49,831 nt of DNA, taken from Bacteroidales bacterium (lineage in GTDB: Bacteria > Bacteroidota > Bacteroidia > Bacteroidales > UBA932). Under the pieces are notes generated by a model. The model did not search any database. It was not told where the DNA came from and saw nothing but the letters and a program-made list of their open reading frames with translations. Made by a program: the position numbers and the translations under genes. Numbering within the stretch: the first letter of the stretch is position 1; every line of letters begins with the position of its first letter. The stretch lies in contig JAKSJM010000017.1 of the NCBI GenBank assembly GCA_024398075.1, positions 1 to 49,831 of the forward strand, written 5' to 3'. Of this stretch, positions 1-49,831 are shown in pieces.

Positions 1-156
1 CGGGTCGTGGCATAGAAACTCTCCATTTCTTTCCCTTGCAGGACGCGACCCCGACGGATTCGGCGTTTCATCCGGGTCGTGGCATAGAAACTCTCCATTT
101 CTTTCCCTTGCAGGACGCGACCCCGACAGATGCGCCGTTTCATCCGGGTCGTGGCA
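1..156. repeat. 72-bp tandem repeat array, left end (about 2.2 units)
   Basis: Two full 72-bp units and a partial one run from the first base to about 156; the shared GCGACCCCGAC block starts at 45 and 117. Each unit holds an imperfect inverted repeat: CGACCC and GGGTCG arms about 20 nt apart around ACGCCGTTTCAT-like loop sequence. The same family, in the same orientation, fills the last 500 bases of the window. Both strands are open across it because 72 is a multiple of three, so I do not treat it as coding. The array is cut by the window start. Confidence 0.95.
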
Positions 157-172
157 AGGCGAGTAGCGGTGG

Positions 173-298
173 GCGCGGCAGAGGGTGGGTGGCGGACCTT
201 TCGTGCTGCGCACTTCATCCCCCTCGCGCTGCGCGCTACGGACCCATTCACGAGGCCATGGGCGGCCACGGGTCCGCCATCCCACCCTCAGCCAGCGC
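173..298. repeat. long imperfect inverted repeat upstream of ispF
   Basis: Arm 173-198 and arm 271-298 are nearly perfect reverse complements. The core GAGGGTGGGTGGCGGACC (181-198) pairs with 271-289, with one extra base in the right arm, and the pairing continues outward through GGC and GCGC. The 72 nt between hold smaller hairpins: GTGC/GCAC at 203-213, and CGGACCC at 239-245, which competes for 270-276. A second imperfect hairpin (CTTGCGCGG with CCGCGCGCAAG) follows at about 309-367. It could be a MITE-like element or a structured RNA. I see no gene in 157-445. Confidence 0.7.
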
Positions 299-445
299 TC
301 CACACGCCCCATCGACACTTGCGCGGGTACAGCGCACAGAATGGCGTTTCCGCGCGCAAGGGGCGGCACCTTGATGGAAAATAGGTGGGAGAATTTGTGG
401 GAGGAAGAGAAAAATGCTAAATTCGCTAGCGTAAAAAATGGAATT

Positions 446-937
446 ATGGCAGCACCAAAAATAAAGGTAGGAAGCGGGTACGATGTGCACCAGCTTGCTG
501 AGGGCCTCGAGATGTGGCTGGGCGGAATACAGATTGAGAGCCCTGTGGGCTTCGTCGCGCATTCGGATGGCGATGTCGCCATCCACGCGCTTTGCGACGC
601 CCTGCTGGGCGCATTGGCGCTCGGGGACATTGGCCACCACTTCCCTGACACGTCGGACGAGTTCAGCGGCATCGACTCGAAAAAGCTCCTGTCGCGCGTG
701 ATGTCGATGCTGTACGAGCGCGGATGGCAGGTAGGGAACGCCGACATTACCATTGCGCTACAGGCGCCGAAGATCGGTAAATTTGTGCCCCAGATGCGCG
801 AGTGCCTCGCTTTGCTCATGGGCGTCGAGGTGGACTGCGTAAGCGTGAAGGCGACCACTACCGAGAAGCTGGGATTCGTGGGACGCAAGGAAGGCTGCGA
901 AGTTTGGGCGACAGTGCTGATTTACAAGAATGCCTGA
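446..937 (+). CDS. ispF: 2-C-methyl-D-erythritol 2,4-cyclodiphosphate synthase
   Basis: This enzyme of the MEP isoprenoid pathway cyclises CDP-methylerythritol 2-phosphate to the 2,4-cyclodiphosphate, releasing CMP, in the cytoplasm. The 163-residue protein is the usual size. The zinc ligands are visible as D13 and H15 in GYDVH and H47 in HSDGDVAIH; the TTTEKLGF motif lies near the C-terminus. The frame is open further upstream through GC-rich structured DNA, but homology starts at the ATG at 446 (MAAPKIKVGSGYD), so I chose that start. It stands alone downstream of the repeat and inverted-repeat region, and no TAnnTTTG box is obvious just before it. Confidence 0.95.
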   Translation: MAAPKIKVGSGYDVHQLAEGLEMWLGGIQIESPVGFVAHSDGDVAIHALCDALLGALALGDIGHHFPDTSDEFSGIDSKKLLSRVMSMLYERGWQVGNADITIALQAPKIGKFVPQMRECLALLMGVEVDCVSVKATTTEKLGFVGRKEGCEVWATVLIYKNA

Positions 938-1027
938 CATGTAAACACTTCACAACGAAACCCTTCGTTATTCTGATATTTTTGAAAGAAATAATCGGCA
1001 GTTTTGCTAATTTTTCTTTTCAAATCA

Positions 1028-1057
1028 TTGTAGAATAAAAAAAGAGTTGTATATTTG
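1028..1057 (+). promoter_or_regulatory. Bacteroidota-type promoter for the tRNA genes
   Basis: TTG at 1028-1030 and TATATTTG at 1050-1057 (match to TAnnTTTG), separated by 19 nt, the canonical spacing for the Bacteroidota primary sigma factor. It ends 22 nt before tRNA-Gln. Confidence 0.8.
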
Positions 1058-1079
1058 CAGTCCATTTCGGTGGAATCAT

Positions 1080-1150
1080 TGAGATATGGTGTAATGGTAG
1101 CACTACAGATTCTGGCTCTGTCAGTGAGGGTTCGAGTCCTTCTATCTCAA
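1080..1150 (+). tRNA. tRNA-Gln (anticodon CTG)
   Basis: A full cloverleaf can be folded: acceptor TGAGATA with TATCTCA, a D-arm, anticodon stem ACAGA/TCTGT with loop TTCTGGC (anticodon CTG, reads CAG), and a T-arm with loop TTCGAGT. The discriminator base is A1150; 3' CCA is not encoded. A terminator follows 9 nt later. Confidence 0.96.
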
Positions 1151-1159
1151 CAAACCAAG

Positions 1160-1183
1160 ACGCAGCATCAGGCTGCGTTTTTT
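1160..1183 (+). terminator. intrinsic terminator between the two tRNAs
   Basis: ACGCAGC (1160-1166), loop ATCAG, GCTGCGT (1172-1178), then six T. A second small hairpin, TTGGG AAAA CCCAA, sits at 1182-1195 just before tRNA-Met. Confidence 0.85.
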
Positions 1184-1199
1184 GGGAAAACCCAATGAT

Positions 1200-1273
1200 G
1201 GCGGGGTAGCTCAGCTGGCTAGAGCGTCGGATTCATAATCCGGAGGTCGTGGGATCGTGACCCACTCCCGCTA
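1200..1273 (+). tRNA. tRNA-Met (anticodon CAT), variant T-loop
   Basis: Acceptor GGCGGGG (1200-1206) pairs with TCCCGCT (1266-1272), with G.T pairs at both ends. The anticodon stem is TCGGA/TCCGG with loop TTCATAA (CAT). The T-stem GTGGG/CCCAC encloses ATCGTGA instead of the usual TTCRANY, so positions 54 and 58 are A and T rather than T and A. The anticodon-stem GC triplets of an initiator are missing, so this is elongator Met, or tRNA-Ile2 if C34 is modified. CCA is not encoded. No separate TAnnTTTG box lies between it and the preceding terminator. Confidence 0.93.
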
Positions 1274-1390
1274 CGAGTTTTGCTCGACTTCTTGAACAAC
1301 GCTGTGGAAGGCACAAGGAGGTAGAAACCGAAGCAAAACACTTACATACTTCTGCTCCCGAGTACGAAGGGACAGAGAAACACACCATAT

Positions 1391-1422
1391 AGCCGTCATC
1401 CGATACTCCGGGTGGCTTTTTT
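1391..1422 (+). terminator. terminator downstream of tRNA-Met
   Basis: AGCC at 1391-1394 pairs with GGCT at 1413-1416, with further CCG/CGG pairing inside and a six-T run. Between tRNA-Met and this point, about 115 nt hold no ORF; GTTTTGC (near 1277) is complementary to GCAAAAC (near 1333), so the trailer may be folded. Confidence 0.7.
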
Positions 1423-1455
1423 CTTTATATAGCATACTTTACTCCGCGAGTAAAG

Positions 1456-1478
1456 GCCCAGGAAAACTCCCGGGCCCC
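1456..1478 (-). terminator. hairpin terminator for the SGNH-like lipoprotein gene
   Basis: On the minus strand GGCCC, GGA, a short loop, TCC and GGGCC form a strong stem just past the stop codon, followed by TTTAC. A second hairpin, TTTACT/AGTAAA, is at about 1438-1454. The U-run is short, so efficiency is uncertain. Confidence 0.6.
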
Positions 1479-1481
1479 TAT

Positions 1482-2495
1482 TTAAAACTTGTCTATATAG
1501 TTCGGTATCAACTTCTGGATTCCTTTTATTTCGGATTCATTGTCAATCACATCCATGAATGGATGGTCTGCAGGAACGGTGTAATACTTAGAGTAGTAAT
1601 CACCATAAGAGACCGAGCCGCCGGCGCCATACGTCGAATTCTTGACCATCTTCGAATAGTCCGCGAAGTCCGCAGCCCTGCCAGTCAGCGCGCAGTAGCA
1701 CATCTGGGCCATAATGTACCCCATGAGAGGGTTTGGATGGTAAGTGTCCGATGACGTGTGGTTACAGAAAGTGTAGCGGTCCGAATAGGCCATGCTGCCT
1801 CCAGGAACCTTGACATTGCCCGTATATATATCATAAGCCAGCTGACCGCAGTTGACAATGGTGACGCCCTCCTTGTCATGCAGGTTCATCAACTGCGAAG
1901 TAACCTTCGTGTGGTTCTTGTACACGCTGTAGATATGATTGATATAGAAGCACTTCACATTAGGGTTTGACTTCTTCACGCGATTGAACACAGCAGTGGC
2001 GTCTGCATAGAAATCGGCGTTGTTGTCGCCAGCCTCCGAAATGAAAAGATAATCGACAGAGGTAAGGTCCGAGATCAAGAGTTCTGTGCCAAGCCCAGGG
2101 CAATTGCCAGAGGTCTTGGTGCCGCTGTCGCCATGAAGTTTGGTGGATGTGCAGCCCTTGGCCGTGAAGTCATGCAGGGCATGGCCACCATAAGTGCAGT
2201 CATACACAGTCGCATTCTCGCCACCAGCTTTGATGAGCTGGTAGAGAAGACCAGCGTCACTCCCCTTCTGGCCGCCATTCATAACGCAACCACCGTAGTA
2301 CACCATGGAATTTCCGACCACAAGGATCTTCTTGCCATCAAGACCATCCTGCTTCGGAGAATCTGGCACGACCACCTCCGTCTCCGTCCCCGGCTTTGGG
2401 GATGGCACAGGATCCTTCTCGCAGCTGGAGCTGGTGCTGACAAGCACAAGCGCAGAGGCCGCAAAGCCATAAAGCAAATTCATAACCATTTTCAT
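1482..2495 (-). CDS. SGNH/GDSL-hydrolase-like lipoprotein
   Basis: This is a 337-residue exported protein. The signal peptide ends in STSSSC (lipidated C25) and is followed by a Pro/Glu-rich linker (about 26-50). ILVVGNSMVYYGG near residue 60 resembles block I of SGNH hydrolases with S63 as nucleophile, and SSDTYHPNPLMGY near residue 250 resembles the D-x-x-H block carrying the catalytic Asp and His. This points to a surface or periplasmic esterase/deacetylase-type hydrolase, perhaps acting on glycans, but the substrate cannot be told. It is a single-gene unit, divergent from the purine operon, with a minus-strand TATCTTTG box at 2501-2508 only 5 nt before the ATG. The fold assignment rests on short motifs. 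Confidence 0.7.
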   Translation of the reverse strand: MKMVMNLLYGFAASALVLVSTSSSCEKDPVPSPKPGTETEVVVPDSPKQDGLDGKKILVVGNSMVYYGGCVMNGGQKGSDAGLLYQLIKAGGENATVYDCTYGGHALHDFTAKGCTSTKLHGDSGTKTSGNCPGLGTELLISDLTSVDYLFISEAGDNNADFYADATAVFNRVKKSNPNVKCFYINHIYSVYKNHTKVTSQLMNLHDKEGVTIVNCGQLAYDIYTGNVKVPGGSMAYSDRYTFCNHTSSDTYHPNPLMGYIMAQMCYCALTGRAADFADYSKMVKNSTYGAGGSVSYGDYYSKYYTVPADHPFMDVIDNESEIKGIQKLIPNYIDKF

Positions 2496-2500
2496 AAGAA

Positions 2501-2508
2501 CAAAGATA
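2501..2508 (-). promoter_or_regulatory. -7 box (TATCTTTG) of the SGNH-like gene
   Basis: The minus-strand TATCTTTG matches TAnnTTTG and ends 5 nt before the ATG at 2495, so the transcript would be leaderless or nearly so. No good TTG lies at the expected spacing. Confidence 0.5.
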
Positions 2509-2527
2509 TGACTTTTTCCGTTAACAG

Positions 2528-2557
2528 TTGACTTGAAAAATTAAAATGCTATATTTG
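2528..2557 (+). promoter_or_regulatory. promoter of the purine-salvage operon
   Basis: TTG at 2528-2530 and TATATTTG at 2550-2557 with a 19-nt spacer, a full match to the Bacteroidota consensus. The 5' leader is only about 15 nt, too short for a purine riboswitch. Confidence 0.8.
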
Positions 2558-2576
2558 TGAGAAAGGTGAAAAGAAT

Positions 2577-3038
2577 ATGCATAAGCAATACATGAAAATG
2601 GCCATAGAAGAGGCCAGAATCGGCATAAGGGCGGACCATGGAGGTCCTTTCGGAACAGTGATAGTCAAGGACGGGCAGGTGGTCGGACACGGCCATAACA
2701 TGGTGCTCGCAAACAATGACCCCACTTGTCATGGAGAGATAGCTGCCATACGCGAGGCCGGGCGCAACCTAGGCACATACGACCTCTCAGGATGCACCCT
2801 CTACACCACAGGAGAGCCTTGCCACATGTGTCTGTGCGCCTGCATGTGGGCAAACATCGACAAAATCTACTATGGCTGCACCATTGAGGACAATGGTCTC
2901 ATAGGTTTCCGCGACGACAAGTTCGACCAGATCTTCGGAGGACGCGAGAAGTTGGGCGACTTCATGACCGAGATAGAGCACAAAGCATGCCTGGAGCTCT
3001 TTGACGAGTACCGTTCGCTTCACAGAAGAAACTATTAA
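2577..3038 (+). CDS. guaD: guanine deaminase (cytidine-deaminase fold)
   Basis: The 153-residue protein is predicted to hydrolyse guanine to xanthine and ammonia in the cytoplasm. The deaminase zinc site is intact: H52 and E54 in CHGEIAAI, and C82/C85 in PCHMC. GGPFGTVIVKDG and the NNDPT before the HxE motif match the Bacillus-type guanine deaminase better than TadA. It is 15 bp upstream of xpt, which uses its product xanthine, followed by a xanthine permease; this context strongly supports guanine rather than tRNA or cytidine as substrate. A TTG-19-TATATTTG promoter precedes it. Confidence 0.9.
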   Translation: MHKQYMKMAIEEARIGIRADHGGPFGTVIVKDGQVVGHGHNMVLANNDPTCHGEIAAIREAGRNLGTYDLSGCTLYTTGEPCHMCLCACMWANIDKIYYGCTIEDNGLIGFRDDKFDQIFGGREKLGDFMTEIEHKACLELFDEYRSLHRRNY

Positions 3039-3053
3039 TCATTCACATACACC

Positions 3054-3635
3054 ATGAATTTTCTCGAAGAAAAGATTCTATCTGATGGCGTGATCAAGGC
3101 TGGCAACATCCTGAAGGTGGACAATTTCCTCAACCACCAGATCGACATCGACATCATGAGGCAGGTAGCCTACGAGTTCAAACGTCGCTTCCGCGGAAAG
3201 ACAGTGACGAAGATTCTTACCATCGAGGCAAGCGGCATCGCCATTGCGACCATGCTGGCGGACCTCTACGACGTGCCTGTGGTCTTCGCGAAGAAAGGCG
3301 AGACAGCAAACAGCACTGACGACAAATATGTCTCACAGGCCTACTCTTTCACCCACAAGCGCATGAACAATGTCTTCGTCTCCAAGCCTTACCTCAACGA
3401 AGGTGACAAGGTACTCATCGTGGATGATTTCCTCGCCGATGGGCAAGCCATGCTTGCTCTTATCGACATCGTAAAACAAGCTCATGCTGAGGTAGTTGGC
3501 CTCGGCGTAGCCATCGAGAAGGGGCAGCAGAAAGGCGGTTCCATCCTGCGCGAAGCGGGCTACCATCTCGAGTCCATTGCCATAATCGACGGCATGGACT
3601 GCGAAGCACAGACCATCAAATTCAGACAAGCATAA
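3054..3635 (+). CDS. xpt: xanthine phosphoribosyltransferase
   Basis: It converts xanthine plus PRPP to XMP in purine salvage. The 193 residues match the length of the Bacillus enzyme. The PRPP-binding loop VLIVDDFLADGQA is visible at about residues 118-130, and the N-terminal DGVIKAGNILKVDNFLNHQ block is typical of Xpt rather than Apt. It sits between guanine deaminase and the permease gene (15 bp and 3 bp spacing), so uptake, deamination and ribosylation are encoded together. Confidence 0.95.
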   Translation: MNFLEEKILSDGVIKAGNILKVDNFLNHQIDIDIMRQVAYEFKRRFRGKTVTKILTIEASGIAIATMLADLYDVPVVFAKKGETANSTDDKYVSQAYSFTHKRMNNVFVSKPYLNEGDKVLIVDDFLADGQAMLALIDIVKQAHAEVVGLGVAIEKGQQKGGSILREAGYHLESIAIIDGMDCEAQTIKFRQA

Positions 3636-3638
3636 CCT

Positions 3639-4946
3639 ATGGCAAAATCCAGTATCTACGAGCTCAATGGAACAGTTCCAGTAGCTCAGGCCATCCCATT
3701 CGGCCTCCAGCACGTGCTTGCGATGTTCGTAAGCAACATTACACCTATCATCATCCTCGCAGGCATCGTGGGTGTGGACCCAGCCCTTCAGGGCGCGCTC
3801 ATCCAGAACTGCATGATCATTGCCGGAATCGGCACACTCATACAGCTCTACCCTGTCTGGAGAGTCGGCGCGAAGCTCCCTATCGTGATGGGAATCAGCT
3901 TCACGTTCCTGTCTCTGGCCATTTTTGTCGGCACGACAATGGGCATGGGCACTCTCATGGGAGCCGTCATCATTGGCGGTATCGTAGAGGGCATTCTTGG
4001 ACTTTTCGTAAAATATTGGATCAAACTGGTGCCACCTATCGTAGCGGCGACCGTAGTGACTGCCATCGGTTTCTCACTCCTCCCTATCGGCGCAAACAGT
4101 TTCGCCGGTGGCCAGGGAGCCGCTGATTTCGGCGCTGCACATAACTGGATCGTGGGTTCAGTGACACTTGTCACCTGTCTTCTTTGCCAGGTATTTGGCC
4201 GTGGATTCTTCCGCTCGCTTTCAGTCCTTGTCGGACTCGTGGTAGGATACGTCCTCTCACTCTGCATGGGCATGGTGGATTACAGCGCACTTCATGGCGT
4301 AGGCGTGGTGTCATTGCCAAAGTTCCTCCCATTCAAGCCTGAGTTCAACCTCGGCGCTATCCTCTCAGTGATAGCCATTTTCATGGTCAGCGCGACCGAA
4401 ACCATAGGCGATACAAGTGCCCTCTGCGCAGGAGCCCTCAAGCGTCCAGTAACCAACAAGGAGCTTGGCGGCAGCATCGCCTGCGACGGATTTGTAAGCA
4501 CCATTGCAGGCCTTTTCGGCTGTACGCCTATCACCTCATTCAGCCAGAATGTGGGTCTCGCTGCCATGAGCGGTGTAGTAAATCGCTTCGCCATTGCCAC
4601 CGGAGCAATGATCATGATCCTCGGCGGCGTATTCCCAGCCGTAGGCGTCATCCTCACCACCATCCCTCAGGCTGTCCTCGGAGGTTGCACCATCATGATG
4701 TTTGGAAGCATACTCTTCGCCGGTTTCGGCATGATGGCCAAATGTGGCTTCGAGAACAGAAACATGCTCATCGTGAGCATTTCGCTCAGCGTCGGCCTCG
4801 GCTTCACATCCGCATCACAGATGTTTGACATCTTCCCACAGATCATCAAGACCATCTTCGCAGAGAACTGCGTGGCAGTGGTTTTCGTGCTTGCAGTGCT
4901 GCTTAACCTTTTGCTTCCGCGCAATATGGACAAGGCTGGAGCATAA
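3639..4946 (+). CDS. pbuX: uracil-xanthine/xanthine permease (NCS2 family)
   Basis: A 435-residue polytopic membrane protein of the nucleobase:cation symporter-2 family. It shows the family motifs FGLQH (about residues 22-26) and SFSQNVGLAAMSGV near residue 305, plus the SATETIGDT segment carrying the conserved Glu. Hydrophobic stretches fit 12-14 transmembrane helices. Being last in the guaD-xpt operon makes xanthine (or guanine) the most likely substrate, imported with protons or sodium. Confidence 0.92.
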   Translation: MAKSSIYELNGTVPVAQAIPFGLQHVLAMFVSNITPIIILAGIVGVDPALQGALIQNCMIIAGIGTLIQLYPVWRVGAKLPIVMGISFTFLSLAIFVGTTMGMGTLMGAVIIGGIVEGILGLFVKYWIKLVPPIVAATVVTAIGFSLLPIGANSFAGGQGAADFGAAHNWIVGSVTLVTCLLCQVFGRGFFRSLSVLVGLVVGYVLSLCMGMVDYSALHGVGVVSLPKFLPFKPEFNLGAILSVIAIFMVSATETIGDTSALCAGALKRPVTNKELGGSIACDGFVSTIAGLFGCTPITSFSQNVGLAAMSGVVNRFAIATGAMIMILGGVFPAVGVILTTIPQAVLGGCTIMMFGSILFAGFGMMAKCGFENRNMLIVSISLSVGLGFTSASQMFDIFPQIIKTIFAENCVAVVFVLAVLLNLLLPRNMDKAGA

Positions 4947-4976
4947 GCTTTCCGACCATAATTGATAGGGTTCCGA

Positions 4977-5014
4977 CCAATTCTAAATAATTTTATAAAT
5001 TTTGGACGAATTGG
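4977..5014. other. AT-rich inverted repeat after the permease gene
   Basis: CCAATTC (4977-4983) and GAATTGG (5008-5014) are exact reverse complements around an AT-rich loop. It could be a weak terminator of the purine operon or an operator for the next one. A direct repeat TTCCGACCA occurs twice just before it. Confidence 0.35.
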
Positions 5015-5049
5015 ATACACTTTGATAAATTATTGACGTTTTTTTCAAT

Positions 5050-5057
5050 TATCTTTG
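5050..5057 (+). promoter_or_regulatory. -7 box (TATCTTTG) for the lipoprotein operon
   Basis: TATCTTTG fits TAnnTTTG. The nearest TTG (5033-5035) is 14 nt upstream, shorter than normal, so the -33 element is poor and the site may need an activator. Confidence 0.5.
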
Positions 5058-5107
5058 TGAGATTTAATTACTTTCAGTAAAAACGTTTAACTAATAAAGT
5101 GTACCAA

Positions 5108-7558
5108 ATGACCAAACATTTTTCGCTGTTTGCAGCTTTTGCAGCAGCTTGTTTAGTTTTCTCATGCAAGGAACCTGTCGTTGAACCTAAACCAGAGCCA
5201 AAGCCAGAGGAGCCAGTTCTCAAGGTTAAAAGTCTGGTAGAAGTAGAAGGAAAAGCAGGGCAGTATGCTGTCACATACGAGCTTGAGAACCCTGTAGAAG
5301 GCGTTTCCATCAAGGCATCCAGCGAGAACGACTGGGTATATGACATCAAGCCTGCTGTAGGAGAAGTCAGATTCAATGTAACCGACAATCTGGGAACGCC
5401 ACGTACCGGAACCATCACTGTCAGCTATGGCGAAAAGCTCGAGGAAGTGGTGACCATCTCACAGAAGACGTTCAACTTCCCTTCTTTCGAAATATCAGTA
5501 AGCGACATCCGCACAAGAGGAGCGAAGATTACTATCACGCCTAAGACCTACAAGAACAACTACTTCTTTGAAGTGTTCTCGAAGACATCCGTTGACAAGT
5601 TTACATCACTTGATGTCAATTCAGTGGGAGACAAGGGATATGGCGAAGCACTTTACAAGGACGACCTCGCATACCTCGAGAGCTTGGCGAAGAAGAACGG
5701 CCTCACTCTCGGACAGGCGCTATCGAACCTCCCTGGAATGTACAAGGTAACCACCAGCGGCGAGACAGTCGAGACCACCTACTCTGACCTCAAACCAGAG
5801 GTAGACTACTACGTGGTCGCCTATGGAATGGATCTTGACGGAAACAGAACTACCGAGATCTGCCTCTACCTTTTCACCACCGCATCTATCCAGGACGCTG
5901 CAGTATTTTTCACTGGAAGTGCTTCAGGCGTAACCCAGAACTCGGCGAGAATTACTCTGAACCCGTCAAACGACAGTGAAACATACTACTGGACATACGC
6001 CAGCGAGACCGACATGGCCCAGCATTCTATCGAGGCTATCATGACAAACATGATCGCGAACCTCAAGGAAGCTGCAAACATGTATGGCACCCCGCTCTCA
6101 TCATTCCTGAATCACGGTTCCACCACCGAGACCATCAGCGGCCTCAGCATGGGCACCAAGTACTCCATCATCGCATGGGGTATGGATGGAGCAGGAAATA
6201 CCACCACAGAGCCTCAGGAAATATTCAACTTCACCACGAAGGCAAATGACGTTACCGACAACTGTAAGTTCAATATCGAGTTCCTTGAGATCGAGTCTAT
6301 GGACGTAAAGGTCAAGGTAACACCTACAAATGCCTCTACGAAGTACTACATGGCATTCATCGACGAGAAGAGATGCGTTAACTACAATGACTACCAGATG
6401 GTTTCACGCATCATCAATATGGAGAATGACCGAATGAGTCAGGACTTCTACGGAGAAGGAATAACCTGGGATAACATTCCTGGTCTGCTCTCAGGCACAA
6501 ACGAGGTATGGGCGAGAAGAGACCTCCTCTGGTCATTTGAGCCAGAGCATAACTATCGTGTATACACATTCGGCGTCAACAGCAAAGGAAACGTCACTAC
6601 TGAAATCAGCAGGAAAGATGTCAAGACCACGGCTCCACAGCCTACAAACATCACATTCCAGGCTTCTTTGAGCAGTGATTCAGACTGGCATATCGCACAG
6701 ATCGACATCACCCCATCTAACAGCGAGGACTACTACATGCCATTCCTTGTAAGCACCGAGGACCTTGAAATGTTCAAGTATAAGGACGGAACTCTCATGG
6801 AGCGCGAGCTCATGGACAAGATCCGTGACGTTTACGAGGACGAGATCAGTCAGTACGTACATCGTGGCAAGTACACATTCATCAACACCTGGACATCGAA
6901 CAAGGAGTACTCACTCATCCTCTTCGGATATGCAGGAAGCAACACCACTTCAATGTATGAGTTCAAGTTCCGTTCTCCTGAGATTCCATTCGGAAAGGCG
7001 AACTGCGATATCTCATACACTTATGAGCTCTTCAATGGAGATGACCTTTACGCCATGGATCCTATCGTCTGGAGTTCAGCACCGGGAGCTTGTGTCATGA
7101 AGGTGAACATAGCAGTAACAGGAGACCCTGCGAACTACTACTTTGGCCTATGGCCACCTAAGGAGAACTTCGCTTCTACCGGAGGCATTGACCACCTCCT
7201 CATTCTCTGTCAGAATGAGGGTGCGACCGGAGACAACATCATCAACAAGAAGTTCGGTATGCTCAAGCCATGGTGGAACGGAGCAGGTATGAGCGAGGGC
7301 TTCTTTGTAACTGACGAAGGCGAGACCCTTGACTACATGCCATGGAGCATCACAGCATACGCCGAGGACGACAAACATAACTATAGTCCTCTCCACTACG
7401 AGATATTCATCCCTATCCAGCAGCCTGAGAATATGGTTACCGGCAAGTACAAGAAGGGATACAAGAAGGCTTACGACTTCTGGTCAAACCCATCATCTTC
7501 AAGCGCAAACATAAAGACCATGGTATTCAACGTACCTCAGCCAGAAACAACCAAATAA
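5108..7558 (+). CDS. BACON and Fn3-like repeat lipoprotein
   Basis: An 816-residue lipoprotein: the signal ends LVFSC, with lipidated C20, then a PKPEPKPEEP linker. Residues about 45-120 resemble a BACON domain (NDWVYDIKPAVGEVRF, ending in TISQK). At least four beta-sandwich-like repeats follow, each with an ITPxNxxxYY-type strand (near residues 130, 285, 400 and 540), and then a unique C-terminal region. I chose the ATG at 5108 over a GTG at 5099 because the signal peptide starts there. It is the first of four consecutive lipoprotein genes (12-bp gap to the next). No catalytic motif is seen; a surface binding or scaffold role is inference. Confidence 0.75.
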   Translation: MTKHFSLFAAFAAACLVFSCKEPVVEPKPEPKPEEPVLKVKSLVEVEGKAGQYAVTYELENPVEGVSIKASSENDWVYDIKPAVGEVRFNVTDNLGTPRTGTITVSYGEKLEEVVTISQKTFNFPSFEISVSDIRTRGAKITITPKTYKNNYFFEVFSKTSVDKFTSLDVNSVGDKGYGEALYKDDLAYLESLAKKNGLTLGQALSNLPGMYKVTTSGETVETTYSDLKPEVDYYVVAYGMDLDGNRTTEICLYLFTTASIQDAAVFFTGSASGVTQNSARITLNPSNDSETYYWTYASETDMAQHSIEAIMTNMIANLKEAANMYGTPLSSFLNHGSTTETISGLSMGTKYSIIAWGMDGAGNTTTEPQEIFNFTTKANDVTDNCKFNIEFLEIESMDVKVKVTPTNASTKYYMAFIDEKRCVNYNDYQMVSRIINMENDRMSQDFYGEGITWDNIPGLLSGTNEVWARRDLLWSFEPEHNYRVYTFGVNSKGNVTTEISRKDVKTTAPQPTNITFQASLSSDSDWHIAQIDITPSNSEDYYMPFLVSTEDLEMFKYKDGTLMERELMDKIRDVYEDEISQYVHRGKYTFINTWTSNKEYSLILFGYAGSNTTSMYEFKFRSPEIPFGKANCDISYTYELFNGDDLYAMDPIVWSSAPGACVMKVNIAVTGDPANYYFGLWPPKENFASTGGIDHLLILCQNEGATGDNIINKKFGMLKPWWNGAGMSEGFFVTDEGETLDYMPWSITAYAEDDKHNYSPLHYEIFIPIQQPENMVTGKYKKGYKKAYDFWSNPSSSSANIKTMVFNVPQPETTK

Positions 7559-7570
7559 AAATATAAAACG

Positions 7571-10500
7571 ATGAGAAAAATTTTTCATTCCCTCCTTATG
7601 GCAGGTGCAGTGCTCTTCGTAGCAGCATGTACCAAGCCATATGATGACACCGCTCTCACAGAGCGTGTCGACAAGATCGAGAAGGACGTCACAGCCCTGA
7701 AGACCGCCATCGAGCAGATCAACTCGAAGATTCAGGCCAATGCTGACGCTCTCCAGACCCTCGTAAACGCCGTTGAGGCCAAGGATTACGTAACATCTGT
7801 AGAGGATGTGAAGGATCCTGCTACCGGTGCAGTTATCGGTTACACCATCAAGTTCACAAAGAGCAGCCCTATCACCATCTATCATGGAAATGATGGTGCC
7901 AAGGGAGACAAGGGCGACAAAGGTGACAAGGGTGATAAGGGCGACAAGGGCGCTACCCCAGTCATTGGCGTACAGCTCGTAGGCAGCACATACTACTGGA
8001 CCGTAGACGGCCAGCTCCTCAAGGACGCTGATGGAAACTACGTTCCTGCTACTGGAAAGAATGGTGTTGATGGTACCAATGGTACCGATGGTAAGGATGG
8101 TGTCACTCCTACCCTTCGCATCAACGAGGGTAACTGGGAGGTTTCTGTAGACGGTGGCGCTACCTGGCAGGTACTTGGAGCAGCTACCAGCACTCCAGAA
8201 GGCCCTGTAGCTGTAGATGCAGTGTTCTCAGCTGTCAAGGAGACCTCTGCAGGTGTGGTATTCACACTCGTAGACGGCTCTAAGATCATGATCCCACGCG
8301 AGCAGGCATTCTCAATCGTAGTGGACAAGTCAAAGGTATACGATGTAGTGGCAGGCTCTTCAACAGAGATCCCTTACAGCGTTACCGGTGCTGACGAGGA
8401 GACTGAGGTAGACGCATTCGCTTCAGGAAACTGGTCTGCCGATGCAGTGGCTAAGAGCGTATCAGAAGGTATCATCAAGGTTTCTGTTCCTGCAGACGGC
8501 GCTGAGAGCGGCAAGGTTCTCGTTTACGCTGTGAACGGCAAGGGCAAGACCGACATGAAGACCCTCAAGTTCGCGAAGGGAGTCCTCACTCTCGTAGCTC
8601 CTACCACCGTAGTAGGCGTAGAGGGCGCTGACCTCAGTGTCCCTGTAACCACAAACGTCGACTACACAGTGGCCGTAGAGGCTGAGGCTGCTTCATGGCT
8701 TTCAGCTGTCATCACCAAGGCTGGCGAGCTCCGCACAGAGAACCTCACCATCCATGTAGCTGCAAACAACACCCCTGCACAGAGAACAGGTTCTATCTAC
8801 CTTATCGATGCTATGGGTGCTACCGTACAGACCATCGCTATCAGCCAGGAGGCTGGCGAGTTCAAGGCACCAGAGTTCGAGGGCGAGACCTTCAAGAACT
8901 ATGTGCTTAAGAACTACGATAAGAACAAGGATGGTGTTATCGATGCTGAAGAGGCAGGTGCAGTGACCAGAATGTCATTCTACGATCCTTCTTACTATGG
9001 TTCAGACAAGATCGACAGCTTCGCTGGTATCGAGGCATTCTATAACCTCAAGGAGTTCGTCTTCACAGCTTCTTCATACTCAGCTACACAGTCTGCATTC
9101 GAGAGCATCGACTTCACCAAGAACTCTAAGCTCGAGAGAATAGAGGTACTTTCAAGAAATGTCAAGGAGATCAAGGTTGCTGGCCTCAGCACACTCAAGA
9201 AGCTCGTGGTTTACAGCTGTATCAAGCTTGAGTCACTCGACCTCACTGGCCTCAAGGCACTTGAGACACTCACAGCTTATGGTACCGCACTCACAAGCAT
9301 TGACCTCAAGGATTGTCCAAAGCTCACCAACCTCGCTACATACGGCAGCAAGATTTCGTCTATCGACCTCTCTTGCTGTCCAGAGCTTACTACCGTAAGC
9401 GTAGGTACTGAGAGCCTCACAAATGTGAACCTCAGCGGCTGTACAAAGATCAGCAGCTTCTCAGTCAACAACTCTTCTAAGCTCGAGCAGATCGACTTCC
9501 CTGTTCTCCCTGAACTCAAGAGCATCACCCTTGACTACAGCAAGATCAAGGTAGCTGACTTCAGCAAGAGCCCACTCATCACAAGCTTCAGCGCAAACAA
9601 CTGTTCTGAGCTCACACTCATTGACCTTTCTACCGCTACCAAGCTCTCAAGCATCAACGCACAGCCTTGTAACAAGCTTCAGGAGGTTCGTCTCCCTGAG
9701 GGATGCGGCGCAAGTCTCAGCTGGGTAACCGCAGGATACTGGAAGGAAGATGAGACCTACTATACCGTCAAGTTCACCTACGTACCTGTTCAGGGTGACG
9801 AGATCAGCGATTACGCTGCAGTTATCACCGACGAGTATGCAAGAAAGGCAGTGGTAAGAGCTTACGATGAGAATGGCGACGGCCAGCTCTCAGCAGACGA
9901 GGCTGCCAAGGTTAAGGAGCTCGACCTCTCAGGCTACTACCTCACAGACGCACAGTACCTCTCAATATTCCCTGTCGAGAAGCTCAACCTCTCTGAGAAC
10001 CAGCTCACCTCATTCGATGGTGCAGAGTTCAAGTCACTCAAGGCCATTGACCTTAGCCACAATGAGCTCACCAGCGTCAAGCTCGGAAAGAACACCCTCC
10101 TCGAGGAGGTTGACCTCAGCCACAACAAGCTCTCTGGTTCTTATGGTTACAACGACATCGCTTACAACAAGGTGAAGGCACTCAATGTTTCATACAACGA
10201 GAACCTTTCATTCTCACCTTATCTCTACAGCATTCTTGAGGACCTCGACATGAGCTACACTGCTGCAAGCAGCATCTCTGCAAGCTACTGCACTGCACTC
10301 AAGAACGTGAACATCGCAGGCACAAAGATGAGCGGTGAAGTCAAGTTCAACGCAAACAACAAGCTCGAGACCCTCAACATTGAGAACACCAAGATCACAA
10401 CTCTCGACGTTTCCGGTTCTGTAAAGAACGGTAACCTCAAGAAGATCTACGCTGCCGGCAGCTCACTCAAGCTCGTGAAGGTAGGTACTGGCAATGAGCT

Positions 10501-11077
10501 CGCTGAGGATGTAATCGAGGGCGTATCAAATGTAACCATCCAGAACTTCGACAGCCCTACCAAGGAGCTCCAGACCAACAAGTGGAACTACATCACAGCA
10601 TTCACTCCAGGTGCAAAGGCTACATACGGTGACTTTACCGTAAACTACAGCATCCAGTCAAGCGGTTTCGTTATCGAGGCTGGTTCTGAGGCTAGCATCA
10701 CCTGCTCTAAGGGCCGTAAGGTAGTTTCATTCTTCGCACTCGGCGTAGGTGGTTCAGTAGAGCTTTCTCTCGAGAGAAGCTCAGGCAAGCCTATCTACAC
10801 CAAGAGCACAGACTCTTCTTACTATGGAGAAAGCTACAAGTCAAGCGATGAGAACCCATTCACTGTAGCTGAGAATGCTTCTGCAACCAAGGATCAGTCA
10901 AGCTTCATCGTAAGTGGAGATGGCGCTTACCACTTCTTCAACCTCGGCAAGGCTTACACCTCTGCAGAGGCTACTGACGAGGGCGAGACCATCACCTTCA
11001 AGGTGAAGGGCGACGCTGGCAAGAAGGTTATCCTCCTCGGAATCAACCTCTCTAGCTACCGTGGTGATGACGAATAA
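7571..11077 (+). CDS. surface lipoprotein with coiled coil, collagen-like, BACON, EF-hand and leucine-rich repeats
   Basis: A 1168-residue lipoprotein (C20 in VAAC). Residues about 27-70 form a heptad-rich coiled coil. Residues 109-127 are a perfect Gly-X-Y run dominated by GDK. The 25-180 block resembles the DUF4988/PL29 N-terminal module. A BACON-like domain lies at about 340-430. Two calcium-loop motifs, DKNKDGVIDAEEA (about 450) and DENGDGQLSADEA (about 766), each precede a block of leucine-rich repeats (about 480-720 and 785-960). The C-terminal 170 residues are a beta-rich domain. Trimerisation through coiled coil and collagen segment, and ligand binding by the LRRs, are inferences. It lies 8 bp upstream of a subtilase gene. 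Confidence 0.8.
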   Translation: MRKIFHSLLMAGAVLFVAACTKPYDDTALTERVDKIEKDVTALKTAIEQINSKIQANADALQTLVNAVEAKDYVTSVEDVKDPATGAVIGYTIKFTKSSPITIYHGNDGAKGDKGDKGDKGDKGDKGATPVIGVQLVGSTYYWTVDGQLLKDADGNYVPATGKNGVDGTNGTDGKDGVTPTLRINEGNWEVSVDGGATWQVLGAATSTPEGPVAVDAVFSAVKETSAGVVFTLVDGSKIMIPREQAFSIVVDKSKVYDVVAGSSTEIPYSVTGADEETEVDAFASGNWSADAVAKSVSEGIIKVSVPADGAESGKVLVYAVNGKGKTDMKTLKFAKGVLTLVAPTTVVGVEGADLSVPVTTNVDYTVAVEAEAASWLSAVITKAGELRTENLTIHVAANNTPAQRTGSIYLIDAMGATVQTIAISQEAGEFKAPEFEGETFKNYVLKNYDKNKDGVIDAEEAGAVTRMSFYDPSYYGSDKIDSFAGIEAFYNLKEFVFTASSYSATQSAFESIDFTKNSKLERIEVLSRNVKEIKVAGLSTLKKLVVYSCIKLESLDLTGLKALETLTAYGTALTSIDLKDCPKLTNLATYGSKISSIDLSCCPELTTVSVGTESLTNVNLSGCTKISSFSVNNSSKLEQIDFPVLPELKSITLDYSKIKVADFSKSPLITSFSANNCSELTLIDLSTATKLSSINAQPCNKLQEVRLPEGCGASLSWVTAGYWKEDETYYTVKFTYVPVQGDEISDYAAVITDEYARKAVVRAYDENGDGQLSADEAAKVKELDLSGYYLTDAQYLSIFPVEKLNLSENQLTSFDGAEFKSLKAIDLSHNELTSVKLGKNTLLEEVDLSHNKLSGSYGYNDIAYNKVKALNVSYNENLSFSPYLYSILEDLDMSYTAASSISASYCTALKNVNIAGTKMSGEVKFNANNKLETLNIENTKITTLDVSGSVKNGNLKKIYAAGSSLKLVKVGTGNELAEDVIEGVSNVTIQNFDSPTKELQTNKWNYITAFTPGAKATYGDFTVNYSIQSSGFVIEAGSEASITCSKGRKVVSFFALGVGGSVELSLERSSGKPIYTKSTDSSYYGESYKSSDENPFTVAENASATKDQSSFIVSGDGAYHFFNLGKAYTSAEATDEGETITFKVKGDAGKKVILLGINLSSYRGDDE

Positions 11078-11085
11078 AATCTGAA

Positions 11086-12975
11086 ATGCAGAAAACAAGA
11101 TCATTACTTATCTCGTTGATGACCCTTCCGGTGCTCTTTGCATGCACCGGGGGGGCATCTTCGTTTGAAACCATCCCACAGGGAAAGATAGTGAACGTGC
11201 CCACAGAGGGCCTTGGAGATGAGATAATCGTCCTTCTGGACGAGGGTGCCACACTTCCTCAGGGAGTGGAGGCGCAGCCGCTATTCAACTCAGTACCAGG
11301 CAAGGAGACCATTGAGCACAAGTATGGCCTCGACCGCTGGTTCGTGGTTAGCGTGCCCCAGGGCGAGGATGTCACCACCTTTGCGGAAGCACTTGAGAAT
11401 GAAGACCATGTGCTCAGCATTGAGTACATGGCTAGCTTCGACAGACCATTTGTACACGACAAGGAATTCACCCCTGTCGCAAGCCCTGCCACAAAGTCTG
11501 AAAACTTAGAGCCTGTGATGATGAACGATCCGCTCTTCAAGAATCAGTGGTTCCTCTTCAACAATGGTGACAAGAACACCTTCGGCCCTACCACAGTCGC
11601 AGGAGCGGATGTCGACATCCGCGACGCCTGGGCGCTCTGCGCAGGAGACCCATCCATCGTGGTGGCTGTCGTAGACGAGGGCGTGAGGTATGACCACCCA
11701 GACCTCGCCGCAAACATGTGGGTGAACAAGGGTGAGATTCCTGACAATGGCATCGATGATGACAACAATGGTTACGTGGACGACGTGCACGGCTACAATT
11801 TCGCCTCAAACGGTCAGATAAGCTGGAACCTCGGTGGAGACGAAGGCCATGGAACCCATGTCGCAGGACTTGTCGCTGCCGTGAACAACAACGGCATCGG
11901 CATCAGCAGCGTGGCAGGTGGTTCCGGAAATGGAGACGGCGTACGTATCATGTCGTGCCAGATCTTCAGCGGAAGCCAGCGAAACGACAATCTAGCTGTC
12001 GCCCGCGCCATCAAGTACGCCGCCGACAACGGAGCCTCTGTGCTCCAATGCTCATTCGGACTAGGCTCGTACTACTCAGACAAGGCATTCTCGGAGAGCC
12101 TCTCTGCAGTGAAGGCTGCCTACGACTACTTCCGCGACCCGGCCAATGCAAACAGTGGTGGCGTGGTGGACGGAAACATTGTCGTAATCTCAGCCGGCAA
12201 CAGCCATAATTCGAAGGCAGAGTACCCAGGCGCATACAGGGACTACATCTGCGTGAGCGCCACCTCGCAGGACGGTCTCCCAGCATGGTACACAAACTAC
12301 GGCACAGGCGTGAACATTGCCTCACCAGGAGGCGACAACACCCTCGGCCTCACCATGCTATCCACCCTTCCTGGTGCCAATGAATACGGCTACATGCATG
12401 GCACCTCGATGGCCACCCCTGTGATGTCAGGCATCACAGCGCTCGGCATTTCATACGCCAAGCAGCTTGGCCGCCATTTCACCCGCGACGAGTTCGAGTC
12501 ACTCCTCCTCTCGTCAGTGAACTCCCTTGAGCCAATGCTCCAGGGCACAAAGAAAACTCCTTCTAGCACCATGGACCTCACGCAGTTCAGGGGCGGAAAG
12601 ATGGGAACAGGTGTCATCGACGCCTGGAAGGTGCTGATGAATGTAGAAGGCGTGCCATTCGAGACCGTCAAGGTAGGCAGCGAGGCACGCGTTGACCTCA
12701 AGGCGCTCTTCGGTGACGATGCCGCCACCCTGACTTTCCTCAGTGTCAATGCTGGAGCCGCTAAGTCAAGCCTCGGCATCGAAGGAGAACCAAGCATAGC
12801 AAACGGAGTGCTTAGTGTCAAGTGCACCAAGGCCGGCTGCGCCGTGATCGAGATCAAGGCAGTAGCAGGTGGGGCCACACTCGGCACCGACACAGAGATG
12901 GGCGGAAAGGAGTTCACACGCCGCATGTCCATCGTCGCAAGAAACAATGTCAGCGCCAACGGTGGCTGGCTCTAA
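11086..12975 (+). CDS. subtilisin-like serine protease lipoprotein (peptidase S8)
   Basis: A 629-residue lipoprotein (C20 in LFAC). The full S8 catalytic set is visible: D197 in VVAVVDEGV, H255 in GHGTHVAG, oxyanion N372 in SAGNS and S441 in HGTSMATP. Residues about 45-130 look like an I9-type prodomain. The last 100 residues are a separate beta domain ending in NGGWL. It follows the LRR lipoprotein gene by 8 bp and precedes a lipocalin-like lipoprotein by 12 bp, so the protease and its neighbours are probably co-expressed at the cell surface or periplasm. Substrate unknown: dietary protein, or the neighbouring surface proteins. Confidence 0.93.
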   Translation: MQKTRSLLISLMTLPVLFACTGGASSFETIPQGKIVNVPTEGLGDEIIVLLDEGATLPQGVEAQPLFNSVPGKETIEHKYGLDRWFVVSVPQGEDVTTFAEALENEDHVLSIEYMASFDRPFVHDKEFTPVASPATKSENLEPVMMNDPLFKNQWFLFNNGDKNTFGPTTVAGADVDIRDAWALCAGDPSIVVAVVDEGVRYDHPDLAANMWVNKGEIPDNGIDDDNNGYVDDVHGYNFASNGQISWNLGGDEGHGTHVAGLVAAVNNNGIGISSVAGGSGNGDGVRIMSCQIFSGSQRNDNLAVARAIKYAADNGASVLQCSFGLGSYYSDKAFSESLSAVKAAYDYFRDPANANSGGVVDGNIVVISAGNSHNSKAEYPGAYRDYICVSATSQDGLPAWYTNYGTGVNIASPGGDNTLGLTMLSTLPGANEYGYMHGTSMATPVMSGITALGISYAKQLGRHFTRDEFESLLLSSVNSLEPMLQGTKKTPSSTMDLTQFRGGKMGTGVIDAWKVLMNVEGVPFETVKVGSEARVDLKALFGDDAATLTFLSVNAGAAKSSLGIEGEPSIANGVLSVKCTKAGCAVIEIKAVAGGATLGTDTEMGGKEFTRRMSIVARNNVSANGGWL

Positions 12976-12987
12976 AAGAAAAGAAGT

Positions 12988-13401
12988 ATGAAGAGAATAT
13001 TCACAGTACTGATGGCCATGGCCATCGCCCTGATATCAGTTTCATGCCACAAGGAGCCAGCAGTCAGCGCCGACTCGCTCATAGGTCACTGGCAGCTCGT
13101 CAGCATCGATGGCGACGCTGTCGGCACCAAGTCCTTCTCGGACTCTCAGGGCCTCAGCGTCTGGATCAGCTTCAGCGCAGAGACCTTCGACCTCTACCAG
13201 CGCGCAGGCAAGGACGTGACTTACAGTCACTTCACCGGCAGCTGGAGCATAGCAGAAGGCGTCCTGAGCGGCAAGTACTCAGACGGTTCAGCTTGGTCAA
13301 GCACCTATGAAGTCTTCCTCGAGGGAGAGTTCATGACTCTTACAAGCCCTACGGAAGTCCAGAAATTCCACAAGGAAGCCAGTCTACCATCTCTGAAATA
13401 G
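12988..13401 (+). CDS. small lipocalin-like lipoprotein
   Basis: A 137-residue lipoprotein with C20 in ISVSC. The remainder reads like the lipocalin-like domains common in Bacteroidota: LIGHWQLVSIDGD at the start, alternating strands, and FTGSWSIAEGVLSGKYSDG in the middle. It is the last gene of the four-lipoprotein operon. No active site is apparent; it could bind a small ligand or act as an accessory to the protease. Confidence 0.65.
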   Translation: MKRIFTVLMAMAIALISVSCHKEPAVSADSLIGHWQLVSIDGDAVGTKSFSDSQGLSVWISFSAETFDLYQRAGKDVTYSHFTGSWSIAEGVLSGKYSDGSAWSSTYEVFLEGEFMTLTSPTEVQKFHKEASLPSLK

Positions 13402-13424
13402 AGACGCGCTACATAAAGAAAGAT

Positions 13425-13457
13425 TCGCTCACACCAGGACATCCTGCGTGTGAGCGA
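13425..13457 (-). terminator. strong hairpin terminator between convergent units
   Basis: TCGCTCACAC (13425-13434) and GTGTGAGCGA (13448-13457) pair perfectly; the loop itself contains AGGA/TCCT. The minus-strand side is followed by ATCTTTCTTT, so it suits the ligase/SDR-remnant transcript best, and it may also block the plus-strand lipoprotein operon. Confidence 0.75.
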
Positions 13458-13464
13458 GTTTGTA

Positions 13465-13716
13465 AAAGATATGATAGAAGAAGGTAGGCCCTGGAAGAAC
13501 CTGATGAAGTGGAAAGAGAATGGGATACCACGGAAATCCTTGTCCTTCTCTATCGCACGTACGATCTTTTTCGCTGTTTTCTCAGGATCAAGTATAGGCC
13601 GATGGTGCGGTCGATCTCCGATGCTGAATTCCCCTTTCGATGGCAAGCCTACCGATGAGGCGTCCGATTCCGAACGCGCCTCAGGTGATAAGTATATTCT
13701 GTCCTGAAAGTTTCAT
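13465..13716 (-). pseudogene. collapsed short-chain dehydrogenase/reductase pseudogene
   Basis: Reading the minus strand from an ATG at 13716, the first codons give an SDR N-terminus (MKLSGQNILIT, stop, GAFGIGRLIGRLAIERG) with TGA where the glycine-rich NAD(P) motif should have a Gly codon. After about 13610, another frame reads ILDPEKTAKKIVRAIEKDKD and GIPFSFHFIRFFQGLP, which resembles the C-terminal end of SDR proteins. The middle (about 150-200 residues, including the Tyr-x-x-x-Lys site) is gone. It starts 2 bp after the ligase stop codon, so ligase and SDR were probably once an operon. The exact end is unclear. Confidence 0.7.
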
Positions 13717-13718
13717 AA

Positions 13719-15323
13719 TTAGTATAGGAATCTTCTGATTTTCTGAGTTGCTGTCTTTACGAATGGTTCACGGATGAAGCGGACCGAGGTAAGCTGCGAT
13801 GCCTTGTTCACGGCCTCGTTTGTCGCAGTCTTGATGTCATTCTGGAGTTTGGCTATCATCGACTTTACGGCCTCGTCACTTTCATTGGTCCAGTCAATTA
13901 TGCCATCTGCGAGTTTCACGATGGCGACAAGCCTTCCCTGCTCGCTCTTCACGATGGACTCCTCCACACCCTCAAGGTTGTTGATTACCACCTCTATCTC
14001 CTCAGGGTAGATGTTCTCACCCGAAGCACCAAGAATCATGTTTCCAAGACGTCCTGTGATGGATACGCATCCTTTCTTGTCGATGACTGCGAGGTCCTTG
14101 GTACGGAACCAGCCATCCTCGGTGAATGCCTCCGCTGTGCGCTCAGGATCCTTGTAGTAGCCTTTCATGACGTTCGGTCCCTTCACCACGAGTTCTCCCC
14201 TGCCGGTCTGAGGATCTGGGTTGATGATGCGTCCCTCCACACCCTTCACGATAGGGCCGGTGCTGCCCACTTTCGGAAGCGACTTAAGCGTGGTCGCCGC
14301 GATGAGAGGAGCGGTCTCTGTGAGACCATAGCCGATGATATATGGGAAATGAGCTCTCTGGAGGAAGATCTCCACCTCTGGGTCAAGCTTCGCGCCACCG
14401 ATGGCCACTACCTCAAGGCGTCCGCCAAAGGTCTTCTTGAGTTTCATGCCAATGATGCGATAAAGGAGCGAAGGGGTATACTTCTGCATCCACTTAAGAA
14501 GCGGGCTGCCATTGATGGTCCTAAGGACACTCTTTCTATATATTTTCTCGATGATGAGTGGTACTGAACACATGGCCAAAGGGCGTACCTGCTTCAGACC
14601 GACCATAAGCACAGATGGGGTAGGAGCCTTGCTGAGATAGTAAACGCTTGCACCGTATGCCATAGGGAAAAGTAGTCCGATGCTCATCTCATAAGTATGT
14701 GCAATAGGAAGCACAGACAGCAGCACATGCTGCGGTGTGCACTCAAACACATCAGGAAGACCTACGAGGTTATGACAGAGGTTACAATGGGTCAGCATGA
14801 CGCCCTTGGCATTTCCAGAAGTACCTGAAGTGTAAAGGATTGCTGCGAGATCATCAGGCTCAGGAACTGATAGTTTAGGTTCTTCCTGAGCCTGTGTTCC
14901 CTTGACGAGATCAAGGCTGCCGATATTCACCACCAGCTGCAAGCGGTTTAGGTTTTCGTCTGAGATCTTCTTCAGCTGAAGGGTGGAGGCAAAAACGGCC
15001 TTGGCCTCTGAATGCACTATTATGTTGTTAACTTCATTAGCCGAACTGTCGGGTAGAACCGGTACCATGACTCTTCCGAATGACGTAGCGGCGAACATCA
15101 CCACTGAATAGTTTGGCATGTTCTCGGAGAGGATGATCACTTTATCTCCAGTGCCGACGCCGTAGCATGACATCAACTTGGATACAGCGAGGGTCTGCTC
15201 CCTATACTGTCCATAGGTATAGGATACTGACCCGTCTGCATAACTGGTGAACTTTCTTTCTGCATACTCCTTGGTAGAATGCTCGAAAAGTTCTCTCAAG
15301 GTCTTAGGTAAATTCACGTTCAT
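13719..15323 (-). CDS. AMP-dependent acyl-CoA synthetase/ligase
   Basis: A 534-residue ANL-superfamily enzyme that adenylates a carboxylic acid, probably a fatty acid, and transfers it to CoA or a carrier. The AMP-binding motif ILYTSGTSGNAKGVMLTH lies near residue 165, YGLTETAPLI near 330, and GWFRTKDL plus ITGRLGNMI near 415-440. The C-terminal lid ends TATQKIRRFLY with the expected catalytic-Lys region. It is close to long-chain fatty acid:CoA ligases in length and motifs; substrate is not determined. A ruined SDR gene follows 2 bp downstream, and an AraC-type regulator is divergent upstream. Confidence 0.85.
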   Translation of the reverse strand: MNVNLPKTLRELFEHSTKEYAERKFTSYADGSVSYTYGQYREQTLAVSKLMSCYGVGTGDKVIILSENMPNYSVVMFAATSFGRVMVPVLPDSSANEVNNIIVHSEAKAVFASTLQLKKISDENLNRLQLVVNIGSLDLVKGTQAQEEPKLSVPEPDDLAAILYTSGTSGNAKGVMLTHCNLCHNLVGLPDVFECTPQHVLLSVLPIAHTYEMSIGLLFPMAYGASVYYLSKAPTPSVLMVGLKQVRPLAMCSVPLIIEKIYRKSVLRTINGSPLLKWMQKYTPSLLYRIIGMKLKKTFGGRLEVVAIGGAKLDPEVEIFLQRAHFPYIIGYGLTETAPLIAATTLKSLPKVGSTGPIVKGVEGRIINPDPQTGRGELVVKGPNVMKGYYKDPERTAEAFTEDGWFRTKDLAVIDKKGCVSITGRLGNMILGASGENIYPEEIEVVINNLEGVEESIVKSEQGRLVAIVKLADGIIDWTNESDEAVKSMIAKLQNDIKTATNEAVNKASQLTSVRFIREPFVKTATQKIRRFLY

Positions 15324-15342
15324 ATCTTATCTTTTACAGATG

Positions 15343-15350
15343 CAAAATTA
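15343..15350 (-). promoter_or_regulatory. -7 box (TAATTTTG) of the ligase gene
   Basis: The minus-strand TAATTTTG fits TAnnTTTG and lies 19 nt before the start codon. No convincing -33 TTG is found. Confidence 0.45.
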
Positions 15351-15392
15351 GAGTGTAACGCGTATTGGAGAAAGTGCCACTATTCTCTATTT

Positions 15393-15423
15393 TTGGAAGA
15401 TTAGGCATTTATTTGTACCTTTG
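15393..15423 (+). promoter_or_regulatory. promoter of the AraC-type regulator gene
   Basis: TTG at 15393-15395 and TACCTTTG at 15416-15423 with a 20-nt spacer; the ATG is 22 nt downstream. Confidence 0.75.
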
Positions 15424-15445
15424 CCGGGAACATTAGGACAAAATA

Positions 15446-16318
15446 ATGAAATTCAGCGATTTTTGCACCCTTAACGGATGCCCTTCAGAGAATAACATAG
15501 CTATCCTGCAGAACTGTGAGTGGCCAGAAGAGCCGTTCATTCCGGAGTTTAACGTAGTGATGTACTCACATGGTGGAGAGGCACTGCTAAATGTAGAAGG
15601 AAGAGACTATAGTCTCTCAAGGAAGTGCATGTCCGTATTCAAGAGTGGCCAGAAGGTACACATCCGCAAGATGTCCTCATCATTTCGTACAAATGTCCTG
15701 GTAATCGGAGGAGACATAGGCCAGGAACTCAGCGTCAGCAGCGTGTTCCTAGGGCTGTTCATCCTCGACGAGACCCCTGTCATCAGAGTCACTTCAGAGT
15801 ATGCAGAAGCCTCTACCCTGTTCTTCGGGGCGATGGAAAGAGTGCTTCGCTTCACTTCGAATCCATACAAGAACGAGTGCATCCTGAGCCTTCTCAGAGC
15901 ATTCTTCTACAGTACTGGATATTACCTGAACAAGGCGCTTCGCTTTGACTGCTCAGACCTCTACAGGCTCTCTGTGGAGCATCAGCAGGACAAGGCCAGC
16001 CTTATCACCAGATTCATTAATCTAGTGGAGGCAAATGCCCAGAAGAACAGGAGAATGTCCTTCTATTCGGCGCAGCTTGGATATAATCCGAAATACCTCA
16101 GCTCGGTAGTGAAGAAAGAGACTGGTCTAAGCGGCCAGGACCTCATAGACCAGTACGCCATCCTAAGCGCCATGGCGAAACTCTCTTACTCCCATAAGAG
16201 CATCAAGGAGATCAGCAACGAGATGGAGTTCCCATCGCAGTCCGACTTCGGTAAGTTCTTCAAGCGAATGACCGGCCAGAGCCCTCTGAGCTACAAGAAA
16301 CAGAGACGCAGCCGCTAG
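15446..16318 (+). CDS. AraC family transcriptional regulator
   Basis: A 290-residue protein. The first 170 residues resemble the cupin-like sensing half of AraC proteins (VVMYSHGGEALLNVEGRDYSL), and the last 100 carry a double helix-turn-helix: MSFYSAQLGYNPKYLSSVVKKETG, then SIKEISNEMEFPSQSDFGKFFKRMTGQSPLSYKKQ. It is divergent from the acyl-CoA ligase gene, the obvious candidate target. Its stop codon overlaps the stop codon of the convergent aminotransferase gene in a CTAG palindrome. Effector unknown. Confidence 0.88.
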   Translation: MKFSDFCTLNGCPSENNIAILQNCEWPEEPFIPEFNVVMYSHGGEALLNVEGRDYSLSRKCMSVFKSGQKVHIRKMSSSFRTNVLVIGGDIGQELSVSSVFLGLFILDETPVIRVTSEYAEASTLFFGAMERVLRFTSNPYKNECILSLLRAFFYSTGYYLNKALRFDCSDLYRLSVEHQQDKASLITRFINLVEANAQKNRRMSFYSAQLGYNPKYLSSVVKKETGLSGQDLIDQYAILSAMAKLSYSHKSIKEISNEMEFPSQSDFGKFFKRMTGQSPLSYKKQRRSR

Positions 16319-17487
16319 AGCAGCCCTGCCAGTATGCGCACTCCCTCCTCCATGCGCTCGGAAGCGAGGAAGGAGAAATTCATGCGCATGGTATTCAGTC
16401 CACTTCCGTCCGTGCAGAAGAAAGTACCTGCCACATACGCCACGCCAGCGGCCAGGGCGCGGTCGTAGAGCTTCACTGTGTCGAACCCTTCTGGAAGGGT
16501 GAGAAACAGGAAGAGACCGCCCTCTGGATGCGTCCAGGACACGCCTGCAGGCATATATTTCTCCAGAAGCGAAAGAAGAAGATCCCTCTTCGTACGGTAT
16601 AGGTCAATGCTCTTGGCTAGATTACGGTCCAGCATACCACTTGCCATGAATTCCGCAGCGATGTACTGGTCCATGATAGGTGGACATAGATCCAATGACT
16701 GCTTGCAGACATATATTCTGTCCAATAGTTCAGGAGCTGCTATAACCCATCCCAGGCGAAAGCCTGGTGCAAGTATCTTCGAGAACGAGCCGAGATGAAG
16801 CACCCGGTCTGGGCACAATGAGTATATGGTCTCCACAGGAGCTCCTTCGTATCTAAGTTCCCTATAAGGGCTATCCTCAACTATCAGGAAATCATATTCT
16901 TCCGCCAGGCTTACCAGCAGACGGCGCTCATCCAGCGTAAGGGTCTCTCCAGAAGGATTCTGGAAGTCTGGAATCATGTAGAGGAACTTTATCTTCTTTC
17001 CAGCCTCCACGCACGCGTCAATGGCCTGCCTCCATGCATTCTCCCATTCAGAAATATCCGAGACATGAGGCACACCCACTATGTCCGCTCTATAGGACTT
17101 GAAGGACTGAAGTGCCCCCAGATAGCTTGGATTGGAGGTCAGGACCACGTCACCTGGGTCTACAAGAACCCTTGTGCACACATCTATGCCCTGCTGCGAG
17201 GAAGAGGTGATCTGCACGCGCTCCACAGGCACGCCATAGCGTGCCGACACGGCCGCGCGCAGCTCAGGCACGCCCTGGGTCGCGCCGTACTGGAACGCCT
17301 TCGCGCCGTACTTGTCTATCACCGCGGCGCTCAGGGCCTTGATATCCTCCAGAGGGAAGGTGGACGCATGAGGATATCCTCCCGCGAAGGAGTATATCTC
17401 ATTCAGGTCCACTTTCTTGAATATCTCCCTCACAGGGGAGCGGAAGAAGGAGAAGGTGTCTTCCGAAAAGAATGCATTGTACTCCAT
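16315..17487 (-). CDS. PLP-dependent class I/II aminotransferase, probable succinyl-diaminopimelate aminotransferase
   Basis: A 390-residue fold-type I aminotransferase. NPSGETLTLDERR, EDSPYRELRY and SFSKILAPGFRLGW (containing the PLP Lys) are visible, and the sequence resembles the 2-aminoadipate/MocR-type branch. The frame extends 12 codons further upstream, but the ATG at 17487 starts 1 bp after the dapD stop codon and gives the natural N-terminus. It is the sixth and last gene of the lysine operon, directly behind dapD. The succinylase pathway needs an aminotransferase between DapD and DapE, so that role is the best guess; it is inferred from position. Confidence 0.8.
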   Translation of the reverse strand: MEYNAFFSEDTFSFFRSPVREIFKKVDLNEIYSFAGGYPHASTFPLEDIKALSAAVIDKYGAKAFQYGATQGVPELRAAVSARYGVPVERVQITSSSQQGIDVCTRVLVDPGDVVLTSNPSYLGALQSFKSYRADIVGVPHVSDISEWENAWRQAIDACVEAGKKIKFLYMIPDFQNPSGETLTLDERRLLVSLAEEYDFLIVEDSPYRELRYEGAPVETIYSLCPDRVLHLGSFSKILAPGFRLGWVIAAPELLDRIYVCKQSLDLCPPIMDQYIAAEFMASGMLDRNLAKSIDLYRTKRDLLLSLLEKYMPAGVSWTHPEGGLFLFLTLPEGFDTVKLYDRALAAGVAYVAGTFFCTDGSGLNTMRMNFSFLASERMEEGVRILAGLL

Positions 17488-17488
17488 C

Positions 17489-18262
17489 CTATCTAAGCAG
17501 ATCTTCCAGTGAAGTAGAGCCATCGGTCTTGGCGTCCCTATACTTGACTATGACTGGACAGTAGAGATGTATGCCCGCCTCGGCGCCTGGTCCTTTGGTC
17601 ACAGGACGTGAGCCAGCAACTACAACTGCGCCAGAAGGGACTATCATCTGACCGTTTTCATTGGCCCTTATCCACTCACCCGTGGTAGCATCGTAGATAG
17701 CTGTGGAGGCGTTTATGATGACTCCTGTGCCTATAACGGCATTCTCACGCACGATGGTGCCCTCGTAGATGCCACAGTTGCCCCCGATGAAGACATTGTC
17801 CTCCACGATCACAGGGAGTGCACCCACAGGCTCCAGCACACCGCCGATCTGCGATGCCGCTGAGAGGTGCACGTGCTTGCCTATCTGCGCGCACGAGCCC
17901 ACCAGCGCGTGCGAGTCTATCATGGTACCCTCGTCGACGTATGCGCCTACATTGACATAAGCCGGCGGCATCATGACTACCGAAGGGGCGAGGAACGCGC
18001 CGCGACGCACTGAGCTGCCGCCTGGCACTATCCTCACGCCATCCTCCACGGTGAATTTTCTTACAGGATATGTATCCTTGTCCAGAAAGCCACCTGGCAT
18101 CTCGGTGAGTCTACCCAGTCGGAATCCAGACAGGATCACCTGCTTCACCTCTGGGTTCACTACCCATCCGTTCTCTGTCTTCTCGGCGACTCTGATCTCG
18201 CCATTCTCAAGCCCCTCCATCGTAGAGTCGAAGAGCTCTATCTGTCTCAAAATATCTTCCAT
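17489..18262 (-). CDS. dapD: 2,3,4,5-tetrahydropyridine-2,6-dicarboxylate N-succinyltransferase
   Basis: It transfers succinyl from succinyl-CoA to tetrahydrodipicolinate in diaminopimelate synthesis. 257 residues. The central half is a left-handed beta-helix of hexapeptide repeats ([20 protein letters not shown], then the IGGVLEP and [10 protein letters not shown] turns), and [15 protein letters not shown] plus [14 protein letters not shown] are DapD signatures. It lies between dapA (2-bp gap) and the aminotransferase (1-bp gap). Confidence 0.93.
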
Positions 18263-18264
18263 GA

Positions 18265-19152
18265 TTAAAATAGTTCAGCAAGTGTCTGTCTCATAATTTC
18301 TTCCGTCTCCTCAGTAGCTGGATAGAGCGGCAGGCGGAGGCTGTTCTCCATAAGTCCCATCTGGGCGAGCGCCGCCTTCACAGGGATAGGGTTTGACTCC
18401 ACGAAGCAGTTCTTGAAGAGCGGCATCAGTTTGTAGTGCAGCGCGCGCGCCGCCTTCATGTCGTCACGCTCCAGCGCCTCCACCAGCTGCACCATCCTCA
18501 CAGGGTCCACATTTGACGCTACACTGATCACTCCGTCTGCACCTGTCGCCATGAGCAAGAGGGTCTCGTCATCATTGCCACTAAGCACAGAGAAGCCCTC
18601 CGGACGGTGACGCAGGATCTGCGAGATCTGCGAATAGCGGCTTGACGCCTCCTTTACGGCCACGATATTCTCGACCTCTTCGGCCAGCCTCAGCGTGGTC
18701 TCGGCCTCGATGTTTGACCCTGTACGGCCTGGGACATTGTAAAGGACAATATCCTTGTCGGTCGACTCCGCTACAGCCTTGAAATACTCGAAAAGGCCCT
18801 TCTGCGTAGGTTTGTTGTAGTAAGGCACCACCACGAGGAAAGCGTCGGGACCGAAAGGCTCCAGCACCTTTATGCTGGCAATGGTCTGGGCAAGCGAGTT
18901 CGTGCCGCCACCCACTATCACAGGGCGGCCCTGGGCATGCTCCTTGGTCACCTGAAGTATCTTGATCTTCTCGATGTCGGTAAGGCACGGCGTCTCGCCT
19001 GTGGTTCCCAGAGGCACGAGGAAGTGCATTCCCGCCTCTACCTGTCTATCTGTCTGTCTGGCAATGGCTTCGTAATCCACCACTGCACCATTCTGTGCGA
19101 ATGGAGTAGGAAGGGCTGTACCACAGCCCTTGAAAAATATATGATTGGCCAT
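18265..19152 (-). CDS. dapA: 4-hydroxy-tetrahydrodipicolinate synthase
   Basis: This class I aldolase condenses aspartate semialdehyde with pyruvate, the first committed step to diaminopimelate. At 295 residues it has family length. GTTGETPCL near residue 50, the catalytic Tyr in [12 protein letters not shown] (about 138) and the Schiff-base Lys in IVAVKEAS (about 168) are all present. It is placed between dapB and dapD in the lysine operon, with 2-4 bp gaps. Confidence 0.95.
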
Positions 19153-19156
19153 GATA

Positions 19157-19828
19157 CTATCTATTGAAAATTATGTCCTTGAACTCAAATACGCCGTCGA
19201 GGCTCTCGGTGCGCAGAGCGGCCTCCACTGCACCCGCAGCAAAGCCCTCCCTCGAGAATGCCTCGTGTGTGAGGGTGATCCTGTCATTTGCTCCTTCAAA
19301 GCCGAGGGTGTGGATGCCAGGGATCTCTCCACAACGCACTGAGGCGATGTCTGGCGCGACACCAGTGTTTGCCTCAACGATGTCAGCAATGGACTTCGCT
19401 GTACCACTTGGACGGTCCAGCTTGTGGATGTGATGCTTTTCCTCCACGAACGCGCCGTATCCACCAGCTTCTGCAAGCATCTTTGAAAGAAAGTCAGAGG
19501 CAGCGAAGAAGACATTGACCCCGATGGAGAAATTCGATGCGTAAATCATGGTGGTACCGCACTCCTTGAAATAGCTGATTACCTCGTCCTTGATGTCATT
19601 CCAGCCCGTAGTACCCACTACCACGGCCTTGAAATGCTCTGCGAGGAACTTGTAGTTCGCCCTGAATGCTGATGGTGTAGTGAAGTCAATGCAGACGCAT
19701 TCCTTCGCGAGCTGCTGGTCTACAGAAGTGATGTCCTCGCTAGCTCCAGCGCATTCCAAGCCTCTGAGCTTGAGATTGTTCTCTACCATATGGCCCATCT
19801 TGCCATATCCGGATATGATGATTTTCAT
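19157..19828 (-). CDS. dapB: 4-hydroxy-tetrahydrodipicolinate reductase
   Basis: It reduces the DapA product with NAD(P)H. The 223 residues are shorter than the 270 or so of the enterobacterial enzyme. The N-terminal Rossmann motif is SGYGKMG; the catalytic and substrate-binding block VEEKHHIHKLDRPSGTAK is intact near residues 125-142. It follows lysC by 3 bp and precedes dapA by 4 bp. Confidence 0.94.
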   Translation of the reverse strand: MKIIISGYGKMGHMVENNLKLRGLECAGASEDITSVDQQLAKECVCIDFTTPSAFRANYKFLAEHFKAVVVGTTGWNDIKDEVISYFKECGTTMIYASNFSIGVNVFFAASDFLSKMLAEAGGYGAFVEEKHHIHKLDRPSGTAKSIADIVEANTGVAPDIASVRCGEIPGIHTLGFEGANDRITLTHEAFSREGFAAGAVEAALRTESLDGVFEFKDIIFNR

Positions 19829-19831
19829 AGT

Positions 19832-21187
19832 TTATTCAAATAGTGATTTATGAATGCCATTCACGGCCTCTGGAAGCGCCTCGCTGTCCACAACGACCGA
19901 GATGTTGATATATGATGCTCCCTGAGAAATCATATAGAGTTTCTTTCCCTGAAGAGCACCGAGGATGTTCTGCATGAGACCATCTATGTTTACAAGATTC
20001 TTTCCAATGACAGATATCTGGGACTTGCCCTCATCCATCACTACATCGGCGAACTCTGAGAGTTCCCTTGTAACCTTCTCGATGTTCTTCGGAGCATGGT
20101 CGCAAGTCACGGAGATGTTTGCCTCTGTGGTGCTGATCAGGTCCACGGAAACATTGTTACGACTGAAGATGTCGAAAACCTTGCTGAGGAAGCCAGACGC
20201 ATCGATCATCTTCGTGGAGAAGATGTTGATCACGAGGATGTCCTTCTTGAAGGACACCGACTTCACGCTGTCCTCGGTGCCGGCCTCCTCGATGATGAGG
20301 GTGCCACTGCCTGAAGGCTTCATGGAGTTCAGCACATAGATAGGAATGTTCTGTCTTACAGCAGGTTCGATGGTCAGAGGATGCAGCACCTTGGCGCCGA
20401 AATGCGCCATCTCTGCGGCCTCCTCGAAGGAGATGACATCGAGTTTCTTAGCAGTAGGGACCATGCGAGGGTCAGCGGTGAGGACGCCGTCTACGTCGGT
20501 CCAGATCTCGATGGCCTCTGCACCAAGAGCCATACCGATGAGGGATGCCGTGTAGTCCGAACCGCCACGACCGAGCACTGAGGTCACGCCACTGACGTCA
20601 CTAGCGATGAAGCCCTGGGTGATGACAGCCTGATGTCCCTGAAAAGCATCGCCCACAACGATTGGCACGAGCTCACAGATTCTGCCCTCCTGCGGCTCGC
20701 CCTTCATGAGCTCGCCCTCAGTGATCATCATCTTGCGCGCATCCACCCAAGAGGTCTTGATGCCTCTGGCGTTCATGGCATAGCTGATGATGGTTGAAGA
20801 GAGAAGTTCTCCATTTGACACGATCATGGCCTTGCTTCGCTCGCTGAGCTCGCCCAGAGCGCATACCGCGATGACGAACTGCTCAAGCTCGTCGCAGATC
20901 TCGTTCACGCTGGACACAGCTGGAAGCATGAGTCCAGCGTTGCCATCAAGGAGTTCATCAGCCACGTCTATGTGTCTGTTTCTGAGCTGTGCGAGCAGCT
21001 CCATCGCTGCCTTGTGATCCTTGGCTGCAGCCTTGTCAGCGATGAGATAGAGTAGGTCTGTGACGCCAGACATAGCCGACACCACCACGACTGGCTGCTT
21101 CTCGATCTTCGAGCCAATGATATCGATGGTTCTCGAGATCGCTTCGTTTCCGGCCACTGATGTGCCGCCGAATTTCATTACAATCAT
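19832..21187 (-). CDS. lysC: aspartate kinase (monofunctional, ACT-regulated)
   Basis: It phosphorylates aspartate to open the aspartate amino-acid family. 451 residues: the kinase domain starts MKFGGTSVAGNE and carries FIASDVSGVTSVLGRGGSDYTA and EIWTDVDGVLTADPR. Two ACT-like domains occupy about residues 300-451. No homoserine dehydrogenase domain is attached. Placement in the diaminopimelate operon makes it the likely lysine-sensitive isozyme; this is inference. It lies 7 bp behind the M20 gene. Confidence 0.95.
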   Translation of the reverse strand: MIVMKFGGTSVAGNEAISRTIDIIGSKIEKQPVVVVSAMSGVTDLLYLIADKAAAKDHKAAMELLAQLRNRHIDVADELLDGNAGLMLPAVSSVNEICDELEQFVIAVCALGELSERSKAMIVSNGELLSSTIISYAMNARGIKTSWVDARKMMITEGELMKGEPQEGRICELVPIVVGDAFQGHQAVITQGFIASDVSGVTSVLGRGGSDYTASLIGMALGAEAIEIWTDVDGVLTADPRMVPTAKKLDVISFEEAAEMAHFGAKVLHPLTIEPAVRQNIPIYVLNSMKPSGSGTLIIEEAGTEDSVKSVSFKKDILVINIFSTKMIDASGFLSKVFDIFSRNNVSVDLISTTEANISVTCDHAPKNIEKVTRELSEFADVVMDEGKSQISVIGKNLVNIDGLMQNILGALQGKKLYMISQGASYINISVVVDSEALPEAVNGIHKSLFE

Positions 21188-21194
21188 AGTTCGT

Positions 21195-22226
21195 TTATAT
21201 ATTTTTCAAAGTTTCAAACATTCTTACATACTGGTCACGAGCACTTTCCAGTTCGGAAAGTCTAATCTGCTCCTCCGGTCTATGTGCCACCAGGATGGAG
21301 CCTGGGCCGCAGAGTATCTTCTCAGGGAAATTCGTGAGCTGAGGAGTGTCGCTGCCGAACGCCACAGTCTTTGTCGGGAAACCTTCGAGCGTGGTGTAGT
21401 GCATAGGAGTATCTCCGCCGAAGGCCTGGAATTCCAAGCGTGGACTGCCGTCAATGCATCCCAATGCATCAGCAGCCTCAGCAATGAACCTCTCCACCAT
21501 ACTGTCGGAAGCGAATGTGGTGCGGAAGTACAGACGACATTCAAGGCGCTCGCTGAGTATGTTCTGAGGATTGTCGCTGGAGAGCTTTCCTATGTTCCAG
21601 GTGGTCTCTCCAAGCAGTTCGTCCTTAGGCCACTGCTGAGCCTTCAGATGGCTCAGGAATGTGTAGAAAGTGTCAATGGCACTTTCGCCCATCTTCGGGT
21701 AGCCTGAATGGAATGGCTTTCCATGGAAGGTCAACGCGAAAGACTTAGTGCCTTTGCTGGCGCTCACCATGCTTCCATCAGTCGGCTCGCCGACGATCAC
21801 GGCGCGGCCGCCAGGGTGCTGCGTGCGGAAGGCCTTGGCTCCGAAGGAGCCGGTCTCCTCGCCGCTAAGCAGCAGAAGGCCGAAGCCGCTGTGCCCTCTC
21901 CGCTCCAGTTCCAGACACGCGCTATACAGCGCGAATATCTGGCCCTTCGCGTCGCAGGTCCCGCGTCCTCGGAAGATAGTATCTCCGTCTTCCAGACTTT
22001 CCATGCTCGGAGCGATGTATGGAGGTACTGTGTCCATATGCGAGCAGAACACTATCTCCGGCTCACCCCAGCTAAAGAGGAGGTTTTCAGTACCGTCTCC
22101 TACTTCCCAGCGTTCAAGCTTGCAGGCTGGTGTCTTAAAGGCGGCAGACAGATGCTCGGATAGAGCCCTTTCCTTTCCAGAAGTGGACTCAATCCTGAGC
22201 ATGTCCATGAATAGTTCGATATTCAT
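21195..22226 (-). CDS. M20 family metallohydrolase, probable succinyl-diaminopimelate desuccinylase
   Basis: 343 residues, first gene of the lysine operon. Zinc-site motifs of M20 deacylases are present: CSHMDTVPP (about 61-69), GRGTCDAKGQ (about 90-99, bridging Asp) and SGEETGSFGAK (catalytic Glu pair, about 120-130). An internal dimerisation domain (KPFHSGYPKMGESAID) follows. M20 enzymes also include ArgE-type deacetylases, and sequence alone does not separate them. Co-transcription with dapD, dapA, dapB and lysC favours DapE function. Its ATG lies 18 nt after the T-run of a leader terminator. Confidence 0.85.
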   Translation of the reverse strand: MNIELFMDMLRIESTSGKERALSEHLSAAFKTPACKLERWEVGDGTENLLFSWGEPEIVFCSHMDTVPPYIAPSMESLEDGDTIFRGRGTCDAKGQIFALYSACLELERRGHSGFGLLLLSGEETGSFGAKAFRTQHPGGRAVIVGEPTDGSMVSASKGTKSFALTFHGKPFHSGYPKMGESAIDTFYTFLSHLKAQQWPKDELLGETTWNIGKLSSDNPQNILSERLECRLYFRTTFASDSMVERFIAEAADALGCIDGSPRLEFQAFGGDTPMHYTTLEGFPTKTVAFGSDTPQLTNFPEKILCGPGSILVAHRPEEQIRLSELESARDQYVRMFETLKNI

Positions 22227-22244
22227 AAGTTAAGTTCGTAATTT

Positions 22245-22279
22245 AAAAAAAGAAGGCGAACCGCCGGGGCTCGCCTTCT
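22245..22279 (-). terminator. leader terminator (attenuator) of the lysine operon
   Basis: On the minus strand AGAAGGCGA (22279-22271), an 11-nt loop GCCCCGGCGGT, TCGCCTTCT (22259-22251) and seven T form a textbook intrinsic terminator. It lies between the operon promoter and the first structural gene, not after a gene. The CCCCGGCGG in its loop is complementary to CTGCCGGGG inside the upstream leader ORF. Confidence 0.9.
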
Positions 22280-22308
22280 CGTATCTTTCTTCGCTTTTTC
22301 AGTTCAGA

Positions 22309-22383
22309 TTACTTCATAGAGGACCCCGGCAGACTGCACACCTGCTTCTTGCACTTGGAATCCTGCTTTATGAAAGACATCAT
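22309..22383 (-). CDS. lysine-rich leader peptide (putative attenuator peptide)
   Basis: A 24-codon ORF starting ATG ATG and ending TAA. Five codons are Lys (AAG at positions 6, 10, 12, 13 and 24), with the cluster KCKK at 10-13. It begins about 12-18 nt after the expected transcription start of the promoter at 22402-22431 and ends 29 nt before the terminator stem. Codons 18-20 (CTG CCG GGG) can form 9 pairs with the terminator loop, and CTC/GAG could extend the helix into the terminator stem. Scarce charged tRNA-Lys would stall the ribosome at the Lys cluster, leave codons 18-20 free and favour antitermination. It is too short for routine gene calling. Confidence 0.72.
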   Translation of the reverse strand: MMSFIKQDSKCKKQVCSLPGSSMK

Positions 22384-22401
22384 ATCTAAAACTGATTTTT
22401 G

Positions 22402-22431
22402 CAAATGTAAAGATTATTTCTTGCTTTCCAA
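22402..22431 (-). promoter_or_regulatory. promoter of the lysine operon
   Basis: On the minus strand TTG (22431-22429), a 19-nt spacer and TACATTTG (22409-22402), a full match to the Bacteroidota consensus. It starts 30 nt past the end of the carboxylesterase gene. Confidence 0.85.
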
Positions 22432-22461
22432 ACTTTTGGCTAAAAATTTTAGTAAAAAAGT

Positions 22462-23943
22462 TTAGTCCATCTTGAATGGCTGTCTGTACACCCATGTATC
22501 ACGCTTGTAGTTCTTCATATCCTCCCAGAACTGGTCACCATCGTGAACGGTAGTGGTCTTGTCATTGAATACGACTACAGGCTTGGTCTCAGGATTGTAA
22601 ACCTCCCACTTGAACTTCTTTGTATTTGGAACGCCATCCTTTGCGAATGATACCCAAACGTCACTCATGAAGTCAGCCATCTTGTAGCAAGACTTGTCGC
22701 ATCCTACCATGAAGCGGCCGAGCCAGATGTTGTTGAATACGAATGGCATTTCTACACAGTGGTTTGTAGCGAAGGTGTCATCCATGTGTGGAGATGGCTT
22801 AGCAAATACATAGAGGTACTGCTTGGTGTCACCGAGCTCGTAGCGGATGTCAGCATTCTTGTAAACACTGTTAAGCATGCCATACTCAGCATAGTTGCAT
22901 CCGATGATGGTAGGGATACCCTTTGAGATCTCTGCTACGCGTGGGTCTGTAGGCTGGTAAGGGATGAAGTCGCCATCAAACACAGGAGCGAACCACATAC
23001 CTGCACCATAAATGCGATAGAAGAAGTTCTCAGGGTTCTTTGCACAAACCACATCAGTAGCGGCTGCGAGGAGCTCTGAATAAGGGATAGTCTGGATCTT
23101 GTCGATGTTCTTCTCATCGAGGCCGAGCTTAGCCACGATAGCATTGCCCATCTCCTTAGCCTTAGCCTGATCCATGAAGTTGATCATTGAACCACTCTCG
23201 ATGATACCCTTGTTGAAGAGGCCCTTTGCAGAAGGGGCAACGAGCATGCTGTTCACCTTGCCGCCACCGCCTGACTGGCCGAAGATTGTAACATTGTCAG
23301 GGTCGCCACCGAAAGCCTCGATGTTCTTGTTCACCCACTCGAGTGCCTTTACGATATCGAGAAGGCCTACATTTCCAGAATACCTGTACTTCTCGCCGAA
23401 GTCAGAGATATCCATGAAACCGAGAACGTTGAGTCTGTGGTTGAGGTTCACGAGGACTACATCCTTCTTTGCGAGGTTTGTTCCATCGTAGAAAGGAAGC
23501 TCACTACCTGCACCCATTGCATAGCCACCACCATGGAGCCATACCATTACTGGACGCTTCTTGCCGTCATTGATGCCCTTGGTCCATACATTAAGGAACT
23601 GGCAGTCGTCTGACTGAGTACCATCGTCCCACTGATAGAGGAAAGCCTCACAGTCATCCTCCCAGGTCTTTCTAGGAGCCTGATGACACTGAGCGCCATA
23701 GTAGAGTGCTGTCTGCACGCCCTCCCAGCTGTCTGGATCCTGAGGTGCCTCGAAGCGATTTGCCTTGGCATACTGGATGCCCTTGAAGGTGTAGATACCA
23801 TCCTCGATGTAACCGGATACGGTACCGTAGGTGGTCTTAACGAGAGCAGATGTGCTGTCACAGATGAGGCTATGCTCCTCTGTGCCACAGCAGCACGCAG
23901 CTGCCATAAGGCCAGCTGCTGCGATTGAAAGAATCTTGTTCAT
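22462..23943 (-). CDS. type B carboxylesterase, exported
   Basis: A 493-residue alpha/beta hydrolase with a lipoprotein-like signal (LMAAAC). WLHGGGYAMG forms the oxyanion hole, and the nucleophile S224 lies in FGQSGGGGK. YTFKGIQYAKANRFEAP and SDDCQFLNVWTK are typical of the carboxylesterase/cholinesterase family. It is the third gene of the minus-strand PUL transcript, behind the HTCS and a CE1 esterase (24-bp gap). It could remove acyl or aromatic esters from glycans or glycosides; the actual ester is unknown. Confidence 0.85.
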   Translation of the reverse strand: MNKILSIAAAGLMAAACCCGTEEHSLICDSTSALVKTTYGTVSGYIEDGIYTFKGIQYAKANRFEAPQDPDSWEGVQTALYYGAQCHQAPRKTWEDDCEAFLYQWDDGTQSDDCQFLNVWTKGINDGKKRPVMVWLHGGGYAMGAGSELPFYDGTNLAKKDVVLVNLNHRLNVLGFMDISDFGEKYRYSGNVGLLDIVKALEWVNKNIEAFGGDPDNVTIFGQSGGGGKVNSMLVAPSAKGLFNKGIIESGSMINFMDQAKAKEMGNAIVAKLGLDEKNIDKIQTIPYSELLAAATDVVCAKNPENFFYRIYGAGMWFAPVFDGDFIPYQPTDPRVAEISKGIPTIIGCNYAEYGMLNSVYKNADIRYELGDTKQYLYVFAKPSPHMDDTFATNHCVEMPFVFNNIWLGRFMVGCDKSCYKMADFMSDVWVSFAKDGVPNTKKFKWEVYNPETKPVVVFNDKTTTVHDGDQFWEDMKNYKRDTWVYRQPFKMD

Positions 23944-23967
23944 AAAAACTTAATATCTGTAATTCTG

Positions 23968-29099
<5,132 letters not shown>

Positions 29100-29103
29100 A
29101 TTA

Positions 29104-29135
29104 CAAAAATACACTTTTAAGTCGTTTTATCCCAA
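29104..29135 (-). promoter_or_regulatory. promoter of the HTCS operon
   Basis: On the minus strand TTG (29135-29133), a 21-nt spacer and TATTTTTG (29111-29104). The box ends 4 nt before the ATG at 29099, so transcription would begin at or beside the start codon. Confidence 0.55.
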
Positions 29136-29218
29136 GCGTATTGTATTCAAATGGTGATATTTGGATTTATATGATAGTATTTAAACGATTTTGACACACT
29201 TATCGAAAATAGACAAAG

Positions 29219-29226
29219 TAACTTTG
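29219..29226 (+). promoter_or_regulatory. -7 box (TAACTTTG) of the susC operon
   Basis: TAACTTTG fits TAnnTTTG; the only TTG upstream (29191-29193) is 25 nt away, too far. A poor -33 element is what an activator-dependent PUL promoter would show. The 5' leader would be about 70 nt. Confidence 0.6.
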
Positions 29227-29303
29227 CGACAGGTTATAAATACCCACAATTAATAATGGTATAAACCACAACAAACAATATTATTTCACCAAAACAAATC
29301 ATC

Positions 29304-32300
29304 ATGAAAGGTCTAATTTCAAGACTCAGCACTGTTTTGATGGCATGCATGCTTCTGTTCTCTGCGAACAGCGCATATGCCCAGAACAAGGTCAGCGGTA
29401 CAGTCGTTGACGAGTCAGGTTTGGCAGTCATCGGCGCCGGTGTAGTTCAGAAAGGAACTTCTAACGGTGTAGCTACCGACCTTGACGGTAATTTCACAAT
29501 CAGCGTTCCAGAAGGAGCGATGCTTGAGATTTCATTCCTCAACTACAACACTCAGGTAGTTCCTGCAAAGGACGGCATGAAGGTGGTTCTCGTAGAGGAC
29601 ACCGAGTCACTTGAGGAAGTCGTAGTCGTAGGTTATGGTGTACAGAAGAAGAGCGACCTCACCGGTGCTATCTCATCTGTAAAGGACAATGACCTCCAGG
29701 CAAGAACCATCACTTCTCCTGAGAGCGCACTCCAGGGAAAGACAGCTGGTGTTCAGCTTTTCAGCTCATCAGCACGTCCAGGTGCTTCACCTACCGTTCG
29801 TATCCGTGGTATTTCTTCAAACGGTTCTTCTGACCCTCTCTATGTAGTGGATGGACAGATCACAAACAGCATTTCAAACATCGACCCTAACGATATCCAG
29901 TCAATGGAGGTTCTCAAGGACGGTGCTTCAGCAGCTATCTATGGTGCACGTGCTGGTAACGGTGTCATCCTCATCACCACCAAGAAGGGTTCTGGCGACG
30001 GTCACATCGGATATGAGATGCAGCTTACCGCTCAGTCTCTCGGCAAGATTCCTGAGATCATGAACGCGAAGGAATACATCCAGTACTACATCGAGGACGG
30101 TCGTTTCACTCAGGACTTCATCAACCAGAGATGGGATGGCAAGACTGACACAAACTGGGTTTCTGAACTCTTCGAGACCTCTTTTGTTCAGCGCCACAGC
30201 GTGAAGTTCGACGCATCAAACGACAAGGGTGCCATCTACGCTTCACTCTCATACCTTAACAACAATGGTATGTTCGTAGGCGACGAGGATACTTTCGAGC
30301 GTATCACCGGTATGCTCAATGCTTCTTGGAAGATCAAGCCTTGGCTCGACATCTCTTCTAACAACCAGCTCAACACCTATAAGGTAAGAGAGGTTTCAGA
30401 GCGTGCAAGCGACTCAAATGCAGAGTCTGAGAACGCATTCCTCTCAGCTATCCAGCTCGACCCTCTTACTCCTGTGAAGTATTCAGAGAGCAACCTCCCT
30501 GCATTCATGAAGGCTTACCTCGCAGAAGGAAAGAACGTTCTCCACGATGCACAGGGCAACTACTACGCTATCTCTCAGGTAAATGACTGTGAGAACATCA
30601 ACCCTCTCATCCTCAGAGACGCAAGACACACTGAAGTGGCTGGTATGTCATTCAGCGGTACCACCGCTCTCAACCTCAAGCCTTTCAAGGGCTTTACCTT
30701 CACCTCACGTGTCAGCTACCGTTTCCGTCAGAGCTCTTCTTACGGTTACACAAATGACTACTACGCAAATACATACAAGCATCAGGAGTACATGACTCTT
30801 TCTGCTTCTATCAGCGTACCTTCTTACTATCAGATCGAGAACTTCGCAAACTACATGACCAAGATCGGTGATCACAACATCACAGCGATGGCCGGTATGT
30901 CATATAGCCAGAACAAGAACTACAATGTAGGTGCTCAGGTATCAGGTTCAGAGAGCGACTTCGGTGTAACCAAGGATGACCCTCTCTTCTACTTCTTCCA
31001 GTTCGCTACTCCATCTGCATCAAAGACCGTCAATGGTGGTGAGGCTATCTACCAGAGAAACCTCTCATACTATGGCCGTCTCGGTTGGAGCTACAAGAAC
31101 CGCTACATGGCTCAGGTATCTCTCCGTGCAGATGCAGCTGACTCATCAGTTCTTCCTATGGAGAACCGCTGGGGTTACTTCCCTGCAGCTTCATTCGGTT
31201 GGACCATCACAGAGGAGCCATTCATGGAGGGCGTAAAGGATTATCTCCCTTACCTCAAACTCCGCGCAAGCTGGGGACAGAACGGTTCTACCGCTAACCT
31301 TAACTCATACGGATATGCATCAGTTATCGGTTCTGCAGGTATCTACCCTGTCGGTAACAGCACTGTCTACTATCCTGTAAACAAGCCTACCGCTACTGGT
31401 AACAATGGTCTCAAGTGGGAGACTTCAGAGCAGTTCAATGTCGGTGTTGATACACGTTTCTTCAACAACAAGCTCACCGTTACCGCTGACTGGTTCCTCA
31501 AGAAGACCAAGGACCTCCTTGTAGCAGGCTTCACTCCTTCTACCCTCATCGGTGTAACCGCATCACCTCTTAACGCAGGTAATGTAAACAACAGCGGTTT
31601 CGAGCTCGAGCTCGCATGGCAGGATCAGATCGGTGACTTCAACTATGGTATCCGCGCAAACGCTGCTACCCTCAAGAACGTTGTAACTTACCTCCACCCT
31701 GCACTTGAGAACGGTATCGACGGTGTTACCTACAGATTCTCTCCTGTCACCAAGTTTGAGAAGGGCTACCCTGCATGGCACTACTATGGATACAAGTTCA
31801 TCGGTGTAGATCCTTCAAATGGAGAGGCTCTCTTCGAGGATGTAAACAAGGATGGTGTAGTCAGCGCAGCTGACAAGACCGACCTCGGTTCAGGTATTCC
31901 TAAGGTTAACTACGGTCTTACCCTCACCGCTGGCTGGAAGAACTTCGACGTAATCGTATTCGGTAGCGGTGCTGCTGGTCACCAGATCTTCTGTGCCCTC
32001 AACCGTGTGGACTACGCTGTCAACAAGCTCACCGTATTCACCAACGACCGTTGGACTCCTAGCCACACAAATGCTACAAACCCTCGTGCCGGTGCTTCTA
32101 CCCAGACAGACTGGATGCAGTCAAGCGCTTCAGTATTCTCAGGAAACTACTTCAAGATCAAGCAGATCCAGCTTGGTTACACTCTTCCTAAGACTGTTTC
32201 TGAGGCTATCAAGATCAGCAACGCAAGAGTATACGTATCTCTCGAGGACTACTTCACCTTCACCAAGTATCCAGGACTCGATCCTGAGGTTGCCGGTGTA

Positions 32301-32378
32301 GGCAATGCACTCGGTGTGGATATGAGCTCATATCCTAACTCAAAGAAGGCGGTATTCGGTTTCAGCCTTTCATTCTAG
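29304..32378 (+). CDS. susC: SusC-type TonB-dependent outer-membrane transporter
   Basis: 1024 residues. The signal peptide ends NSAYAQ. A carboxypeptidase-like regulatory domain spans about 27-105 (VSGTVVDESGLAVIGAGV), EEVVVVGYGVQ marks the start of the plug (about 112-230), and the rest is a 22-strand barrel ending in the typical aromatic ...FGFSLSF. It imports oligosaccharides across the outer membrane with the SusD-like lid encoded 24 bp downstream. It is the first gene of the plus-strand PUL operon. Confidence 0.96.
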   Translation: MKGLISRLSTVLMACMLLFSANSAYAQNKVSGTVVDESGLAVIGAGVVQKGTSNGVATDLDGNFTISVPEGAMLEISFLNYNTQVVPAKDGMKVVLVEDTESLEEVVVVGYGVQKKSDLTGAISSVKDNDLQARTITSPESALQGKTAGVQLFSSSARPGASPTVRIRGISSNGSSDPLYVVDGQITNSISNIDPNDIQSMEVLKDGASAAIYGARAGNGVILITTKKGSGDGHIGYEMQLTAQSLGKIPEIMNAKEYIQYYIEDGRFTQDFINQRWDGKTDTNWVSELFETSFVQRHSVKFDASNDKGAIYASLSYLNNNGMFVGDEDTFERITGMLNASWKIKPWLDISSNNQLNTYKVREVSERASDSNAESENAFLSAIQLDPLTPVKYSESNLPAFMKAYLAEGKNVLHDAQGNYYAISQVNDCENINPLILRDARHTEVAGMSFSGTTALNLKPFKGFTFTSRVSYRFRQSSSYGYTNDYYANTYKHQEYMTLSASISVPSYYQIENFANYMTKIGDHNITAMAGMSYSQNKNYNVGAQVSGSESDFGVTKDDPLFYFFQFATPSASKTVNGGEAIYQRNLSYYGRLGWSYKNRYMAQVSLRADAADSSVLPMENRWGYFPAASFGWTITEEPFMEGVKDYLPYLKLRASWGQNGSTANLNSYGYASVIGSAGIYPVGNSTVYYPVNKPTATGNNGLKWETSEQFNVGVDTRFFNNKLTVTADWFLKKTKDLLVAGFTPSTLIGVTASPLNAGNVNNSGFELELAWQDQIGDFNYGIRANAATLKNVVTYLHPALENGIDGVTYRFSPVTKFEKGYPAWHYYGYKFIGVDPSNGEALFEDVNKDGVVSAADKTDLGSGIPKVNYGLTLTAGWKNFDVIVFGSGAAGHQIFCALNRVDYAVNKLTVFTNDRWTPSHTNATNPRAGASTQTDWMQSSASVFSGNYFKIKQIQLGYTLPKTVSEAIKISNARVYVSLEDYFTFTKYPGLDPEVAGVGNALGVDMSSYPNSKKAVFGFSLSF

Positions 32379-32402
32379 TCCCACATAAACGCTATAAAGA
32401 AT

Positions 32403-33947
32403 ATGAAAAAGATAACATTCGCACTTCTTGCCGGAGCATCCCTTCTCATGGCTGCTTCATGTTCAAGAATGCTTGATATAGATCAGCACGGTGTTACAAG
32501 CATCTCTGACTACTACAAGACAGATGCTGAGATCGAGTCTGCAGGCGCAGCACTCTACAGCGATCTGCGCGACCAGTATGTCAATGGTATCATGCTCAAG
32601 TGTGCCCTTGACGATGACTTTTATGCAGGTGGCGGTGGCCGCGGTGACAACTCTTCAGTAGAAATGATTGACGAGTACACCTTCGATGCAGAGCATGGTT
32701 CAATCTCTGGATACTTCCAGGGAATGTACACCATCATCCACGACGCATGTGTAATCCTTGAGAACGTTGACCCTAACTTCTCTGCAATAGCAGCACGTAC
32801 CGTGAACGAGGCAAAGGTCTGCATCGGATACGCTTATCTCGAGCTCATCTCACTCTGGGGAACTCCACCACTCGTAGACCATGTCCTCATGGATGCAAAC
32901 GAGTATAAGATGGAGAACGGAAAGCCTGAGGAGCTTTGGGCATTTGCAGAGAAGAACCTCACAGAGGCTATCGCTTCTGGTGCTCTTCCACGCAAGTCAT
33001 CAGTTAACGACAACACCACTTGGCGCCTGACCCAGGAGGCTGCACAGGCTATCCTTGGTAAGGTATACCTCTGGCAGGGCAAGAACAAGGAGGCTGCTGA
33101 TGTACTCGAGAAGGTCATCAACAGTGGCAAGTACCAGCTCTTCAACCAGTATGGTGAGATGCTTGACCTCGCAAACAAGCACAACTGCGAGTCTATCATC
33201 GAGCTCGATCACCCTGTAGACTACGCAAACCTCACATTCAACTTCCTCAATGGTATGGCAATGTGGCGTATGAGCAAGCTTGATATGAATGCTGACGCAA
33301 AGGCTTACTATGCAGCTGACGGTTATGGTTTCTTCCCTCCTACCAAGAACCTCTATGACGAGTTCCGCACTGTCGAGGCTGAGGATGGTTATCGTCTCAA
33401 CGAGACCCTCAGAACCTACAAGCAGCTCCAGAGCCAGATTGGCCTCAAGGTTACCGAGCCAAACCTCAGCGAGGGTTACTTCATGTGGAAGAGCCGTCTC
33501 AAGGCTGACCAGATCGTAATGGGTATGCCTTGGTTCTCTACCCGTAACGTCATCCTTATGCGCTATGCAGAGGTACTTCTCCTTGCTGCTGAGGCAAACA
33601 TCACAGTTAACCCAGCTAAGGCTACCGAGTACTTCAACATGATCCGCACCAGAGCACAGGCTCCTACCGTTGGTTCTGTTACACTCCCTATGCTTCAGAC
33701 AGAGAAGCGTCTCGAGCTCTGCTACGAGGGAACACGTTTCCAGGACCTCACCCGTTGGGGTATCGCTTACGACAAGCTTAAGGATTGCGGTAAGGAGATG
33801 CCTTATCTCCAGCTCGATGGTTCACTTGAGTACAGAAACCTCAACAACCCTGTTTACGGCTTCAAGCAGAACAAGCACGAGCTTCTTCCATTCCCAGCTG
33901 TTGAGCTTCGCGTAAATCCGAACCTCGAACAGAATCCTGGATATTAA
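32403..33947 (+). CDS. susD: SusD/RagB-type glycan-binding surface lipoprotein
   Basis: 514 residues, lipoprotein signal ending AASC (C20). Helical TPR-like blocks and the conserved C-terminal half (NVILMRYAEVLLLAAEA; MIRTRAQAP; LCYEGTRFQDLTRWG; LLPFPAVELRVNPNLEQNPGY) are diagnostic of the SusD family. It forms the hinged lid on the SusC transporter and binds the incoming glycan. It directly follows susC and precedes an esterase gene by 34 bp from its chosen ATG. Confidence 0.96.
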   Translation: MKKITFALLAGASLLMAASCSRMLDIDQHGVTSISDYYKTDAEIESAGAALYSDLRDQYVNGIMLKCALDDDFYAGGGGRGDNSSVEMIDEYTFDAEHGSISGYFQGMYTIIHDACVILENVDPNFSAIAARTVNEAKVCIGYAYLELISLWGTPPLVDHVLMDANEYKMENGKPEELWAFAEKNLTEAIASGALPRKSSVNDNTTWRLTQEAAQAILGKVYLWQGKNKEAADVLEKVINSGKYQLFNQYGEMLDLANKHNCESIIELDHPVDYANLTFNFLNGMAMWRMSKLDMNADAKAYYAADGYGFFPPTKNLYDEFRTVEAEDGYRLNETLRTYKQLQSQIGLKVTEPNLSEGYFMWKSRLKADQIVMGMPWFSTRNVILMRYAEVLLLAAEANITVNPAKATEYFNMIRTRAQAPTVGSVTLPMLQTEKRLELCYEGTRFQDLTRWGIAYDKLKDCGKEMPYLQLDGSLEYRNLNNPVYGFKQNKHELLPFPAVELRVNPNLEQNPGY

Positions 33948-33981
33948 TAGATATTACAGATATTAAGTGTTGATTTTTGCA

Positions 33982-35154
33982 ATGAGAAAGTCATTTATCA
34001 TTGCTGTAGCTATGACTCTCTGCCTTTCATCTGTCTGCTTAGGACAGGTGAAAAGGCAGAAGAGCCTTGCTTCAGACAAGAACTATGCATTTACGCAGCT
34101 TCTTAACTCTCCTGAGATTACCGAGACAAGCGTAATCTTCAGAGTGCTTGCGCCAAATGCTAAGCGTGTAGCCATCACTGGCTCATGGGAAAACTTCTAC
34201 ACCGAGCAGGAGATGACCAAGGGGGAAGACGGCGTATGGACTTACGAGATGCCTCTTCTCAAACCAGACATCTACCAGTATGTGTTCGACATAGACGGAA
34301 TGGTAGTCCTTGACCCAGGCAACTATTCTACCTGCCGAGACATGTACAACTACAGGTCGAACCTCATCATCAGAGGAGGTGACACTGACGCGTACTATTC
34401 GCAAAACTCTACCCAGAAGGGTAAGATCGAGAAGGTATGGTATGATTCAAAGGAGTTCGGCACACTTCGCCGCTGCACCGTATATCTTCCATACGGATAT
34501 GAGAAAGCCAAGAAGCACAGCTATCCTGTACTCTATCTCCAGCATGGAGGTGGTGGTGACGAGGAGGCTTGGCAGTCACTTGGCCGTATCACCGAGATTC
34601 TCGACTACATGATTGAGAATAAGATGTGCAAGCCAATGGTTGTGGTGTTCCCTAACGGCAATGCTACAGAGAATGCGGCTTGCGAGACTGCCCTTCCAGC
34701 CAAGTTCATCTTCGGCATGAACAAGGAGTTCATGACTGGAGCAAAGTACCTTAGCGACCTCAGGGGCAGCCTGATGCCTTTCATTGACGCAAACTACAAG
34801 ATCAAGAAAGGCAGAGCCTACAGAGCTGTAGGCGGTCTTTCGATGGGTGGTGGCCACACAGCTACCCTCATGCGCGAGACTCCTGAGCTCTTCGACTACT
34901 ACGGTATCTTCAGCGCTGGTGCAATGTCCAGCGGCCCTCAGGATGCGGTTCTTCCACTCAAGAAGGCAGGATACAAGTTCCTCATGGTGGGATGTGGTCC
35001 ATACGATATGGTATACGATGGCGCCATGAACCTCGTGGACGCACTCCAGGCGGAAAACATGGAATTCACTTATTATGGAGAAGAACTCAAGAGTGCACAT
35101 GTCTGGGAGACATGGAGAAAGTGCATCATGCAGTTCCTTCCACACCTTTTTTAA
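33982..35154 (+). CDS. CE1-type esterase with CBM48-like domain (feruloyl-esterase-like)
   Basis: 390 residues from the ATG at 33982; an in-frame GTG at 33967 is less likely because the signal peptide (ending CLGQ) starts at the ATG. The N-terminal domain has VIFRVLAPNAKRVAITGSWENF, as in CBM48. The catalytic domain has LQHGGGGDEEAW, S287 in GLSMGGGH, and H373 in SAHVWETW. The acid residue is probably in GCGPYDMVYD. It is the third gene of the PUL operon and the most divergent of the four CE1 proteins here, suggesting a different acyl group or backbone. Confidence 0.86.
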   Translation: MRKSFIIAVAMTLCLSSVCLGQVKRQKSLASDKNYAFTQLLNSPEITETSVIFRVLAPNAKRVAITGSWENFYTEQEMTKGEDGVWTYEMPLLKPDIYQYVFDIDGMVVLDPGNYSTCRDMYNYRSNLIIRGGDTDAYYSQNSTQKGKIEKVWYDSKEFGTLRRCTVYLPYGYEKAKKHSYPVLYLQHGGGGDEEAWQSLGRITEILDYMIENKMCKPMVVVFPNGNATENAACETALPAKFIFGMNKEFMTGAKYLSDLRGSLMPFIDANYKIKKGRAYRAVGGLSMGGGHTATLMRETPELFDYYGIFSAGAMSSGPQDAVLPLKKAGYKFLMVGCGPYDMVYDGAMNLVDALQAENMEFTYYGEELKSAHVWETWRKCIMQFLPHLF

Positions 35155-36375
<1,221 letters not shown>

Positions 36376-36383
36376 TATAGACA

Positions 36384-38642
36384 ATGAAAAAAACACTGAT
36401 ATTACTTTCACTCGCCCTGGTAGCCGCCTGCACTGCAAAGCAGGTGGCTCCCCAGGACAAACTCATTGTCCATGATGCCGAGATCAACGACATCATTGCC
36501 CAGATGAGCCTCGAGGAGAAGGTAGAGATGCTCCATTCGAAGACAAATATGTCTTCTGAAGGAGTGCCACGCTTGGGCATCCAGGACATTAAGTACGCCG
36601 ACGGACCTTTCGGAATCCGCGAAGAGGGAGTGCCTAATGGCTTCCAGTCAGCGGGATGGGTTACCGACTCTGCAACATATTTCCCTACGGGTTCCGCTCT
36701 TGCAGCCACCTGGTCAAAGGAGCTTGCGTACAAGTACGGCACCGGCATGGGTACTGAGGCGAGAAAGAGAGGCAAGGACGTTATCCTTGGCCCTGCCATC
36801 AACATCCAGAGACTTCCTGTAGGCGGTAGAACCTACGAGTACTTCAGCGAGGACCCTGCACTCACCGCTGCCCTTGCAGTGGGCTACACAAAGGGTGTCC
36901 AGGACGCTGGTACAGCGGCATGCGTGAAGCATTTCGCGCTGAACAACCAGGAGATGAACCGCGGTAGCGTGAATGTCATCTGCGACGAGAGAACCATGAG
37001 GGAGATTTACCTCAAGGCTTTCGAGGCTGCAGTGAAAGAGGGCGGTGCTATGGCCATCATGCCTGCTTACAATAAAGTCGGAGGAGATTATTGCTCTGAG
37101 AATGAGCACCTTCTGAACGAAATCCTTCGTGGAGAATGGGGTTTCAAGGGCCTCACAGTCTCTGACTGGGGCGGTACCCACTCGACCATGGGCGCTGCGC
37201 TTCACGGACTTGACGTACAGATGACCGGCGACACTTACCTCGGTCCAGCACTCATCGACTCAGTGAAGGCAGGAAAGGTGCCTGAGAGCGTCGTGGACGC
37301 CAAGGTAAGGGAGATTCTGCGCGTTAGATACGCTGTAGAGGCCATCCCTGCCGACAAGTGCAACCTTGCCACTGCATCGCAGCCTGAGAGCCGCGCCACA
37401 GCATACGAGGTAGCCACCAAGTCTGTCGTTCTCCTTAAGAACAATGCCAACATTCTTCCTATCGGCAAGAATGTGAAGAAGATAGCAGTGATCGGACGCA
37501 ATGCTGAGGCCCTCACCCAGTCCGGTGGTATGGGCGCAGGTGTGAAGTCTGTCTACGAGGTGACACCTCTTCAGGGACTTCGTAACCATGCTCCTGCTGG
37601 CGTCGAGATCACATACGCTCCTGCATATAAGGATTATCTTGGAATGTTTGCAAGATGGAGAGGTCCCGAGTATCTCGCACAGCATCCAGAGGTGGCTGCA
37701 GAGATCGACGAAGAGGCTGATCCAGACATGCTCGCCGAGGCCATCGCCGTAGCAAAGGATGCTGATCTTGTAATCTACTTCTTTGGTACAAACAAGTCCA
37801 TTGAGACTGAAGGCTCAGACCGCATAGACATCAAGCTTCCCGTAGACCAGGAGAGAATCTGCGCCGAAATCGCAGCGGTCAATCCAAACATCGTAGGCGT
37901 CATGATCTCCGGAGGTCCTTGTGAGCTCACTGAGATCAACAAATACGCTTCTGCGCTTGTGCAGGGATGGTGGAATGGCCTTGAGGGTGGCAATGCTCTC
38001 GCTGAGATTCTCTATGGAAAGATTGCTCCATCGGGAAAGCTTCCTTTCACATTCCCTGTGAAACTCGAGGATTCTCCAGCTTATGCGCTTGACAACTACC
38101 CTCAGAAGGCAGAGGTGGAAGGCGACCTCTTCGGAAACCAGTATCGTCAGGATATCCAGGGACAGAAGAAGCGCCCAATGGGTCCTGTAAGATACCCCGC
38201 TACTGCCTATTACTCAGAAGGTTCCCTCGTCGGCTACAGATGGTATGACACCAAGAATGTCCCTGTAATGTATGCATTCGGACATGGTCTCTCATACGTC
38301 GAGTTCGAGTACGCAAACATTGCTGCGAAGAAGAAGAAGGACACCATCGAAGTTACATTCAACCTCACAAACAAGGGTTCAATGGACGCAGACGAGGTCG
38401 CTCAGCTCTATGTTCATCGCGTAGACGCAACCATCGAGTGGCCAGTCAAGGAGCTTAAGGCATTTGACCGCATCAGCCTCAAGGCTGGCGAGACCCGCAA
38501 GGTCACACTCACAGTACCTGTAAGTGAACTCAGATACTGGGACGAGAGCATCAATGACTGGAACCTCGAGCACGGCACCATCGACATCCTCGTGGGAAGT
38601 GCATCTGACGACATCAGAATTACATCTAGCATCGCTATCTAA
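36384..38642 (+). CDS. glycoside hydrolase family 3 lipoprotein (beta-glucosidase/xylosidase type)
   Basis: 752 residues, lipoprotein signal ending VAAC (C16). The GH3 N-terminal barrel has KHFALNNQE and the nucleophile D261 in VSDWGGTHS; the second domain carries ETEGSDRIDIKLP near residue 475, where the acid/base Glu is expected; a C-terminal Fn3-like domain follows (VAQLYVHRVDATIEWPVKELKAF). It removes terminal beta-linked sugars, glucose or xylose, from the non-reducing end. It lies between two CE1 genes: 8 bp from the one upstream, and its TAA overlaps the ATG of the next by one base. Confidence 0.93.
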   Translation: MKKTLILLSLALVAACTAKQVAPQDKLIVHDAEINDIIAQMSLEEKVEMLHSKTNMSSEGVPRLGIQDIKYADGPFGIREEGVPNGFQSAGWVTDSATYFPTGSALAATWSKELAYKYGTGMGTEARKRGKDVILGPAINIQRLPVGGRTYEYFSEDPALTAALAVGYTKGVQDAGTAACVKHFALNNQEMNRGSVNVICDERTMREIYLKAFEAAVKEGGAMAIMPAYNKVGGDYCSENEHLLNEILRGEWGFKGLTVSDWGGTHSTMGAALHGLDVQMTGDTYLGPALIDSVKAGKVPESVVDAKVREILRVRYAVEAIPADKCNLATASQPESRATAYEVATKSVVLLKNNANILPIGKNVKKIAVIGRNAEALTQSGGMGAGVKSVYEVTPLQGLRNHAPAGVEITYAPAYKDYLGMFARWRGPEYLAQHPEVAAEIDEEADPDMLAEAIAVAKDADLVIYFFGTNKSIETEGSDRIDIKLPVDQERICAEIAAVNPNIVGVMISGGPCELTEINKYASALVQGWWNGLEGGNALAEILYGKIAPSGKLPFTFPVKLEDSPAYALDNYPQKAEVEGDLFGNQYRQDIQGQKKRPMGPVRYPATAYYSEGSLVGYRWYDTKNVPVMYAFGHGLSYVEFEYANIAAKKKKDTIEVTFNLTNKGSMDADEVAQLYVHRVDATIEWPVKELKAFDRISLKAGETRKVTLTVPVSELRYWDESINDWNLEHGTIDILVGSASDDIRITSSIAI

Positions 38643-39823
38643 TGAAAAGATTCAGAATAATCATGTTGACAGCAGGCCTTATCGCCTGCTTGTCTTCTTT
38701 CGCCCAGGAGGCGAATTCACTTATGTTCCGCGCCGGACTCAAGTCCCCTGAGGTCACTACTGAAGGCGTAACCTTCAGATTCAGAGCACCTAAGGCCCGC
38801 AAAGTCCAGGTCGCTACATCATGGAACAACTATGACCCTACCAAGGGCGAAATGCAGCAGGGACCAGATGGCATTTGGACAGTTACATTGCCCCTCCCTA
38901 CCCCAGAGCTGTACACCTACACCATCGTTGCAGATGGCATGAGCATGCTTGACCCTGCCAATGTTTTTGTGCAGAGAGATGGCTCACGCTACCTGAATGC
39001 CGTACTTGTAGAAGGTGGCTATGCTGACATCTACAAGGAGGGCACCAAGCCTGGAAATCTTGAGCAAGTCTGGTATCATTCTGCCGAGAACGACATGACT
39101 CGCAGACTTTACGTATACACCCCGTATGGATATGATCACAAGAACAAGAAAGTGAAATATCCTGTCCTTTACCTTCTTCATGGCGGCGGTGGCGACGAGG
39201 ATGCTTGGAGCACTCTCGGCAGAACATGCCAGATTCTCGACAATCTTATCGCCGAGGGCAAGGCTGAGCCAATGATCGTGGTCATGCCAAACGGCAATCC
39301 TAACCAGTACGCGGCACAGACTCTTGGCATTCCTGTAAATGAGAATGTACGCAAGTACGAGTCACCATTCAACAACTACACATCACTCACGGCTGACATC
39401 GTACCTTTCATTGACAAGAACTACAACACCATAACCACCAGAAAAGGCCGCGCAGTAGCGGGACTTTCAATGGGTGGAGGTCAGTCTTTCTTCATCGCTT
39501 TCAATAATATTGCTACCTTTGCAAATGTAGGTATCTTCTCATCCGGCCTCATCGGTTCATCCGCTATCGGCGGAAAGCCTTTCGTTGCAGATGAAGTAGT
39601 GCCTGGACTGCTTTCTGAGCCTCAGAAGTTCAACAAATTCGACCTCATCTACCTCTCTTGCGGAGAGCAGGACGGAAGAATCGACGGCATGATACAGTTC
39701 AGGGACGACCTCCTTGCCAAGGGATACAATGGGGTGCACTGGGAGCAGTATCCAGGCAACCACGAGTGGAAAGTGTGGAGAAGAAACCTTTCATCATTTG
39801 TACAGTTAGTTTTCAAAAAATAA
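38642..39823 (+). CDS. CE1-type esterase with CBM48-like domain (feruloyl-esterase-like)
   Basis: 393 residues, signal peptide ending LSSFAQ. The N-terminal CBM48-like domain has VTFRFRAPKARKVQVATSWNNY; the catalytic domain has LHGGGGDEDAW, S276 in GLSMGGGQ, probable acid in SCGEQDGRID, and H374 in GNHEWKVW. Its ATG overlaps the GH3 stop codon (TAATG), suggesting translational coupling. It is the third CE1 of the plus-strand operon. Confidence 0.87.
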   Translation: MKRFRIIMLTAGLIACLSSFAQEANSLMFRAGLKSPEVTTEGVTFRFRAPKARKVQVATSWNNYDPTKGEMQQGPDGIWTVTLPLPTPELYTYTIVADGMSMLDPANVFVQRDGSRYLNAVLVEGGYADIYKEGTKPGNLEQVWYHSAENDMTRRLYVYTPYGYDHKNKKVKYPVLYLLHGGGGDEDAWSTLGRTCQILDNLIAEGKAEPMIVVMPNGNPNQYAAQTLGIPVNENVRKYESPFNNYTSLTADIVPFIDKNYNTITTRKGRAVAGLSMGGGQSFFIAFNNIATFANVGIFSSGLIGSSAIGGKPFVADEVVPGLLSEPQKFNKFDLIYLSCGEQDGRIDGMIQFRDDLLAKGYNGVHWEQYPGNHEWKVWRRNLSSFVQLVFKK

Positions 39824-39827
39824 CCAC

Positions 39828-42101
39828 ATGAAGAAGGAACTTATTATGATTTTGGCTGGCGCAGTGGCTGTTGCGGGATGCAACTCCACCCCTCAGCTTT
39901 CAGAGAAAAACATTGACAAGGTCGTAAAGGCCATGACACTTGAGGAGAAGGCTCTCCTCGTGACCGGTATCGGCATGGATACAGGTTCAGAAGGAATGGC
40001 TGCCACCGTAGGAGCATCCGCACAGCGTGTTCCAGGTGCAGCAGGTGCCACCCACGCCATCGAGCGTCTGGGCATCCCTTCCATCGTCCTTTCAGACGGC
40101 CCTGCCGGTGTCCGCATCAACCCTACACGTGAGGGTGACGAGAACACCTATTACTGTACTCATTTCCCTATCGGAACACTTCTCTCATCTACCTGGAACC
40201 AGGAGCTTGTAGAGGAGGTCGGCGTATCCATGGGTAACGAAGTGCTCGAGTATGGCTGCGACGTGCTCCTTGCTCCTGCACTCAACATCCACAGAAACCC
40301 ACTCAACGGAAGAAACTTCGAGTACTATTCAGAGGACCCTGTCCTTTCTGGTAAGATCGCTGCAGCATATGTACGCGGTATTCAGTCAAATGGTGTAGGT
40401 ACTTCCATCAAGCATTTCGTTGCTAACAACCAGGAGACCAACCGTACAGCTGTCGATGAGAAGATAAGCGACAGAGCGATGCGCGAAATCTACCTCAAGG
40501 GCTTCGAGATCACTGTCAAGGAATCTGATCCTTGGACCATCATGACCTCTTACAACAAGATCAATGGTATCTATACTTCAGAGGATCACACCCTTCTCGA
40601 GGACATCCTTCGTGATGACTGGGGCTACAAGGGAACAGTTATGACCGACTGGTATGGTGGCAAGGACGCAGTGGCTCAGGTACATGCCGGCAACGACATG
40701 CTTCAGCCAGGCCGTCCATCGCAGTATGAGGATATCATCAACGGTGTCAAGAATGGCACCCTCGATGAGGCTGAGCTCGACAGAAACGTAAAGCGTATCC
40801 TCCAGCTCATTGTCCGCACCCCTATCTTCAAGAAGTACGCTTACTCGAACAAGCCTGACCTCGAGGCTCACGCAAAGGTGACCCGTCAGAGCGCAGTAGA
40901 GGGTATGGTACTTCTCGAGAACAAGAACGCTACCCTTCCTCTCGCAGCTGAGGCAAAGAACGTAGCAGTATTCGGAAATACCTCATATGATTTCATCGCA
41001 GGTGGTACCGGTTCTGGTAATGTGAACAGGGCTTACACCGTATCTCTTCTCGACGGTCTTTCAAATGCAGGCCTTCAGGCTGACGCAAACCTCCAGAAGA
41101 TGTACGAGGAGTATCTCGCCAAGATCGCCAAGGAAGCAGCTTCTGTAGACGGAGACCTTTTCAGCTTCCTTCCTAAGCCACTCCCTGCAGAGTTTGTTCC
41201 TGCAGCTAAGGATATCGCCGCAGCTGCTGCCGCAAACGATGTAGCCATCATCACCTTCGGTAGAATCTCAGGTGAGTTCGTAGATAGAACCGTCGCCGAC
41301 TTCAACCTCTCTGCAAAGGAGAAGCAGCTCGTAAATGACGTTACCAAGGCATTCCACGCTGCAGGTAAGAAGGTCATCGTAGTTCTTAACATCGGTGGTG
41401 TCATCGAGACAGCATCTTGGAAGAACACTCCAGACGCAATCCTCCTCAGCTGGCAGGCTGGCCAGGAGGGCGGTAACTCTGTAGCAGACGTTCTTACTGG
41501 TAAGGAGAACCCTTCAGGTAGACTTCCTATGACTTGGCCTGTAGCATTCGAGGACCACAAGTCAAGCGAGAACTTCCCACGTTCTGAGACCTTTGAGCTT
41601 AATCTGAATGCATTTATGGGTCTTGAGCAGGTTGCAGGAGACAAGAAGGACTTCGACTGGACCAAGTACGAGGAGGGTATATATGTCGGTTATCGCTGGT
41701 TCGACAAGTCAGGCATCCAGGTATCATACCCATTCGGTTATGGTCTTTCATACACCACCTTCGAGTACAGCACTCCTGAGGTTGCAAAGGAAGGCGACAA
41801 GGTATGCGTGAAGCTCAGCGTGAAGAACACCGGAGCCGTAGCCGGCAAGGAGGTTGTCCAGCTCTACGTAAGCGCTCCAGGCAAGACCATGGACAAGCCA
41901 GTCAAGGAGCTCAAGGCATTCGCAAAGACAGCGACCATCGCTGCTGGCGAGTCTGCTGACGTAACTCTCTGCTTCAATGTCAATGATCTCGCCTCATGGA
42001 ATGAGGAGACTTCAGCATGGGAGCTCGAAAACGGCACCTACACCATCTCACTCGGATCATCTTGCTTAAACATCCTTACGAACGCAGAGCTTGCGATCTA
42101 A
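39828..42101 (+). CDS. glycoside hydrolase family 3 lipoprotein (beta-glucosidase type)
   Basis: 757 residues, lipoprotein signal ending VAGC (C18). The nucleophile is D274 in VMTDWYGGKD; KHFVANNQE precedes it; GRISGEFVDR near residue 485 carries the likely acid/base Glu; a C-terminal Fn3-like domain follows. TDWYGG and GSGNVNRAYTV resemble beta-glucosidases, unlike the SDWGG of its neighbour, so the two GH3 enzymes probably differ in sugar or linkage. Last gene of the PUL operon, 4 bp behind the esterase, followed by a strong terminator. Confidence 0.93.
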   Translation: MKKELIMILAGAVAVAGCNSTPQLSEKNIDKVVKAMTLEEKALLVTGIGMDTGSEGMAATVGASAQRVPGAAGATHAIERLGIPSIVLSDGPAGVRINPTREGDENTYYCTHFPIGTLLSSTWNQELVEEVGVSMGNEVLEYGCDVLLAPALNIHRNPLNGRNFEYYSEDPVLSGKIAAAYVRGIQSNGVGTSIKHFVANNQETNRTAVDEKISDRAMREIYLKGFEITVKESDPWTIMTSYNKINGIYTSEDHTLLEDILRDDWGYKGTVMTDWYGGKDAVAQVHAGNDMLQPGRPSQYEDIINGVKNGTLDEAELDRNVKRILQLIVRTPIFKKYAYSNKPDLEAHAKVTRQSAVEGMVLLENKNATLPLAAEAKNVAVFGNTSYDFIAGGTGSGNVNRAYTVSLLDGLSNAGLQADANLQKMYEEYLAKIAKEAASVDGDLFSFLPKPLPAEFVPAAKDIAAAAAANDVAIITFGRISGEFVDRTVADFNLSAKEKQLVNDVTKAFHAAGKKVIVVLNIGGVIETASWKNTPDAILLSWQAGQEGGNSVADVLTGKENPSGRLPMTWPVAFEDHKSSENFPRSETFELNLNAFMGLEQVAGDKKDFDWTKYEEGIYVGYRWFDKSGIQVSYPFGYGLSYTTFEYSTPEVAKEGDKVCVKLSVKNTGAVAGKEVVQLYVSAPGKTMDKPVKELKAFAKTATIAAGESADVTLCFNVNDLASWNEETSAWELENGTYTISLGSSCLNILTNAELAI

Positions 42102-42137
42102 AGGATTCACTCAAAAAACATATCTAAAACGGGAGAG

Positions 42138-42179
42138 GGTGACCAAAAGTCCTGCTGGACTTTTGGTCACCTTCTTTTT
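42138..42179 (+). terminator. strong intrinsic terminator of the PUL operon
   Basis: GGTGACCAAAAGTCC (42138-42152), loop TGCT, exact complement (42157-42171), then TTCTTTTT. The stem extends a few more pairs outward, giving about 18 bp. Confidence 0.95.
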
Positions 42180-42199
42180 ACTATGCTATCTCCTCTTCG

Positions 42200-42706
42200 C
42201 ACCTCCGGACCCTCGAAGCAGCGCGACCAGGTGCGCAGAGGGCCATGTCGCACCTCCGGTGCCCTCTGAGTCTGGCGTGGGGTGCAGAAATCAGCTATTT
42301 ACACCTCCAGGACCCGCGAGGCAGCGCCTCCAGGTGCGCAGAGGGCCGTGTCGCACCTGCGGTGCCTTTAGAGCCAGGTGCGGGGTACAGAAATCAGCCT
42401 TTTGCACCTCCAGGCCCACGAGGCAGCGCCTCCAGGTGCGCAGAGGGCCGTGTCGCACCTGCGGTGCCTTTAGAGCCTGGTGCGGGGTGCAGAAATCAGC
42501 TATTTACACCTCCAGGACCGCGAGGCAGCGCCTCCAGGTGCGCAGAGGCCCGGATCGCACCTGCGGTACCCTTAGAGTCTGGTGCGGGGTGCAGAAATCA
42601 GCTATTTACACCTCCAGGCCCGCGAGGCAGCGCGACCAGGTGCAGAAAGGGGCGCAGCGCACCTCCGGTGCCCTTAGAGCCTGGTGCGGGGTGCAGAAAT
42701 CAGCTA
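42200..42706. repeat. 102-bp tandem repeat array, five units
   Basis: Units begin with CACCTCC at about 42200, 42302, 42405, 42507 and 42609, so the period is 102 bp (once 103). Each unit holds GCACC-TGC-GGTGC (or GCACC-TCC-GGTGC), a perfect small hairpin, plus an outer CACCT/AGGTG pair, with GAGGC-AGC-GCCTC between them in the middle units. The last unit's CAGCTA supplies the stop codon of the minus-strand HD-MsrA gene. Plus-strand frames stay open through the array because 102 is a multiple of three, but I see no sign that they are translated. Unrelated to the 72-bp family. Confidence 0.93.
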
Positions 42707-43636
42707 GAATTTTCGTTCGCGGATGTGGCAGTATGGGTCGCCGCCGGTTCTTGAGTAGTAGTCCTGGTGGTAGTCCTCGGCTACATAGAAGTCGCCGGAT
42801 GGGAGGAGCAGCGTGTTCACTTCGTAGCCGCGGGAGCGGAGGAAGGCCATGAGCGACTCAGCGGTGGCCTTCTGAGCGTCGTCGGCGTAGAAGATGCAGC
42901 TGCGGTACTGAGGACCGAGGTCCGGGCCGACGCCGTCCGTCTGCGCGGGGTCGTGGATCTCGAAGAACAGCTTGCAGAGAGTCTCGTAGTCGGTGAGGGC
43001 TGGGTCGTACTCCACTATCACCGCCTCCACATGATGGGTGCTGTGCGAGCGGACATCCACATAGCTTGGACACACCTCGGAGCCACCTGTGTAGCCCGCA
43101 AAAGTGCGCAGGACGCCTTTCATCCTGGAGAAATGATGCTGTGTGCCCCAGAAGCAGCCGCAGGCGAAGATGGCTGTCGCACAGCCTTCTGACGGCACGT
43201 AAACACGGACGCGGGAGAACTCCTCTACAGCCTTCGTGACGAGTTCCAGCGCCGGACCGTGCTTCGCCTGAAGTTCTGGATGATCCTTGCCACGCGCGTA
43301 ATTATGCGTGAGATCATTCTTCTTCACCATGATGGCGATGGGGTTTCTGGAATCAATGATGCCCTGTACATATTCCATATAAGGGACTGACTTGTCGTGC
43401 GTGAGCAGGCGGAGAGCATTGACCACCCCCACAGGGATGCCCGCCTCCAGAAGGTCGTCGAAGGTCATGTCCGTATCCTCCACCACATCGTGGAGGAAGC
43501 CGGCCATCTTCTCCTCATCGGTGCTTCCCATGAGGCCTACTGTCAATGGATGAAGGATAACTGGGTAGCCGTCCTTGTCAAGGGCACCGGCATGCGCCTT
43601 TGCGGCGATCTGAATAGCTGTGTCGATAGGATTCAT
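42704..43636 (-). CDS. fusion of an HD-domain (SpoT/Mesh1-like) hydrolase and methionine sulfoxide reductase A
   Basis: 310 residues. Residues 1-140 look like the HD hydrolase of SpoT/Mesh1: ILHP (H29), FLHDVVEDT (H49, D50, E53, D54) and KNDLTHN (D108). Residues about 152-310 are a full MsrA: the catalytic C161 in ACGCFWG, FAGYTGGSEVCPSY, STHHVEAVIVEYDP, HDPAQTDGVGPDLGPQYRS. No frameshift separates them. MsrA reduces methionine-S-sulfoxide; the HD half may cleave (p)ppGpp or a related nucleotide. The gene stands alone, divergent from the alanine symporter, with a TAAATTTG box 5 nt before its ATG. Confidence 0.88.
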   Translation of the reverse strand: MNPIDTAIQIAAKAHAGALDKDGYPVILHPLTVGLMGSTDEEKMAGFLHDVVEDTDMTFDDLLEAGIPVGVVNALRLLTHDKSVPYMEYVQGIIDSRNPIAIMVKKNDLTHNYARGKDHPELQAKHGPALELVTKAVEEFSRVRVYVPSEGCATAIFACGCFWGTQHHFSRMKGVLRTFAGYTGGSEVCPSYVDVRSHSTHHVEAVIVEYDPALTDYETLCKLFFEIHDPAQTDGVGPDLGPQYRSCIFYADDAQKATAESLMAFLRSRGYEVNTLLLPSGDFYVAEDYHQDYYSRTGGDPYCHIRERKF

Positions 43637-43641
43637 AATGA

Positions 43642-43649
43642 CAAATTTA
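43642..43649 (-). promoter_or_regulatory. -7 box (TAAATTTG) of the HD-MsrA gene
   Basis: It fits TAnnTTTG and ends 5 nt before the ATG at 43636. No good -33 TTG. Confidence 0.4.
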
Positions 43650-43660
43650 AGAATTATTGA

Positions 43661-43668
43661 TAACTTTG
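43661..43668 (+). promoter_or_regulatory. -7 box (TAACTTTG) of the symporter gene
   Basis: It fits TAnnTTTG and lies 6 nt before the ATG at 43675. It overlaps the codons after a possible TTG start at 43657 and so argues against that start. Confidence 0.4.
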
Positions 43669-43674
43669 GAAACT

Positions 43675-45033
43675 ATGATGAACGTAATAAACATTGTGCT
43701 TATCGTGGCCCTGCTGGGCTGCGCCTTATGGTTTTCATTCCGTACCCGATTCGTACAGTTCCGTCTCTTCCGTGAGATGTGGAGCGTGCTTGGCGACAGC
43801 AGCGAGGGAGGGCACGTGTCGTCCTTCCAGGCGTTTATGGTGTCCCTCGCGAGCCGCGTAGGCACCGGAAACCTGGCTGGCGTGGCGACAGCCATAGCCG
43901 CGGGAGGTCCGGGTGCCGTGTTCTGGATGTGGGTGATAGCCCTTCTGGGTTCGGCCAATGCATTCGTCGAATCTACATTGGCACAGCTCTACAAAAGGCG
44001 TAGCACGGACTCATTCATCGGCGGCCCGGCGTACTATATGGAAAGGGGTCTGGGGAAGCGCTGGATGGGTGTCATCTTCGCCATCCTCATCTCCATCACC
44101 TTCGGTTTTGCGTTCAACTCAGTGCAGTCAAACACCATCACAGCAGCGTGGAGCGGCGCTTTCGGCGTCAGCCCGCTCGTGATGGGACTCATCCTCACGG
44201 GCTTCACCGTCATCATCATCTTCGGCGGCATCAAGCGCATAGCACGCTTCTCGAGCGTCATTGTACCGGTGATGGCAGTGGGGTATATCCTGCTGGCGCT
44301 GGTCGTTATCATTGCCAATGTAACCGAGCTTCCGGGAGTCATCAAGCTCATCGTCCAGAGCGCCTTCGGCTGGAAGCAGGCGGCGGGAGGAATGTTCGGC
44401 GCGGCGATCATGCAGGGCATCAAGCGTGGCCTTTTCTCCAATGAAGCCGGCATGGGCTCAGCGCCCAATGTAGCCGCCACCGCGCACACCTCACATCCTG
44501 TACGTCAGGGACTTATCCAGACTCTCGGAGTCTTCACAGACACCATTCTCATCTGCTCCTGCACCGCCTTCATCATCCTCTGCAGCGGCGTTCCGCTCGA
44601 CGGCAGCCTGGACGGCGTACAGCTCACGCAGGAGGCCCTGGCGACGCAGATCGGCCCTGCCGGCCGCTACGTCATCGCCATCGCCATCCTGCTGCTCGCA
44701 TTCAGCAGCATCATTGGAAATTACTATTATGGAGAAGCGAACATCCGCTTCATCACGAAGAGCCGTCTGGCGCTGAACATCTACCGGGTAGCGGTCTGCG
44801 GCATGGTCATCTTCGGCGCCCTCACCACGCTCCAGACGGTCTGGGACCTCGCGGACGTCACGATGGCCTTCATGACCATCTGTAACCTCATAGCCATCGT
44901 CCTGCTCGGCCGCCAGGCCTTCCTGCTCCTCGACGACTACACCCGCCAGAAAAAAGCCGGCGTCAAGGCGCCTACCTTCCACAAGTCTGGTCTCCCGTCA
45001 GACATCGCCGACCGCCTGGACTGCTGGGAATAG
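43675..45033 (+). CDS. alanine/glycine:cation symporter family protein
   Basis: About 452 residues with roughly 10-12 hydrophobic helices. The AGCS signatures are visible: SLASRVGTGNLAGVATAIAAGGPGAVFWMW near residues 60-90 and GLFSNEAGMGSAPNVAATAH near 260. It should import alanine or glycine with sodium. A TTG codon at 43657 opens the frame earlier, but it overlaps the -7 box, so one of the tandem ATGs at 43675/43678 is preferred. Confidence 0.9.
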   Translation: MMNVINIVLIVALLGCALWFSFRTRFVQFRLFREMWSVLGDSSEGGHVSSFQAFMVSLASRVGTGNLAGVATAIAAGGPGAVFWMWVIALLGSANAFVESTLAQLYKRRSTDSFIGGPAYYMERGLGKRWMGVIFAILISITFGFAFNSVQSNTITAAWSGAFGVSPLVMGLILTGFTVIIIFGGIKRIARFSSVIVPVMAVGYILLALVVIIANVTELPGVIKLIVQSAFGWKQAAGGMFGAAIMQGIKRGLFSNEAGMGSAPNVAATAHTSHPVRQGLIQTLGVFTDTILICSCTAFIILCSGVPLDGSLDGVQLTQEALATQIGPAGRYVIAIAILLLAFSSIIGNYYYGEANIRFITKSRLALNIYRVAVCGMVIFGALTTLQTVWDLADVTMAFMTICNLIAIVLLGRQAFLLLDDYTRQKKAGVKAPTFHKSGLPSDIADRLDCWE

Positions 45034-45053
45034 CTTTCTTATTTCAAATAAAT

Positions 45054-45080
45054 GTTATACATTTGCACAAAACGTATAAC
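45054..45080 (+). promoter_or_regulatory. promoter with overlapping inverted-repeat operator (toxin-antitoxin)
   Basis: GTTATAC (45054-45060) and GTATAAC (45074-45080) are exact reverse complements 13 nt apart. The -7 box TACATTTG (45058-45065) overlaps the left half, and transcription should start between the halves. This is the layout of an autoregulated antitoxin promoter. Confidence 0.75.
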
Positions 45081-45083
45081 ACT

Positions 45084-45356
45084 ATGTCAACTGCAGCAAA
45101 AGAACAGACAGCTTTTAGACTTGCTCCTGAGCTGATCAGCATGATGAAGCAGAGGAGTAGGGCCTTGGATATCAGCGTAAACACCTACGTCACAAATCTT
45201 ATCATCAAGGACTTGGAAGAATCAAGGGCACTCCCTAAGATTGACCTTCCTAAGACACTTGATGACGACATTCTTAAACTATCAGGTATCATTTCCTGCC
45301 CGTCTCAGGATGAGTTGGATACTGACGAGAGACTGAAAAGAATATGGTGCCGGTAA
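45084..45356 (+). CDS. ribbon-helix-helix-like antitoxin
   Basis: A 90-residue protein from the ATG at 45084, just after the operator; an in-frame start at 45063 lies inside the promoter and is rejected. AKEQTAFRLAPELISMMKQRSRALDISVNTYVTNLIIKDLEE resembles an RHH DNA-binding fold (strand then two helices). The acidic C-terminus (SQDELDTDERLKRIW) would fit toxin binding. It overlaps the PIN toxin gene by 13 nt, a common antitoxin-toxin arrangement. The family name was not recognised with certainty. Confidence 0.72.
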   Translation: MSTAAKEQTAFRLAPELISMMKQRSRALDISVNTYVTNLIIKDLEESRALPKIDLPKTLDDDILKLSGIISCPSQDELDTDERLKRIWCR

Positions 45357-45751
45357 AAGTATTTCTTGACACGAACATCGTTCTGGACTTCTTCACCGGT
45401 CGCATGAACGATGGACTAGCTGCAAAGCTCATCCAAGTAGGTCGGTCATCTCAGTTTGAGATGTGTATATCTTTCCTTACCGCGATTAATACCATGTATA
45501 TCGCCAAGAAACTGGCTAGCACCATTACTCCGGACGTTCTTACCCGTCTATTCACCATTCTTCCACAAGATGCAGGTCAGTGGAAAGACGCAGCAGCCCT
45601 AAACGACGTGGCGGACTTCGAGGATGCCGTGCAGATTTCGTGCGCTCTTAACAACTCATGCTATATCGCTATCTCTCGAGACCAGCACTTTACCCAAGCC
45701 CCCATGCCCGTATTTACCCCAGAAGCTTTTCTGGAGGCCATCACCAAATAA
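45344..45751 (+). CDS. PIN-domain ribonuclease toxin
   Basis: 135 residues, full PIN domain. The acidic metal-binding residues appear in order: D9 in VFLDTNIVLDFF, the DFEDAVQ motif (about residue 90-95), and the SRDQHF segment near 110. It is likely a VapC-like RNase held in check by the RHH-like protein encoded just upstream. The gene ends 4 bp from the convergent nicotinamidase gene, with no terminator in between. Confidence 0.85.
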   Translation: MVPVKVFLDTNIVLDFFTGRMNDGLAAKLIQVGRSSQFEMCISFLTAINTMYIAKKLASTITPDVLTRLFTILPQDAGQWKDAAALNDVADFEDAVQISCALNNSCYIAISRDQHFTQAPMPVFTPEAFLEAITK

Positions 45752-45755
45752 TAGA

Positions 45756-46406
45756 CTATTTCTGTGAGATACCCTGCTCTGCCACGAAAGCGGCGAGGGT
45801 GGAGCCATCGTCGATGCTGGCGATGCAGTCGGTGAGCATGCTCACCTTCGCGGCGTCAGCGATCTTCAGGATGTTTGCGGTGCTCTCCTTCACGCAGTAG
45901 TCGCCGGCGATGCCACATACGTCGATGTGGTCAGCGTTCTTGAGCCACTGGTAGATGACGGTATCCTCGGCGAGATCCTCGAACGCGCCATACTGCTCCT
46001 TGTCCTGCTCCTGTCCCTTGAGGAAGAGCTGGACCTTGTCTGAGCCCTGCGCAAGGATGAGCGAGAACTCATCAGCGAGGCCTGCGCCCTGGGTGAAGGC
46101 TACACAGTGAGAAGGCCAGATGCCGCCCTGTGGAGTGAAAGAGCAATGATTTCCTGGATGCCAGTCGAGAGTGAAGATGACTGCATCATAAGAAGGCGCG
46201 ATCTCTGCAATCTTTGCTGGAAGCACCTCACCGCCAGCCACATAGAGTGATCCTGCAGGATCGAGGAAGTCCCTCTGGACGTCTACGACTACGAGGACAT
46301 TGGCCTTTTTCTCAATGGTCTGCTCTACCTCCTTCTGCTGAGGCTGGCTACAAGAAACTACAGTCATGGCAGCAAGTGCCACACCGCAAATGATGTTCGT
46401 TTTCAT
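45756..46406 (-). CDS. nicotinamidase/isochorismatase-family lipoprotein
   Basis: 216 residues from the ATG at 46406 (frame open 4 codons further). The signal TVVSC predicts lipidation at C19, so it is exported, unlike the usual cytoplasmic PncA. Catalytic residues are all present: D in VVVDVQRDF, K in LFLKGQ, C in AGDYCVKES; the metal site shows as DWHPGNH with the later H of IWPSHC. It would deamidate nicotinamide to nicotinate in the periplasm or at the surface. Last gene of a four-gene minus-strand operon, 25 bp behind the ZIP transporter gene. Confidence 0.85.
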   Translation of the reverse strand: MKTNIICGVALAAMTVVSCSQPQQKEVEQTIEKKANVLVVVDVQRDFLDPAGSLYVAGGEVLPAKIAEIAPSYDAVIFTLDWHPGNHCSFTPQGGIWPSHCVAFTQGAGLADEFSLILAQGSDKVQLFLKGQEQDKEQYGAFEDLAEDTVIYQWLKNADHIDVCGIAGDYCVKESTANILKIADAAKVSMLTDCIASIDDGSTLAAFVAEQGISQK

Positions 46407-46431
46407 ATACAAAGTCATTAATTTTATTCAA

Positions 46432-47190
46432 TTATAACGCCATCTCCATGAAGAGAATAAGCATGAATCCTATGATGAGCGCGTAAGTGTCTACGCGAAG
46501 ATTTCCGTGGTCGTGGGAATGTGTCTCGGGTATCATCTCATCACATACCACATATAACATGGCTCCTCCCGCAAACGAGAGCATGACAGGCAGCAGCATC
46601 GCCGAGATGGCTCCGATGCCGTAGCCGGCGAGGACGCCGACGACTTCGAGCAGAGCGATAGCGAGCGAGATGACGAAGGTGCGCAGCCGGCTGACGCCAG
46701 CCATGAGCAGTGGCGCGATAACCACCATACCCTCGGGGATGTTCTGAAGCGCAATGCCAATGGTTACCGCCCATGCGTCTCCGGTCTCGGCAGCATTGAA
46801 ACCGACACCGGTCGCCATGCCCTCAGGAAGCTTGTGAATGGCTATGGCAAGCACGAAAAGGAGGATCTTGTCGATGTTTGCATTGTTCGCATGCTTCTCG
46901 TCATCGATGCCGGTGATCTTATGAAGATGTGGCGTCAGAAGGTCCAGCACGCGAAGGAAAAGCATTCCGCACGCGACGCCTATGATGACTATCCAGCAGC
47001 GCTGGATACCGGCCATTTCGGCAGCAGGCTGTATAAGGCCAATGGTAGAGGCTGCGAGCATGACTCCTGCACAGAATCCCATCACGGCATCATTCCACTT
47101 GTGTGGAAGCTCCTTGATTCTGAAACCGAGGAGCGAGCCAATGATGGTCGCGAGGCTTAGACCTGCCGCACTGATAAGTACATTTTCCAT
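46432..47190 (-). CDS. ZIP-family metal transporter
   Basis: 252 residues, eight predicted helices. The ZIP metal-site motifs are on helices IV and V: HKLPEGMATGVGFN and LQNIPEGMVVIAPLL. GufA/ZupT-like, it probably imports zinc or another divalent cation into the cytoplasm. The loop before helix IV has a His-containing stretch (HLHKITGIDDEKHANN). It lies 4 bp behind the DUF4250 gene and ahead of the nicotinamidase gene; nicotinamidases need zinc or iron, but a functional link is only a guess. Confidence 0.9.
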   Translation of the reverse strand: MENVLISAAGLSLATIIGSLLGFRIKELPHKWNDAVMGFCAGVMLAASTIGLIQPAAEMAGIQRCWIVIIGVACGMLFLRVLDLLTPHLHKITGIDDEKHANNANIDKILLFVLAIAIHKLPEGMATGVGFNAAETGDAWAVTIGIALQNIPEGMVVIAPLLMAGVSRLRTFVISLAIALLEVVGVLAGYGIGAISAMLLPVMLSFAGGAMLYVVCDEMIPETHSHDHGNLRVDTYALIIGFMLILFMEMAL

Positions 47191-47194
47191 TTCC

Positions 47195-47380
47195 TTATCT
47201 CACTTTGTTAAGCTGCTCGCTGTAGGCGAAACCGCCAGAGGCGAGGATTCTTTCGATCTCTGCGCGCTCGACGCCGAAGTTGTAGCAGATCTGGTCTAGG
47301 TTGTCGAACTCCTCGTCGCGGAGGAGGAAGTTGATGGCCGACACAAGCATTGGCACATCGGAAAGAGGAAGATGGTCCAT
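47195..47380 (-). CDS. DUF4250 family small protein
   Basis: A 61-residue soluble protein. LPLSDVPMLVSAINFLLRDE, then FDNLDQICYNFGVERAEIERILASGGFAYSEQLNKVR, matches my memory of DUF4250. The second half looks like a small helix-turn-helix or helical bundle. Function unknown. It lies between the dicarboxylate symporter and ZIP genes with 4-bp gaps on each side, so it is translated from the same mRNA. Confidence 0.75.
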   Translation of the reverse strand: MDHLPLSDVPMLVSAINFLLRDEEFDNLDQICYNFGVERAEIERILASGGFAYSEQLNKVR

Positions 47381-47384
47381 GTGA

Positions 47385-48590
47385 TTACTTACTTTTCTTG
47401 GTGAATGTATCTACAAGCAGCGTCGCCACTACATTTGACGTGGAGTTGATGAGGGTCGCCGGCATGTCCACGAGCGTGCCTACGACAATGATTACGCCAG
47501 CCACTTCGGCAGGGAGGCCAAGCAGCGAGGTGATGAGGAGCTCGCCCACGAGCATGCCGCCAGTCACCGCGCCGAGCACGATGGACGACACGATGCCGAT
47601 GGAGAGCGCCAGGAGCATGCCGGAAGGTGTCGTGATGCTCTGTCCCACGAGGAGCATCAGGAACACCGTCTTCATGAGGCCGCTCATCACGGAGCCGTCC
47701 TTGTGGACATTGGTCCCGAATGGGATGATCATCTCCGCGAGATCGGGGTCGGCGCCCATCTTCTTCAGGGCGTCGATGTTTCCCGGGATGGCCAATGAGC
47801 TAGCACCCGTCGCGAACGCGACTATGGATGGAGGCAGAATGTGCTGCCAATACAGTTTATACCCCTTCACGCCGCGGCTGAGAAGCACATACAGCGGATT
47901 CATGATGAAGAAATAGAAGGCCGCAAGGCCGACGAACAGGATGAACGAGCGGAGGTAGCCCTCGAGGAGCTGGTTTCCGACCACGGCCACTGTGTCTGCG
48001 AAGAAGCATCCCAAGCCCACAGGAGCGATGTACATGACGATGTTCATCATCTTCATTATCACTTCGTTGCCTGCGTTGATGAGCTTCTCGAGCGGCTCAG
48101 CCTTCTCCCCCATCGATGCGATGGAGTAACCCATGAGGGCCGCGAAGACGATGAGAGGCAGGAGCGCCGACTTCGAGAAGAGCAGCGGGAAGTCGGTCAC
48201 GGTGAAGGAGCTCACGATGGCGTCTGCCAATGTCCCCTGCTGTCCGCCTTCGACTGCCAATGAATTCGCTGCCACCTCGCCCAGAGGGCTGTAGATGCGT
48301 GTGCCAATGTATGCGACCACGCCTGCGACCAGGGACATCCCGAGGAAAACGAGAAGCGTAGTTCCAAAGAGGCGCCCCACATTTCCGCTCTTTTTCATGT
48401 TGCAGATGGACACCGAGATGGAGAAGAACACCATAGGAACCACCAGCACGAAAAGGAGGTTCAGGAAGAAGTCGCCTGCAGGCTTCACCGCGTGAGCGGC
48501 CTCAGGGGCATAGACACCGACTATTCCTCCAACGACCAGTCCGGCCAGGAGCGCAAGTGTGGATCCGTAATTTTTTATGAATGAATTCAT
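47385..48590 (-). CDS. dicarboxylate/amino acid:cation symporter (DAACS family)
   Basis: 401 residues with about eight helices and two re-entrant loops. Family landmarks: LLFVLVVPMVFFSISVSI near the N-terminus, ATGASSLAIPGNIDALKKMG (serine-rich HP1 region) near residue 260, PFGTNVHKDGSVM near 290, and the HP2 segment with GVIIVVGTLVDMPATLINSTSNV near the end. It imports a dicarboxylate or an amino acid such as aspartate, glutamate or serine with sodium or protons. First gene of the operon DAACS-DUF4250-ZIP-nicotinamidase. Confidence 0.9.
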   Translation of the reverse strand: MNSFIKNYGSTLALLAGLVVGGIVGVYAPEAAHAVKPAGDFFLNLLFVLVVPMVFFSISVSICNMKKSGNVGRLFGTTLLVFLGMSLVAGVVAYIGTRIYSPLGEVAANSLAVEGGQQGTLADAIVSSFTVTDFPLLFSKSALLPLIVFAALMGYSIASMGEKAEPLEKLINAGNEVIMKMMNIVMYIAPVGLGCFFADTVAVVGNQLLEGYLRSFILFVGLAAFYFFIMNPLYVLLSRGVKGYKLYWQHILPPSIVAFATGASSLAIPGNIDALKKMGADPDLAEMIIPFGTNVHKDGSVMSGLMKTVFLMLLVGQSITTPSGMLLALSIGIVSSIVLGAVTGGMLVGELLITSLLGLPAEVAGVIIVVGTLVDMPATLINSTSNVVATLLVDTFTKKSK

Positions 48591-48610
48591 CTGTGGTCTC
48601 GTAAAGACTA

Positions 48611-48618
48611 CAAATATA
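48611..48618 (-). promoter_or_regulatory. -7 box (TATATTTG) of the symporter/ZIP operon
   Basis: A perfect TAnnTTTG match 20 nt before the ATG at 48590. The -33 element is poor. Confidence 0.6.
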
Positions 48619-48660
48619 GTGTTTTTCCGGCAGAAACTCTCGCCCTAGGGAGGTTTTCGG

Positions 48661-48689
48661 CCCGCGCGCGGCTCAGAGGGTCGCGCGGG
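48661..48689 (-). terminator. GC-rich hairpin spanning the queH stop codon
   Basis: CCCGCGCG (48661-48668) and CGCGCGGG (48682-48689) pair exactly, with the stop codon in the loop. There is no U-run, so it may stabilise the mRNA end or terminate only weakly. Confidence 0.45.
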
Positions 48690-49284
48690 AATCAGGGCGG
48701 AAGGAGAATTCGCAGCCGCAGTAGAGCTGGTTGTAGAAATCCATCTCTCGGATGATCTCGTTTCGGCGCTCCTGCAGGCCGCCCTTCCTCCAGTTCTGCG
48801 CCCACCAGGTCACGCCTTCGACCTGCGAGCAGGCCCAGGAGCCGGCGTCATCCACCTGGTCGAGCCTCTTCCAGCGGGAAGAGGCGAGGGTGGTGGTGAG
48901 AGCGGCGTAGCCGTGCGCAGCGGCGTAGCGTGCCGCCCGCAGGAGCCTGTAGCGGAAGCATTGGAGGCACCTGCCTCCACGCTCCGGCTCCTGCTCCAGG
49001 CCCTTCACCGCCCGAAGCCACGCCTCGTGGTCATAGGGGTCCTCAACCATCTGCAGCCCCCATTTCTCGGCATAGCGGGCGCACTCAGAGCGCCGGTGCT
49101 CGTACTCTTCCAGGGGGTAGATATTCGGATTCGAATAATAGATGACAGGCTCCAGCCCATTCATCTTCATGCATTCGACGATAGCCGAAGAGCAAGGCGC
49201 GCAGCAAGCGTGCAGCAGCACCCGCTTCGTCCCGCCCGGCGCCTCCACCCTAAGCTTCGAAATATCTGTCTTCTTTCCCGTCAT
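48673..49284 (-). CDS. queH: epoxyqueuosine reductase QueH
   Basis: It carries out the last step of tRNA queuosine synthesis, reducing epoxyqueuosine. 203 residues with the conserved cysteines of the DUF208/QueH family: HACCAPCSS near residue 25, RCLQCFRYRL near 105, and YCGCEFSF near the C-terminus, the iron-sulfur and zinc ligands. The frame stays open upstream for 179 more codons through the 72-bp repeats, but the natural start is the ATG at 49284, just after a TATCTTTG box (49294-49301); translated repeats are not part of the protein. Confidence 0.92.
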   Translation of the reverse strand: MTGKKTDISKLRVEAPGGTKRVLLHACCAPCSSAIVECMKMNGLEPVIYYSNPNIYPLEEYEHRRSECARYAEKWGLQMVEDPYDHEAWLRAVKGLEQEPERGGRCLQCFRYRLLRAARYAAAHGYAALTTTLASSRWKRLDQVDDAGSWACSQVEGVTWWAQNWRKGGLQERRNEIIREMDFYNQLYCGCEFSFRPDSRATL

Positions 49285-49293
49285 TTCCGCCCA

Positions 49294-49301
49294 CAAAGAT
49301 A
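49294..49301 (-). promoter_or_regulatory. -7 box (TATCTTTG) of queH
   Basis: It fits TAnnTTTG, 9 nt before the ATG at 49284. It supports the short form of QueH. A -33 TTG is not seen. Confidence 0.5.
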
Positions 49302-49335
49302 GCACTTTTCTGTCCATTTTCCTCCTCGCTTGTCC

Positions 49336-49831
49336 GCGACCCCGACGGATACGCCCTTTCGTCCGGGTCGTGGCATAGAATGCGTCCATTTCTATCCCAT
49401 GCAGGACGCGACCCCGACAGATACGCCGTTTCATCCGGGTCGTGGCATAGAATACATCCATTTCCTTCCCCTGCAGGACGCGACCCGGAGAATTCTGCCG
49501 TTTCGTCCGGGGCGTGGCATAGAAGCCGTCCATTTCCCTCCCATGCAGGACGCGACCCCGACAGATACGCCCTTTCATCCGGGTCGTGGCATAGAAGCCG
49601 TCCATTTCCCTCCCATGCGGGACGCGACCCCGACAGATTCGACGTTTCATCCGGGTCGTGGCATAGAAGCCGTCCATTTCTATCCCATGCCGGACACGAC
49701 CCCGACAGATACGCCGTTTCATCCGGGTCGTGGCACAGAAGCCGTCTATTTCTTTCTCATGCCGGACGCGACCCCAACAGATACGCCGTTTCATCCGGGT
49801 CGTGGCATAGAATACATCCATTTCCTTCCCC
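49336..49831. repeat. 72-bp tandem repeat array, right end (about 6.9 units)
   Basis: Units start with GCGACC at 49336, 49408, 49480, 49552, 49624, 49696 (ACGACC) and 49768; the spacing is exactly 72 bp every time. Same family and same strand as the array at bases 1-156. The GACGCGACCCCGAC and CATCCGGGTCGTGGC blocks are best conserved; the 4-5 nt after GGCATAGAA vary. The third unit (49480) changes both arms, so CCCGGA can pair with TCCGGG and a hairpin remains possible. The array continues past the window end. Confidence 0.95.

Follow-up and report, generated by a model that had tools for sequence, protein, structure and literature searches.

The window, a stretch of 49,831 nucleotides from a Bacteroidales assembly of 2.49 Mb that is 82% complete, carries upstream of a lysine operon an element that is very probably a lysine-specific, ribosome-mediated transcription attenuator. 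Its parts stand in order on the minus strand, comparable leaders recur before lysine operons in other genomes, and the leader offers alternative pairings that bear on its terminator. An earlier note on this DNA had proposed a lysine attenuator from the letters alone, and our comparisons, themselves made at the level of sequence, support that reading.

Architecture of the leader and its operon

All the parts listed in the earlier note are confirmed between positions 22432 and 22245 of the minus strand: a promoter, a 24-codon ORF with five Lys codons, a terminator with seven T, and 18 nt from the terminator end to the ATG (22226) of a dapE-like gene (Table 1). Promoters of the Bacteroidota follow the consensus TTTG-N19-TAnnTTTG, and a TAnnTTTG box lies 5-41 nt 5' of the leader ATG in 17 of the 18 leaders compared below, a count that carries no chance estimate. 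The Lys codons of the window leader occupy positions 6, 10, 12, 13 and 24; for five Lys in 24 codons, a binomial on the leader's own base composition gives P=0.0018.

Segments 2 and 3 form nine pairs by eye, one of them G-U. This complementarity had been described as one to the hairpin loop; the pairs stand, but they reach into the upper stem and are not confined to the loop. Because the complement of segment 2 overlaps the upper stem of the terminator, the two folds are mutually exclusive. The terminator core joins 22279-22271 with 22259-22251, and by energy the stem reaches 13 bp. The duplex between leader and terminator has an energy of -20.4 kcal/mol, where shuffled leaders average -13.0 (p=0.014), and the fold of the leader beats 200 of 200 shuffles (z -2.86). 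Segment 1, if uncovered by a ribosome, would pair with GGGGTCCT, a role suggested by the predicted fold; pairing comparable to it occurs in locus L044.

Table 1. Features of the window leader and of the operon that follows it.
Feature	Position	Strand	Basis or detail
Promoter, Bacteroidota-type, TTTG-N19-TACATTTG	22402..22432	-	direct pattern match
Leader ORF MMSFIKQDSKCKKQVCSLPGSSMK	22309..22383	-	24 codons, ATG at 22383, stop ends 22309
Segment 1 AGGATTCC	22357..22364	-	pairs with GGGGTCCT (22327-22320) in minimum-energy fold
Segment 2 CTGCCGGGG, putative antiterminator strand, codons 18-20	22324..22332	-	shuffle-tested duplex
Segment 3 CCCCGGCGG, terminator upper stem and loop	22261..22269	-	fold
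Intrinsic terminator hairpin GAGAAGGCGAGCC(CCGGC)GGTTCGCCTTCTT, 13-bp stem	22250..22280	-	folding energy
Terminator U tract, seven T	22245..22251	-	sequence
M20 peptidase, DapE/ArgE-like deacylase	21195..22226	-	PF01546, PF07687
lysC, lysine-sensitive aspartokinase	19832..21187	-	NF006570 456 bits, cut-off 455
dapB	19157..19828	-	TIGR00036 124.5 bits, cut-off 122
dapA	18265..19152	-	TIGR00674 307.3 bits, cut-off 206.15
dapD, tetrahydrodipicolinate N-succinyltransferase	17489..18262	-	NF008808 309 bits, cut-off 204
Class I/II aminotransferase	16315..17523	-	PF00155; NCBIfam models shown all below cut-off

The six genes that follow on the minus strand run dapE-lysC-dapB-dapA-dapD-aminotransferase, and they bear out the lysine operon of the earlier note: lysC, dapB, dapA and dapD pass NCBIfam cut-offs, and the other two are assigned by Pfam and position. 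The genes downstream of the leader make lysine, as a ribosome-mediated attenuator of lysine requires. The M20 gene scores under the cut-offs of the NCBIfam DapE/ArgE models shown, and its name, dapE, is taken from the operon. From its position, the aminotransferase is probably the succinyl-DAP aminotransferase; MocR-like models, rather than any known DapC model, give its best scores, and when called from the first ATG it overlaps dapD by 35 nt. The window LysC clears the cut-off of the lysine-sensitive aspartokinase 3 model by a single bit; its identity with the listed lysC matches from the order's other families is 34-39%.

This arrangement suggests how the operon may be controlled. A ribosome would translate the leader behind RNA polymerase and, when Lys-tRNA is scarce, would stall at Lys codons (12/13 in the window), leaving segment 2 (codons 18-20) free to pair with segment 3; that pairing would block the terminator, and the operon would be transcribed. 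When Lys-tRNA is plentiful, the ribosome would reach the stop codon and cover most of segment 2, in which case the hairpin would form and transcription would end 18 nt before dapE. What we infer for this leader is that the ribosome stalls, that transcription terminates and that the operon responds to lysine or Lys-tRNA.

The leader in close relatives

Related leaders were found with the sequence model R1 in 8 of 400 genomes of genus g1, before dapE in G000, G219, G032, G059, G240 and G305 and before lysC in G030 and G344. Matches to R1 at E<=1 fell in 85 genomes, and the 16 loci examined divided by eye into 8 leaders and 8 that were not. A degenerate SKCxKQ pattern matched in 15 of 200 genus genomes, three of which (G000, G032 and G059) have leaders by eye; a scan of genome contigs gave four loci with a leader in one (L032), and a plasmid collection gave no match. 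R1 and the second model used, R2, describe sequence only, with no column-wise covariation counted, because the terminator stems do not align by column. The operon of G030 is lysC-dapB-dapA-ddh, its ddh scoring above the DAP dehydrogenase cut-off, and that of G344 is lysC-dapB-dapA by similarity; thus the leader tracks lysine synthesis, not dapE as such.

All eight g1 leaders retain the Lys residues that align with codons 6, 10 and 13, and AAG/AAA exchanges occur at these positions among the five leaders compared. Conservation also extends to residues other than Lys, namely a Phe ahead of the first Lys and a Gln behind the last Lys of the cluster, and the window and L032, which comes from a horse-faeces Bacteroidales MAG, share 138 of 138 leader bases. 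Both observations would suit an arrest peptide, in which the nascent chain senses free lysine or some other ligand and stalls, charged Lys-tRNA not being the signal; TnaC is a nascent peptide that arrests in response to tryptophan. We consider such a peptide very improbable here, since the conserved Cys of SKCxKQ is Ser in G030 and G344 and since the leaders of the more distant g10, g11, f18, f99 and f89 have, by eye, no motif in common with the window beyond their Lys richness. Between L032 and the window, dapE is 58% identical at third codon positions, with 73 of 137 fourfold sites identical, and the gene upstream is 92% identical, so the identity of the leader may partly reflect local history.

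At two further loci, L003 and L033, the latter from Candidatus Cryptobacteroides onthequi, dapE is 69-72% identical and stands without a Lys ORF; the operon therefore can do without the leader. Ahead of dapE these two loci have a promoter-like box, the start-stop ATGTGA and a hairpin resembling a terminator. Judging by L033 and L032, the window probably belongs to Cryptobacteroides or a genus near it. Fold z-scores lie near those of shuffles for L058 (-1.6), L059 (-0.8) and L060 (-1.1).

Leaders in distant relatives

The model R2 matched in 16 genomes, and two of the seven further loci examined have leaders. Both g10 genomes carry leaders before dapE, MMSKKSYKRGKQVSNLLRDSLV and MALKSKHNPKQNKRKNCLPWNFIA, whose pairing runs with the terminator are GGGACT:AGTCCC and GTGGAACT:GGTTCCAC. 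Four of six dapE loci in g11 have leaders (MNSTYCTKSIKPAGKKPHLR, MNRTICTKSIKQASKKPHLR, MNKSIKKYLFSSKKPKL and MNTISVNNNQFKNSSKKP), and none was found at the dapE locus of G570. In another g11 genome, G575 (locus L112), the MNSTYCTKSIKPAGKKPHLR leader and the terminator are as in G504, and the stretch carrying the promoter box and the leader start is missing from the assembly, either truly deleted or lost through faulty assembly. Lys-rich leaders stand at 7 of 16 monofunctional lysC loci in f18 (for example MKGLKNIVKIKQVKRIKPVYKRM), with one each in f99 and f89, MKKMKKYNKQKKDKTICRALLF and MFNSKQTVIISKKYKHYVFWVLLL.

The genes behind these leaders are arranged in three layouts: dapE-lysC-dapB-dapA-dapD-aminotransferase, lysC-dapB-dapA-ddh, and lysC-lysA. 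G219, G305, G408, G504 and G428 follow the gene order of the window's operon as far as dapD or the aminotransferase, with about 1.2 kb of unread sequence between dapE and lysC in G408; the other dapE-first loci end earlier. A lysA homologue is next after lysC in all ten loci followed downstream (six in f18 and one each in f99, f89, f24 and f80), and that of G656 scores above the lysA cut-off. A terminator was placed between ORF and gene by the finder in 17 of 18 leaders; that of G886, whose U tract is interrupted, was recognised by eye and set manually. In the window segment 2 lies within the ORF, but several leaders of f18 and g11 have it at or just past the stop codon.

The leaders at L246 (G662) and L153 (G718), which precede lysC-lysA, combine many Met, Thr and Lys codons. 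Their pairing with the terminator is strong (p=0.010 and 0.002; 0.010 each on repeat), and leaders of this type may possibly provide one attenuator for the aspartate family. In genus g186, the lysC loci L168-L172, L174, L177 and L178 have a recurrent terminator-like hairpin 34-35 nt upstream without a Lys-rich leader ORF.

Lysine codons at loci chosen by gene position

We also took 69 dapE and 71 lysC loci of Bacteroidales by gene position, counting as a pair any sORF 14-45 codons long that precedes a terminator no more than 140 nt from the gene, and as Lys-rich any sORF with at least 3 Lys making up at least 16%, a threshold that was set after leaders had been seen and under which the true leaders L012 and L013 are not rich. 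Lys-rich pairs make up 12 of 22 at the dapE and lysC loci and 8 of 153 elsewhere (P=4.3e-8), in a comparison that takes the most Lys-rich sORF per locus on one side and every distinct peptide on the other and so favours the survey. Six of the eight Lys-rich lysC loci come from f18, which was sampled after G656 had been found there, and the background of 153 rests on DNA fetched for this question, after removal of one true leader, L201. Among loci drawn by class, 0 of 27 were Lys-rich, and a pair of any kind was present in two.

The element is patchy: 118 of the 140 dapE and lysC loci have no such pair. The earlier note had looked to relatives for conserved Lys codons, terminator and complementarity. 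Comparable leaders keep all three, with different peptides, in three operon layouts and several families; conservation fails as a rule for every relative with the operon, given the 118 loci and the Lys-free L003 and L033. It is very improbable that an ordinary terminator, either constitutive or belonging to the upstream gene, happens to follow a chance Lys-rich uORF. Hairpins without a Lys ORF at L003, L033 and the g186 lysC loci speak for such a coincidence, but in the window a promoter and an ORF separate the hairpin from the upstream gene, and the 12 of 22 against 8 of 153 shows Lys richness to be atypical of sORF-terminator pairs elsewhere.

Within the leaders, Lys codons number 93 of 412 in frame against 22 of 394 and 36 of 394 in the other frames, the leaders having been chosen partly for Lys. 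A binomial on the base composition of each leader gives P from 0.0018 to 0.4, a weak test, since a leader's A content rises with its Lys codons. For G408 these per-leader counts use an inner start. The leader tables leave out G219, G240 and G344 as near-copies and G575 and G887, in which the Lys ORF is not clear; L241, L246, L247 and L153 also stand outside the main tables and were tested later.

Many of the genomes compared are incomplete assemblies. A search of the order with the window LysC gave 42 matched places, 20 of which were examined. Since this LysC is distant from those of the order (39 of 247 genomes at E<=1e-70), the LysC of G656 served as query instead; one search with it gave 61 places, of which 55 were taken and 54 gave a start, and the other gave 28 loci from 67 places, two of these loci being from the window's own order.

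Pairing between leader and terminator

Pairing of leader with terminator exceeds that of shuffles across 16 leader clusters (Fisher P=2e-8) and with one leader per lineage (P=2.9e-5), in a test made after the pairing had been noticed by eye in some leaders. Single leaders give weaker results, with p>0.1 for leaders D, E, O and P (4 of 18) and 0.100 for C. Seven other sORFs used as controls give P=0.97.

Among the survey pairs, the signal is P=2.6e-9 for the 12 that are Lys-rich and P=0.005 for the 10 that are less rich, and it is stronger in the former (P=0.035). The less rich pairs serve as an imperfect control. Their signal comes from L012 and L013, which are homologues of the window leader, from L112, the G575 remnant (p=0.036), and from L153 and L246, a sorting that was made afterwards: the signal falls to P=0.027 without L012 and L013 and to P=0.61 for the six that remain without L153 and L246 as well, and L130, L138, L146, L170 and L174 each have p>=0.42. 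The added leaders L241, L247, L246 and L153 give P=5e-5 together, a set that draws L246 and L153 from the less rich pairs and omits L112; restricted to L241 and L247, the test gives P=0.019, with L247 by itself at p>0.3.

A folding model considered a transcript ending before the 3' arm of the terminator and scored how far upstream RNA sequesters the 5' arm. For the window, the modelled score is 0.55 whichever of Lys codons 6 to 13 the ribosome stalls at, and it is 0.03 with the ribosome at the stop codon. The score without a ribosome is also 0.55, like the stalled one, so that protection by segment 1 is not demonstrated in the window; the model suggests such protection in G504 (0.31 ribosome-free, about 0.84 stalled) and G560 (0.19 and about 0.83). 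Antitermination drops between Lys and stop in 17 of 18 leaders, by a small amount in N and L, and shows no drop in I. Five of the seven non-Lys controls have a Lys codon for stalling and four of these five show the same drop; thus the modelled drop is not diagnostic.

Comparison with riboswitches, T-boxes and threonine leaders

Lysine synthesis is a textbook case of riboswitch control, in which the lysine riboswitch (RF00168) governs lysine genes, often via premature termination. Its aptamer senses lysine directly, whereas the window element is, by our proposal, coupled to translation. RF00168 scored over cut-off in none of 20 family f1 genomes, with sub-threshold matches at E<=1 in 7 of them, and in 4 of 14 control genomes. 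The window leader matched no Rfam family at the gathering score, RF00168 and T-box included, and at E<=1 the 18 leader loci gave six matches, all below gathering and none to RF00168 or T-box. An undescribed lysine-binding aptamer or T-box-like RNA that uses the terminator is the least probable of the readings considered: the window leader and two further leaders do fold better than nearly all shuffles, but these Rfam searches speak against it, and the recurring feature is an ORF with Lys codons, whereas the sequence of the RNA varies.

Two of the six matches, in L241 and L247, place the threonine operon leader on the sense strand over the terminator, with 28.1 and 26.9 bits (gathering 55). Thr-rich sORFs, in place of Lys-rich ones, lie upstream of thrA paralogues in 12 of 14 f18 loci (L182-L195); the most Thr-rich one per locus, picked by Thr, has 6-11 Thr and 0-3 Lys. 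The finder placed no terminator near thrA in these 14 loci, one lying 283 nt away in L190.

Discussion

Leader-peptide attenuators are known for his, trp, leu, thr, ilv and phe. The window element resembles these classical systems in having a short ORF, rich in codons for the regulated amino acid, before the operon for that amino acid, and in setting an antiterminator against an intrinsic terminator; it differs from them in its amino acid, lysine, and in its phylum, Bacteroidota. Lysine as the sensed amino acid is the new part, and most of the testable features of an attenuator are present.

Leader peptides in this phylum are not new, as two reports indicate. Flavobacterium psychrophilum, also of the Bacteroidota, shows clues to leader peptides before amino-acid operons, with pheA and hisG among its conserved 5' elements, and attenuation has been suggested there in a main text from which lysine is absent (PMC9723704). 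In Bacteroides thetaiotaomicron, a member of the Bacteroidales, sORFs in long 5' UTRs are reminiscent of leader peptides, but the example given precedes a hypothetical gene and lysine is likewise absent from the main text (PMC7366714). Elsewhere, the short ORF SEP5 of Sinorhizobium contains 6 Thr and 3 Lys codons, lies upstream of an aspartate-related gene and has been proposed as a possible leader peptide; it differs in belonging to the Alphaproteobacteria and in being mainly Thr, and the passages on SEP5 mention no terminator or antiterminator (PMC10117765). For lysQ of Lactococcus lactis, a permease gene with a lys name, leader regulation has been predicted, but it depends on histidyl-tRNA, and the specificity of the permease is said to be altered (PMC4833913). 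We found no lysine leader attenuation in Bacteroidota, nor the phrase 'lysine leader peptide', in the open-access literature searched, so priority is not certain.

A wider reading is that lysine attenuators serve in Bacteroidales where other bacteria rely on the riboswitch, that they have arisen or been rewritten several times with unrelated peptides, and that in some families the lysC-lysA leader senses the aspartate family through Met, Thr and Lys codons jointly. We hold this only tentatively and place it at somewhat under an even chance. The plan stays constant across leaders whose peptides vary, which makes these leaders a natural series for following the evolution of attenuators. Their design also provides a simple signature for annotating leader ORFs that have so far gone unannotated. 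If the proposal is true, it would imply working coupling of transcription and translation in Bacteroidales, and an attenuator of this kind would supply a missing piece in the picture of amino-acid sensing there.
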